NCBI RefSeq assembly: GCF_002127325.2
Contig: NC_035436.2
Span: 117,790,771 to 117,854,770, forward strand
From: Helianthus annuus
Lineage: Eukaryota > Streptophyta > Magnoliopsida > Asterales > Asteraceae
Direction: 5' to 3'
DNA: 64,000 nucleotides
A program made the position numbers and the translations under genes. Every line of letters begins with the position of its first letter. Position 1 is the stretch's first letter. Below, piece after piece: positions 1-64,000 of this stretch. Under the pieces are notes generated by a model. That model was given only the letters and a program-made list of their open reading frames with translations, searched no databases and was not told the DNA's origin.

Positions 1-653
1 ATAAACTTTCCGGAAGCTAAACTATGCACTAAAAAGCACCCGAAACTCACTTTAAATGCAGAATTCTACAAAATTCAGCCATAATTCAGCAGTAATTCAG
101 CTTTTAACACCAAAATATCATACAAAATTTATGAATTAGTGTCCAGAATAACTTACAAAGTGTCGGGAATTAAAACTGTCATAAAAGGGTGCTTCATACT
201 TAGTGAAACTGCGCAATTTAGCACTTTAACGAACCGTAACGAAACGAACAACCGGACACTACCCGAAATACCAAAATTTTCACTAGAAGCATTGTTTTAG
301 TGTTACGAAGCTAGTTATGGTCACCGAACATCATATTACATCTCATAAACACTAAATACAGAAAATACCTAACTAATACCATTACATTCCAACTAAATCA
401 TGTAACTAACAATTGAAATGTTACACTTTACCTCCCCCCCCTTGTTGGACGGTTGGGACAAGGGTCCCACATAGGGATTTTATTTGATTATTTTTGATCT
501 TATGTTGGAGTATATTCCAACAAATATACCATAAAAGATTTGGAGAATTTTATAAAATCCTAAACTAATAACACTTCATCATTCTTCATCTCCTAACTCA
601 CCATCAACCTCCTCCTTTCTCCTCTAACTCTCGGCTCAAACACCCCCATATAC
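1..653 (+). repeat. G1 5' LTR, upstream part (presumed)
   Basis: No ORF of note. The stretch is continuous, across the C1 insertion, with 6569-10162, which ends in TGACA directly before a primer-binding site, so it is best read as U3/R of the long G1 5' LTR. A TATAAAA-like box lies near 552 and is followed by CT-rich sequence resembling the transcript leaders in the G2 and G3 LTRs. TTGGACGG, TTGGGAC and GGGTCCCAC near 445-475 may be a degenerate version of the paired motifs seen in other families. The LTR start lies left of the window. Confidence 0.55.
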
Positions 654-1062
654 TGTTGATGCACTTAATGTCTATCGCCTTCGTCAATCCGAGTTGTAGT
701 GAAAAGCCGGAAGGAATCATGCGCGTATTGTCGTATTTAGTTAGAAATGGCAAGGTGGCAAACTTGTAATTAGTGTGAACTTTCACTAAGTTGCCTTGAC
801 CATATAAATAGGAGATATGTCATGATTTTAGTTAGACTTTGGTAAGATTTTAGAGATCTTGAGTTAGAATTTGGAGAAGACTTTCTAGAGAGAGAAAGTA
901 GAGAGAGAAAGTAGTGTAAACGTGAATCTTGTACCGAATTGTCATATTTCTCAATAGATTCTCGTTAGTAGTACGTTATCGTGTGTTCGGTCACTTACGT
1001 TCACGGATTCCGCACGTGAAACGTACGATACGCAATCGAACGGTGCCAAAACCGGTCCTACA
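654..1062 (+). repeat. C1 5' LTR
   Basis: Begins TGTTGATGCAC and ends GGTCCTACA. TATAAATA lies at 803-810. Upstream of it is an imperfect inverted repeat (GGCAAGGTGGCAAACTT against AAGTTGCCTTG). A GAGAGAAAGTA direct repeat lies near 885-915. It matches 6155-6563 over its full length. It lacks the CGYTYGAA motif found in the LTRs of C2 and C3. Confidence 0.95.
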
Positions 1063-1064
1063 AG

Positions 1065-1076
1065 TGGTATCAGAGC
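1065..1076 (+). other. C1 primer-binding site
   Basis: TGGTATCAGAGC, complementary to the 3' end of initiator Met tRNA, two bases after the LTR end, as in most plant copia elements. Confidence 0.9.
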
Positions 1077-1364
1077 TAGGAGCTCGATTGCTTGATCAAA
1101 CACGTAGTTCTCGTACAGATTTCAGCCGATTCAGAGCCAAATCAGATCCGAATTTCATCAATTTCATCACTTTCTACTCATTTCTTACATTTTTCATCGG
1201 TTTTCATCAAATTGAACGGGTAAACACGGTCCATTTCGTCTGATTTTTGGATATATTGTGCGAAATACATAGAATCAAAACCCTACCAAGTTTCAGCTCG
1301 AAATTCCGAGCCGTTTAGGAGTAATTGCGATTTTTCTGTCCGAATTTGCGTAAACTTTCAGCTT

Positions 1365-1926
1365 GGAACCGCCTTTGCGAACATCTGGAACCGCTCGTAA
1401 ATTCAGGACTGGAACCGCTCGAAATCAATGTCTTGAATCGCTCGTAATTGATTGATGTGGAACCGCTCCAAAATTTCAGCTATGAACCGCTCGTATGTTA
1501 AGTGCTGGAACCGCTCATGAGTCTAAGGTGTAGAACCGCTCGTATTTCAGATGTGTGAATCGCTTTTCTAACCTTCGTGTGAACCGCTTATTGGTCAACC
1601 TTGGAACCGCTCATACATCATAGTATTGATCCGCTTATTTGAACATCATTGGATCGCTTATACAAACAACTTTTGGGATCGCTTATCCGATCGGTTGAAA
1701 CCGCTTATTCGGAAGAATCAGGATCGCTCGAAAGATCGTGTGATCCACTCGAAGGATCAGTTCTATTTGATCGAAAGATAGTTGGGTTCGCTCGAAAGAT
1801 AGATTGTTGGTCCGCTCGAAGTGACAATCGGGCCCGCTCGATCGAACAAAGTGTAGATCGCTTATTAGACATTTATCTGGATCGCTTTTTGATCAGTTCC
1901 TGGATCGCTTATCCGAAATTATCTGG
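1365..1926 (+). repeat. C1 leader array of CGCTCGAAA-type units
   Basis: About 23 degenerate units of roughly 21-26 bp fill the leader between PBS and gag. The core runs from GGAACCGCTCG at the 5' end to GGATCGCTCGAAAGAT and GGATCGCTTAT further on. The spacer sequence varies but the core is kept. The array stops about 60 bp before the gag ATG. C2 (39373-39664) and C3 (62490-62785) have arrays in the same place with cores CGTTTGAAA and CGCTTGAAA. Stop codons occur in it, so it is not coding. Confidence 0.9.
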
Positions 1927-1985
1927 ACCACATATCAGTAAAGTCTGATCCAAGTGTCCATCGTGTAGTTTCACTTAACCGAATC

Positions 1986-2651
1986 ATGGATATAGATTTC
2001 TTTAATATGACTCGAGAAACAGTTGATAAAAGAAATGTATTAAAGAAAGAATTTGATTTATTTTCAGGTTATCCAGGAGAAAACACTAAGGATATCATCG
2101 AGAGATATAGACTTCTTGTTCGTTCAATGCATAAAGTTGGTATAACTAAAGAACCAGCAGAATGGGTTGAAAAGTTTGTCAGTGCTTTACCGAAAGATGA
2201 ATGGGGAGATTACATCTTGAACCTGAAGAGTTCTGGAGAATTTTCTCAACTGACGATTTGTCCACTCGTTGAAAGAATTGAAGAACATATGAGGATTAAT
2301 GATGAAAAGAAGAAAAACGAAAATAGTGATCAAAGGGCAAAGGAAGAAAAGGATTCAAGAGTTGGAGAATCTGTGAAGAATGCATCAGTGTGTTTCAAAT
2401 GTGACAACTTTAAGACTTATAATGACAAACTCGAAGAAATTGCAAAAAGTTTGGCATTGGAGATCAAGAAGTTGACAGATGAGAAGCAAGCTGATGATAA
2501 ACAGATTCTTATGATTCAGGAAATGTGTGAGAAACTAAAAGTTGAAAATGACAAACTGTTGGGTAATTTGAACAGTTTGACATCAGAAAACAAAGTTTTG
2601 AAAGAGAAAGAAAAAAACTTTGAAAGCAAAAAGAAATCCTCAGAAAAATGA
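1986..2651 (+). CDS. C1 gag, N-terminal frame (partial UBN2, coiled coil)
   Basis: 222 codons including the stop. The start context CCGAATCATGGA is shared with the C3 gag start at 62817, which supports this ATG. Residues about 20-105 match the C-terminal half of UBN2/retrotran_gag_2 (KKEFDLFSGYPGEN, IERYRLL, PAEWVEKF, KDEWGDYI), the capsid-like part of copia gag. Compared with C3, about 130 N-terminal residues (the GIEEYHGWKNRF portion) are missing. Residues about 135-220 are a charged, Leu-heptad coiled coil. The frame ends at a stop created by one extra A in an A-run near 2643-2647; C2 reads through the equivalent position. The rest of gag continues in the next frame. Gag would form cytoplasmic virus-like particles; whether this truncated form assembles is unknown. 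Confidence 0.85.
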   Translation: MDIDFFNMTRETVDKRNVLKKEFDLFSGYPGENTKDIIERYRLLVRSMHKVGITKEPAEWVEKFVSALPKDEWGDYILNLKSSGEFSQLTICPLVERIEEHMRINDEKKKNENSDQRAKEEKDSRVGESVKNASVCFKCDNFKTYNDKLEEIAKSLALEIKKLTDEKQADDKQILMIQEMCEKLKVENDKLLGNLNSLTSENKVLKEKEKNFESKKKSSEK

Positions 2652-4095
2652 AGATTTCTGGATAAAACTTGAAAATAAGAATTTGAAAGCTAATGAATCA
2701 AAATTTCAAGAACAGATAAAAGCTTTGGAAAATGAAAAGTCTGTTCTTGAAAATTTGAAAAATGAAAATGAAAAAACAATCAAGTCTCATTTTGGGAGAA
2801 TATCTCAGCTTGAAAGGGAAGCTGAGAATTCGAGGAACAGAATTGATGAACTTGAAAAGAAGTTGATCGGTTTTGTGACTTCATCTGACAAGTTGAATAT
2901 TCCTTGTCCAAAACCAATCAACTCTGTTCCAATAAGTGACGATGTCACAAACTTTGACAATGTCAAAGTTGAAGATTGTGATGAGAAATCTGATGATGTA
3001 AATACAAAAATTGAAAAACAAAAATTGTTTTTAGAATTAAAAGAAAAATTCAAAAATACTGTTTTGCAATCTACTGAAACAGGTGAATGCTCAACGCAAA
3101 AACCTGTTAAGAAGATTGTAGAACAGAAACAAAAAGTTAAAAATTTGAAAAATGCTCAAAAAGAAAATAAAAGCTCATCAGATCGATCATCCAATCGAAA
3201 TCAAAAACCAAAAAAATTGAAAACCGAAAACTCAAAAATTGTTGGTAATAAGTGGTGCAGGTCAGACCACAGTGCTCAAAAGCCAAATCCAACAATCAAG
3301 AGGAGGAAGGAGTATCATCACGCTAGACAATGCTTTGATCTAAGCGTTTGGTATGAAAATGGTGATTGGTACGATAACAGAATGTGCTACAAATGTGGAT
3401 ATCAAGGACACATTGCTGTTAACTGCCAGAGACAGAGATTTGAGACAAGAAGATGCTATAATTGCCAAATCCAAGGACACATTGCCAGGGATTGCCCAAG
3501 GAAATCAAGTGAAAGATTGAGGGTTAATTCTCAGAAGTTGGCAAAGAAACCAGTCACTGTCAAGCCCAAGAAACTGAAAGTTTCAGAACAGAATGTCAAA
3601 GAACAGAAGGTCCAAGAACCTAAAGTTCAAGAAACGAAAGTGAAGCTTTCTCAAGGGCAGAAAGACAAACTGAGGAAGAAGAGGAAGAAAGCACGAGAGT
3701 ATCTCGAGAAGATTTTGTCCTCGGGTTCACCCGACAGATCGAATAAGAGTGCTGATGAATCGATTCACTCGACAACAAAGTCAAGTAAACCGAATTCGTC
3801 AGATGCAAATCTGAGGACAAAAGAGGAGATAAAGAAGAAGGAGAAAAAGGTCGGCGATGAATCTGACATGTCGAAGTCAGACAAGCCACCTTCAGGCGAT
3901 GAATCTGGCTCGTCAAAGTCAGACAAGCCACATTCAGGCAATGATTCTGGTTCGTCAAAACCAGAAGAGCCGGTTATTGAGGTAAAATCTGAGAATTCAG
4001 GTTTAACAATGGATGATACGAACTTTCCTCCATTGCTAAACAAGAATTCAAAATCACCCAAGGACAGTCAGGCTTGGGTGAAACTTTTCAAATGA
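2620..4095 (+). CDS. C1 gag, C-terminal frame (coiled coil, two zinc knuckles)
   Basis: Open frame homologous to C2 gag over its whole length; homologous sequence begins at about 2647, after the frameshift. Order: long Lys/Glu-rich coiled coil to about residue 95; a conserved CPKPINSVP segment near residue 108; a basic region; the ECHHxR-like block SLxxWYENGDWY; two CCHC knuckles, CYKCGYQGHIAVNC (about 256-269) and CYNCQIQGHIARDC (about 279-292), which would bind nucleic acid; a Lys-rich tail; three Ser/Asp-rich repeats of GDESGSSKSDKP type; and the C-terminal block MDDTNFPPLLNKNSKSPKD, also conserved in C2. It ends at TGA 4093-4095. No protease follows. Confidence 0.88.
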   Translation: MKAKRNPQKNEDFWIKLENKNLKANESKFQEQIKALENEKSVLENLKNENEKTIKSHFGRISQLEREAENSRNRIDELEKKLIGFVTSSDKLNIPCPKPINSVPISDDVTNFDNVKVEDCDEKSDDVNTKIEKQKLFLELKEKFKNTVLQSTETGECSTQKPVKKIVEQKQKVKNLKNAQKENKSSSDRSSNRNQKPKKLKTENSKIVGNKWCRSDHSAQKPNPTIKRRKEYHHARQCFDLSVWYENGDWYDNRMCYKCGYQGHIAVNCQRQRFETRRCYNCQIQGHIARDCPRKSSERLRVNSQKLAKKPVTVKPKKLKVSEQNVKEQKVQEPKVQETKVKLSQGQKDKLRKKRKKAREYLEKILSSGSPDRSNKSADESIHSTTKSSKPNSSDANLRTKEEIKKKEKKVGDESDMSKSDKPPSGDESGSSKSDKPHSGNDSGSSKPEEPVIEVKSENSGLTMDDTNFPPLLNKNSKSPKDSQAWVKLFK

Positions 4096-6140
4096 AAAAC
4101 CTGACTTGCCGGAGTTCCCAGGTTGGTAAGCGTGGAACATGAATCGGCACATTTCTTGAGAAATTTCACTCTGGTGATTTTTCGTCTTTCAAAAGATAAA
4201 TCAGGGACATTAATTTGTACTTGATTCATCTTTCATAAAAGTAGTAATTTGTAAAACAAAGTGATGAAATCCCGAGTTTATGAAATGTCACACAAAACTA
4301 ATTTTCCGGAAAAACCATTTTGATTAAAACAAACTTAAGTGTTTTGAAATCTAAATAGGTAAATAGTTTTGTTGTGAGGGGGAGTTCTGATTGTTTACGC
4401 CAAGTAGATGGAGAATTGAAGTGATTCTCATCAAGTTGTCAACTTTGTACAGTTTGTTTCAAATTTTCTCAGAAAATCAAAATTGAAACATATTTTGATT
4501 TTAGGGGGAGAAAAATTTAAAAAAATTAGAAAATTTGAAAAAGTCAAAAACATCGAAAAATTTAAAAATGAGTTTTGTTGATAAAAGAGGAAATGATAGT
4601 AAATCAGTGGACTATCACAGCATGCTAAGGAAATGAAATGTCAAATGTGATAAACGGTCTCACTAAAGATGTGACGATAGGCTCAGCTAGACTAGTAGAT
4701 TTGCGATAACGATACAAATATAAATGAAAGAGCCTAGTTCTAGTGGGAAACATGGTTGAAAGCATAGTACTTAGTTTTGTCCTTCTTGACTGTGTGCCTG
4801 CTCAGTAATCGCTAATTGTCGAAAGACATAAAACTGGTTAAGTTTGTGAACTTTCACTACTTTGCTGAAAAATCGCTGTGATTGTGCATTTCATTTTGCA
4901 AAGATTTAAACTTGTTTGATTTCTTTATTTTGTTTAAGCATCGGACATCCTCTGCGTATACGGGAGTATCGACCTGGATGTTGTTGCCTAAACGTTCTGA
5001 TTTATTTTCTTTGGTGTTTCGTTTAAGCTTTGGACCTCCTCTGCGTATACGGGAGTATCGACCTGGTGGTTAAAGCCTAAACAACTTCAACTTGTTTTGT
5101 TTTCTTATTTTGTTTAAACATTGGACTTTCTCTGCGTATACGGAAGTATCGACCTGATTGTTAATGTTTAAACATTCTGCTTTGTTTTCGCACATATCAC
5201 AGTTGATGAAAGTTTAAAGGCATTACTTGAGTTAGTGTATTGCATGATGAGGGGATATGCTGAGATCGTGGGGTCCATAAGAACTTAGTGCATAATTAAT
5301 ATACCTTAAACGTATCGGTAAGCATTTCGAAAGTTTTTAGATTGAGCTTAAGTGGACAATTATATCGTCAATCTACGTGAATCGTTTAGAACTTAAAATG
5401 TCTAAAAAGCTTAACGGTGCTTGTGATGTGTCTCAAAAACTGATATGATCCTCTTACACAAACTCACAAAAATATGTGTGTACATATTTCATTTCTGCAT
5501 TTTATTTCTGCATTTATGTTTCTTATTTTCAAAAATTCAAAAAGATTTTCGACAACTGATGTTGGAGAGCTGACATTCAAAATCTCAAAGGCTAAACATG
5601 ATGAACAGACAGGTTGGTTAATTGATTTGAAATGTTTAAGATGATTCATTAATTTGAATCAGAAATTGAAATTGAAATGTTTCGAATTAGTTTGATAAAG
5701 TGTTAAATGTGATAATTCTCAAACGTTTAGTTGATTCATTAAGTCGAATCACAACTTTATTGGTTTGTAATAGAGAGTTTGAGATGTGTAGGTTTCAGAA
5801 TTTGTTGATACGAAAAGCCAGACTACGATCCCGACAGCCGAGTCTAAGGGGGAGTCCGAAGACGAGCTCAACGCTAAAGGAGCTTGTATCTGGAAAGCCA
5901 GGTGTCGATCCCAAAAGCACGGAAGCTTGACGAAAGCGGGAGCCTGAAGATTCTGAAGAAAATACAGATCCTCTGGGATTCTGTTCGAACAAGAGTATTT
6001 GAAGACTCTCACTAAAGATTCCGTCAACATCCAAGGGGGAGTTTGTTAGTGCAGCTCTCTGTCGACTACATCTTCGTTCGAGTCTCTCAAATAGAAAGTC
6101 AAGTCGCTACGAGTTTCACTACAGATTGACTACGGCAATA
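4096..6140 (+). other. C1 3' internal region, non-coding, pol absent
   Basis: Two kilobases between gag and PPT in a place where copia elements carry pol. I find no integrase, RT or RNase H motif on either strand. The first part (4096-4600) and the 90-bp repeats are recognisable in C2 on the other strand (34832-36527), so this pol-less layout is shared by a family and is not a one-off deletion. A short GGGGGAG tract near 4380 and another near 5848 precede non-coding sequence; their role is unknown. Confidence 0.75.
4918..5190 (+). repeat. C1 threefold 90-bp tandem repeat with CTGCGTATACGG core
   Basis: Three units of 80-90 bp, each with a T-rich TTTGTTTAAGC start, then CTCTGCGTATACGG followed by AGTATCGACCTG and a GCCTAAAC-like end. 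The cores lie near 4950, 5040 and 5135. The core contains the palindrome GTATAC. C2 keeps the same core near 35492-35527, and a decayed copy near 35664-35692. Function unknown; conservation in a non-coding region suggests a cis role. Confidence 0.8.
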
Positions 6141-6154
6141 TCCAAGGGGGAGAT
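6141..6154 (+). other. C1 polypurine tract
   Basis: TCCAAGGGGGAGAT directly before the 3' LTR; the expected plus-strand primer. A very similar GGGGGAG tract lies at 6032-6040, about 120 bp upstream. Confidence 0.85.
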
Positions 6155-6563
6155 TGTTGATGCACTTAATGTCTATCGCCTTCGTCAATCCGAGTTGTAG
6201 TGAAAAGCCGGAAGGAATCATGCGCGTATTGTCGTATTTAGTTAGAAATGGCAAGGTGGCAAACTTGTAATTAGTGTGAACTTTCACTAAGTTGCCTTGA
6301 CCATATAAATAGGAGATATGTCATGATTTTAGTTAGACTTTGGTAAGATTTTAGAGATCTTGAGTTAGAATTTGGAGAAGACTTTCTAGAGAGAGAAAGT
6401 AGAGAGAGAAAGTAGTGTAAACGTGAATCTTGTACCGAATTGTCATATTTCTCAATAGATTCTCGTTAGTAGTACGTTATCGTGTGTTCGGTCACTTACG
6501 TTCACGGATTCCGCACGTGAAACGTACGATACGCAATCGAACGGTGCCAAAACCGGTCCTACA
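6155..6563 (+). repeat. C1 3' LTR
   Basis: 409 bp, no difference from 654-1062 found by eye. TATAAATA at 6304-6311. Followed by TSD TATAC at 6564-6568. Confidence 0.95.
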
Positions 6564-7313
6564 TATACACACATCATTTTCACTTCATTTACAACCATTT
6601 CAAGGCCATTACAAGGTGTATGGAGATCATCTAAGAAGGCTTGAAGTGTAGGAACTTGAAGGACCACCTTGTGGAGCTTTTAACCTCTCATTTTCTTCCA
6701 TAATCATCATCTTCATTCTTATGCCACTTCCCTAGCCATTAGAGCTAGTAGTAAGCTTCGTGATCTTGTTTTTACTTCTAATCATAATGGTTAAAGTGTT
6801 ATGTAAGTGGTTAAACACAAAAATCACAAAGAAATAAGAAGATGATCAATAACATAAAGCTAAATAACATGAAATCTAAGATGATTAAGTGTATGTATGA
6901 AACTTGTTTGTGGATTTCTTATGTTTATGATGTTGATCATCATAATAACCTTGCTAGATGATGATTAAAAACATGATCTAGCAAGTATAAGGATGGATCT
7001 TGAAGAAATCATAATGATCATCCTTTATGTTTCACATGAACTTGAAAATAAAAATGTTTTAGAGTATGATGATGGTTTATGTTAAAAATCTTGTAAATAG
7101 ATGATTATAAAAATAATTTTCTCAAGAAACCAAGTTTATCTTCAAGATTTACAAAGTCATGGTTTCTAAGTAAACTAATCATATTTTTAGTGTTTAAACA
7201 AGACTAGAAACATGTTTGTAACAAGAAAAATACAAAGGTGTTATTTTTGGAAAAATCATCTTACAAGTTGTAAATGACTAAATCTTTCAAGAAAGTGATT
7301 TACAAACAAATAA

Positions 7314-7846
7314 GGGGAATTGGCCTGTAATAATCCCACCTAGACCTTATTGGCCATTAATAATCTTGCCTCGGAATATTCCCCCCCACCAGTCCCACCT
7401 TTAACCTATTTTTCCTACAATGGTCCTCCGTTAAAAAACTTAACGAAGTTAAGCTTTTTTTCCAAATTACGAACAGATTTTTTAGGCTTTTGATCAGAAC
7501 GATGATACAAGTCCATTGATGTAAAACTTACTTCGAAATGGTGCTCCAAGTGACTTGATTTTGGTTAATTAGAAATTTAAACACCCGAATTGAAGCGTCG
7601 TTTTCATCGTTTGGAGAACCATTTCGAGGCAAGTTTTACATCAATGGACTCGTATCGTCGTTCTAATCAAAAGCCTTAAAAAATATGTTTGTAATTTGGA
7701 AAAATGCTTAACTCCGTTAAGTTTTTTTAACGGGGGACCATTGTAGGAAAAATAGGTGAAAGGTGGGACTGGTGGCGGGAATATTCTGAGGTGGGATTAT
7801 TAATGGCCAATACGGTCTAGGTGGGTTTATTACAGACCAATTTCCC
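7314..7846. mobile_element. Foldback element, MULE-like, 9-bp TSD
   Basis: 533 bp with terminal inverted repeats of about 140 bp. The left end reads GGGGAATTGGCCTGTAATAA; the right end, on the other strand, reads GGGAAATTGGTCTGTAATAA. The arms stay paired through CCACCTAGACC, the CCACCAGTCCCACCTTT block and AACTTAACGAAGTTAAGC. The perfect 9-bp direct repeat AACAAATAA flanks it (7305-7313 and 7847-7855). A 9-bp TSD is typical of Mutator-like elements. There is no transposase, so it is non-autonomous. Confidence 0.88.
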
Positions 7847-9901
7847 AACAAATAACCATGTTTTAAAGGGTAACTAAACCTACTAAATAACATGGTAAGT
7901 TACTACAAGTTTTTACAAAATTTCAAGTTCATGATGTAGTGTAATTTACATGATCTTGGCGTATCGTAAGTCTTGATTGAGCTGTTGATGATTGATGATG
8001 ATTTTAAAAGAAAATGATATGCTTTGAAAGCATGGAAACCTCCATTTTAAGGGGAAACTAAGGCAAAATTTTTGTAGAAATTAATCACTTAGAAAAATAT
8101 TTCTAAACAAAGTGTTTATAAGTAAATTTTGAACTTGGTTTCATATAAAAGTTTGCCATAATTTTTATTACAAAAATTACAAACATTGGAGGTTTATTTT
8201 GACAAATAAAAGTGACTAAGTATATATTTAGGAAAATATATTTAGATATCACAATATGTGTGTTACTTGTATATTATGTGTAGTAGTTATATTATTTTAG
8301 GAATTTGAAAATAATATAGCACACAAATATACCAAAATTTGGAATACAAAATACTACCAAAATTCCAAGAAAACACATATATGAATTATACCCGAATACC
8401 GGACAATCGGACGAACGGACTTATGGACTATAAGTAATATATTCCGGAAATAAATCTGTACCTTAACAAACGTGACGAACGGTATTTTTGAAACCGAGGA
8501 AACGGCAAGACATGAATTTCTACAAGTATTACAAAAATATATCATATTTTTGTCAAATAGAAAATAGATTATTTTAATGGAGAAAAATATATATATTTTC
8601 TTAACAAGATAAAAATATATTATTTTGGGGTGAAGACTAGAAAAATATATTTTCTAATAATCTTAAAAATATAAGTTATTTTTGAGATTTATATGGAAAT
8701 ATACTTATTTTTGCCAAATAAATTTATAGATATTTTTTCTATAAAAATCCACTCAAAATATGTATATTTTGAGAATATAATGTGGTGATTTTTAGTTGTC
8801 TAGAAATAATATTACGGAAAAATAATCACAAGTTTAAGTATAAAATACTTAATTAATACAAGAAAATACGTATCCACATACGTATAAATACATACCGGAA
8901 TACACCACTAATACTTGACAAAATACACAAATATGAATATGCACAAATACAAGTACTCCTATGCTTGGAAAGTATACATGTGTATAAAATATATACTAGA
9001 CCAAGTTGGAAATATATTACTTTAACAATATTCCAATAATGGATAAATATAATTTAAGTTAAAATATTATTATTTTAACTAATAATTATACCTTGGAATT
9101 ATATAATACATCAAGGATGTAACTCAAAATATATCAATGGTTCCAAAATAAGTCTTAATGAACAACTGAGATTAATAGTCGTTACACGACCTAAACGTTT
9201 AATAAAACATAGTACATGTGTAGGTAGTGATACGACACGCTAAGCAAATCCGGTGAAGTTTACGGCGCAGGATACGCAAAGTTGTGAGTTCATGTCCCCA
9301 CTTTAAACTTTTACTTGTTTTCTAAACTTGGGGAAAATACATGTGCTATGGTATGTTGAATACAAAAACTAAGGAATGATACTTTAGATCATGTCACGAA
9401 TAGGGTGCCATAAGCACCATTAATCAGTTACATACCAAGACCGCAGAACAAAAGGTTAGATCTAATGGGTTTCAGGCAACCACACTCTTGGCCACACTTT
9501 TATCAAGCAGTGATTTTGTGTCTCTAGTCGTGAATCGACAAGTAAAAATGCCTATGGTTTGGATGCTTCCTATGTCGTGTCACATGTTAATGGCCTTGCA
9601 AACCATTAGCGATCTCGATTTCCTTACATTTACAGAAGTACTTATTTACAAATTACATACCATGTTTTCTATAGCGAATGTTTAAATGTTTACACAAAAC
9701 TGCATGAATTCACACCAACATTATGTTGATGATTTTCCAAAACTCACATGTATTTCAGGTAACTAAAGTGGATGTACGCATGGTCTCACCCTTGCTCAAG
9801 AATGTCGTTTGTGTTTTTAGTTACTATATGTCAAGACTCCTATGCCCGTTTTGCTGGGTTTGGTTGTTATGTCCCATCCTGTGTGGTGATATAAGGATCA
9901 A

Positions 9902-9999
9902 AACCTTTATGTTTATCTTTGAATAATGTTGTAAACTTTTCAGACAATATAACCTTTTTGTTTATCTTTGAATAATGTTGTAAACTTTTCAGACAATAT
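9902..9999 (+). repeat. 49-bp tandem duplication in G1 LTR
   Basis: Two adjacent 49-bp copies (9902-9950 and 9951-9999), each with GTTTATCTTTGAATAATG and AACTTTTCAGACAATAT, differing at about one position. Probably replication slippage. Confidence 0.9.
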
Positions 10000-10165
10000 T
10001 TTGTGTTGTGATGTAAACCCAAACTTAACTTATGTTTTAAGTTATGTAATGTTAATGGCATTTGGAGTTATTTTATGATCATGTAGTATGTTTACCATTC
10101 GTATGCAATGAGAACCTTTCAAGATCACACCTCGTGCTTCCGCCTTAGAAAAGGGTGTGACAGAT

Positions 10166-10177
10166 TGGTATCAGAGC
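10166..10177 (+). other. G1 primer-binding site
   Basis: TGGTATCAGAGC, followed by TGCG, three bases after the LTR terminus TGACA; matches initiator Met tRNA as in Tekay/Del chromoviruses. Confidence 0.85.
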
Positions 10178-10319
10178 TGCGATTGTAGTGAACCATGATT
10201 CCTTCTCGAGTCTAGACTACAATCTTTAGGATTCTCTCACGAAAACAATTTTTCAAAAGTTTTCATTGCATAAAACTTTCCACGACATCCACTACCTGAA
10301 ACTGTTTTCGAAGAGTCAA

Positions 10320-10460
10320 GTAAGGACACTTCGAGACTTAGGGTGCACTGGAGTAGCACTTGTCTTTGACAGAGAATTACTTGCAACAATGTGTATAATT
10401 ATTTGTATATTAATTAAGTAATAATTAATATATACATATACTATGAATAAGATATTACAG
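10320..10460 (+). other. Possible intron in G1 leader
   Basis: A GTAAGG donor at 10320 and a TATTACAG acceptor ending at 10460 enclose 141 bp of AT-rich DNA, directly before the ATG of the acidic ORF. Inference from splice signals only. Confidence 0.35.
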
Positions 10461-10466
10461 GTACAC

Positions 10467-11072
10467 ATGTCTTCGTCCGAAAGCAGCAGCCCATCTGAAG
10501 GAAGTGATCCGATGACGGATGCCTCTGACGACGAGATTGCTTCAGCACAGGAGACGTTCACGTCTGACTTTGAGGCCGACCCTGAGATGATAACTGATGA
10601 TAATGATCTCAACGATGTCCTAGGTTTACCTTTACCTCTCCTTGGCCAGCTTATCATAGGACATCCCGATGGTGAACATCTCGTTGAGCCTTTTCCCATC
10701 CATGCTGTTCTTTTTGTCACCATCTCTGCTGAGGACTGGTCTTTTGTTGATGACCTAGATTATAGTGTGGCCTCTCCTGTTGTGATCGTTACCGATACTC
10801 CTTCCGATTCTGACCTCGAGTCTGATACCGATTCCTTCAATTCAGTGATATCTTCGACCCTTTTTGCTGCTGGACTGAGAGTTTACCCGACTAGTGATGA
10901 TGATGACGCCATGTCTGTTGCGCCATCTTCTCCTACCCATGTCTTTATACCTCCCCACACTCCTACTCAGATCAGCTCCCTCATCCATCGAATTCATGAG
11001 CTTGAGGATGAAGTGACCTATCTCCATAGTTTGATCTTCCCTACACCCCCACCCTCTCCCGTAGCCTACTAG
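10467..11072 (+). CDS. G1 accessory acidic ORF upstream of gag
   Basis: About 201 codons from ATG 10467; a further in-frame ATG lies at 10443, but 10467 follows a plausible splice acceptor and starts the Ser-rich domain MSSSESSSPSEGS. The protein is strongly acidic and Ser/Asp-rich in the first 45 residues, with two hydrophobic patches (GLPLPLLGQL, AVLFVTISAEDW), a second acidic Ser/Asp tract and the C-terminal helix ISSLIHRIHELEDEVTYLHSL, then a Pro-rich end. No CCHC, protease or RT motif. I do not recognise a family. It sits between PBS and gag, where extra ORFs occur in some plant gypsy elements. It is intact while gag and pol are broken. An acidic transactivator-like or structural role would be a guess. 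Confidence 0.5.
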   Translation: MSSSESSSPSEGSDPMTDASDDEIASAQETFTSDFEADPEMITDDNDLNDVLGLPLPLLGQLIIGHPDGEHLVEPFPIHAVLFVTISAEDWSFVDDLDYSVASPVVIVTDTPSDSDLESDTDSFNSVISSTLFAAGLRVYPTSDDDDAMSVAPSSPTHVFIPPHTPTQISSLIHRIHELEDEVTYLHSLIFPTPPPSPVAY

Positions 11073-11478
11073 GTTTTCTTTGCAGGTACCGTGACGGAGT
11101 AGTGTATTTTGGGTACAAAGACTGTGACCGAGCTTGGGTACAACTTGAAGAGAAGAACCGCCAATGTGAAGAAAGATATTTTGTCTTTTATATGTATTAA
11201 ACTTGTACTATGGGGTGATGTAACCCTTATGCATTTTGTTTTCTTCGCAAACAATGATGTAACAAGTTGTCCTAATATGTATAAAAACTCGGTGAATATC
11301 TTATGACACATCAGTATTTATCTGTTTATGCATGCTTGTGGCTGTATGAATTGATTTATATGTGGGCGGATTGTTTGATATTGCTTATGTGTATGTTTAT
11401 ACATATATGTACTACCATTGTCTCGTGTGATGATATCAAACAAATGTCTAACTCTGTTGTGTTGTGTTTTGGAAGAAC

Positions 11479-12833
11479 ATGGCACCCAGGAGAGATGTGA
11501 ACACTCGTGATTCTGATCAACCCCCTCCTCCTCCGATGCCGAGGACTGCTGAAGAACTGAACTCCCTGTTGGAAGAAAGGATCTCCGAAGCTATTACCCA
11601 GTCCGAGGCGAACCGTACTGAGCATAGTGGAGGATCAGGCGGTACTAGACGTAATGGGAACGGAGATTCATCTGGAGGAAACACAACTCAAGGTAACCTT
11701 AAGATGATTTGTTAAGACATGATGAAATTTATGAATGGTCTTGTTTCATTGTTTCATTAATCGCTCACGTGTGAATCGGTTGGATAAATTCCAGGCTGCA
11801 CCTTCAAGCAGTTTCTCGACTGCAAACCACTGAACTATGACAGCACTGTAGGTGCAGTGGCTTTTGTGCGCTGGACAGAGAAGACTGATTCCATTATCCG
11901 CATGAGCAAGTGTACCGCAGACCAGCAAGTCACTTTTGTTACTAGATTGTTTGTTGATGAGGCTTTGACTTGGTGGAATTTGCAAGTCCAAAGTCTAGGT
12001 GATGATGCTGCGTATGGCATGTCATGGGATGAGTTGAAGGAAAGAATGAGAGAGAAGTATTGCTCTCGTGCTGAACTCCAAAGGTTGGAGACTGAGTTCT
12101 GGAGCTTGTCTATGGAAGGTGCGGACATTGTTGGTTATACTCGAAGGTTCCATGACCTGTCAAGAGTGATCCCTATCTGGTGACTCCCGAATTTAAGCGC
12201 ATTGAGCGCTACATCTGGGGATTGGCTCCAGAATTTCGCAGCATGGTAACTGCGGCAAAACCCCCAACAATCACTCAGGCTGTAACTCTGACTGTCAGCC
12301 TTACTGAGGATGCTGTCTGTATGAAGAAGTTATCTCTGAAGCCTACTGAGAAAACCGAGACGCATACTGAGTCGTCTGGTGATAAGAAGAGGAATCATTC
12401 GAGTCTGAATCAAGCGACGCGTAACAACAAGGGTTCCAGCAAAAAGAAACGTGACCCCAACCCACCTAAGGAAACGGAAACACTTTCAGCTGCGAATGAT
12501 GCTACTACTAGAGGACACCGGGGCACTTTGCCGAAATGCAATCAGTGCTAGCTTCATCATGAAGGAGTTTGTCGCATTCCAAAATGTGACAAGTGTGGAA
12601 AACTGGGTCACCGCATTGAGAACTATTGAGGAAAAGGAAATAGTAATAGAATCGGGAATGGAAACCGAAACGGTGCTGGTAATGGAAACGGTAATGGGAA
12701 TGGCAATGGAAATGGTAACCGAAATGGTAATGGAGCTGGGCAGAACCAAGGATGCTTTGGTTATGGTAGCAAAGAGCATTTCAAGAAAGATTGCCCAAGG
12801 GAGAATAACGCACAGGCCCGAGCATTTGTGATT
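11479..12833 (+). pseudogene. G1 gag (interrupted; intron, frameshift, stops)
   Basis: ATG 11479 starts MAPRRDVNTRD with a Pro tract and a TAEELNSLLEERI helix. The frame stops inside a 102-bp block with splice-like ends, then continues at 11795 with a typical gypsy gag core: FLDCKPLNYD, RWTEKTDSI, ALTWWN (the conserved TWW) and DELKERMREKY. A frameshift near 12175 moves to the frame of 12180-12551 (FKRIERYIWGL, then a basic linker). A TAG at 12549 interrupts the first Cys cluster. A knuckle-like CDKCGKLGH follows, its last Cys replaced by Tyr, with another stop at 12627. A purine-rich NGNGNGN tract and a last degenerate knuckle precede protease. Decayed and not functional. Confidence 0.8.
11693..11794 (+). 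other. Probable intron inside G1 gag
   Basis: 102 bp with GTAACC at the donor (exon end CAAG) and AAATTCCAG at the acceptor. It contains a stop codon in the upstream reading frame. Removal leaves both flanks in one phase-1 reading frame, and the downstream frame then opens with the conserved gypsy gag Gly-Cys block. A plain insertion is the alternative, but the exact splice dinucleotides and phase favour an intron. Confidence 0.55.
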
Positions 12834-14469
12834 GGAGCAAGGAACGCACGTGAGGACCCTAACATGGTCACCGATACATTTCTAGTTAACAATCACTTTG
12901 AATCCATATTATTTGACACTGGTGCCAATTATAGTTTCATGTCTGTGGAATTTAAACGTATTCTTGGAATAGAATCTAGTAGATTAGACATTCCTTATTC
13001 CATAGAACTAGCCGATGGTAAACTTGTTGAATCGGGCGAAGTTGTTAGGGGTTGTACTTTAGAACTTGGTGAATGAAGATTTAGTATCGACCTCTTACCT
13101 GTTCAATTGGGTAGCTTCGATGTGGTGGTCGGAATGGACTGGTTGTCCAAGAATAAGGCAGAAGTTGCGTGCCACAAGAAAATTATTCGCATCCCTCTTG
13201 CGAATGATGAAACTCTCATCGTGCATGGAGAGAAAAGAGAGACACCTCTGCGAATTATCAATTGTATGAAGGCGCAGAAGTGCTTAAGGAAAGGATGCAT
13301 TGCATTTTTGGCGCACATTGTAGATAAGAAGGCTGAGGAGCCGAAACTCGAAGACATTCCTGTGGTGAAGGAATTTCCTGACGTATTCCCAGAAGATTTG
13401 CCAGGACTACCTCTGCAACGGCAAGTCGAATTCCATATAGACTTGGTTCCAGGCGCCGCTCCTGTAGCCATGGCACCCTATCGACTTGCGCCATCCGAGA
13501 TGCAAGAATCATCTACACAACTCCAAGAGTTGCTGGATAAAGGATTCATAAGACCGAGCTTTTCACCTTGGGGAGCTCCAGTCTTGTTCGTGAAGAAGAA
13601 GGATAGAACACTGCAGATGTGTATCGATTATAGAGAATTGAATAAGGTTACTATCAAGAATCGGTATCCACTACCGAGGATTGACGACTTATTCGATCAG
13701 TTGCAAGGATCGAGCTACTACTCCAAGATCGACCTTCGATCTGGATATCATCAGTTAAGGATCCAAGAAGAGAGCATACCGAAGACTGCGTTCAGGACAC
13801 GTTACGGGCATTAAGAGTTCCTTTTGATGCCATTCGGATTGACGAACGTGCCATCAGTATTTATGGATCTGATGAATCATGTATGCAAACCATATCTCGA
13901 TAAATTCGTGATTGTATTTATCGATGATATTCTGATTTATTCCCGAACGAAAGAAGAGCATGAACAACACCTCAGGGTCATTCTGGAACTACTGAAGAAA
14001 GAGAAGCTTTATGCAAAGTACTCAAAGTGCGAATTCTGGATTCGCGAGGTACAGTTCCTTGGTCATGTTGTGAACGAGAAGGGTATTCATGTTGACCCAG
14101 CCAAGATAGAAGCGATAAAGAATTGGGAAGCCCCCAAGACACTAACTAAAGTTCGATAATTTATGGGATTAGCGGGCTACTACCACAGATTTATCGAAAA
14201 TTTCTCCAAGATAGCTCAACCGCTGACTTCCCTTACGCAGAAGGACAAGAAATATGATCGGGGAGATAAGGAGGAAGAAGCCTTCCAACTTTTCAAAAGC
14301 AAGTTATGCGATGCACCAATACTCTCTTTACCCGAAGGCACTGAGGACTTCATGGTATACTGTGACGCTTCGCGTCAAGGATTGGGTTGCGTGCTCATGC
14401 AACACCAAAAGGTCATCGCTTACGCTTCGAGACAGTTGAAAGTTCATGAGAAGAATTATACCACTCACG
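12828..14469 (+). pseudogene. G1 protease, reverse transcriptase and RNase H start (disrupted)
   Basis: The protease keeps LFDTGANYSFMS, so the catalytic Asp-Thr-Gly at 12915 is intact. A TGA at 13074 cuts the frame; protease ends with the conserved [16 protein letters not shown] follows: [54 protein letters not shown] and [15 protein letters not shown] at 13812 falls just before MPFGLTN. The catalytic FIDD (Asp-Asp at 13923-13928) is intact. Another TAA at 14157 precedes [15 protein letters not shown]. RNase H starts with [11 protein letters not shown] and is cut at 14469 by G2; the remainder resumes at 46201. Three stops and earlier frameshifts make it inactive. Confidence 0.9.
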
Positions 14470-15812
14470 TGTGACACCTGTGTCACTTCAACCATCAAAG
14501 AAATACCAAACCAATGAAATATTGTATTTCATACTTGGGATTTGTAAAAATATGTGTATCGTTTGCACATATCAATTCTTGTTCGATTTCGGGCTCTAAA
14601 TCGCTTTCTAGAAGGTTATACGCGCACTGATGCGTAAATATAACCAGTTTAATGCAACAAACACTCTGGAATAGTGACATAGGCTTAACATACCCTAAGT
14701 AACCTTTACATAACTTAGACATAGGTTTTCGAAGGTTTGGTGTGCCGAAATCAAGTCTATTCGCTTACAGGGACTAAATATGACAAACTGCAAAAGTATG
14801 CCGATTTGTACTGTAACGAACATTCCGGAACATGACCATAAGTTAAACATACCCTAAATATCCTTTACATAGCTTAGAAATAGGCTTTGAGGGGTTCGGT
14901 GTGCTAAAATAAACTTTTTGGTCATTCAGGGACTAAAAGCGTCAAAAAGTGCATAAGTTTGCATTTTCGCGCATAACTTACGTTCTGAATACATCCGGAC
15001 ATCCAAAAATTTATGTAAGCATTAAAATATTTTGTTTTAATGTTTGGCATAAGAAAAATCCATTCGTCGCGCAATTTGGATCGTTTTTCGCGCTTATGCG
15101 CATTCCGTCGTAATTAAGCAAACATCGCGATCATATGACCAAACGAACCGACATCCGACATATTTTTGAGCATGTTTTGAGTTCCCTATACTTTAACTTC
15201 ATTTTAGAGCCTTGAAATGAGGTTAACGGGGTTTAAACGCATCGAAAATGGCTTAAACGGGCTGCAGGGACCATTTCTGCCATTTTTGAAACTTTTCTGA
15301 AGCTGGCACTTGCTAGCGCTGCGCGAGCACCAACTGCTCTCCTCGTAGCGCTACGCGAGCACCTCATCTGGACAGAAAGTTGATTTTCTGCATTTTTCAG
15401 CATTGGGGTCGAACTTGGGGGTCTATTTTGTAACATTTTCAATACCGTTTGCTGGTTTTGGGGCACCCCTAGTATCCCAAAACCATGGGCCATATGTGTA
15501 CGGTCCAGATTGATGCTCGTTTATCAAGGAACGATCTTAACGGTTCTTGATTCTCTATAAATACCCACCTCCTCTTCACTTCTTCTTCACACATTTTCTC
15601 TCAACTTCTTCTCTAAGTTGAAGATCCCCTTGTTGAACTTCATACCTGAGAAATTTTGGGTTCAAATGTTCAAGGCTTGGACACGTTGTAAGTATTCTTT
15701 CGTGCTTTTCGTTCGTTTTAGCGTTAAAGTCAAACTGTGTTTGACTTTCTGCATTGACCAGTTTATGGTCAACGTGAAGTTCGTTGGAACTTCATAATGT
15801 GAGCGTAATCAC
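14470..15812 (+). repeat. G2 5' LTR, part 1 (U3/R)
   Basis: 1343 bp up to the G3 insertion, whose TSD ATCAC ends at 15812. Aligns with 42395 onward. Continues at 28222. Confidence 0.93.
15314..15563 (+). promoter_or_regulatory. G2 5' LTR promoter module: paired motif and TATA
   Basis: Two near-identical 18-bp copies, TAGCGCTGCGCGAGCACC (15314) and TAGCGCTACGCGAGCACC (15346), start exactly 32 bp apart, about three helical turns. Each contains the palindrome AGCGCT and CGCG. TATAAATA is at 15556-15563, about 190 bp downstream, followed by a CT-rich leader. The same layout is at 43239-43488. Confidence 0.8.
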
Positions 15813-16657
15813 TGTAACATTTGTGCTTGAAATCATTGTAGTTATCAATAAAACAGTGTCATTTGATCCCAATGTTTGTTTGGTTGTGTTTTACATTTTT
15901 TCATGTTTTGACTTTTGTTTGATTTTAAACTCTACATCGCTTTCTGGAGAATTATACGCAAACTGGTGCGTAAATGTACTCAGTTTAATGCGACAAATAC
16001 TCCGGAACATCAACATATACTCAACATACCTTAAATAACCTTTACATAACTTAGAAATAAGTTTTGAAGGCTTTGGTATGGCAAAAACAAGTTAATTCGC
16101 CTACAGGGACTAAATTTGACAAACTGCGAAAGTATGCCAAGTTGAACTGTAACAAACATTCCGGAACATGACCATAAGTTAAACACACCTTAAATATCCT
16201 TATCATAGCTTAGAAATAGGCTTTCAGAGGTTCGGTGTGCTAAAATAAACTTTTGGGTCATTCAGGGACTAAAAGTGTCAAAAAGTGCATAAGTTTGCAC
16301 TTTCGCGCATAACTTACGTTCTGAATACATCCGGACATCCAAAAATTTATGTAAGCATCATAATAATATGCCTTAGTGTTTGGCATGAGAAAAATCCATT
16401 CGTCGCGCAATTTGGATCGTTTTTCGCGCTTATGCGCATTCCGTCGTAATTAACCGAACATCGCGATCGTACGGCCAAACGAACCAACATCCGACATATT
16501 TTTGAGCATGTTTCATGTCCTCAATGTTTAGGCATCATTTTAGGGCCTTAAAGATGGTTTAACGGGCCTTGAACGTGTCGGAAATGGCCTTAAACCATAA
16601 CAGGGACCTAAACTGTCATTTTTGAAACTTGGCTTCTGATCAGAACCTCCAGGCGAC

Positions 16658-16887
16658 CCGCGTAAGCCTAGGGGCAACCTTTACGCGGGCCGCGTCAGCC
16701 CTGCAGATGCAGAAGCTCGTTTTTCTTGCTGAAAATGGCCTTTCAAGCATCCAAGGGGCAATGCCTCTTCACAATCTCTTGGGTTAGGGTCACATTTTGA
16801 TACCACAACATTTTGACAAGTGTACGAATGAGATCAAGGCATGATATTCAAGAAACGATCCTAACGGTCTTGCATATCCTATAAATA
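16658..16887 (+). promoter_or_regulatory. G3 5' LTR promoter module: paired motif and TATA
   Basis: CCGCGTAAGCC (16658-16668) and CCGCGTCAGCC (16690-16700) start 32 bp apart. Between them TTTACGCGGG forms an inverted copy of CCCGCGTAA. TATAAATA at 16880-16887, 180 bp downstream. The DNA just before the motif (CAGGGACC, then ATTTTTGAAACTT) aligns with the G2 LTR, but the motif itself does not. Confidence 0.8.
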
Positions 16888-18039
16888 CCCCCATTCTTGT
16901 TTAAACCCACAAATCTGATCAAAGAGCTCTAAGTTGATGCCATTGCTTCATACCTGAGCTCCTGGATCAAGATTAGCTTTTGGGGACCCTTCGTAAGTGT
17001 TCTTTCGTTCTTTTAATCGCTTTCTAGTACTAAAGTCAAACTATGTTTGACTTTTTGCGTTGACCATAGGCTGGTCAACACGAAGTTCGTTTGAACTTCA
17101 TAACGTGAGCGTGATCACGATGGTTATAGTCCATAGTGACTATACCTACTGATTACCACGTTATCTAGGCTCAGTGACGAGTCGTAGTTTCGGCCAAAAT
17201 GCGCATTCTTGCGTATTTTGTAACCAAACTACTCGTGGGTATCAAAACCGTTTGTTTTGATACCAAACCTGTTTTCTAAACTTAGTTAAGCATGTTTTAA
17301 CATGCTTAGCTCGTCACTTTTAGTTTAGTGCTTATATAGGGTCGTAAGGTAAGCGATCTAAACAATCGCTTATACTTTCGCACCCGACCCATTTGGTCGA
17401 TCATTAGGATCCGACCAAGCACATTAGGTGACCATAGCATATAGGGAATAACCTTCCGAGGTTATACCTTATGGTCGCTTCGTTTAAGTAGTTGTATGAT
17501 AGGTAGTTTATATGCCTTAGGTAAATTACCAAAATGCTCTTTTTACGCCAAAATTCATTTTAAGCATATGTAACATAACTTTTGGTATCTAAACTGATTT
17601 GGCAACAATATTAGACATGTTAGGCGGTCCGAACGCGTTTTACTCAAACGACACGTTAAAGTAGCGTAAGCTACCTAAACGGGTCGTAATGGGTCATAAG
17701 CACTTAGGATAGGTTTCATTTTAGTATGTAGGCTTTGTTAAACCATATTACACGAGTATCCATACTCGTTTGGTTTACGAACCCTCATACTATCCGATCT
17801 TCCGACTTAGGTCCGGTATATTTACATAGTTACCTATTAGGTGCTGTTTGATATCCGTGATCTCTAGCATTATTTGGCTGTTACACAAGGACTTCAAAGC
17901 AATCCCAAGTGAGTACATTGAACCCCATCTTTTACTGTTTACTAAACTGTTTTGGGGTGAAACACATGTGCCTACTTGTTACTTTCATGCTTTTCATGCT
18001 TTCACATCATATACTTGCTATGCTCATTAGTACATTTAT

Positions 18040-18215
18040 AATACATAATTTCATTACATTCTATGCTATGTATGCCCATTGTGTGTGTACTTAGTACATT
18101 GTTTTACATTCCATTTTATGCTATGTATGTCCATTGTGTGCGTACTTAGTACATTATTTTACATTACATTTTATGCTATGTATGCCCATTGTGTGCATAC
18201 TATGTACATTTATTC
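18040..18215 (+). repeat. Tandem repeats in G3 5' LTR
   Basis: About three units of 55-60 bp built on ATTTTATGCTATGTATG, CCATTGTGTGCGTAC and TTAGTACATTATTTTACATT. The 3' LTR has about one unit fewer (26880-26990). Copy-number change by slippage. Confidence 0.75.
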
Positions 18216-19434
18216 ATCACATGCTCACATTTTGGTATGACATTTGGTTTGTTTAAATTATACAATGTACATTCATTAACACCGATCATGCCGCTCGTTA
18301 GTAGGTAATGGTACCATAGGACTTGACAACTCCCATTCCTGAAATCCCGGGTTTGTTTGGATTGGAAGGAATGACCAAATTCGATAAACATAACACATAT
18401 AGACCTTTAATTCATTTAAAGGTCTATCACCACAGTCACAAAGGCTTGAATGTATGCATTTTCACAATACCGCATAGATGTTTGTATCAGTATAGCATGC
18501 ATTTGTTCCACAAAACATAACTTTGACTTAAACTATGTTTAATTCAATACCCTGTTTTTGTGCATTTTACCTATGGCCTAGTTGATATATTTCACATGCC
18601 ATACATGGTATTTTGGATACACATTATATGATCTACATTAAACATAAACATTTTGACATTTACATACACATTTGGTGATTTACATTAGACATGGACATTT
18701 TGATATGGTTTACACAATAACACTTGACAACTGATTTATACATGAACAAATTTACATTGGTGGTTGGTTTGGGTAAATGATTTGAGTAATGAGGCGTGTG
18801 TAATATGATACAAACATGGTGGATACGCCGCTGGTACTTCCTATATATAAGTGTTTGTATAATATTGCATATCGTAGCGTTATCTAAATCATTTCAGTAT
18901 AGACATATTACATTTTATACAAATAACATACTTTTCACAAGACATTGTTTTACAAACAACTTATCTTAAACAAACTCATTTTACTTAGTTATTCATTTAA
19001 CCTTATATTATTCATACATATTATCTAATCTTATCGTTTTCCAAATGATTTACAAGACAAAGCAAATTACAAGGTTCATGACTAAACATTTTCTCAAACA
19101 GAAGTCATGAATTCTATTTTCACAAAACCTATGTATCTCACAGGCATTTTTATGCTGACGTACCTACTTTCACATGTGTTTTCAGGAGCTGTCGCTTAGG
19201 ACGATGATCATGACACTAGGGCGGACCTGTGCCTTAGAGACATAAAAAAATGAAGATAGACTTAGATTAACTATGTTCTGAACTCTTTATTTCCTGTTTT
19301 GAAACAATGTAACACTCTTGTTTGATAAATAAAATATAACTTTGTATAACATGGTTGTGGAACAATTAATTCTGTTACAACACTCCCCGACATTTCCGCC
19401 ACGCTTGGTTATCCCACGTGGTCGGGGTGTGACA

Positions 19435-20040
19435 GAAGAGTTGGTATCAGAGCCAATGGTTATAGGGAATTAGGTTATTAGTAACGCTTTGACCTAGACT
19501 ATAACTTTCTAGGACCCTAACACAAGTTATCTTGTGTTTAGATTTTAAAACATGCACTTCACCTATCCTTAGGTGATAACCACAACGAGAACAGTGATTC
19601 CGAATCCGCTTTGAAAATTAATCATCTGTTCTAGGATGATTGATTACTAGGTTTTGAACCCTCCTGTATATGGTTTTGAACCCCTTTGAATTTTCAAAAG
19701 TATCGTCAAAGTTTTGGGTTTTAATGGTGTGAACACGTGCGAACTGGAAGAGTGAATGTCTGTACCCTGGGTTTTCTGTCTAAGGCTAGAGTGTTCGTAC
19801 AAATCCACATAATCGGACCAGTCACTCTTACCTGGGAACTCTTGGGGTGAGTGTTCACTTATAGGCGAGCATGTCTTCGCGATACATTATCTTTGACCCA
19901 TTTACTTTGATTAGACATTGTGTGTCGCTTGTTTGCTTAGCGATACATAACCACCATCTTTGCTTTTGTCGATTTTGTTTCATCTCATTCTCTTCATCCA
20001 ATCATCTCACTCGTTTCCTTTCATGTTTTCCTATTCTAGA
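19435..20040 (+). other. G3 PBS and leader
   Basis: The PBS TGGTATCAGAGCCA is at 19442-19455 (initiator Met tRNA), seven bases after the LTR. The remaining 585 bp have no convincing ORF and align with the G2 leader at 30646-31245, including ATTCTAGAATG-type sequence at the gag start. Confidence 0.85.
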
Positions 20041-20783
20041 ATGCCTCCTCGACGCAACAATCAGGTAGCAAATGCCGAACTGGCAGAAATTATTGCACAG
20101 CAGATGGCTGCTGCACTTCCAAACCTCTTTGCTCAATGGAACCAAGCCAACAACAACAACAATGCTCCATGCAATTTCAAGAATTTTAACTCGGCTAAAC
20201 CACTCAAGTTTAGTGGTTCTAAGGGAGCAACTGGGCTTCTTCAATGGTTCGAGAGCATTGAGAATACTTTCCGTCACGTGCAGTGTCCTGACAATCGCAA
20301 GGTCGAGTTTTCGTCGAGTGTGTTTCAGAAGAGGGCTCTTACGTGGTGGAACGGGGTAATGAGAGACCGTGGTGCAGAAGTTGCTCTAGCACAGACATGG
20401 GCTGAACTTAGGGCACTTATGATGAGGGAGTTCTGCCCTCGTCATGAACAGCGAGCTTTGGAGAAAGAGTTTGATGACTTAAAACAAGACAGTGGCGAGC
20501 ACCGGGCATCTACTGATAGATTTGAGGAGTTGAGACTACTTTGCCCAACAATGGTTGCCCCACTCGACAAGGCTATCGAAAGGTACACCGATGGTCTACC
20601 TGACTCGGTACAAGACATCATTACTGGTAGTAACCCTACCACACTCCGTCAGGCGATCGAGTTAGCAGCGACATTGACTGAGTCGCAGGTTCGAAAGGGA
20701 AAGCTGCACAAAAAGGGTGACAAGGGTAAGAAGCAGGCGTCTGACAAAGAAGATAGCAAGAAAGGTCAAAACAAGAAGGGAAA
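20041..20783 (+). pseudogene. G3 gag, N-terminal part
   Basis: Starts MPPRRNNQ at 20041; the upstream TTCTAGA context is shared with G2 gag. About 248 residues: a helical LAEIIAQQMAAALPNLF start, then the retrotrans_gag core with FSGSKGATGLLQWFESIE, RALTWWNGVM (conserved TWW), WAELRALMMREF and DKAIERYTDGLPDSV, and a Lys-rich linker. A one-base frameshift near 20780 separates it from the zinc-knuckle part in the next frame. Gag would form the capsid. Confidence 0.92.
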
Positions 20784-21614
20784 GATTCTGGTTCCTCAAG
20801 GGGGTCAAGGAAGCGTAAGGCTTCCCAGAATTTTGCTGTCACTACCCAAGCTAACCAGGCAGCTCCCAACCAACCCGCACAGCCTCCAGCGAAGAAACCT
20901 TATGCAGGAAATGCACCTTTGTGCAATAGATGCAACAGTCACCATCAGCCGCAATTTCCGTGCCGTTTCTGTACTAACTGTGGGAAGCCAGGTCATCTTG
21001 CTGGCGTTTTTCGTTTTGCTCAGAATCAAGCAGTTCAGAACCCAGCCCAACAAATTGCTCAGCATGTTGCTCAGCAACAGGGTCAAGCTGCACGACCTCA
21101 TTTTCCTGCTGGTTCGTGCTACAATTGTGGGGATCTGACCCACTACAGAAACAGGTGCCCAAGGCTAGCCAACCAGAATCAGAATCAGGCTCAGGCTCGA
21201 GGTCGAGTCTTCAACATGAACGCACAAGAGGCACAAGAGGCACAAGCGGATGATAATGTGGTGAACGGTACGTTCTTTATTAATAATCAGCCAGCATCTG
21301 TTCTTTTTTATTCAGGTGCCGATAAGAGTTTTGTGTCTTTATCTTTTGAACTATTGCTTCGCGTGTCTAGAACGAAACTAGGTAAACCATTGACAGTAGA
21401 AGTGGCTAGTGGTGAACCCATTGTTCTTGATTCTGTTCTCCGCAACTGCCAGTTGAACCTTAATAACCATCTTTTTCCCATTGACCTCACGCCTATGCAA
21501 CTTGGAAGCTTCGACGTTATTGTGGGTATGGAATGGTTAGCCAAGTATCGCGCAGAGATAGTTTGTTTTGAGAAGATCATTCGCATGTCGCTTTCGTCAG
21601 GTGAGATCCTATAG
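20784..21614 (+). pseudogene. G3 gag zinc knuckles and protease (active site lost)
   Basis: Continues from SGSSRGSRKRKAS. Cys motifs: CNRCNSHH, then CTNCGKPGHLAGVF, a CCHC knuckle with its last Cys changed to Phe (near 21008), then an intact CYNCGDLTHYRNRC. Protease follows (about 21255-21560). The catalytic Asp is replaced by Tyr in FYSGADKSFVS (TAT at 21309-21311), while G1 has FDTGA at the same place. The domain ends with QLGSFDVIVGMEWL. An in-frame TAG at 21612 stops the frame before RT. Confidence 0.92.
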
Positions 21615-22116
21615 GTTCGCGGTGAGAAACCTGCCGGTGGTCTCAAACTCATGTCTTGTTTTAAAGCCCGGAAGTATCTGCGAAAGAACTATGTGGCATT
21701 TTTGGCACATGTTGTAGTAGATAAGGGCAAAGGTAAGTCTATTCAAGATATTCCTGTTGTACGGGATTATTCTGAAGTATTCCCTGAAGATCTACCTGGT
21801 CTACCCCCAGCACGCCAAGTCGAGTTCCGTATTGATCTCGTACCTGGTGCAAATCCCATTGCCAGAGCTCCATATCGTCTTGCACCGTCTGAGATGCAAG
21901 AATTGTCTAAGCAGCTTCAGGAACTCTCTGACAAAGGTTTTATCCATCCTAGCTTTTCACCTTGGGGTGCTCCCGTTCTTTTTGTCAAGAAGAAGGATGG
22001 ATCTTTTAGGATGTGTATCGATTATCGTGAGCTTAACAAGCTCACGATCAAGAATCGATATCCCCTACCTCGCATCGATGATCTCTTTGATCAATTGCAA
22101 GGCGCTTCTTATTTTT
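21615..22116 (+). pseudogene. G3 reverse transcriptase, N-terminal part
   Basis: In frame with the previous segment after the TAG. Carries [92 protein letters not shown] fingers. An extra T in a T-run at about 22112-22118 shifts the frame. Confidence 0.92.
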
Positions 22117-23445
22117 TCGAAGATTGATCTGCGATTTGGATATCATCAACTTCGTGTGCATGAAGAAGATATTCCCAAGACAGCGTTCCGCACTCGCTAT
22201 GCGCATTATGAGTTCACAGTCATGCCATTCGGTTTGACTAATGCTCCTGTTGTTTTCATGGACTTGATGAATAGGGTCTGCAAACCTTATTTGGATAAGT
22301 TCATCATCGTTTTCATTTATGACATTTTGATATATTCTAAGACGCAAGCTGATCATGAGCAACATCTTCGTCTTACTTTGGAACTCCTAAAGAAAGAGCA
22401 ACTTTTCGCCAAATTCTCCAAGTGTGAATTCTGGCTTAAAGAGGTTCAATTCTTAGGACACATTGTCAATGAACAAGGTATTCATGTAGATCCCTCCAAG
22501 ATCAGTGCGATTAAGGATTGGGATACACCTACTACTCCTACTGAAGTTCGTTCTTTTCTTGGTTTTGCGGGTTATTATCGCCGCTTCATTGAAAACTTCT
22601 CAAAGATTGCAGTTCCTCTAACTGCTCTAACTCAGAAGAACAAACCCTTTGATTGGGGATTGAAGCAAGAGGAAGCGTTTCTGACTTTGAAACAAAAACT
22701 TTGCGACGCGCCTGTTCTAACTTTGCCTGAGGGCAATGATGATTTCGTCGTTTATTGCGATGCATCTAAATTGGGTCTTGGCTGCGTCCTGATGCAAAGA
22801 AACAAAGTCATAGCATACGCATCGAGACAGTTGAAGATACATGAGAAGAAATACACCACTCATGATCTTGAGTTGGGTGCAGTTGTCTTCGCTCTTAAGA
22901 TCTGGAGACACTATTTGTACGGTACAAAATGTGTGGTTTTCACTGACAACAAAAGTCTCCAGCATATCTTCAATCAGAAAGAACTCAACATGAGGCAGCG
23001 ACGTTGGGTTGAGCTTCTAAACGACTATGACTGCGAAATTCGCTACCATCCTGGTAAGGCGAATGTCGTAGCCGATGCTTTGAGTCGCAAGGAACGTACT
23101 AAGCTTCATTGTGTTCTTGTCCAATCTGTTATTCAAGCTCAATCCGATATCCAAGCATGTATTTCTCAGGCTCAACGATCTTGTGTTTCACAAGGTTTGA
23201 TGGATAAGGAATTACCCTATCACATAACACCTGATCTAGAACTGAAGGACAATGGATGGTATTACTTCATGGACCGTTTGTGGGTCCCAAGCCAAGATAA
23301 TCTTCGTACCCTGCTTATGGATGAAGCCCATAAGTCTCGTTATTCTATTCATCCTGGCTCAGATAAGATGTATAAGGATCTTCGTATTCAGTATTGGTGG
23401 CCTGGTATGAAGAAAGACATCGCCTTATATGTATCAAAATGCCTT
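22117..23445 (+). pseudogene. G3 RT palm, RNase H and integrase zinc finger
   Basis: Open for 443 codons from [14 protein letters not shown] palm: MPFGLTNAP, then FIYDILIYS, where the first Asp of the catalytic pair is Tyr (TAT at 22318-22320); G1 keeps FIDD here. Then [12 protein letters not shown]. RNase H has [16 protein letters not shown], the [14 protein letters not shown]lu and the VFTDNKSL Asp; its residues look complete. The connection ends in [11 protein letters not shown]. The integrase HHCC finger ([10 protein letters not shown], then CLxxL) is cut by a one-base frameshift near 23445. RT activity should be lost. Confidence 0.93.
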
Positions 23446-24590
23446 CTTGCCTTAAGGTTAAGGCTGAACATCAGCGTCCTTCTGGTTTATTGGAGCAACC
23501 AGAGATCCCAGTTTGGAAATGGGAAAACATTTCTATGGATCTCATTACCAAACTCCCGCGCACAAAGAAAGGTTATGATGCCATCTGGGTAGTCGTTGAT
23601 CATCTTACTAAGTCAGCACATTTCTTGCCAATCCGTGAGGATTTTTCTGCTGACAAACTTGCCAAAATCTACGTGGATGAAATTGTAGCTCGACATGGTG
23701 TTCCTTTGAACATCATTTCCGACAGAGATGCTCGTTTCACTTCTCATTTTTGGAGAACCATGCAATCTGCTATGGGGCCCCAACTTAATCTGAGCACAGC
23801 CTATCATCCGCAAACAGATGGTCAATCTGAAAGAACAATCCAGACACTGGAGGATATGCTTAGAGCTTGTGTGATCGATTTTGGTGGTAGTTGGGATTCA
23901 CATCTCCCGTTAATTGAATTCTCCTACAACAACAGTTATCACTCCAGCATCAACATGGCTCCTTTCGAGGCTCTCTATGGTAAAAAATGTCGTTCACCAG
24001 TCTGCTGGAATGAGATCGGCGAGGCTCAGCTTACTGGACCTGCCCTTATTTTAGAGACAACAGATAAGGTTAAGAAAGTTCGTGATAACCTTCAGACAGC
24101 TAGAAGCCGTCAAAAGAGTTACGCGGACCTAAAACGTAAGCCCTTGGATTTTCAAGTCGGTGATCGAGTATTACTTAAGGTCTCACCTTGGAAAGGTGTG
24201 ATCAGATTTGGAAAGAAAGGAAAACTTGCACCTAGATACGTTGGACCATTCAAGATCGTCGAAAGAATCGGTAAGGTAGCCTACAGACTTGAGTTACCTC
24301 CTGAACTTGGAAATGTTCATCCAACCTTTCACGTGTCCAATCTCAAGAGGTGTTTAGCTGATGAGAACCTCCACATACCGCTTGACGAAATTCGTGTTGA
24401 TAAAAAACTGAAATTTGTTGAGAAACCGGTGGAAATCATGGAACGTGAAGTCAAGTGGCTTAAACGCAAGCGCATTCCTTTGGTCAAGGTTCGCTGGGAA
24501 TCTAAACGTGGACCCGAGTTTACTTGGGAACGTGAAGATCAGATGAAGGCGAAATATCCGCATCTTTTTCCACGAGTTTCCTCTAAATAA
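23446..24590 (+). pseudogene. G3 integrase core and chromodomain
   Basis: Continuous open frame to TAA at 24588-24590. Integrase core with the DDE triad in place: [25 protein letters not shown] and [20 protein letters not shown]. The GPY/F region reads [24 protein letters not shown]. The C-terminal block [22 protein letters not shown], ending FTWERED, looks like the chromodomain of Tekay/Del chromoviruses, thought to target integration to heterochromatin. This part alone looks intact, but it lies downstream of four breaks. Confidence 0.93.
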
Positions 24591-24610
24591 ATTTCGGTAC
24601 GAAATTTCCA

Positions 24611-24624
24611 CAAGTAGGGGAGAC
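24611..24624 (+). other. G3 polypurine tract
   Basis: CAAGTAGGGGAGAC just before the 3' LTR, preceded by TTTCGGTACGAAATTTCC, the pattern also seen before the G2 3' LTR. Confidence 0.88.
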
Positions 24625-27600
24625 TGTAACATTTGTGCTTGAAATCATTTTGAACAGTTCAGTTATCAATAAAACAATGTCATTTGATCCTAATGTTTGT
24701 TTGGTTGTGTTTTACATTTTTTCATGTTTTGACTTTTGTTTGATTTTAAACTCTACATCGCTTTCTGGAGAATTATACGCAAACTGGTGCGTAAACGTAC
24801 TCAGTTTAATGCGACAAATACTCCAAAACATCAACATATACTCAACATACCTTAAATAACCTTTACATAACTTAGAAATAAGTTTTGAAGGCTTTGGTAT
24901 GGCAAAAACAAGTTAATTCGCCTACAGGGACTAAATTTGACAAATTGCGAAAGTATGCCAAGTTGAACTGTAACATACATTTCGGAACATGACCATAAGT
25001 TAAACACACCTTAAATATCCTTTACATAGCTTAGAAATAGGCTTTGAGAGGTTCGGTGTGCTAAAATAAACTTTTGGGTCATTCAGGGACTAAAAGTGTC
25101 AAAAAGTGCATAAGTTTGCACTTTCGCGCATAACTTACGTTCTAAATACATCCAGACATCCAAAAATTTATTTAAGCATCATAATATTATGCCTTAGTGT
25201 TTGGCATGAGAAAAATCCATTCGTTGCGCAATTTGGATCGTTTTTCGCGCTTATGCGCATTTCGTCGTAATTAACCGAACATCGCGATCGTACGGCCAAA
25301 CGAACCAACATCCGACATATTTTTGAGCATGTTTCATGTCCTCAATGTTTAGGCATCATTTTAAGGCCTTAAAGATGGTTTAACGGGCCTTGAACGTGTC
25401 GGAAATGGCCTTAAACCATAATAGGGACCTAAACTGTCATTTTTGAAACTTGGCTTCTGATCAGAACCTCCAGGCGACCCACGTAAGCCTAGTGGCAACC
25501 TTTACGCGGGCCGCGTCAGCCCTGCAGATGCAGAAACTCGTTTTTCTTGCTGAAAATGGCCTTTCAAGCATCCAAGGGGCAACGCCTCTTCACAATCTCT
25601 GGGGTTAGGGTCACAATTTGATACCACAACATTTTGACAAGTGTACGAATGAGATCAAGGCACGATATTCAAGAAACGATCCTAACGGTCTTGCATATCC
25701 TATAAATACCCCCCCAATTCTTGTTTAAACCCACAAATCTGATCAAAGAGCTCTAAGTTGATGTCATTGCTTCATACCTGAGCTCCTGGATCGAGATTAG
25801 CTTTCGGGGACCCTTCGTAAGTGTTCTTTCGTTCTTTTAATCGCTTTCTAGTCCTAAAGTCAAACTATGTTTGACTTTCTACGTTGACCATAGGCTGGTC
25901 AACACGAAGTTCATTTGAACTTCATAACGTGAACGTGATCACGATGGTTATAGTCCATAGTGACTATACCTACTGATTACCACGTTATCTAGGCTCAGTG
26001 ACGAGTCGTAGTTTCGGCCAAAATGCGCATTCTTGTGTATTTTGTAACCAAACTACTCGTGGGTATCAAAACCGTTTGTTTTGATACCAAACCTGTTTTC
26101 TAAACTTAGTTAAGCATATTTTAACATGCTTAGCTCGTCACTTTTAGTTTAGTGCTTATATAGGGTCGTAAGGTAAGCGATCTAAACAATCGCTTATACT
26201 TTCGCACCCGACCCATTTGGTCGATCATTAGGATCCGACCAAGCACATTAGGTGACCATAGCATATAGGGAATAACCTTCCGAGGTTATACCTTATGGTA
26301 GCTTCGTTTAAGTAGTTGTATGATAGGTAAATTACCAAAATGCCCTTTTTACGCCAAAATTCATTTTAAGCATATGTAACATAACTTTTGGTATCTAAAC
26401 TGATTTGGCAACAATATTAGACATGTTAAGGCATATTTTACTTATCATAGGGCTAGTTAGGCGGTCCGAACGCGTTTTACGGGAACGACACGTTAAAGTA
26501 GCGTAAGCTACCTAAACGGGTCGTAATGGGTCATAAGCACTTAGGATAGGTTTCATTTTAGTATGTAGGCTTTGTTAAACCATATTACACGAGTCTCCAT
26601 ACTCGTTTGGTTTACGAATCCTCATACTATCCGATCTTCCGACTTAGGTCCGGTATATTAACATAGTTACCTATTAGGTGCCGTTTGATATCCGTGATCT
26701 CTAACATTATTTGGTTGTTACACAAGGACTTCAAAGCAATCCCAAGTGAGTACATTGAACCCTATCTTTTACTGTTTACTAAACTGTTTTGGGGTGAAAC
26801 ACATGTGCCTACTTGTTACTTTCATGCTTTTCATGCTTTCACATCATATACTTGCTATGCTCATTAGTACATTTATAGTACATAATTTCATTCCATTTTA
26901 TGCTATGTATGTCCATTGTGTGCGTACTTAGTACATTATTTTACATTACATTTTATGCTATGTATGCCCATTGTGTGCATACTTAGTACATTTATTCATC
27001 ACATGCTCACATTTTGGTATGACATTTGGGTTGTTTAAATTATACAATATACATTCATTAACACCGATCATGCCGCTCGTTAGTAGGTAATGGTACCATA
27101 GGACTTGACAACTCCCATTCCTGAAATCCCGGGTTTGTTTGGATTGGAAGGAATGACCGAATTCGATAAACATAACACATATAGACCTTTAATTCGTTTA
27201 AAGGTCTATCACCACAGTCACAAAGGCTTGAATGTATGCATTTTCACAATACCGCATAGATGTTTGTATCGGCATAACATGCATTTGTTCCACAAAACAT
27301 AACTTTGACTTAAACTATGTTTAATTCAATACCCTGTTTTTGTGCATTTTACCTATGGCCTAGTTGATATATTTCACATGCCATACATGGTATTTTGGAT
27401 ACACATTATATGATCTACATTAAACATAAACATTTTGACATTTATAAACACATTTGGTGATTTACATTAGACATGGACATTTTGATATGGTTTACACAAT
27501 AACACTTAACAACTGATTTATACATGAACAAATTTACATTGGTGGTTGGTTTGGGTAAATGATTTGAGTAACGAGGCGTGTGTAATATGATACAAACATG

Positions 27601-28216
27601 GTGGATACGCCGCTGGTACTTCCTATATATAAGTGTTTGTATAATATTGCATATCGTAGCGTTATCTAAATCATTTCAGTATAGACATATTACATTTTAT
27701 ACAAATAACATACTTTTCACAAGACATTGTTTTACAAACAACTTATCTTAAACAAACTCATTTTACTTAGTTATTCATTTAACCCTATATTATTCATACA
27801 TATTAACTGATCTTATCGTTTTCCAAATGATTTACAAGACAAAGCAAATTACAAGGTTCATGACTAAACATTTTCTCAAACATAAGTCATGAATTCTATT
27901 TTCACAAAACCTATGTATCTCACAGGCATTTTTATGCTGACGTACCTACTTTCACATGTGTTTTCAGGAGCTGTCGCTTAGGACGATGATCATGACACTA
28001 GGGCGGACCTGTGCCTTAGAGACATAAAAAAATGAAGATAGACTTAGATTAACTATGTTCTGAACTCTTTATTTCCTGTTTTGAGACAATGTAACACTCT
28101 TGTTTGATAAATAAAATATAACTTTGTATGACATGGTTGTGAAACAATTAATTCTGTTACAACACTCCCCGACGTTTCTGCCACGCTTGGTTGTCCCACG
28201 TGGTCGGGGTGTGACA
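24625..28216 (+). repeat. G3 3' LTR
   Basis: 3592 bp, TGTAACATTTG to GTGTGACA, followed by TSD ATCAC at 28217-28221. Contains a stretch near 26425-26460 (AAGGCATATTTTACTTATC) that the 5' copy has lost. Confidence 0.94.
25479..25708 (+). promoter_or_regulatory. G3 3' LTR paired motif and TATA
   Basis: CCACGTAAGCC (25479) and CCGCGTCAGCC (25511), again 32 bp start to start, with one substitution from the 5' copy in the first unit. TATAAATA 25701-25708. Confidence 0.8.
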
Positions 28217-28221
28217 ATCAC

Positions 28222-30645
28222 AATGGTTATAGTCCCTAGTGACTATACCTACTGATTACCACGTTCTCTAGGCTCAGTGATGAGTCGTAGTTTCGTCCAA
28301 AATACGTTTTCTCGCGTATTTTGTAACCAAACTACTCTAGGGTATTAAAACCGTTTGTTTTAATACCAAACCTGTTTTCTAACTTAACTAAACATGTTCT
28401 AGCATGTTTAGCGCGTCGCTTTTAGATTTGTGCTTATTTAGGGTGGTAAAGGTAAGCGATCTAAACAATCGCTTATGCTTTCGAACCCGATCCATTTGGT
28501 CGATCTTTAGGATCCGACCAAACACATTAGGTGACCATGGTTGTATAGGGAATAACCTTCCGAGGTTATACCTTATGGTCACATTGTTTAAGTAGTTGTA
28601 TGATAAGTAGTTTCTATGCCTTAGGAAAATTACTAAAATACCCTTTTGTCGCCAAAATTCATTTTAAGCCTATGTAACATAACTTTTGACATCTGAACTG
28701 ATTTAGCAACAATATTAAACATGTTAAGGCATATTTCACTTGTCATAGGGCTAGTTAGGCATTCCGAACGCGTTTTACGCGAACGACGCGCTAAAGTAGC
28801 ATAAGCTACCTAAACGGGTCGTAATGGGTCATAAGCACTTAGGTTAGGTTTAATTTTAGTATATGGGCTTTGTTAAACCATATCATATGAGTTCCAATAC
28901 TCATTTGGTTTACGAAACCTCAAACTATCCAATCTCCCGATTTAGGTCCGGTTATTTATGTAGTTATCTATATAGGGTGCCGTTTGATTCCGTGATCCCT
29001 CTAGCTTTGCTTGGTTATTGTTCAAGACTTCTAAGCACCCTCAAGTGAGTACATAGTCCCCTCTTTTACTGTTTTTCAAACGTTTTGGGGTGAAACACAT
29101 GTGCCTACTTGTTACTTTCATGCTTTCCCTGTTTTCATATCATATACTTGCTATGTTCATTAGTACACTATTAGTACATGATTTCATTATGTTTTGCTAT
29201 ATATGTTTACTTAACATGCTAGCACATTGTTTTACATTACATTTCTTTTGCTATGTATGTTTACTTAACATGCTAGCACATTGTTTTACATTCATTCTTT
29301 TGCTATGTATGTTTACTGAGCATGCTAGCACATTGTTTTACATGACTTTTCTGCTTTATATGTTTACTTAGCATACTTAGTACATTGTTTTACATTGCAT
29401 CTCTGTTGCATATGTTCTCGTAACATATGGACACATTGTTTTACATCTCTACCTTGTATGTTTACTTAGCACACTAGGTACATTATTTTCATAAAAACAT
29501 GCTTACATTTGGTATATCATTTGGTTTGTTTAACGGATCTTTATTACATTCATTAACACCGATCATGCCGCTCGGTAGTAGGTAGTGGTACCATATGACT
29601 TGACAAATCCCGTTCCTAAAATCATAGGTTTGTTTGGATGGATGGAATGACCGAATCCGAAAACATTTCTTTTTGATAACTTTTACTCTAAGGTTATCCT
29701 GCTGTCTCAAGGCTTGAATGTATGCGTTTAACATACCTCATAAATGTTTGTATCAGTATAGCATGCATTTCCACAAAACATAACTTTGATTTAAACCAAG
29801 TTTTACTTTAATACTTTGTTTTGTGCATTTTCACCTATGGTTTAGTTGATGCATTTCGCTAGCCATACATATCATTTTGGTTACACATTACATGTTTTAC
29901 ATTTGACACATAAACATTTGACATGTTATTCAATACAATTGGCAATTGGTTTAAACATCGACATTTTACATTGGTGGTTTGATTGGGTAAAGTGATTTAA
30001 GTAATGAGGCGTGTGTAATATGATACAAGCATGGTGGATACGCCGCTGGTACTTCCTATATATAAGTGTTTGTATGATATTACATATCGCAGCGTTGTTT
30101 AAATCATTTCAGTTTAGACATATAACATATTTTTCACAAGACATTGTTTTACAAACAACTTATTTTATACAAACTCATTTTTACTTGGTTATTCATTTAA
30201 CCTTATATTACTCTTTTACATATCATCTACCTTATTACCGCTTTTCAAACGTTTTATAAAAGCAAACAGTTAAACTGGATTCATGACAAGTTTTCATTAA
30301 ACATTTTCTTAAACCTAAGTCATGAATCCTATTTTCACAAAACCTATGTACTCGCCGGCATTTTTATGCTGATGTATTTTCACATGTGTTTTCACATGTG
30401 TTTCAGGTACTATAGTTGATGATATTGATGCATGCTCACGTAGGATTGGACGAGGTCTTAGTGACATTAAAAGATGCAAGACTAGTTAACTATGTTATAT
30501 CTTCTTTGTTTGTTAAGACATTGTAACTCTTTTAATCAATAAAACAACATTTCAATTTTCCATGTGTTATGAAACAATGATTCTGTTACAACACTCCCCG
30601 ACGATTCCGCCACGTTTTGTTGTTTTATGTGGTCGGGGTGTGACA
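28222..30645 (+). repeat. G2 5' LTR, part 2 (R/U5)
   Basis: Resumes the G2 LTR after the second ATCAC and ends GGGGTGTGACA at 30645. An AATAAAAC signal lies near 30537. Aligns with 43734-46200. Confidence 0.93.
29188..29490 (+). repeat. Tandem repeats in G2 5' LTR
   Basis: About six units of 50 bp (TTTGCTATGTATGTTTACTTA, ACATGCTAGCACATTG, TTTTACATT), the last ones diverged. The 3' LTR has one more unit (44711-45060). Short apparent ORFs here are by-products of the repeat. Confidence 0.85.
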
Positions 30646-31245
30646 GAAAAGTTGGTATCAGAGCTCATGGTTATAGGGAATTAGGTTATTAGTAATGCTT
30701 TGACCTAGTCTATAACCTTCCTTGGACCCTAACACGAGTTTACTTGCGTTTATTCATAAAACAATACCGTCACCTATCCTTAGGCGACAACCACAACAAG
30801 AACACAAAATTCGAATCCGCTTTGAAAACTAATCATCTGTTCTAGGATGATTGATTACTAGGTTTTGAACCCTTTGTTATAAGGTTTTGAACCCTCTAAG
30901 TCTTCAAATTTCGTCAAAGTTTGGTCTTATAATGTGAACACATGCAAACTGGAAGGGTGAATGCCTGTACTCTGAGTTTTCTGTCTAAGGCTAGAGTGTT
31001 CGTACAAATCCGCAGTATCGGACCAGTCTCTCTTACCTGGGAACTCTTGGGGTGAGTGTTCACTTATAGGCAAGCATGTCTTCAGCGATACATTATTATG
31101 GCCCGTTTGCTTTGATTTGTCACCATCTCATTTGTTTGCCTTAGGTAACAAACAAATGATCGCAATTCGTATGCATTGCCTTTCTGTTTTATTTATCAGA
31201 TAACATTTCATTTGTTTCTTCCTATATCTTTCATTTCCTTCTAGA
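30646..31245 (+). other. G2 PBS and leader
   Basis: PBS TGGTATCAGAGC at 30653-30664, seven bases after the LTR. The leader aligns with that of G3 and has no ORF. Confidence 0.87.
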
Positions 31246-31321
31246 ATGTCTCTTCATCTCAACAACGGTCAAATGTCCGAGCAAACAGCCAAATTTGCCC
31301 AGCAAATAGGCGAAGTAATTC
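31246..31321 (+). pseudogene. G2 gag, N-terminal fragment
   Basis: 25 codons from ATG 31246 in the same TTCTAGA context as G3 gag, with a QTAKFAQQIGEVI helix comparable with the G3 N-terminus. Cut off by C2 at 31322. The middle of gag, with the TWW core, is absent; the sequence that follows C2 is already at the basic linker before the knuckles. Confidence 0.75.
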
Positions 31322-31679
31322 TGTAGGATCGGTTTCGACCTGAATGAGTCGTTCGGAAGAGCTCTCGTACGTTTCAGAGGCGGAAACTAAGAAACGCATT
31401 AGAAAACAGCTTGAACTACACTTTAAACCTCTTTTATATTCGATTGACAACGTTTACAATAAGAGGAAATACCGGCAGCACTTCGGTATCACTTTACCTG
31501 ACCGTTACAAATGACAATGACATGAAACCTATTTATAGTAGTAGCCTATCCGTTTGAAATCATTCAAACGGTTACAAGTTCAAACGAAGGGGATTCAAAC
31601 GGCTAAGCTTCAAACGGTGGCTTCATACGGTCAACAATACAAATGGTTGAACCTTCAAACGGATATCTTCAATTCAAAT
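31322..31679 (-). repeat. C2 3' LTR, distal part with CCGTTTGAA motifs and TATA
   Basis: Minus strand ends GATCCTACA at 31322. TATAAATA on the minus strand is at 31530-31537. Directly upstream of it (31545-31679) are about seven copies of CCGTTTGAA, spaced 15-16 bp where regular, the last pair as an inverted repeat (CCGTTTGAA against TTCAAACGG). The same motif fills the C2 leader array. D1 splits the LTR at 31680. Confidence 0.85.
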
Positions 31680-32929
31680 TGTCACACCCCTCCAAAGCCC
31701 CACCCCGCCTTGGAGGCGTGACATGCCCAGGATCATAGCCACCAATCATATTGAACAATGTATTTAAGTAAATAAAACCAACCACAATACAATTGGTGTC
31801 AAAACATAGGTTGAGTTTACAGCGGAAGCAATAGACATAAGTTTAATATAAGTTTTCCCACAACGACCACGCCTCCCAGTGCAAGCTTCTTAAGCTAGGG
31901 ACCTAACGACCTGCAAGGCATGTAACAACGAGTCAACAACAAAGTTGAGTGAATTCACAGTTGGTTCACTGGCTTACTAGCCCGTATCGCGGTCTCCCAG
32001 ACATGTGTGCGAAGGTTAGTATCCGTATCACGTCGCGGCCCTACAGGCATGTGTGTGGAGATTAGTGGAGTGGCATCCTACCTCTGGAGGATGGCCGTGC
32101 CTTGTAGAAAGTTCGTGAACTCACCTTTGCTTTTGCTTTGCTTGGTTTGCTTATCTTCTTTGATTATAAGGGTATGGGATAGAGTTTGGCCTACTGATAA
32201 GCCTAATAATCTAATGCACACGAAATTAGGTAAATAACCAATACAGCATTTACGAAAATTCACGAGATTAAACCCTCACAACGATTAACAAAGTGCAATA
32301 CTTAACAATTCAGCGGATTCACAACGAATAACAGAGCATAGTCCGAATTTGGATAATACTCAAAATATTCAAGTCGAAATCACGACGAATCAATAAAGTA
32401 TCAGCTCAATTTGAGCAGCACTTAATCATACGTTGGATAGTTTCAATCGATCGGACGTTGAATCGTAATAGCGATCGAATTAATACCCTGAATCGTAGCA
32501 GCACTTAGTGATTGTGTGTGTTTATGGACTGTTTCCTCTATAATTCGACGTACACAGAGAGTTTGTGCGTCGTTGTAACTTCCTCAGGCAAGTCCCAAGG
32601 CCTGCTATTTATAGCCGAATTTTGGTCTTGCTTACGGACCGTATGCCATATCCCTTACGATTCGTAAGGGAAGCAGTCTAATTATAAGGCGGCTAAGTTC
32701 GGGACTAGGCTTGCTGACTTGAAAATTTCCACCAATCAAAGTTAAACAACGAGTTTTGAGGATAATTATTAGCTAGGTTTTACCCCCCTTGAGTTTTAGG
32801 GGTCCTGATCCTGATTCTGATTGTTCTAAAACTTTCAGGGTTTGTGCAGAATCGCCTGGGGATCTTAATTAGGGTTTCTTTAATAGATAATTAACATCCT
32901 AAGTATTGATTTTAGTGAGAGTTGTTACA
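31680..32929 (-). repeat. D1 3' LTR
   Basis: 1250 bp, TGTCACACCCC to GTTGTTACA on the plus strand; near-identical to 33334-34587. The short ORFs inside lie in both copies and have no known motif. Confidence 0.94.
32606..32668 (-). promoter_or_regulatory. D1 3' LTR paired palindromes and TATA
   Basis: CTTACGGACCGTATG (32631-32645) and CTTACGATTCGTAAG (32654-32668), both imperfect palindromes, centres 23 bp apart. On the minus strand TATAAATA (32606-32613) follows after 17 bp and continues to the leader. Confidence 0.8.
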
Positions 32930-33333
32930 TTCTCCCCTCCTTATAGAAATCTCGTCCTCGAGATTTACTCGAATAAGTAAGGATACCAGTACTAATCTTT
33001 TATGCTCGAGAAACTTAACCTGTCTTCTATCTAAAGTGGTTTCTTCAACAAGTCTTTAAATTTTTCATTCACTTATATGTCTTGAAGAGGTACTACCAGC
33101 TATTCGTCAGATAGATATTTCTTAAAGTTGGATACATGAAATACTTAGGGAAGACTTAACCTTAGCTGTAACACTTAAAATAAATAACACAGTAAAGTAT
33201 TGAGTCTTGCACTTGGAGCGAAGCATCATTGCGGATCATTGAGCACTGTACAGGTTATAGTCTGGTTTTATCAAAAAAAACTTTTCCCTTTTTAAAACCA
33301 AGTTCACTATAACCAATGGCTCTGATACCACTC
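32930..33333 (-). other. D1 internal region with PPT and PBS
   Basis: 404 bp. PPT on the minus strand at 32930-32944 (AGGAGGGGAGAA), preceded by the Tekay-style CTCGAGGACGAGATTTC. PBS TGGTATCAGAGCCA on the minus strand at 33317-33330. Between them non-coding leader and 3' end are fused; no gag or pol motif. Confidence 0.9.
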
Positions 33334-34587
33334 TGTCACACCCCTCCAAAGCCCCACCCCACCTTGGAGGCGTGACATGCCCAGGATCATAGCCACCAAT
33401 CATATTGAACAACGTATTTAAGTAAATAAAACCAACCACAATACAATTGGTGTCAAAACATAGGTTGAGTTTACAGCGGAAGCAAGACATAAGTTTAATA
33501 TAAGTTTTCCCACAACGACCACGCCTCCCAGTGCAAGCTCCTTAAGCTAGGGACCTAACGACCTGCAAGGCATGTAACAACGAGTCAACAACAAAGTTGA
33601 GTGAATTCACAGTTGGTTCACTGGCTTACTAGCCCGTATCGCGGTCTCCCAGACATGTGTGCGAAGGTTAGTATCCGTATCACGTCGCGGCCCTACAGGC
33701 ATGTGTGTGGAGATTAGTGGAGTGGCATCCTACCTCTGGAGGATGGCCGTGCCTTGTAGAAAGTTCGTGAACTCACCTTTGCTTTTGCTTTTGCTTTGCT
33801 TGGTTTGCTTATCTTCTTTGATTGTAAGGGTATGGGATAGAGTTTAGCCTACTGATAAGCCTAATAATCTAATGCACACGAAATTAGGTAAATAACCAAT
33901 ACAGCATTTACGAAAATTCACGAGATTAAACCCTCACAACGATTAACAAAGTGCAATACTTAACAATTCAGCGGATTCACAACGAATAACAGAGCATAGT
34001 CCGAATTTGGATAATACTCAAAATATTCAAGTCGAAATCACGACGAATCAATAAAGTATCAGCTCAATTTGAGCAGCACTTAATCATACGTTGGATAGTT
34101 TCAATCGATCGGACATTGAATCGTAATAGCGATCGAATTAATACCCTGAATCGTAGCAGCGCTTAGTGATTGTGTGTATTTTTGGACTGTTTCCTCTATA
34201 ATTCGACGTACACAGAGAGTTTGTGCGTCGTTGTAACTTCCTCAGGCAAGTCCCAAGGCCTGCTATTTATAGCCGAATTTTGGTCTTGCTTACGGACCGT
34301 ATGCCATATCCCTTACGGTTCGTAAGGGAAGCAGTCTAATTATAAGGCGGGTAAGTTCGGGACTAGGCTTGCTGACTTGAAAATTTCCACCAATCAAAGT
34401 TAAACAACGAGTTTTGAGGATAATTATTAGCTAGGTTTTACCCCCCTTGAGTTTTAGGGGTCCTGATCCTGATTCTGATTGTTCTAAAACTTTCAGGGTT
34501 TGTGCAGAATCGCCTGGGGATCTTAATTAGGGTTTCTTTAATAGATAATTAACATCCTAAGTATTGATTTTAGTGAGAGTTGTTACA
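33334..34587 (-). repeat. D1 5' LTR
   Basis: 1254 bp, few differences from the other copy, for example an extra TTTTGC unit near 33785. Ends at TSD CAAAT. Confidence 0.94.
34264..34326 (-). promoter_or_regulatory. D1 5' LTR paired palindromes and TATA
   Basis: CTTACGGACCGTATG (34289-34303) and CTTACGGTTCGTAAG (34312-34326), TATAAATA on the minus strand at 34264-34271, again 17 bp apart. One base differs from the other LTR and weakens the palindrome centre only. Confidence 0.8.
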
Positions 34588-34592
34588 CAAAT

Positions 34593-34831
34593 GGTCAACA
34601 TATATACATGCATATCTCAAACGATTGGACCATCATATGGAAACTCCTCATTGGACCCTTCAAATGATGAGTTCTAATTGGACCATCATATTTTGTCTTT
34701 TATGTGATGATGTAGTGATGAAGTCATCATATGATGTCATCATCAAAGATGATGACATCATGTTTGATCCAAAACCGCAACGAACCCGAGACTCGATATT
34801 AAGACGTAGACGACAGATGATTGCACCAACA
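34593..34831 (-). repeat. C2 3' LTR, proximal part
   Basis: 239 bp between D1's TSD and the C2 PPT. On the minus strand the LTR starts TGTTGGTGCAATC, close to TGTTGATGCAC in C1 and TGTTAGTGCATGC in C3. A palindromic GATGACATCATC region lies near 34710-34760. Confidence 0.87.
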
Positions 34832-36527
34832 GACTCCCCCTCAGATGTTGACGAGTCTTAAGTGTCGAGTCTTCAATGACTTCAGTCTTTATCAGTCTTT
34901 TCATCATCATCAACAGACTCCTCACGAACAACATGTAAAAATCTAATGGATCACTCGCAGAAATTTTACATTCAAAGAATGATTTTACAATGTTAATCTT
35001 TGAAGAACCACTTGAAGATATATATCATTTTTATTTTCAAAACAAACACACTCTCCCAATCCATTTGTTCATCATGTTTAGCACCCGGAATGTTGAACAT
35101 CAACTTTTCAATACCAGTTGTCGAAAATCCTTTTGAATTTTTGATATAAGAGAAATAAAATGCTGTAAAGAAATATTTACAAACATTATTTTTGTGAGCT
35201 TGTGTAAGAGGATCATATCAGCTAATGAGACAAATCACCAACACCGTTAAGCTTTGATTTCATTTTAAGTTTTAAACAATTTACCTAGATTGTCAGTATA
35301 CTGGTCCACTTAAATTTTCACACAAAGTTCAACTGATCCGAGATACGATATTAATGTTTTAAAGACTTGAACTTAATTGTGTATCACTCCACTTGAATAT
35401 ACTCCTGTATCCAGATCCCAATATTCAGTCTTACAGGTGAGTATACCACAGATGATATCTGTAAAGGGGTTATGTGCGAGGGCCGTGAGAGCTCAGGTCG
35501 ATACTTCCGTATACGCAGAGAGATGACGGCTTCGACTTTAGGTGGGTCCCCTTTAGAGGATCTTTTAATTACAACAGCAGCGACTATCAATTTTATTGTT
35601 TCATCAGCTTGCTGAGGGCGATGCTATGTTTCAAGCATTTTGCAGAAAGCATTATCCGGGGACTAGGTCAGTACTTCCATACAGCAGAAGTCCCGGGATA
35701 ATACCCCAGATATCACTGAGTATAAAGACCTAGTATCTCAGAATACGGGGCCTTTCAAACAAGATTTCGGGGGTTACCCATATATTCAAGAATAGTTACC
35801 CAGGAATCAAGCAAGTTTGAATTAGGTTTATATCTCGTTTCAATTTACTAAATGTGCAAAAACCTACTGACACATCCGCAGTAAGATTGTTTATCACTTT
35901 TAAACTTTCCAATTCTTTAGCATGTTGTGATAGTCCACTGATGTACTATCATTTCCTCTTTTTCACAACAAAACTCATTTTTGATTTTATCATGTTTTTG
36001 GCTTTTTGAAATTTTCTAATGTTTTTGGATTTTCTGAAATTTACTACTCCCCCTAAAATGCAAACACATTAACTAAAATATGAAAACAAACTGTACAGAA
36101 ACATGACAACCGATATCAAATCGCCTCAATTCGCCATTCATTTGGCATAAACAATCAGAACTCCCCCTATCAACAAACTATTTTCCCATTTAGATTTCAA
36201 AACACTTAAGTTTGTTTTAATCAAAATGGTTTTTCCGGAAAATAAGTTTGATTGATTTTATCACTTGTAGATTTATCAAACAAATGTTCGGGGATGTGGT
36301 TCATCATCTTGTCTTCCAACCAAAAGTAGGAAAATACAAGTACAAATTAATGTCCTTGATTTACCATTTGCACAATCAAATCTTCTAACCACTTGTAATT
36401 ATAACCAACAAACATAAACAAACCTCTTTACCGATTGTATGATTGACGTTACCGAATAAAATTCAAGAAAGATGCCGATTCATGCTCCACGCTTACCAAC
36501 CTGGGAGCTCCGGCAAGTCAGGTTTTT
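34832..36527 (-). other. C2 3' internal region, non-coding, with PPT
   Basis: PPT CTGAGGGGGAGTC on the minus strand at 34832-34844. The rest is homologous in parts to C1 4096-6140: a CTGCGTATACGG-type core at 35492-35527, a decayed one near 35664-35692, and the sequence after the gag stop. No pol motif on either strand. Confidence 0.8.
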
Positions 36528-38681
36528 CTATTTAAACAGATTCACCCAAGCCTGACGGTCCTTGGGTGATTTCGAATTCTTGTTCAACAATGGTGGAAAG
36601 TTTGTATCATCCATTGTTAAACCTGAATTCTCAGTTTTTACCTCAACAACTGGCTCTTCTGGCTTTACCGTACCAGAATCATTGCCTGAATGTGGCTTGT
36701 CGGACTTTAATGAGCCAGATTCATTGCCGACATGTGGCTCCTTTGTTTCCGAAGAAACAGATTCATCGCCACCAAATTTTACCTTCTTCTTTATCTCCTC
36801 TTTTGTCCTCAGATTTGCATCTGACGAATTCGGTTTACTTGACTTTGCAGTTGAGGGAGTTGATTCATCAGAACTCTTATTCGAACTGTCGGGTGAACCC
36901 GAGGACAAAATCTTCTCCAGATATTCTCTGGCCTTCTTCCTCTTCCTTCGCATTTTGTCTTTTTGCCTCTGAGAAAGCTTCACTTTCGTTTCCTGAACTT
37001 TAGGTTTTTGAACCTTCTGTTCTTTGACTTTCTGTTCTGAAACTTTCAGTTCCTTGGGCTTTTCTTTGACTTTGACTGACTTCATCACCCTTTTCTGAGA
37101 TACAGCCCTCGATCTCTCATTTGATCTCATTGGGCAATCTCTGGCAATGTGACCTTTGATTTGACAATTATAGCATCTTCTCGATTCAAACCTCCAATTC
37201 TGGCAGTTAACAGCAATGTGTCCTTGATAGCCGCATCTGTAACACACTCTGTTATCGTACCAATCACCATTTTCATACCAAACGCTCAGATCAAAGCACT
37301 GTTTGGCTTGGTGATACTCTTTTCTTCTCTTGATTGCTGGATTTGACTTTTGAGCACTGTGGTCCGACCTGCACCACTTATTGCCAACAATTTTTGAGTT
37401 TTCATTTTTTACTTTTTGTAGTTTTTCATTGCGATTGGATGATCGATCTAATGAACTTTTATTATCTTTTTGAACATTTTTCTCATTTTTAATTTTTTGT
37501 TTCTGTTCCACTTTCTTCTTCAAAGGTTTTTGCTTAGAGCATTCACCTTTTTCAGTTGATTGTAGAACAGTTTTCTGAAATTTTTCTTTTAATTTCAAAA
37601 ACAATTTTTGTTTTTCAGCTTTTTCATTTTCATCATCAGATTTCTCATCACAATCTTCAACTTTGACATTGTCAAAGTTTGTGACATCGTCACTTATTGG
37701 AACTGAATTGATAGGTTTTGGACAGGGAAAATTCAAACTGTCTGAGGAAGTCACAAAACCTTTCAATTTATTCTCAAGTTCATCAATCTTGTTTCTTGAA
37801 TTCTCAGCTTCATTTTCAAGCTGAGATATTTTTACAAGATGAGACTTGATTGATTTTTCATTTTCATTCTTCATGTTTTCAAGAACAGACTTTTCATGTT
37901 CCAAAACTTTTATCTGTTCTTGAAATTTCGTTTCATTTGCTTTCAAGTTTTTGTTCTCAAGCTTTATCCAGAAATCTTCATTTTCTGAAGATTTCTTTTT
38001 GCTTTCAAAGTCTTTTTCTTTTTCTTTCAAAACCTTGTTTTCTGATATTAAACTGTTTAAGTCATCTAACAGTTTAACATTCTCAGATTTCAACTTCTCA
38101 CAATTTCCCTGTAAATTTAGAATCTGTTTTTCATCAATTTGTTTCTCATTGTTCAACTTCCTGACTTTAGATATCAAACTTTCCGCATCTTTCAAGAGTT
38201 TGTCATTCTCAGTCTTGAAGTTGTCACATTTTGAGCAACCTGTTTCATTCTTCACAGATTCTTCAGCCTTTAAAGCTCCTTCTTCCGATGAATGATCAAA
38301 GATAGGTGCGTTTTCTGCAATCTCTTTCTTTAACTCTGATTCAGGATTCACAGATACAAGTTTTTCAGATTCTACTTTCTCAATCTTGACCAATGGAACT
38401 TGTTCAATCTTCTCAGCTCTGATCTTTTCTTTAACAATGACTGCCTTTTGAATCTTTCTTTTTGCATCTTGTTTTTCTTTCAATTTTTCAATTTTATCGG
38501 CATAAAATAACTTTCCACTACGTTGATCAGATGGAAGTTGTTGTTTAAGATATTCAAGCTTCCGGATTTTCTCTTCATAATTGTCACTTTCTTCATCAGA
38601 CGAATGATCAAAAATCGGAACTTTTTCAACAACTTCTTTTGCTGAGACTGTTTCTTCTTCTTGCTTTATCGGAAAATACTG
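36528..38681 (-). CDS. C2 gag (coiled coil and two zinc knuckles; UBN2 lost)
   Basis: Uninterrupted minus-strand frame of about 717 codons; its true start is unclear. A possible ATG at 38725 lies in another frame and would need a frameshift near 38675. Order: acidic DHSSDEESD segment, LPSDQRSGKLFYADKIEKL, a second DHSSEEGALK segment, CSKCDNFK, a long Lys/Glu coiled coil, CPKPINSVP, SLSVWYENGDWY-like block, CYRCGYQGHIAVNC and CYNCQIKGHIARDC (near 37250 and 37175), Lys-rich region, Ser-rich repeats, and the MDDTNFPPLLNKN end. Near-identical in parts to C1 gag but without its frameshift. The UBN2 capsid-like domain is absent, so particle formation would need gag from a relative. Confidence 0.85.
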   Translation of the reverse strand, partial: QYFPIKQEEETVSAKEVVEKVPIFDHSSDEESDNYEEKIRKLEYLKQQLPSDQRSGKLFYADKIEKLKEKQDAKRKIQKAVIVKEKIRAEKIEQVPLVKIEKVESEKLVSVNPESELKKEIAENAPIFDHSSEEGALKAEESVKNETGCSKCDNFKTENDKLLKDAESLISKVRKLNNEKQIDEKQILNLQGNCEKLKSENVKLLDDLNSLISENKVLKEKEKDFESKKKSSENEDFWIKLENKNLKANETKFQEQIKVLEHEKSVLENMKNENEKSIKSHLVKISQLENEAENSRNKIDELENKLKGFVTSSDSLNFPCPKPINSVPISDDVTNFDNVKVEDCDEKSDDENEKAEKQKLFLKLKEKFQKTVLQSTEKGECSKQKPLKKKVEQKQKIKNEKNVQKDNKSSLDRSSNRNEKLQKVKNENSKIVGNKWCRSDHSAQKSNPAIKRRKEYHQAKQCFDLSVWYENGDWYDNRVCYRCGYQGHIAVNCQNWRFESRRCYNCQIKGHIARDCPMRSNERSRAVSQKRVMKSVKVKEKPKELKVSEQKVKEQKVQKPKVQETKVKLSQRQKDKMRRKRKKAREYLEKILSSGSPDSSNKSSDESTPSTAKSSKPNSSDANLRTKEEIKKKVKFGGDESVSSETKEPHVGNESGSLKSDKPHSGNDSGTVKPEEPVVEVKTENSGLTMDDTNFPPLLNKNSKSPKDRQAWVNLFK

Positions 38682-39372
38682 TTATATTCATGATACACAT
38701 ATGCCAACAATTCCTCAAACTCCATGTTTTGATCTTCAAAGTTTCTCAAATTCACTTTTACTCTACTATTTGACCAAATTGATCACCCCTCAACAACACA
38801 TGCACCACTTTGAATGAACACACAATGGCCGACAACACTGTTTGTAATACAAGAATTATTGGACCGAACACTAAAGCCAATCACATGAGCTGAAAATTTA
38901 TTATACTTTGTTTACACTTAAGAATGAGTGGCCGACAATTGTAGTCACACGAAATAAATCTGAATGGTCCTCAAAATGGGCGGCAACTTTTAGATTTTGT
39001 TTGCACTAAAGGCTTATCGGTTGAGAATTAATGATACCATATTTCGATAACATGCAAATATTAATGTCTGACAAGAATTTTAACGTGATTGGGCCAAACA
39101 TAATTGTTCACATGGGCTGCTAACATTTAATTCAAAATCTGTCAACTTTATCACATGCAATTTTTAAACACACAAATCCTTTAGAACCGACAACAACTTT
39201 TCATTGGACCAACATAATTCTCTAATCGATATGATTGAGCCTTTTTTTAAGTGGACAATGAATATTATTGATTGTGAGACCCCTTTTTAACCATTTTTCA
39301 TTTGACCGCCCAACCCACTCACTATTAACAATTAATATGATTTGGCTAATACTTATCAAACTGACATGTTGA
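38682..39372 (-). other. C2 region between leader array and gag
   Basis: About 690 bp where UBN2 should be. No ORF. Loosely repeated words on the plus strand (GGCCGACAA near 38827 and 38931; TTGGACC or TTGGGCC followed by AACATAAT near 38857, 39090 and 39205). Probably decayed sequence replacing the gag N-terminus. Confidence 0.55.
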
Positions 39373-39664
39373 TTTTCAAACGGTCATCATTAATCTCAAA
39401 CTGAACAGTGCTTGCTTTAAACGGTCAGGGACACTTTCAGACGGTCATGTGTATTTTCAAACGAGGGGACTTAAGTTTCAAACGACAGAAATCATTTTCA
39501 AACGATAAATTTCAAACGGTTATACATTTTCAAACGGTAGGATATGCTTCAAACGATAGATTCCATTTTCAAACGACAGGAAGTAATTTTCAAACGACAG
39601 AAAGTGTTTTCAAACGATAGGAAGTGATTTTCAAACGGACAAGCAATGTTTCGTTCAAACGGAC
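39373..39664 (-). repeat. C2 leader array of CGTTTGAAA units
   Basis: About 14 units on the minus strand with core CGTTTGAAA preceded by C or T, most of them 19-21 bp apart (two helical turns). Same core as in the C2 LTR at 31545-31679. Same position as the C1 array. Confidence 0.9.
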
Positions 39665-39857
39665 ACCCTTTTTTAAGCCATTTTTGTCACTTTTACTTCG
39701 AGTTTTAACCTGAAATTCTCAAGGCTTTGTTAAAACACCATTACGCACATATTGTGAGAGTTTCAGTCAATTTCAACCGTAAAAAGTATCGGTTTTGAAC
39801 AGAAGGTGTAGAAAAACAGATTTTCAAGCTGAATATGGCAAGAACTCCTCGTCCTGA

Positions 39858-39869
39858 GCTCTGATACCA
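39858..39869 (-). other. C2 primer-binding site
   Basis: Plus strand GCTCTGATACCA, so TGGTATCAGAGC on the element's own strand, two bases from the LTR end. Confidence 0.88.
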
Positions 39870-39871
39870 CT

Positions 39872-40016
39872 TGTAGGACCGTGTCGCGACCTAAACGAGT
39901 CGTTCGGAAGAGCTCAAATCCGTTTCAGAGGCGGAAACAAAGAAACGGACGTGTACACAGCTTGATCTATACTTTAAACCTCTTGTACATTCATTTAACA
40001 GTGATTACAGCGAGAG
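39872..40016 (-). repeat. C2 5' LTR, truncated
   Basis: Aligns with the first 145 bp of 31322-31679 with many substitutions (shared GAGTCGTTCGGAAGAGCTC and GTTTCAGAGGCGGAAAC). Homology stops near 40016 at a deletion joint with G2 gag. Confidence 0.85.
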
Positions 40017-40485
40017 TCACTCAAGAATGGATCTAGGCATTGCCATGTCTCGTCTCAAAAATGGAGCCACTCAAGAGTCACCGAAAGAAGCAGAAGTCAG
40101 GCCTGCACCAAAATCAAGGAAGCGTAAGGCTTCAAAGAAACCCGCAGCAGTTACATCCAATCAAGCGGGACCTAGCCAGGTAGCGACGCCACCAGCTAGG
40201 AAGCCGTACTTGGGAGCTACCCCATGGTGCAAGCGATGCAACCGTCATCATAAAAACCTCATACCCTGCTCCACATGTACCTACTGTGGACAGTTGGGAC
40301 ATTTGATTAACATATGCCGCTTTGCTATCCAAAACAAAGCTGTTGCAAACCTTGCTGCTACCCAACTCCAAGTCAACCCTACTCAAGCCCGTTTCCCGTC
40401 TGGTACTTGCTACAACTGTGGTGAGACGAGCCATTTCAGAAACAAATGCCCGAAGATTGTCAATTCAAATCCAACCCTTGGATGA
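40017..40485 (+). pseudogene. G2 gag, C-terminal fragment with zinc knuckles
   Basis: Open frame of about 150 codons to TGA 40483-40485. A basic SRKRKASKK linker as in G3 gag, then CKRCNRHH, CTYCGQLGHLINIC and CYNCGETSHFRNKC, both CCHC motifs complete. The ATG at 40027 is probably internal. The frame ends 10 residues after the last knuckle with no protease. Confidence 0.85.
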
Positions 40486-42394
40486 GCATTTGGCCGAGCA
40501 AAAGATGTTGCTGTCTTATGCCTTTGCTTCTTTTGTTTTCTTGTATTGTGAAACAATCTGTTTTGCTCATAAATAAAATTTGTTGTTCACAATTTTAATA
40601 TACAAGTGTAGTTACATGTGTATATGGCATTTCCCTATGATACATGCATCAAGGAACTATGCTCTTTACAAACTACTCTTGTGATTCTCCCTTTCAAGTG
40701 ATCGCTCATGATTTCCTCGAAAATTTTAAGTACTCATTTCATTCTAAAAAACGAAGTACATGAAATGAAGTGACATGATGAGTAATCATGCTTTTCGCAC
40801 ATCTGTGCCTTTGAATCCTTGGTTAGATAACTAAGGGTATTTTCAGATCTCATACCTAATACGTGCTGATTTTTTTCAACATGATTTCAAAAACATTGTC
40901 TATATTTTCAAAAAAAAAAAAACAACTTCCATGATTTTAAAAACATTTCATATAGTCGAAAACATTTTTAATATAGTATATTTACTTAATATATCAAATG
41001 CATGATTTCAAAAACCTTGTCTATATTTTCAAAAACAACCTTCATGATTTCAAAATGTCATTACTTATATTAAGTGCGTGATTTCAAAAGCATCATACAT
41101 GTTTTCAAAAACCTTATACATAATTTCAAAACTCATCTTGCATGATTTTAAAACATTTTTTTTACCTACCTAATACACCTACTTTATGATTTCAAAAGTA
41201 TTATATATAAGGTTTCCAAAAAACATTAAACACATTTTAGAACCCCATGCATAGTTTTCAAAGTATTTTCCTCATACATTGACTTAACCTTCAAATTCCG
41301 CTTCATATGTCACCTTGGCATATCTAGCATCTCAACTTCATAAGCATTTTTACTTCATGTTTTGACTTAAGCACATCCAGTGCAAGGTTTCAAAACATCT
41401 TCAATTCAAATCCATGAGGGATCTTTCTATCTTCACCTTTAGACCCTTGTGTATGATTATCATTCAATCAGAGTCCTTAATTGGATTCCTTGTGTACCTT
41501 AATTCAAAATATTTTGGTTCCTTACAATCGAAATCGAATTTCCTCTTTAAGATCTTTCTATCTTCATAGTTAGATTCTTGATAATGTTTAAAGTACCAAA
41601 TGAAATCCACAGAAGGATTCCTAGTGTGCTTTAAATACTTGTGTGATTATGTGTCTATGCATTTTGCGTTTTCTTTTATGCATTTCTGTGTTTTTATACT
41701 CTGGATATTCGTTATCCAAGTCCTCGTAGAACCTTTCATATCTTCATATGAGGGATTCGTAGTAGGATATTCAAAAAGGTACTATCTTAAATCCTTATTT
41801 GGCTTCTACATGGTAGTCAAGACCCTTGGATTATATAGTACTATTCCATGATTCAAAAAGAGACCCTTTGAGTGGTCTAGTCAAAAGATTGATTCAGAAT
41901 CTGGTTAAGAATGACATGTGATGATATAAGCTGAAAAGACTCCTTGGCGGTCTAGAGATCATTTATTGACTCAGTTAAAAGGACCCTATGGTAGTCTAGC
42001 CACAATCATCACAGGATCGTTCGTTGTTTTCTTCCCCTACACATTTTAAGATGAACTGTGCGGACTATGCAAGGAATTACATAATTATGGACGCGTACAT
42101 AATTATGAAATTCAGTGCACAGAAACCCAGTAAGAATTATTATGTGTAAGAACCGATAGTGACAACAATAACAAAATGTGAACAATGTAATAGAGGTACG
42201 GTGGACGCACCAATAACGCTTTATATATTTGTATATAAGTGTCCCTCTCACATTGCAAACATGACGTTATTTAAAGTTACTAGAAGTTCAGGACTTTAGC
42301 CAGTATTGTTTGATCTTTCAACTACATGTTTCAAACTCTCACAAGTTTCCTCTAAAGAAAATTTCGGGACGAAATTTCCTAAAGTAGGGGAGAC
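40486..42394 (+). other. G2 3' internal region, non-coding, pol absent, with PPT
   Basis: 1.9 kb between gag and the PPT (AAAGTAGGGGAGAC, 42381-42394). No pol motif. From 40870 to 41230 the word ATGATTTCAAAA or a close variant recurs about ten times at irregular spacing. From 41390 to 42010 loosely repeated GATCTTTCTATCTTCA and GACCC-TATGGTAGTCTAG blocks occur. TTTCGGGACGAAATTTCC before the PPT is the usual Tekay-type 3' end. Confidence 0.7.
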
Positions 42395-45300
42395 TGTGAC
42401 ACCTGTGTCACTTCAACCATCAAACAAATACCAAACCAATGAAATATTGTATTTCATACTTGGGATTTGTAAAAATATGTGTATCATTTGCACATATCAA
42501 TTCTTGTTCGATTTCGGGCTCTAAATCGCTTTCTGGAAGGTTATACGCGCACTGATGCGTAAATATAACCAGTTTAATGCAACAAACACTCCGGAATAGT
42601 GACATAGGCTTAACATACCCTAAATAACCTTTATATAACTTAGAAATAGGTTTTGGAAGGTTTGGTGTGCCGAAATCAAGTCTATTCGCTTACAGGAACT
42701 AAATATGAAAAACTGTGAAAGTATGCCGATTTGTACTTTAACGAACATTACGGAACATGACCATAAGTTAAACATACCCTAAATATCCTTTACATAGCTT
42801 AGAAATAGGCTTTGAGGGGTTCGGTGTGCTAAAATAAACTTTTTGGTCATTTAGGGACTAAAAGCGTCAAAAAGTGCATAAGTTTGCATTTTCGCGCATA
42901 ACTTACGTTCTGAAAACATCCGGACATCCAAAAATTTACGTAAGCATTAAAATATTTTGTTTTAATGTTTGGCATAAGAAAAATCCATTCGTCGCGCAAT
43001 TTGGATCGTTTTTCGCGCTTATGCGCATTCCGTCGTAATTAAGCAAACATCGCGATCATACGACCAAACGAACCAACATCCGACATATTTTTGAGCATGT
43101 TTTGAGTTCCCTATACTTTAACTTCATTTTAGAGCCTTGAAATGAGGTTAACGGGGTTTAAACGCATCGAAAATGGCTTAAACAGGCTGCAGGGACGATT
43201 TCTGCCAATTTTGAAACTTTTCTGAAGCTGGCACTTGCTAGCGCTGCGCGAGCACCAACTGCTCTCCCCGTAGCGCTACGCGAGCACCTCATCTGGACAG
43301 AAAGTTGATTTTCTGCATTTTTCAGCAATGGGGTCGAACTTGGGGGTCTATTTTGTAACATTTTCAATACCGTTTACTGGTTTTGGGGCACCCCTAGTAT
43401 CCCAAAACCATGGGCCATATGTGTACGGCCCAGATTGATGCTCGTTTATCAAGGAACGATCTTAACGGTTCTTGATTCTCTATAAATACCCACCTCCTCT
43501 TCACTTCTTCTTCACACATTTGCTCTCAACTTCTTCTCTAAGTTGAAGATCCCCTTGTGGAACTTCATACCTGAGAAATTTTGGGTTCAAATGTTCAAGG
43601 ATTGGACCCGCTGTAAGTATTCTTTCGTGCTTTTCGTTCGTTTTAGCATTAAAGTCAAACTGTGTTTGACTTCCTGCATTGACCAGTTTATGGTCAACGC
43701 GAAGTTCGTTGGAACTTCATAACGTGAGCGTAATCACGATGGTTATAGTCCCTAGTGACTATACCTACTGATTACCACGTTCTCTAGGCTCAGTGACGAG
43801 TCGTAGTTTTGGCCAAAATACGTTTTCTCACGTATTTTGTAACCAAACTACTCTAGGGTATTAAAACCGTTTGTTTTAATACCAAACCTGTTTTCTAACT
43901 TAACTAAACATGTTCTAGCATGTTTAGCTCGTCGCTTTTAGATTTGTGCTTATTTAGGGTGGTAAAGGTAAGCGATCTAAACAATCGCTTATATGCTTTC
44001 GAACCCGACCCATTTGGTCGATCTTTAGGATCCGACCAAACACTTTAGGTGACCATGGTTGTATAGAGAATAACCTTACGAGGTTATACCTTATGGTCTC
44101 ATCGTTTAAGTAGTTGTATGATAAGTAGTTTCTATGCCTTAGGAAAATTACCAAAATACCCTTTTGTCGCCAAAATTCATTTTAAGCCTATGTAACATAA
44201 CTTTTGACATCTGAACTGATTTAGCAACAATATTGAACCTGTTAAGGCATATTTCACTTGTCATAGGGCTAGTTAGGCATTCCGAATGCGTTTTACGCGA
44301 ACGACGCGCTAAAGTAGCATAAGCTACCTAAACGGGTCGTATTGGGTCATTAGCACTTAAGTTAGGTTTCATTTTAGTATATGGGCTTTGTTAAACCATA
44401 TCATATGAGTTCCAATACTCATTTGGTTTACGAAACCTCATACTATCCAATCTCCCAATTTAGGTCTGGTTATTTATGTAGTTATCTATATAGGGTGTCG
44501 TTTGATTCCGTGATCCCTCTAGCTTTGCTTGGTTGTTGTTCAAGACTTCTAAGCACCCTCAAGTGAGTACATAGACCCCTCTTTTACTGTTTTTCAAACG
44601 TTTTGGGATGAAACACATGTGCCTACTTGTTACTTTCATGCTTTCCATGTTTTCATATCATATACTTGCTATGTTCATTAGTACACTATTAGTACATGAT
44701 TTCATTATGATTTGCTATGTATGTTTACTTAACATGCTAGCACATTGTTTTACATTACATTTCTTTTGCTATGTATGTTTACTTAACATGCTAGCACATT
44801 GTTTTACATTACATTTCTTTTGCTATGTATGTTTACTTAACATGCTAGCACATTGTTTTACATTCATTCTTTTGCTATGTATGTTTACTGAGCATGCTAG
44901 CACATTTTTTTACATGACTTTTCTGCTTTGTATGTTTACTTAGCATACTTAGTACATTGCTTTACATTGCATCTCTGTTGCATATGTTCTCGTAACATAT
45001 GGACACATTGTTTTACATCTCTACCTTGTATGTTTACTTAGCATACTAGGTACATTATTTTCATAAAACATGCTTACATTTGGTATATCATTTGGTTTGT
45101 TTAACGGATCTTTATTACATTCATTAACACCGATCATGCCGCTCGGTAGTAGGTAGTGGTACCATAGGACTTGACAAATCCCATTCCTAAAATCCTAGGT
45201 TTGTTTGGATGGAATGACCGAATCCGAAAACATTTCTTTTTGATAACTTTTACTCTAAGGTTATCCTGCTGTCTCAAGGCTTGAATGTATGCATTTAACA

Positions 45301-46200
45301 TACATCATAAATGTTTGTATCAGTATAGCATGCATTTCCACAAAACATAACTTTGATTTAAACCAAGTTTTACTTTAATACTTTGTTTTGTGCATTTTCA
45401 CCTATGGTTTAGTTGATGCATTTCGCTAGCCATACATATTATTTTGGTTACACATTACATGTTTTACATTTGACACATAAACATTTGACATGTTATTCAA
45501 TACAATTGGCAATTGGTTTAAACATCGACATTTTACATTGGTGGTTTGATTGGGTAAAGTGATTTAAGTAACGAGGCGTGTGTAATATGATACAAGCATG
45601 GTGGATACGCCGCTGGTACTTCCTATATATAAGTGTTTGTATGATATTACATATCGCAGCGTTGTTTAAATCATTTCAGTTTAGACATATAACATATTTT
45701 TCACAAGACATTGTTTTACAAACAACTTATTTTATACAAACTCATTTTTACTTGGTTATTCATTTAACCTTATATTACTCTTTTACATATCATCTACCTT
45801 ATTACCGCTTTTCAAACGTTTTATAATAGCAAACACTTAAACTGGATTCATGACAAGTTTTCATTAAACATTTTCTTAAACCTAAGTCATGAATCCTATT
45901 TTCACAAAACCTATGTACTCGCCGGCATTTTTATGCTGATGTATTTTCACATGTGTTTCAGGTACTATAGTTGATGATATTGATGCATGCTCACGTAGGA
46001 TTGGACGAGGCCTTAGTGACATTAAAAGATGCAAGACTAGTTAACTATGTTATATCTTCTTTGTTTGTTAAGACATTGTAACTCTTTTAATCAATAAAAC
46101 AACATTTCAATTTTCCATGTGTTATGAAACAATGATTCTGTTACAACACTCCCCGACGATTCCGCCACGTTTTGTTGTTTTATGTGGTCGGGGTGTGACA
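42395..46200 (+). repeat. G2 3' LTR
   Basis: 3806 bp, TGTGACACCTG to GGGGTGTGACA, followed by TSD TCACG. Holds seven 50-bp tandem units at 44711-45060 against six in the 5' LTR, which explains most of the length difference. AATAAAAC near 46093. Confidence 0.94.
43239..43488 (+). promoter_or_regulatory. G2 3' LTR paired motif and TATA
   Basis: TAGCGCTGCGCGAGCACC at 43239 and TAGCGCTACGCGAGCACC at 43271, 32 bp start to start, both copies unchanged from the 5' LTR. TATAAATA 43481-43488. Confidence 0.8.
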
Positions 46201-46923
46201 TCACGACCTAGAGCTAGGCATGGTGGTATTCGCCTTGAAGATCTTGCGACATTATTTATATGGTACTCGATGTACAATCTTCACAGATCACAAATGCTTG
46301 CAGCACATATTTGATCAGAAGGAATTAAATATGCGTCAGCGACAATGGGTTGAGTTGCTGAACGAATATGACTGTGAGATTAAGTACCATCCTGGAAAAG
46401 TGAATGTAGTAGCGGATGCGAAAAGTCGAAAAGAAAGGGTTAAGACCCTAAGGGTTCGAGCATTGGAAATGACTATTCGAATAAATCTTACTGCACGCAT
46501 TCATGATGCCCAACAAGAAGCCCTTAAGAGGGAGAATCGTAGAGCTGAATATCTACGAGATATGGAGAAGAAATTGGTGCCAAACGAAGAGGGAACCTTA
46601 TACTTTATGGGACGCATTTGGGTTCCGCTCTCTGGCGGTATTCGAGAAGTCATCTTTGATGAGGCTCACAAGTCGAGATACTCGATCCACCCAGGATCGG
46701 ACAAGATGTATCAAGACTTGAAAGAACACTATTGGTGGCCGAAGCTTAAAAGCGATGTTGCTGTTTATTTTAGAAAGTGCCTAACCTATGCTAAGGTTAA
46801 GACCGGATATCCGAAACCGTGCGGTCTACTGCAGCAACCCGAGATACCCATGTGGAAGTGGGAGCAAATATCAATGAACTTCATAACCAAATTACCCAGG
46901 ACCCCTAGAGGGCATGATATGAT
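46201..46923 (+). pseudogene. G1 RNase H end and integrase start
   Basis: Resumes G1 pol after the second TCACG. RNase [13 protein letters not shown] and [12 protein letters not shown] with the catalytic Glu and Asp, then [12 protein letters not shown] and [11 protein letters not shown]. Integrase HHCC region: [13 protein letters not shown] and [13 protein letters not shown], with CLTYAK where the second Cys of CxxC is Tyr. It ends at [11 protein letters not shown], before the DDE core, where G4 is inserted. Confidence 0.92.
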
Positions 46924-49900
46924 TGTAACACCCTCGCTAATATTTTACTTATTTCGTTTAATTTACGAAAATGAACATATAATATTAGTTACATATACAT
47001 GGAAAATACAGGTTAATTAAATCTTTTCTAGATTTGAAAATATTACATCATGACTAGTAATAATTTGCCATTTAAAAATAACGACAAAAACTATGTGCGG
47101 AAGCTTGTAACTTGATCGTGTTCGGTTCTTCGATGAGCTTGATCATCACCCGACATCCCAAGATATACCTACGATTTAAAAACAATCACAAACATTAGTT
47201 TGATAGTTTTATAATGTAATAAACCAAGTTCTTTAGGCCAAAATTGAACAAACAACAAATCTACAGCATATATGCCTGTCGCGTGCTGCGACGGGTTCAA
47301 ACCCCTGTTGTCGCGTGCCGCGACGATGCCCCGACGGTGAACTTGATTGGTCGTCGCGCGACGCGACGGCCTTGTTTCGACAGAAAGGTTGTTTTCTTTG
47401 AGCTGCAGATTCCCAGCTCAATTACTCAACTTATAAATTCACAAAAACACGCATCTCTTTCGAACTACATATCTGTTTTACACGATTTCTTTTCCTACAC
47501 GACCGTAATTTAATTGTCCATCATATGGAGTTAACATCCGACATCCGGATTAACAAAAGCATGGGCTTTTAAGCTTTTGACTTAAAATATAATTACTAAA
47601 TTTTGACCCGTTCATGTATTTATCAAACAAACAAGTTTGTTTGATCCCTATTTCCCATAAATCTCTTAAATTCAATATTGTCTATCATCTTAGTCTCAAT
47701 CACGGCCATGGGTTATTACACATCATTAACCCGTTTATGGTTATGTGCTTAATTTGACCCGCTAAGGGTATTTACGCACTTTTACGCATAGCCTCCTATG
47801 TTCAATTCTATCATCATAATTTCTCAATTCTATCAAGTGGTATTCCGCCACAACTATTATGGTAGTGGATTTTAGGTGTCACAATTATTTATTCCGAATT
47901 CACTCCCTTTCGGTTGTTATTTTACGACAAGGAGCTATTTTGAGGCATTTGATCCGGAAAGGATTTATGCCTATGCTTTAACACTTAACTAAACATTACT
48001 TTATCCTAATACATGTTTCTAAACAACTCTTAAGTGTCATTTATCCGATTTACCCATTGAGGGCGTTTTGGTCAACTTTAGTCCCTCATTTACGGCGAAG
48101 GATTTCTATCAATATATTTGACCAAAATTTCACATTTTAGCCATATTCTTACTTATACATACCTGGCTCGGGTCAAAGTTTTAAGCTGTTTAAAATACCT
48201 TTCGCTATTAGTCACTAATTAATAGTTTCGCGAACCTTATAGCTCTTCCCTGTGATCACAAAACTCATAAAGCGATCGTCAGTTATTATAGTCAAATGGT
48301 GTTAACAACACCATTTGACCCGTTAGTCTAAATGACCATTTATCTTAATCAGATGGCATTTTGACACCATCTCGCCCCTTGAACCTATCCCGGTTTACAC
48401 CATGAGTTTTCATTATCTAGAAGACATTTATTAAATTATTTGACCCGTTAAGACTTACACCCAATAGTGTCTTTTCACATCTTTTATACTATCCGTCAAC
48501 TCGTGTCCGTATATTTATTTAATCACTTTTACCCGTTACGTTTCACCTCATAACGTATTGTTTCAAATTCCTTATTTACTAGTCTTCACCCGACTAGTTT
48601 ACCATTTTACCCCCTTTTTACCATAACTTATGGTTTCTCGCCAGTTTTACTTATTCCGACTTGCATTGTACCATGTCGGAACATCATATTTCAAATACTT
48701 AACATAATTCCAAATCAATATTCACAAGTAAGTGTACTGTAATTAAAAAGGTGTAAGATTAACTTACCTCGCATCAGAACTATGCTTTACTTTTCCTTAT
48801 TGATTCGTTTGACCCGCTTCGTCCTCAAGCTTCCACCTAGCTTGTTTAGCGTCAAACTAACATCATCATTCACAAGGTGGTTAGATTAGTCACTAATAAA
48901 TACGACTATTCCACCTTACGTATTTTCTATGTCGAAATCATTATTCGACTTCATCATTGATTAATTTAACTTTCTTCTAGTTAGCTACCTCTAATCATAT
49001 GATATGTGAAATTAATTAAATCCACATTATGATTAGAATCCGTATCATCACTTATGACCCCTAATAAATCAAATTAGGAATTTACGCATCTTGTTCAATG
49101 TTTTGACATACGAACATTCGTTTAGGCATTTTAACAAACACCTTGCGGGCAAGATTTTTATACTTCTTTTATCAAGTTCATATCTAACTTTTCACCAAGT
49201 TTTAACATCAAAATTAAATCTCTATGTCTAGTGTTCATGAACTACAACTATAACTTGTATCATAACATCAATATTCATCAATTTAACACCCTAATCCAAG
49301 TGTTCATCACAATGACATAAAAACCCACTTAGCACATAAATGGGTAATAATCTATTTCACAATTTTTCATCATTAATTCATCAAATCCTTACTTGGGTTT
49401 GTTCCTAGACATGGATTTATCCTAATTTCACTCTTACATCAAACATTCAAGCAATAATTTCATTTATGATAATTCACCATGAATTCAAAACATCACCAAA
49501 AGATGGAATTCGACATACCTTGTGATCCTCTAACCCGAGTGATCACTAATCTTAGCTTGGTTTTCGATTTGGGACTGATTTGGCCTTCCAATTGCATGAT
49601 TTTTGGCTAGTTAGGGTTTGAACAAGGAGTTCTTGTTCGCCCCCTGTATTGTCTGCGACCAAAACACACACCAAGTGTGTGTTTTGGGTTTTAAGTTTTA
49701 ATTAATAAAAACTATTTTCGATTTTGTCACTTTTGTCCCCTCGATTTTTCCCAAGTTTTATTTAGGGTGTTTTAATCAAGTTTCCTCATTACTACAAGAG
49801 TTGTGATTAACTAGGTTATATATTCCTAGTTATTTCATCTCATTAATATCCGACATTAAATTTTATAATATAAAGATTTATATCTTCGGGTACGACTCGG

Positions 49901-50097
49901 TTTATTTTAAATCCCGTTATCTCGGGCCGTTTATAAACTTTTATTTCTTTAAAAGCTTTTATTCAGTTTTTAATTAATATTAGGATTATTTATTTAAGTC
50001 CTAATATTCACCAGGTTAATTTTACCACTAACGGTATTCCACTCGTCTTTCCGTATTAATGTAGTTTGATTACCAAACCCGTTTTCGGGGTGTTACA
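46924..50097 (-). repeat. G4 3' LTR
   Basis: 3174 bp. On its own strand it starts TGTAACACCCCG and ends GAGGGTGTTACA. No ORF of interest. Confidence 0.85.
47278..47367 (-). promoter_or_regulatory. G4 LTR palindromic motif trio
   Basis: GTCGCGTGCTGCGAC (47278) and GTCGCGTGCCGCGAC (47310), starts 32 bp apart; a third, more symmetric copy GTCGCGCGACGCGAC starts at 47353. All are imperfect palindromes with GTCGCG ends. I could not place a convincing TATA box at the expected side. Confidence 0.7.
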
Positions 50098-50670
50098 AGT
50101 CTACCCCCCTAAAGAGGTTTCGTCCTCGAAACCTTTCTTACGTAGTTTCTTAGGATTAACTCCATGGACTTAGTTTCAGTAATTACTTGAGCATTGCTCG
50201 CATTTCATAATCTTACCAGGACAGTATGGTAATGTCTCTGTTGGCTTTCAAACGTATGCGCCTTTCACGCGTAAGGCATCGTAGGCCGTAACTTTCGTCT
50301 TGTATTTCTTATTCTGGTCACTTATTTGACCGAGTTGTCTTCTTTTCACTCGATCATATTTATTCTTCAATATGTTTACTTCAATGTAATTTTTATATTG
50401 ACAGACGCTTTGTATAAGTCGTAACGCTATCTTGACTTTGAAAGGTTTTACCGGCTAGACTGTTTAGTCGCCGTCAATTTTTACCCTGTCATTCGGGTTT
50501 ATCTATTGCCAACCAGGCTCTTTGCGTGTTTTCTGATTTCATATCTCGTAACTCACGTTACGCCGTGGTTATATTCTGTGTCACTTTTGTGACCGTGATC
50601 ACATCACGTCTTGTTTAAATTTATGTCGACTTTTCATTCCGAAAATCTTTCTCTCGAATGTATAGCCTTG
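50098..50670 (-). other. G4 internal 3' end with PPT
   Basis: PPT on the minus strand at 50098-50117 (CTCTTTAGGGGGGTAGACT), preceded by a perfect inverted repeat GGTTTCG/CGAAACC. The remaining 550 bp show no ORF or pol motif. Continues at 57925-57972 after P1. TSD of P1 (CCTTG) at 50666-50670. Confidence 0.7.
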
Positions 50671-50921
50671 TGATGTGTGTAAAATGCAACATATAAATTA
50701 CATCAAATGAGGCATAAAACTAACCCTTTTTAAGTACTAATGTTGGAAAAAGAGTGTTTTTGTCTTTCTTTTGTATTTTCAGGATTAAATGAGCTCAAAT
50801 TAACAAAAGAAGCAAAAAGACAGCTAAATCTAACACAAATACAAGAAAAGGAACACAAGTGGATTGCCCAACCCCTCAACAGCATCATCCGAAGCAAAAC
50901 AAGAGAAGGCAGAAGACTGAA

Positions 50922-51165
50922 CACGCCCCGTGCTCAGCCAGCACGGGGCCGTGCCCAAGAAGCAGCAGAAAAGACAAACCTATAGAAGCTTCTATTGCCC
51001 ACCACGGGGCCGTGCCCAGTGAACAGGGGGCGTAGCGAAAGTACCGCAGGCGCATTAATTGTAATTGCGAATTACAATTAATGAGGAGAGAGATTGTCAG
51101 ACGGGCATGGGGCCGTGTGCAGCGGACACGGGGCCGTGCCCAGGCTTCTGTTCAGCCTATAAATA
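50922..51165 (+). promoter_or_regulatory. P1 5' LTR promoter module: three motif pairs and TATA
   Basis: Pairs: 50922-50953 (CACGCCCCGTG and CACGGGGCCGTG), 51003-51035 (second half degenerate), 51106-51138 (CATGGGGCCGTG and CACGGGGCCGTG). Each pair is separated by 9 bp, giving 20-21 bp start to start. TATAAATA at 51158-51165 begins 19 bp after the last pair. Confidence 0.85.
51053..51083. repeat. 31-bp inverted repeat in P1 LTR
   Basis: CATTAATTGTAATT, a GCG centre and its exact inverted copy: 14-bp perfect arms. Kept unchanged in the 3' LTR at 56608-56638. It lies between the second and third motif pairs. Confidence 0.9.
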
Positions 51166-52364
51166 GGAGTGCTTGGTTTCATTGCAACTCATCCCTTGGC
51201 ACACCACCTCTCTCACACTTCATCCACCACCCACCACCACCATAACACCATCATCCACCACCATCATCCATTGTCCATCATAGAGTGTGTGAGTCGTCTC
51301 GGGATCCAAGATTGATCGTAAGAGTTCTTGACAATCAAGGCCATGTTTGCCTAAGTCTCTTACATCACTTGGTGAAGACAAGTGTTTAGTATAATACTTT
51401 TTATTTTTAATCTTTTGCACTTTTTATTTGGTTTTGTATTAATGACTTTAATAACTAGTTGCTTATGTTGAAGGTGACTTTTCCTTATCGTTTGTCCGTG
51501 GTGTCTTGGCATTATTTTACTGTCTATATAAAATAAAAGATTTTCACCATTCATATCTCCACGGTCTATATGGAGGTATGTTGGCTACCTGGTCGGGGGT
51601 TAAGGGAACGGTTTGGTAAGGGTCTTGCCCTTGTTCAGCGTTTAGAGATCCTGCAAGGGACCTGGGTCAATTTTAGTAGGATCTCCTTCAATACCCATAG
51701 GTATTGGATGGCGGGGATCCAAACTCTTTGACCCCCTCATAAGTTAACTACTATTAATACTATAACCCGGCTATTTAGGACTGTATCCCTGCTGACTCAG
51801 ACTACTTAGTCCAGGGTAACGTCACCTCCAAAAGAGGGGCCTACCATAATTTGCATTAATAACTTAATACATTATGTTTCAATAATCCGACCCTTTAGGA
51901 TTGTATCCTTGCTGACTCAAACTACTGGGTTGAGGGTAACGTCGCCTTCAAAAGAGGGGCCTACTACAATAACTAAGATAATCTCTTAAACAAGTGCAAA
52001 AGTGCGAAAATAATCAAAGGTTATACTAATACACGAGTCGGATCCAAGTGATTCATCTTGTCTATCTGTTTTTATTTTTATTTTATTTTTCAGCATTTAG
52101 TTAGTTTTTATTTTCTTAGTTTAAAAATCTTTTCTAACATTTTGATTTGGTTAGACGTTGAGGATAAACCGGTACTAAAAGCTCTTGTGTCCTTGGACGA
52201 CCTCGGTATCTTACCAACGCTATACTACGTCCACGATGGGTGCACTTGCCCATATGTGTGTTTATTGTTAGTGAATATCGTGTTTTATAAATTTAAAACT
52301 TGGCTAAAAGTGTAAAAAGGGCTTAAAATATACATCTAAAACATATACACACTGACACGGATCA

Positions 52365-52660
52365 AGTTTTTGGCGCCGCTGCCGGGGAAACAAGGATTTT
52401 AAGAAAGTTAGGAATCAACGGCCTAATCATATATTTATTTTTTAGGATTTTCTTAGTTTTTCAGCCTCTGCAGAGCTCAGCACGGGCCGTGCCTGCTGAA
52501 CACACCCCCGTGCTCAATCATTGGAACTGGCAATCTTGTTTTAAGTCAGACAGTAAGCTGAACACGGGGCCGTGCTCACTCAACACGCCCCCGTGCCCAA
52601 GATTCACTTACTGAAAACAGAACCATTAGATCCCGATGGTTGGTAATTTCTGACACAAAC
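52365..52660 (+). other. P1 PBS and leader with two motif pairs
   Basis: PBS TGGCGCCGCTGCCGGGGA at 52371-52388, as used with Asp-type tRNA in Athila/Tat elements. Motif pairs near 52481-52512 and 52563-52595, in which the second half reads CACACCCCCGTG or CACGCCCCCGTG. Confidence 0.85.
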
Positions 52661-53317
52661 ATGAGTGATGGTAATTCTTTTTACTTTCGGCACTCTTATG
52701 GTACGTGGTGTTAATTATGTGGAGGCGAACATAAAGAATTAGAATGCTACTTTCTAAATTATAAGCCCCACTACATAGACCCACCGACTCCCTATAACCT
52801 TAAGAGGGGCGAAAGTAAAAATAATCACTATCTCTCCCTCGAATGCGCCCAGCCAGATATTCTAGGAGAAATGCTCCTCGACGAGTTATTTCAACTAGAA
52901 GATCTAATTCTAAATTGGTCAAAAGAGCTTAGGAAGGATTTCCTTGATTCACCCCAAGACGAAGACCATGAAGAAATGTTGGGATCGCATTCCAACAACC
53001 TCGTTGCTTCCAAAAATACCTTCGTACCTAGTGAAGACTTGGACGATAGTCGTCCCTGTGCCGATTGTGCCGTGAAGGACTTTCCATCGACTTCGTTCGG
53101 TGCATACATAGACCTGAGCGATTCGGCATATACCTTCTTTAACGAGAGCCCGGGAAAGGGTTGGACTTGTCCACCTAGAATAAAAATAAGAATTACCCTC
53201 ACCGACAACCTCTTGCGTTCTCGCCTTAGTCTAGGACAATTAAGGTATCTTAGGCACTTTGGGGTTGTTCCAACCAGTCAGGAACCACCCGATACGATTA
53301 AGTTCCTTAAAAACTAG
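52661..53317 (+). pseudogene. P1 ORF1, Cys/His-containing, one stop
   Basis: 219 codons from ATG 52661 with an in-frame TAA at 52712-52714, inside a Cys/His cluster (Cys, stop, LCGGEHKELEC) that looks like a degenerate zinc knuckle. After it come EMLLDELFQLEDLILNW, an acidic segment, CADCAVKD, SDSAYTFFNESPGKGW and IKIRITLTDNLLRSRLSLGQLRYLRHFGVVP, where the last helix is basic. No known family recognised. It might be a gag remnant of the Tat/Athila type. The frame after the stop is clean for 201 codons, so the stop may be recent or translation may start downstream. Confidence 0.55.
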
Positions 53318-53444
53318 ACAAACTTCATAACCAGCCTCTCGGCACGGGGCCGTGTCCAGCCAACACACCCCCGTGTTCACCAAAAGATTCGCTTCTGACG
53401 CTTACGTCAGAATACGGACAAACTGTGTCAGAATTTTATCTGCA

Positions 53445-53504
53445 CACGGGGCCGTGCCCACTGAACACGGGGCCGTGTCCAGGATGCTGTCGTTTTCTAT
53501 AAAT
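53445..53504 (+). promoter_or_regulatory. Internal promoter-like module in P1
   Basis: CACGGGGCCGTG at 53445-53456 and again at 53466-53477, spacer 9 bp, then 20 bp to TATAAAT at 53498. Layout matches the LTR module (19 bp to TATA). A further pair lies at 53343-53375 upstream. It precedes ORF2. Confidence 0.7.
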
Positions 53505-53577
53505 GCAGCCAAGAATTCTGCACATTTGGACCAACTTGGGACAGAGATTTGAAGGAATCTTCTCTCAACTATCCTAG

Positions 53578-53929
53578 GTAAGTTCTAAAAGAAAGTTCCA
53601 ACAAGCCATCTTGTCCTTTCCTCTTTTAACCATTTCCTTCTTCTTCATCTTTCTCCAAAAACCTCCATTGAAGTTTGAATTTTCAAGCTTTGTGGTAGGG
53701 ATTGATGAGTTTTGTTCAAGGAATCTTGGTAAAAATATGTTGTATAACATTGTTTTAAGTTACTAATGTTTAAAAAGACCCCACAAGTTCAGCAAATAAC
53801 TTAAAAATTAAAGTTTCCTTGCTCCAAAACTCTGCAGAAAGATGAACACGGGGCCGTGCTCAATGAGCACGGGGCCGTGTCCGGTCTACTGTTTCAGAGA
53901 ATAAACTATTTTCAGTTTATTTTTCATAG
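53578..53929 (+). other. Possible intron in the 5' leader of P1 ORF2
   Basis: Strong donor CCTAG followed by GTAAGT at 53578 and acceptor TTTTTCATAG ending at 53929, one base before the ORF2 ATG. 352 bp, T-rich, with a motif pair at 53845-53877 inside. Splicing is inferred. Confidence 0.45.
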
Positions 53930-53930
53930 A

Positions 53931-54337
53931 ATGTCGAGTGAAAACAGCGAAACATCTTCCGTGCTGAAGCTACACTTGTGCACTATGTAATAGCATTAAG
54001 GGAGGCTCTCGACGAAATGACGTCAGTAGAGGAGGTCCTAATCGACCATATTAACGATCTTACGGTGGGACTTGAGAGTAGCTTCCAAGAGATTAACCTC
54101 TTGCACCAGAGGTTAAATACTCTTGTAACACCCCCAATGGAACCGGTCCTTCCTCAACAGGATTGGAACCTGGCGCTCGAAGTTAACAACCCTACCAGGT
54201 GGGACGACATTCCGGCGGAACCTCCCATGGAGCACCAACAAGAGATCCCGGTGGAAATCACAACTCCTCAAACTAACGCTAATGAGCCCTCTTTTGTCCT
54301 TCCAAGGGAGGTGGAGGAGTGGCTCGCCGACATATGA
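53931..54337 (+). pseudogene. P1 ORF2, small coiled-coil protein
   Basis: ATG 53931 opens MSSENSETSS; a frameshift near 53960 leads to the frame that stays open to TGA at 54335-54337, about 120 codons. Residues include LREALDEMTSVEEVLIDHINDL and a following helix (LESSFQEINLLHQRLNTL), together a likely coiled coil, then a Pro/Glu-rich tail. No known family. It has its own TATA box, leader and possible intron. No DNA-binding domain is visible. Function unknown. Confidence 0.5.
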
Positions 54338-56205
54338 GGAAAGTCACACCCGGAAGAAGGAGTTCTATAAGGCCATATCTAACCAAGACTACTAGCTTCT
54401 TGGAAATTTTGCTAATTAAAATAATGTTTAGGCTAGAACTCCATGGTTTAATGCTTCTTTTCTCATCTAGCTTAATATAAATTTAGGACTATGTAAGATC
54501 TCTCTATGATTTTAATGGATGATGGTTTTAAGGTTTGAATGGTTCATAATAAATAAAACACACTCATGGTGGTAAGGGATGATAAGGGAAACGAGAAACA
54601 TAGCCCCATGCACAAGAACAAGGCCACACAACAACAATTTCTCCATTACAGTAAGTTCAGCACGGGTCGTGCCCAGCCAACATGGCCCCGTGCTGAACAC
54701 CCTGCAGAAAAATGCCCAGTTCAGGTAACTGGACACAGGTCGTGTTCACCATACACGCCCACGTGTCCAGGCTTCTGTCTCTTTTCTTTAATTATCATTA
54801 CTGGCACCTGAACACGTGACCGTGCCCGGTCACCACGGGGCCGTGCCCAGACTGCCAGTAACACAAATTTTTGCTTTTAACACCATGTTACACATTCAAT
54901 CAACCTAAAAATTTATTTTTGGGACACATTGAGGACAATGTGTAATTTAAGTGTGGGGGGGATGCTAAAACCTTGAATTTTGCAAGTCCTAATAACAAGC
55001 CTTACACAAAACTCTATTGGAACCGCTAATCACCCCAAATTTTTTTTAAAAAAAAATTCATTTTTTTTTATTTGTCTAAAGTTTAAGTTGGGAATTCTAA
55101 GACTAACAAGGTTATATTTTTACAAATTTACAACCGATAGCGTCGTGATAAAAAGAACCAACATAAGAAAATTATGAAACGGCATGACAAGCTTAGTTAA
55201 AATTCGATTATATATACTTGATCACACAAAAAAAACCCATTCCCACAAAAAGTGAGTTTTGAGCCTTTATTGAGCATATAAATATACATCTTTAAGCTAA
55301 ATGCTCATTTTTCGTTTCTTGTGTGAATAGCCGCTTGGTTCTTACGACTCTAGAACTTGCCACGACAATTCATTCCCGGTCCTTACCAACTTAAACCCAA
55401 GTAAGTAAATGATGGAGGCATTAGGACTAACCCTTTTTCTTTCAAAACCATTATTTTTATTTTTCTTTTCACCTACCCAAAAACTCCCCCTAGTTAACCC
55501 CCTTGAGCCTAAACCTTTTCATTTCTTTACCCTAAAACCTTTATACCCACCAAAAACCCTTTTTTATTTTTACCCTTTATTTTAGTAACAAGCTCGGTTT
55601 TCGTGTGACTTTTCCTAAAAAAAAAAAAAACAATGAAGTTAGAAATAAACAAGCAAAGCTCTTAAAACAAAAGCTTGTTTGAAGAAATACTTCATTAAGA
55701 ATAAAAAGTCACTAAAACAAAATGTTTTACGAAAACCGACGCTTTTTACGCTTTTCGCCCTTTACTAACCACTAACCCAACTACCCACCTTTAGCCCAAG
55801 TCTTTACCCAAAAAGTCCTCTTGATATTCACAAAGGTAAAAAGTTAAAAAGGAGGAGGATTGATCGCTTGGCAAGCCTATGGTAGGAATAAGTTCCATGC
55901 CGCTCTCGAGTGATTCACTAAAAAAATACACCTTCGGCCGAGTGTGAGTGATTTCTCCCGTGAGGTATGTGAACTTGTATATAAATGGAATTTTAAAAAG
56001 GCATGCTATGCCCAAATAAGTAATTTCTCTTATGAAACAATTCTAAATAAATCATAACGAATAGGATTGTAAATAAATAAAAATAAAACCCAATAAAAGT
56101 CTTGGATTCCTGACACTCTATGACAAGCCAAAACCTTCTCTTCTACCCATTCCATTTGGGAGTGTAAGCCACATATTAAAGAGTTTTGCTTGAGGACAAG
56201 CAAAA
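54338..56205 (+). other. P1 3' internal region, non-coding, with motif pairs
   Basis: Motif pairs at about 54661-54692, 54734-54765 and 54811-54843, the middle one degenerate. A PPT-like GAGGACAATG ... TTTAAGTGTGGGGGGG is at 54931-54961. After it come 1.2 kb of AT-rich DNA with T and A runs and no ORF of note. No pol. Confidence 0.75.
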
Positions 56206-56224
56206 ATTCAAGTGTGGGGATATT
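56206..56224 (+). other. P1 polypurine tract
   Basis: AATTCAAGTGTGGGGATAT directly before the 3' LTR, preceded by GAGGACAAGC at 56192. The same arrangement occurs at 54931-54961. Confidence 0.85.
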
Positions 56225-57919
56225 TGATGTGTGTAAAATGCAACATATAAATTACATCAAATGAGGCATAAAACTAACCCTTTTTAAGTACTAATGTTGG
56301 AAAAAGAGTGTTTTTGTCTTCCTTTTGTATTTTCAGGATTAAATGAGCTCAAATTAACAAAAGAAGCAAAAAGACAGCTAAATCTAACACAAATACAAGA
56401 AAAGGAACACAAGTGGATTGCCCGACCCCTCAACAGCATCATCCGAAGCAAAACAAGAGAAGGCAGAAGACTGAACACGCCCCGTGCTCAGCCAGCACGG
56501 GGCCGTGCCCAAGAAGCAGCAGAAAAGACAAACCTATAGAAGCTTCTATTGCCCACCACGGGGCCGTGCCCAGTGAACACGGGGGCGTGGCGAAAGTACT
56601 GCAGGCGCATTAATTGTAATTGCGAATTACAATTAATGAGGAGAGAGATTGTCAGACGGGCACGGGGCCGTGTGCAGCGGACACGGGGCCGTGCCCAGGC
56701 TTCTGTTCAGCCTTTAAATAGGAGTGCTTGGTTTCATTGCAACTCATCCCTTAGCACACCACCTCTCTCACACTTCATCCACCACCCACCACCACCATAA
56801 CACCATCATCCACCACCATCATCCATTGTCCATCATAGAGTGTGTGAGTCATCTCGGGATCCAAGATTGATCGTAAGAGTTCTTGACAATCAAGGCCATG
56901 TTTGCCTAAGTCTCTTACATCACTTGGTGAAGACAAGTGTTTAGTATAATACTTTTTATTTTTAATCTTTTGCACTTTTTATTTGGTTTTGTATTAATGA
57001 CTTTAATAACTAGTTGCTTATGTTGAAGGTGACTTTTCCTTATCGTTTGTCCGTGGTGTCTTGGCATTATTTTACTGTCTATATAAATTAAAAGATTTTC
57101 ACCATTCATATATCCACGGTCTATATGGAGGTGTGTTGGCTACATGGTCGGGGGTTAAGGGAACGGTTTGGTAAGGGTCTTGCCCTTGTTCAACGTTTAG
57201 AGGTCCTGCAAGGGACCTGGGTCAATTTTCGTAGGATCTCCTTCAATACCCATAGGTATTGGATGGCGGGGATCCAAACTCTTTGACCCCCTCATAAGTT
57301 AACTACTATTCATACTATAACCCGGCTATTTAGGACTGTATCCCTGCTGACTCAGACTACTTAGTCGAGGGTAACGTCACCTCCAAAAGAGGGGCCTACC
57401 ATAATTTGCATTAATAACTTAATTCATTATCTTTCAATAATCTGACCCTTTAGGATTGTATCCTTGCTGACTCAAACTACTGGGTTGAGGGTAACCTCGC
57501 CTTCAAAAGAGGGGCCTACTACAATAACTAAGATAATCTCTTAAACAAGTGCAAAAGTGCGAAAATAATCAAAGGTTATACTAATACACGAGTCGGATCC
57601 AAGTGATTCATCTTGTCTATCTATTTTTATTTTTATTTTATTTTTCAGCATTTAGTTAGTTTTTATTTTCTTAGTTTAAAAATCTTTTCTAACATTTTGA
57701 TTTGGTTAGACGTTGAGGATAAACCGGTACTAAAAGCTCTTGTGTCCTTGGACGACCTCGGTATGTTACCAACACTATACTACGTCCATGATGGGTGCAC
57801 TTGCCCATATGTGTGTTTATTGTTAGTGAATATCGTGTTTTATAAATTTAAAACTTGGCTAAAAGTGTAAAAAGGGCTTAAAATATACATCTAAAACATA
57901 TACACACTGACACGCATCA
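56225..57919 (+). repeat. P1 3' LTR
   Basis: 1695 bp. Differs from the 5' LTR at scattered sites; several lie in the motif pairs. Followed by TSD CCTTG. Confidence 0.93.
56476..56720 (+). promoter_or_regulatory. P1 3' LTR motif pairs with altered TATA
   Basis: Pairs at 56476-56507, 56557-56590 and 56661-56693, spacer 9 bp in each. The last two are better preserved than in the 5' LTR. The TATA box is changed to TTTAAATA (56713-56720). Confidence 0.8.
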
Positions 57920-57980
57920 CCTTGCACCTATCGGTGTTAAGATCTATATTCTTTGATATTAATCATTTTCTGAACTCTTC

Positions 57981-60900
57981 TGTCACACCCGACCGCGTAA
58001 AATAACAAATCGCAGCGGAATCGTTGGGGAGTGTTGTAACAGAATCATTGTTTCATAACACATGGAAATTGAAATTTTGTTTTATTGATTAAAAGAAGTT
58101 ACAATGTCTTAAAAACAAAGAAACATAACATAATTAACTAGTCTTGCATCTTTTAATGTCACTAAGGCCCAAGTCCGCCTAAGTGTATCTTGATCAATCC
58201 TATGCATCATCTCCTGAAAACACATGTGAAAATAGGTACGTCAGCATAAAAATGCCTGTGAGATACATAGGCTTTATTAAAATAGGATTTATGACTTGAA
58301 AGTTTAAAGAAAATGTTTATTAAAAGTTAATCATGAATCTTGTAAAATGTTTTCTTTTATAAATCATGCAATCAGTAATAAGAAATCAGATGATTTAAAA
58401 GAAAGATGCACAGATAAATAAATGACCAAGTAAAATGAGTTTGTATAAAATATGTTGTTTGTAAAACAAAGTTTCATGAAGATATGATATAAGTGTAAAA
58501 TGTATTATGTCCAACTTGAAATGGTTTAAATAACGCTACGATATGTAATATCATAAAAGCACTTATATATAGGAAGTACCAATGGCGTATCCACCATGCT
58601 TTTGTCATATTACACATGCCTCGTTACTTAAATCAGTTACCCAATCAAACCACCAAAAAGTCTTGTTTAAACCAATTGTCAAATGTTCATGTATAAACCA
58701 TGTCTATTGTCAAATGTAAATCATGCAATATGTAAACAAATGTCATGTATGGTAAGTAAAAAGTGACTACTTAAACCATATGTAAAAATGCACAAAACAA
58801 AGTGTTTGAATAAATCAAAAGATATCTTTGTAAAATCCATGCCTGCTTTACTGATACAAACATCTATGCGGTATTGTTAAACGCCTACATCCAAGCCTTG
58901 AGACTATCAGATAAACCTAGAACAATGTCAAGGTCTACCAAAAATATTTTCGGATTCGGTCATTCCTTCCACCCAAACAAACCTAGGATTTCAGGAACGG
59001 GAGTTGTCAAGTCCTATGGTACCACTACCTACTACCGAGTGGCATGATAGGTGTTAATGAATGTAATAATGTCCCGTTAAACAAACCAAATGTCATACCA
59101 AATGTAAGCATGTTTTATGAAAATAATGTACTTTAATATGTTAAATGAACATACAAGGTAGAAATGCAAAACAATGTGTCCATATGCTGAGTAAACATAT
59201 GCAACAGAAATGCAATGTAAAACAATGTGTCCATATGCTGAGTAAACATACATAGCAAAACATAATGAAATCATGTACTACATGTGTACTAATGAACATA
59301 GCAAGCATAGGATATAAAAACATGAAAAGCACGAAAGTAACAAGTAGGCACATGTGTCTCACCCTAAAACATTTGAAAACGTAAAAGAGGGGACTATGTA
59401 CTCAATTGAGGGAGCTTAGAAGTCTTGAATAACAACCAAGCAAAGCTAGAAAGATCACGGAATCAAACGGCACCAATATAGGTAACTACGTTAATACACG
59501 GACCTAAATCGGAAGATAGGATAGAACGAGGTTTCGTAAACCAAATGAGTATAGGAACTCATGTAATATGGTTTAACAAAGCCTACTTCCTAAAACGAAA
59601 CCTATCCTAAGTGCTTACGGCCCATTATGACCCGTTTAGGTAGCTTGCGCTACTTTAACGCATCGTTCGCGTAAAACGCGTTCGGACCGCCTAACTAGTC
59701 CTATGACAGGTATTATATGCCTTAATATGCCTAATAATGTGGTCTAATAAGTTTAGATGTAAAAATTTAGGTTACATATGCTTAAAATGAATTTATGCGT
59801 AAAAAGGGCATTTTGGTCATTTACCTAAGGCATATAAATTACCTATCATACAACTACTTAAACGAAGTGACCATAAGCTATAACCTTGAAAGGTTATTCC
59901 CTATACAACTATGGTCACAAAACATGTTTGGTCGGATCCTAATGATCGACCAAATGGGTCGGGTTCGAAAGTCTAAGCGGTTGTTTAGACCGCTTATCTT
60001 ACGACCCTATATAAGCACTAAACCTAAAGTGACGAGTTAAACATGTTAAAATATGTTTAACGAAGTTAGAAAACAAGTTTGATGTCAAAACAAAGGGTTT
60101 TGATACCCAAGAATAGTTTGGTTGCAAAATACGCAAGAATACGCATTTTGACCGAAACTATGACTCGTCACTACCCCTAAATAACGTGGTAATTAGTAGG
60201 TATAGTCACAAGAGGCTATAACCATCGTGATTGCGCTCAGGTTACGAAGTTCAAATGAACTTCGTGTTGACCATTGACTGGTCAAAGCAGAAAGTCAAAC
60301 ACTGTTTGACTTTCATGCTAGAAACGCATAAAAGAACGAAAGAAGCTTACAAGAGGTCCAAGCGATGAAGGTTTTGATCTTAGAATTCTCAAGTATGAAG
60401 GTTTTAAGCTTCAACTTAGAGAAATCAGATCAAAGTGTGGGTTTGCAAAGGAAATCATAGGGGGTATTTATAGTTTTCGGGTAACCGTTAAGATCATTCA
60501 TCGAAAACCGAGCTTCGATCTGAGACGTACAAGTGCACCCTCTGTCTTAGAATACCATGGGCACCTAAAACAAGCCCATAGACTTGATAAAACCATTTGC
60601 AAACATGGGGAACAGTTGGAACAAGCTGGAAATCAGTTTTGCTGATCTAGGCATTTTACACGGGCCGCATAAGCAGAGGCACTGGGCTACGCGCCCCGCC
60701 TGGCCTATCTTTCAGAAAATGTCAGAAATGGTCCCTGCAACCCAGAAACTTGATTTTGATGCATTTTTGACATGTTTAAACCCTGTTAACCCCATTTCAA
60801 GGCTCCAAAATAAAATTAAAATATAGGGAACTTAGAATATGCTCAAAACATCTCGATGTCGGTTCGTTTGGTCGTACGGTTGCGTTGTTCAGTTAATTAC

Positions 60901-61540
60901 GACGAAACACGAACGAACGCGAAAAACGATCCAAATTACGCGACGAATGGAATTTTATCATGCCAATCACTAAAATAAAATATTTTAATAATTACATAAA
61001 TTTTTGGATGTCCGGATATATTCAGAACGTAAGATATGCGCGAAAGTGCAAACTTATGCACTTTTTGACGCTTTTAGTCCCTGTTGATCAAATGAGTTTT
61101 TTTTTGCGCACCAAACACCTCAAAGCCTATTTCTAAGCTATGTAAAGAATATTTAGGGCATTTTTAACTTATGATCATGTTCCGGAATGTTTGTTACAGT
61201 ACGAATCGGCATACTTTCGTTGTTTATCGAAATTAGTCCCTGTAAGCCAATAAACTTGATTTTGCCACACCAAAGCCTTCAAAACTTATTTCTAAGTTAT
61301 GTAAAGGTTATTTAAGGTATGTTAAGCATATGTTGACATTCCGGAGTGTTTGTCGCATTAAACCGATTACGTTTACGCATCTGTTCGCGTATAACTTTCT
61401 AGAAAGCGATTTAGAGCTCAAAATCGAACGAGAATTGATATGTGCAAATGATACACATATTTATACAAATCTCAAGTATGAAACACAATATTTCATTGAT
61501 TTGGTATTTGTTTGATGGCCATGGAGGCACAGGTGTCACA
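57981..61540 (-). repeat. G5, LTR of G2/G3-type element
   Basis: 3560 bp on the minus strand: TGTGACACCTGTG at 61540 to GGTGTGACA at 57981. Aligns along its length with the G2 and G3 LTRs. On its inner side only eight bases (GAAGAGTT) of the usual post-LTR sequence remain before G4-like DNA, so it is a 5' LTR truncated at the PBS. Flanking 5-mers (TCTTC and ATTCA) do not match, so no TSD. Confidence 0.85.
60475..60696 (-). promoter_or_regulatory. G5 LTR paired motif and TATA
   Basis: GGGCCGCATAAGC (60662-60674) and the inverted GGGCTACGCGCCC (60684-60696), centres 22 bp apart. The minus-strand TATAAATA is at 60475-60482. The motif resembles the G3 one (CCGCGTAAGCC) but is arranged as an inverted pair with different spacing. 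Confidence 0.7.
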
Positions 61541-61840
61541 ATTCATCTCATAATATTCATATTTGTTAAAACGTTGTTTCTTACTAAAACTGAATTTTAG
61601 TTTAACATTTTTTTTAACTTTGTCAATTACTCATATCAAGGAAATTGACAACTCATAATTTATTCCTTTCTGTTCTTGTTTTACATGGGGAATCGTAACC
61701 AGTTCCCTCGCTTTACACTACTGACCTGTAGGTTCTTTCACTTAGCCTCATTGGCTATTTCTTTAGATTTTCACCCCTTTTAAGGTGGGACCTCAACAGT
61801 TCATTTCTTTCCGTTTATGACCCAAGGATCTTCTTGGTCC
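61541..61840. other. Unassigned 300 bp between G5 and C3
   Basis: AT-rich, no ORF. An imperfect inverted repeat (TTGTCAATTAC against GAAATTGACAAC) lies near 61620-61655. Could be G4 internal sequence or host DNA; nothing decides it. Confidence 0.3.
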
Positions 61841-62274
61841 TGTTAGTGCATGCATCTGTCGACTTCGTCTTATATCTAGTCTTGTACTAGATTGTTAGAT
61901 CAGGGCACGTTGTACGAAAAAATAGGAGATTTAAGGGTTAATTAGTTGTGATTTCGCTTGGGGAGGTGATTCCGCTTGAAATGACTTTGGTCACTTTCAA
62001 GCGAAATCAGCTAACATGTTATTCCTCTTGAACTGTTTCAAGCGGAATCAGACCTCTATAAATAGCCATCTCAAGCGAAATCATTGTATCTTGTGTGTAT
62101 TCCAGTACCGAAGTGCTGCCGAAGTGCCGTTTGATTGTAATCAAGTTCTGATCAATATACAAGGCAATTTAAAGAGTATTTAAGCTGTTTTCATGTTTGT
62201 TTCTTAGTTTCTGCCTCTGAAACGGATTAGAACGCCTCTGATCGACTCGTTTTGGGTCCGTACACGATCCTACA
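61841..62274 (+). repeat. C3 5' LTR
   Basis: 434 bp, TGTTAGTGCATGC to CGATCCTACA, ends like the LTRs of C1 and C2. Confidence 0.88.
61949..62064 (+). promoter_or_regulatory. C3 LTR CGCTTGAA motifs and TATA
   Basis: ATTTCGCTTGGG, then GATTCCGCTTGAAA facing TTTCAAGCGAAATC across 12 bp, then ATTCCTCTTGAA facing TTTCAAGCGGAAT. TATAAATA at 62057-62064 begins 8 bp after the last copy. One more TCAAGCGAAATC follows the TATA near 62076. Confidence 0.8.
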
Positions 62275-62276
62275 AG

Positions 62277-62288
62277 TGGTATCAGAGC
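62277..62288 (+). other. C3 primer-binding site
   Basis: TGGTATCAGAGC two bases after the LTR. Confidence 0.9.
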
Positions 62289-62489
62289 TCAGAAGGAGGA
62301 GTTCTGCAGAATTCAGCTGAATTTCATTGTGTTTTCTTGCTTCTACACCTTCTTTTATCAATTGAACAAGTTTTCACGGCTAAATCGGCTAATTTTCTCA
62401 CATATTGTGCAAAACTACAATTTAACAAAGCCTTGAAAGTTTCAGTGCAAAATTCGGTTTAAAAATGACAGAAATGGACCTTCGAACTA

Positions 62490-62785
62490 ATTCCGCTTGA
62501 ACGAACACCTTGTGATTCCGCTCGAGATAGACATTTCGCTTGGGATATTCCGCTCCAAATTGTCTGATTTTGCTTCAAAAGTTGGTATTCCGCTTGAAGA
62601 GGTTCAAGCGAAATCAGTGTTTTAGCTTCAAGTCAGATTCCGCTTGAAAATTAAAGTGATTTCGCTCCAGATTTGTGATTTCGCTCGAAGCTAGTATTTC
62701 GCTTGAAACTGATTGTTGGTATTTCGCTTGAACTGACATTCAACTTGAAAGGGTATTCCGCTTGAACTGATATTCCGCTTGAAAC
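62490..62785 (+). repeat. C3 leader array of ATTCCGCTTGAA units
   Basis: About 13 units, roughly 16-27 bp apart, mostly ATTCCGCTTGAA or ATTTCGCTCGAA, one in reverse orientation (TTCAAGCGAAATC near 62605). Ends 31 bp before the gag ATG. Confidence 0.88.
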
Positions 62786-62816
62786 GTGATGTTTTAGAAA
62801 AGCGTGTTACCGAATC

Positions 62817-64000
62817 ATGGAAGAAGAGTTCTATAACACGTTTGCTACACCTTCAACTACTCCGACTGTTATTGCTCAAAACATGAATGCAGAAAACGAA
62901 ACCGGAACTTTGCAAAAACCCTCAAAACTTATGGGAATTGAGGAATACCATGGATGGAAGAATCGTTTTGAGAACTGGGTTCAGGCAAACCATCTAAGAG
63001 CTTGGGAAAGTATTGAAACGAAGTATGTTAGACCACAGTCTGCGTTGAATGTTGACAAAATTATCTCAGAATTTTCAGAAAAAGAGAGAGATAGTTATAA
63101 AGGAGAGAAAATGATGATTAGTCTCCTACAGCAAGCTGTCAAAGAAGACATCTTTATTTTGCTTCAGCATGATGGGAGTGCGTTTTCAATTTGGGAAGCA
63201 CTTAAGAAGAAATTTGAAGGAAGCACAGAAATGCTCAAAAGTAAAGCATCATTACTGAAAAAGGAGTTTGAATTGTTTACTAGTATGCCTGGTGAGACTA
63301 CAAAGACTCTCATTGAGAGATACTGTCATCTTGTGCGTACAATGTCTCAGTTGAAAATTACTAAAACTCCAGCAGAATGGGTTGAAAAGCTAGCTGACGC
63401 TTTCCCGCAGAAAGAATGGGGTACTTATCTCATGATCTTAAAGAATTCTGGAGAGTTTAGCAGATTGTCAATCGGACAGTTTTTTAAAAAACTTGAGGCA
63501 CAGGATCTTGAATAGTAGAAAATTGCCAGAATGAACAGCTCAAGTCATCAACAGGATATCAAACTGTACTACAACGGAAATGTTCAAACAGTTGAAGCAA
63601 GTCCAAAGATCCAAACCGCGTTTAGTGCAGGAAATTCATCTGGATCGGTTAGTCAAAGTTCAGTCAACACTAGTGGATTTTCAGGTGTTAATCCTCCAAG
63701 TGTTCAAAGTGAAAATGTTGGTAATGGACATATGATTCAATGCAATGTGGCATTACATCTTCAAAATGCCCAAATTTTTTCGGAAGAAGTTGTGAAAAAT
63801 CATATGGCATTGCTGGTTAATGCGTTGGAATCTTACGAAGGATTGATTGCTGGAAGAATTGGCAATCTGATGCTAACAAAGGAAGATTATGATTAAATAG
63901 ACGCAGAGGAATTGGAGCTTATGGACATCAAATGGTGTCTAGCTAGTGTCTTGAGACGAGCTGAAAAGTTTAAAATGATTACAGGAAGAAATGACTTTTT
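62817..64000 (+). pseudogene. C3 gag with three in-frame stops (runs off window)
   Basis: ATG 62817 in the same CCGAATCATGGA context as C1. Residues about 35-225 form a full UBN2 domain: LMGIEEYHGWKNRFENWV, EKMMISLLQQ, FSIWEALKKKFEGS, KKEFELFTSMPGET and PAEWVEKLADAFPQKEWG. Two adjacent TAG codons at 63513-63518 interrupt it, then the same frame continues through KIARMNSSSHQQ, SESYEGLIAG-like helices and a TAA at 63894-63896. The same frame goes on in IDAEELELMDIKWCL to the window end. No frameshift. Only stops break the frame. Confidence 0.85.

What the first reader, a model, noticed from the sequence alone, without database searches (positions are those of the whole stretch)
50671..57919. 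P1 is studded with paired CACGGGGCCGTG sites, always with a 9-bp spacer
I count 14 pairs: three in each LTR and eight inside. Halves vary (CACGCCCCCGTG, CATGGGGCCGTG, CACGTGACCGTG), yet the spacer is 9 bp in every pair, often CCCAGTGAA, TCCAGCCAA or similar. When one half loses a base (11-mer) the spacer still stays 9. Pairs lie in non-coding segments only and skip both ORFs. This is the densest and most regular signal in the window and resembles an operator array for a dimeric or tetrameric protein.
Basis: seen in the sequence. Interest (0 to 1): 0.88.

Follow-up and report, generated by a model that had tools for sequence, protein, structure and literature searches.

The report
Palindrome boxes in sunflower-type retrotransposon promoter
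A jumping gene from a sunflower-like plant carries 14 pairs of a short mirror-symmetric DNA box, some placed just in front of its promoter signals; they look like switch sites similar to those known in a different class of plant jumping genes, and the striking fixed gap exists because each pair is a small repeat of a 21-letter unit.

Summary
P1 (50671-57919) is an LTR retrotransposon copy without pol, from a Helianthus-like genome. It carries 14 pairs of CACG-N4-CGTG-type boxes (3+8+3), each with a 9-bp spacer; no such pair lies elsewhere in the window. The fixed spacer has a simpler cause: a pair is a tandem repeat of a 21-bp unit. In 29 Helianthus protein records reading through the LTR, 23 have two units at the third LTR pair, 5 have one and 1 has three. 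At internal pair 6, two of four records imply a 10-bp spacer. The pairs do not evolve more slowly than the rest of the LTR (3/97 vs 24/1597, p=0.20).

Best reading: cis-regulatory palindromic boxes. LTR pairs 1-3 lie in U3, the last 19 bp before a TATA box; pair 7 lies 20 bp before an internal TATA-like site ahead of ORF2. The pairs hold 26% of P1's CpGs. This closely resembles the RM boxes of Sireviruses (Ty1/copia; PMC2829016), but P1 has an Athila-type primer site and a 21-bp phased pair arrangement not described in what I read. Function is untested. An element-encoded (VANC-like) binder is possible, not shown.

The parts
50671..52364 (+). 5' LTR (TG...CA)
   Evidence: aligned with 3' LTR, 26 substitutions and 1 indel in about 1694 bp; TSD CCTTG at 50666-50670 and 57920-57924
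56225..57919 (+). 3' LTR
50922..50953 (.). pair 1 (U3)
   Evidence: 11-mer + 9 + 12-mer
51003..51034 (.). pair 2 (U3), second box decayed in this LTR
51106..51138 (.). pair 3 (U3), ends 19 bp before TATA
51158..51165 (+). TATA-like box of the LTR (CCTATAAATAGG)
   Evidence: the codons over it (I-N-R) are unchanged in 28 of 29 relatives; the 3' LTR of this copy reads TTTAAATA
52371..52388 (+). primer binding site TGGCGCCGCTGCCGGGGA, tRNA-Asp type, 6 bp after the LTR
   Evidence: placement compared with a PMC1142308 passage; the tRNA-Asp letters are recalled
52481..52512 (.). pair 4 (5' leader)
52563..52595 (.). pair 5 (5' leader)
52661..53317 (+). ORF1 (one in-frame stop in this copy); C-X2-C-X3-H-X4-C segment in 6 of 7 relatives that have the N-terminus
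53343..53375 (.). pair 6 (between ORFs)
   Evidence: also in P0001 and P0047 with 7-codon period
53445..53477 (.). pair 7 (between ORFs)
   Evidence: also in P0001 and P0047
53498..53504 (+). internal TATA-like site 20 bp after pair 7
53847..53879 (.). pair 8 (before ORF2)
53978..54337 (+). ORF2 (119 aa, no Pfam match)
54661..54692 (.). pair 9 (after ORF2)
54734..54765 (.). pair 10 (after ORF2)
54813..54845 (.). pair 11 (after ORF2)
56210..56220 (+). polypurine tract AAGTGTGGGGA before the 3' LTR (second PPT-like copy at about 54949-54961)
   Evidence: read
56476..56507 (.). pair 12 (U3 of 3' LTR)
56557..56589 (.). pair 13 (U3 of 3' LTR)
56661..56693 (.). pair 14 (U3 of 3' LTR)

Best explanation
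P1 is a non-autonomous LTR retrotransposon, of Athila type by its primer site, from a Helianthus-like genome, and the pairs are cis-regulatory palindromic boxes in its promoter-proximal and other non-coding DNA. The unit is about 21 bp: a dyad of about 20 bp (TGAA-like arm, CACGG-NN-CCGTG, YYCA arm) plus one base. Two abutting units give the apparent 12-9-12 'pair' (the 9-bp spacer is the outer arm of one dyad, one base, and the outer arm of the next), and put two dimer sites two helical turns apart on the same face of the DNA. In the LTR, three pairs lie 251-468 bp after the LTR start and 19 bp or more before a TATA-like box, where host transcription factors would bind and drive the genomic transcript; a pair-plus-TATA arrangement ahead of ORF2 may serve as an internal promoter. 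Units multiplied by tandem duplication and by dispersal of longer modules inside the element, and decay in part through CpG loss. Shown: anatomy, unit repetition, position, CpG enrichment, dyad symmetry. Inferred: protein binding, promoter activity, transcription start, host identity of the binder.
For: 14 of 14 pairs with spacer 9, none outside P1. Position: pair 3 ends 19 bp before TATAAATA in U3, pair 7 ends 20 bp before TATAAAT internally. Flanks: downstream flanks of pairs 7 and 10 match over 26 columns through the TATA position (score 15) and those of 3 and 10 over 12 bases (score 12; 99th percentile of shuffles 10; 4 of 231 comparisons scored 11 or more); overall flank similarity exceeds shuffles (p 0.009 downstream, 0 of 1000 upstream). 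Dyad symmetry extends 4 bp beyond each box (39 of 88 matches; random arms 22.9 and within-arm shuffles 20.7, 0 of 5000 as high in either), with no own-arm covariation (permutation p 0.77), which fits protein dyads better than RNA stems. 53 of 203 CpGs of P1 lie in the 457 bp of pairs; the U3 cluster has GC 0.58-0.59 and CpG o/e 0.89-0.92 against 0.14 in the LTR before it and 0.64 after it. Close parallel in Sirevirus RM boxes: CGG-CCG dyads, 8-32 copies, 200-400 bp into the LTR, CpG islands, shortly before a TATA box, extra cluster upstream of an extra ORF (PMC2829016). The boxes of LTR pair 3 are seen, as peptides, at the same place in records of H. annuus, H. anomalus and H. debilis.
Against: No binding or expression data. 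Pairs are not slower-evolving than the rest of the LTR (3 of 97 vs 24 of 1597 sites, p=0.20), although CpG density would make them mutate faster. 8 of the 11 independent pairs are internal, and only 1 of those 8 (pair 7) has a TATA[AT]A[AT] match within 40 bp after it. The TATA-like box of this copy's 3' LTR is altered. Unit number varies from 1 to 3 among copies, so the pair is not required. A 10-bp spacer is inferred in P0005 and P0014. ORF-avoidance is not significant. Arm matches in direct, non-symmetric orientation are also raised (32 of 88), and of 24 column orders the true one ranks second (40 vs 39).
Confidence: 0.55

Rival explanations
1. A neutral GC-rich minisatellite: a 21-bp unit that slips during reverse transcription or replication and was spread inside the element by template switching, with no function; the constant spacer is only the repeat period.
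For: Copy number 1, 2 or 3 with indels of exactly seven residues (21 bp) at pair 3 among 29 LTR relatives; substitution rate in pairs not reduced; flanks of several modules alike, so dispersal by duplication.
Against: Most records (23 of 29) keep two units; eleven separate sites in one element all retain the unit although CpG-rich DNA decays fast; dyad symmetry extends beyond the box; the position just before two TATA-like boxes and the match to Sirevirus RM architecture are unexplained.
Confidence: 0.21
2. An RNA-level element: the pairs form 12-bp stems with a 9-nt loop (and larger fold-backs between pairs) that act in packaging, or are diced into small RNAs and so mark the element for silencing.
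For: Four regions with pairs fold better than dinucleotide shuffles (z -4.80, -4.69, -2.08, -3.66); modules 9, 10 and 11 have complementary outer flanks (flank-shuffle z -5.06, -2.81, -2.89); maize Sirevirus palindrome clusters are small-RNA hotspots (passages of PMC5311732 and PMC10760457).
Against: A box that is its own palindrome folds well whatever its role. Own-flank pairing beats other-flank pairing only marginally (p 0.03-0.24 with a common core, 0.23-0.79 without; 0.53 by alignment score) and outer arms show no covariation. If transcription starts after the U3 TATA box (inferred), three of the eleven pairs reach the transcript only through the 3' LTR.
Confidence: 0.13
3. An anti-silencing array: a protein made by this family or its autonomous partner binds the boxes and keeps the element unmethylated, as VANC proteins do for VANDAL transposons.
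For: Within the window a P1-specific short motif in tandem, in non-coding DNA, dense in CpG, as described for VANC targets (PMC5735166 passages); ORF1 has 17 homologues, 7 of them named Helianthus proteins and 10 from ENA contigs without a name, and a C-X2-C-X3-H-X4-C segment in 6 of 7 with the N-terminus; a sunflower Athila group with the highest GC shows a methylation drop in its LTRs (PMC12844716 passages).
Against: ORF1 (148-aa open part) and ORF2 match no Pfam model; the structure prediction for ORF1 was uninformative (pLDDT 31.7); no link between P1 and that Athila group was tested; no methylation data were available.
Confidence: 0.08

Closest known systems
Sirevirus repeated-motif (RM) boxes (Bousios et al. 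2010, PMC2829016; passages and all of section 9 seen)
   Same: Palindromic box with CGG-CCG core in many copies, clustered 200-400 bp into the LTR, CpG-rich, shortly before a TATA box, with a further cluster in the internal region before an extra ORF.
   Different: Sireviruses are Ty1/copia with other box sequences; P1 has a tRNA-Asp-type PBS. P1 boxes come as 21-bp phased pairs and also lie in the 5' leader and after ORF2; such pairing is not mentioned in the passages and section I read.
Tnt1 BII boxes and other tandem U3 activator boxes (PMC3316501 passages, rest recalled)
   Same: Short boxes in U3 that bind defence-induced DNA-binding factors; tandem repetition with variable copy number (recalled).
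   Different: Different sequence and host, Ty1/copia, boxes confined to the LTR (recalled).
VANC-VANDAL anti-silencing system (PMC5735166, passages)
   Different: VANDALs are DNA transposons; 9-base motif; trans factor shown there, none shown here.
[quoted passage not shown]
   Same: Family-specific tandem repeats in plant gypsy elements of the same superclade.
   Different: Arrays of three or more repeats between pol and 3' LTR were counted there; here mostly two-unit palindromic boxes at many sites including U3.

Membership tests
Sirevirus RM boxes | dyad-symmetric box with CGG-CCG signature | tested here: met
   11 of 22 boxes are CACGGGGCCGTG, i.e. CGG-GG-CCG inside CA...TG arms; the other 11 lose the signature in part or whole
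Sirevirus RM boxes | at least 8 copies per element | tested here: met
   28 boxes in the element, 22 counting one LTR
Sirevirus RM boxes | LTR cluster starting 200-400 bp after the LTR start, shortly before a TATA box | tested here: met
   starts at +251, ends 19 bp before TATA
Sirevirus RM boxes | clusters are CpG islands | tested here: met
   U3 cluster 217-218 bp, GC 0.58-0.59, o/e 0.89-0.92; CpGplot itself not run
Sirevirus RM boxes | carried by a Sirevirus (Ty1/copia) element | tested here: not met
   PBS is tRNA-Asp type 6 bp after the LTR, whereas most copia groups use tRNA-Met (PMC6317226 passage); no RT domain to place
Athila lineage (Ty3/gypsy) | PBS matching tRNA-Asp about 5 bp after the LTR | tested here: met
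   TGGCGCCGCTGCCGGGGA at 52371, 6 bp after CA; one mismatch to the recalled plant tRNA-Asp complement; placement similar to Calypso and Diaspora (PMC1142308 passage)
Athila lineage (Ty3/gypsy) | RT/RH/INT phylogeny | not testable with these tools
   no pol-sized ORF in P1; ORF1 part and ORF2 have no Pfam match
Non-autonomous LTR element (LARD-like) | LTRs, TSD, PBS and PPT present, no pol | tested here: met
   longest listed ORF in P1 is 148 aa
VANC-type anti-silencing target | motif bound by an element-encoded protein that removes methylation | not testable with these tools
   no methylation or binding data; candidate ORF1 only
   29 LTR records: 23 two-unit, 5 one-unit, 1 three-unit; pair 6 spacer inferred 10 bp in P0005 and P0014

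The most novel reading that the evidence does not exclude
A Ty3/gypsy (Athila-type) family of Helianthus has independently evolved an array of phased double palindromes, bound on one DNA face by a dimeric factor that the family or its autonomous partner encodes, which keeps CpG-rich boxes open against methylation and drives both the LTR promoter and an internal promoter: an LTR-retrotransposon counterpart of VANC anti-silencing.
Probability: 0.08. Interest if true: 0.82.

Novelty: new variant of a known kind. Interest (0 to 1): 0.48.

Why it matters
Palindromic CpG-rich promoter boxes were described as specific to Sireviruses within a Ty1/copia set (PMC2829016). A very similar layout in an element with an Athila-type primer site suggests that unrelated plant retrotransposons converge on the same promoter design, or that host factors favour it. 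The two-turn phasing and the 1-3 unit variation make a direct test easy, and the pair-plus-TATA arrangement before ORF2 gives a concrete candidate for an internal promoter in a plant retroelement.

Tried and rejected
Rejected: coding origin (the 21-bp period is 7 codons, but boxes are read in different frames in the ORFs and lie in U3; not tested formally). Rejected as main reading: pure RNA hairpin. Weakened: selection on a fixed spacer. Led nowhere: pattern scan of viral contigs (0 hits); the one prokaryote hit is a cyanobacterial repeat of its own; literature scan for the box letters found only two papers, unrelated by title; Pfam scan of the open part of ORF1 and of ORF2 (0 hits); structure prediction of an ORF1 relative (pLDDT 31.7), so no fold search was made; protein search with the P0001 tail found only itself and P0047. 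Searches in which I saw no report of such boxes in a gypsy element: (result listings; held library only). Limit: no sunflower DNA was available; relatives were seen only as predicted peptides clustered at 90% identity and found by shared words, so frame-breaking spacer changes are under-seen and spacers of 10 bp are inferred from codons.
Full report
Observation. [quoted passage not shown] A scan for two CACG-N-CGTG boxes with any spacer of 4-15 found 14 pairs inside P1, all with spacer 9, and 9 chance-level pairs outside; with overlaps allowed, 12 candidates outside, none with spacer 9. All 18 exact CACGN4CGTG sites of the 64-kb window are in P1; a first-order Markov model of P1 gives a mean of 0.02. 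Since the LTRs are copies, there are 11 independent pairs.

What the spacer is. Three results show that the pair is a tandem repeat of a 21-bp unit. First, the four bases after a box share the consensus YYCA (22 boxes: Y 21, Y 21, C 19, A 19) and the four before a box are TGAA-like (T 15, G 12, A 16, A 14), so each box is part of a dyad of about 20 bp, and two abutting dyads leave 4+1+4 = 9 bases between the 12-mers. The arm symmetry is 39 of 88, against 22.9 for random P1 arms and 20.7 for within-arm shuffles, none of 5000 draws as high in either. Against this: direct-orientation matching is 32 of 88, and one of the 24 column orders does slightly better than the true one (40 vs 39). Second, tandem repeat search reports pair 7, alone of the 14 at its score threshold, as a period-21 array. 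Third, a protein search with the open frame that runs through LTR pairs 2 and 3 returned 29 records, all labelled Helianthus annuus, H. anomalus or H. debilis. At pair 3, 23 of the 29 have two units seven residues apart, 5 (P0020, P0025, P0040, P0043, P0044) have one, and 1 (P0035) has three; the length differences there are exactly seven residues. Pair 2 is visible in P0019 and P0025 and keeps the seven-residue period.

Spacer in the internal pairs. Four records read through pair 6. P0001 and P0047 have the seven-codon period at pairs 6 and 7, and 34 codons (102 bases) from pair to pair as in the window. In P0005 and P0014 the codons fit boxes that start 22 bases apart, so a 10-bp spacer (my reading). 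Thus 9 is the rule, not a law. Only peptides were available, so changes that break the frame are under-counted.

Constraint. Between the two LTRs of P1, 3 of 97 sites in pairs (one of them the indel) and 24 of 1597 elsewhere differ (Fisher p 0.20). Power is low, and CpG-rich boxes should mutate faster (CATG and CACA variants look like CpG decay). Avoidance of the ORFs has chance probability 0.076.

Surroundings. LTR pairs 1-3 start 251 bp into the LTR; pair 3 ends 19 bp before TATAAATA at 51158, which I take as the U3 promoter; the codons over it are I-N-R in 28 of 29 relatives, though the 3' LTR of this copy has a changed base there. Pair 7 ends 20 bp before TATAAAT at 53498, ahead of ORF2. 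It is the only one of the 8 internal pairs with a TATA[AT]A[AT] match within 40 bp after it. Flanks: in 231 flank comparisons 4 scored 11 or more against a shuffled 99th percentile of 10: pairs 7/10 downstream (15, over 26 columns through the TATA position), 3/10 downstream (12), 1 reversed/10 (12) and 5/6 downstream (11); overall, downstream and upstream flanks resemble each other more than shuffles (p 0.009 and 0 of 1000). So at least some modules were copied as longer pieces. Pairs contain 53 of the 203 CpGs of P1 in 457 of 7249 bases. The U3 cluster has GC 0.58-0.59 and CpG o/e 0.89-0.92, the 251 bp before it 0.34 and 0.14, the rest of the LTR 0.38 and 0.64.

RNA reading. Regions with pairs fold better than dinucleotide shuffles (z -4.80, -4.69, -2.08, -3.66), but a palindromic box does so by itself. 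If flanks had co-evolved as stems, a flank should pair best with its own partner: with a common core p was 0.03, 0.05, 0.08 and 0.24 for flanks of 12, 20, 28 and 36 bases; without core 0.23, 0.36, 0.43 and 0.79. An alignment-score version gave p 0.53. Modules 9-11 have clearly complementary flanks (z -5.06, -2.81, -2.89), 5 and 8 weakly (-1.92, -1.80), the other six not. I keep RNA structure as a minor rival.

The element's proteins. ORF1 (52661-53317, one in-frame stop in this copy) has 17 homologues: 6 named from H. annuus, 1 from H. anomalus and 10 from ENA contigs without a name; 6 of the 7 relatives that include the N-terminus carry a C-X2-C-X3-H-X4-C segment, which resembles gag zinc knuckles (recalled). 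Neither the open part of ORF1 nor ORF2 hits Pfam, and the model of an ORF1 relative is uninformative. No pol-sized ORF is listed, so P1 is non-autonomous. The PBS type and its place resemble Calypso and Diaspora of the Athila lineage (PMC1142308 passages; tRNA letters recalled). The species of the window was not established beyond its likeness to Helianthus records.

Comparison. The closest known thing is the repeated motif of Sireviruses (PMC2829016, passages and the whole of section 9): palindromic boxes with a CGG-CCG core, at least 8 per element, in the upper LTR 200-400 bp from its start, forming CpG islands shortly before a TATA box, with more copies upstream of the env-like gene; the authors call it Sirevirus-specific within their Ty1/copia set and suspect regulation, perhaps an internal promoter. 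P1 meets the sequence and position features but not the host lineage. Pairing at 21 bp is not mentioned in what I read. Later work, seen only through citing passages, reports that maize Sirevirus palindromes are small-RNA hotspots. VANC targets in VANDAL transposons (PMC5735166 passages) are the parallel for the bold reading. A 2026 sunflower study reports an Athila group with a drop of methylation in its LTRs and the highest GC of its clusters, and itself raises the VANC parallel (PMC12844716 passages); whether P1 belongs there is untested.

Verdict. A real and regular feature, best read as palindromic promoter boxes of an Athila-like non-autonomous element, of a kind known from Sireviruses but new to me in this lineage and in this phased-pair form. 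The fixed spacer, the most striking claim, follows mainly from the repeat unit. Binding, promoter activity and the binder are inferred.

Noticed in passing
L001 1914-1946: The only match to the pair pattern in the prokaryote genome collection, in the cyanobacterium Brasilonema bromeliae, is itself a 21-bp tandem unit with the reverse-complement box and a 9-bp spacer, in GC-rich repeat DNA; probably coincidence or convergence of palindromic repeats.
   Followed up: partly
window 51054-51082 and 53393-53412: Between LTR pairs 2 and 3 lies a perfect AT-rich inverted repeat (ATTAATTGTAATT-GCG-AATTACAATTAAT); a palindrome (TTCTGACG-CTTA-CGTCAGAA) lies between pairs 6 and 7.
   Followed up: partly
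window 50922-51138: Pair 1 with its flank resembles the reverse complement of pair 3 with its flank (CAGAAG...CTTCTG), so the U3 cluster is a large imperfect inverted repeat (fold of the 3' LTR copy).
   Followed up: partly
window 54949-54961 and 56210-56220: Two polypurine-tract-like sequences (AAGTGTGGGG...), one well before the 3' LTR.
   Followed up: no
window 52661-53317: The ORF1 family recurs in named Helianthus proteins and in short ENA contigs that may be transcript assemblies (not checked), with a zinc-knuckle-like segment; function unknown.
   Followed up: partly
window 14470-46200: Families of large direct repeats with up to four copies (61-100% identical to the reference copies), with 52-55 bp tandem arrays among them; a separate repeated region of the window.
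   Followed up: no
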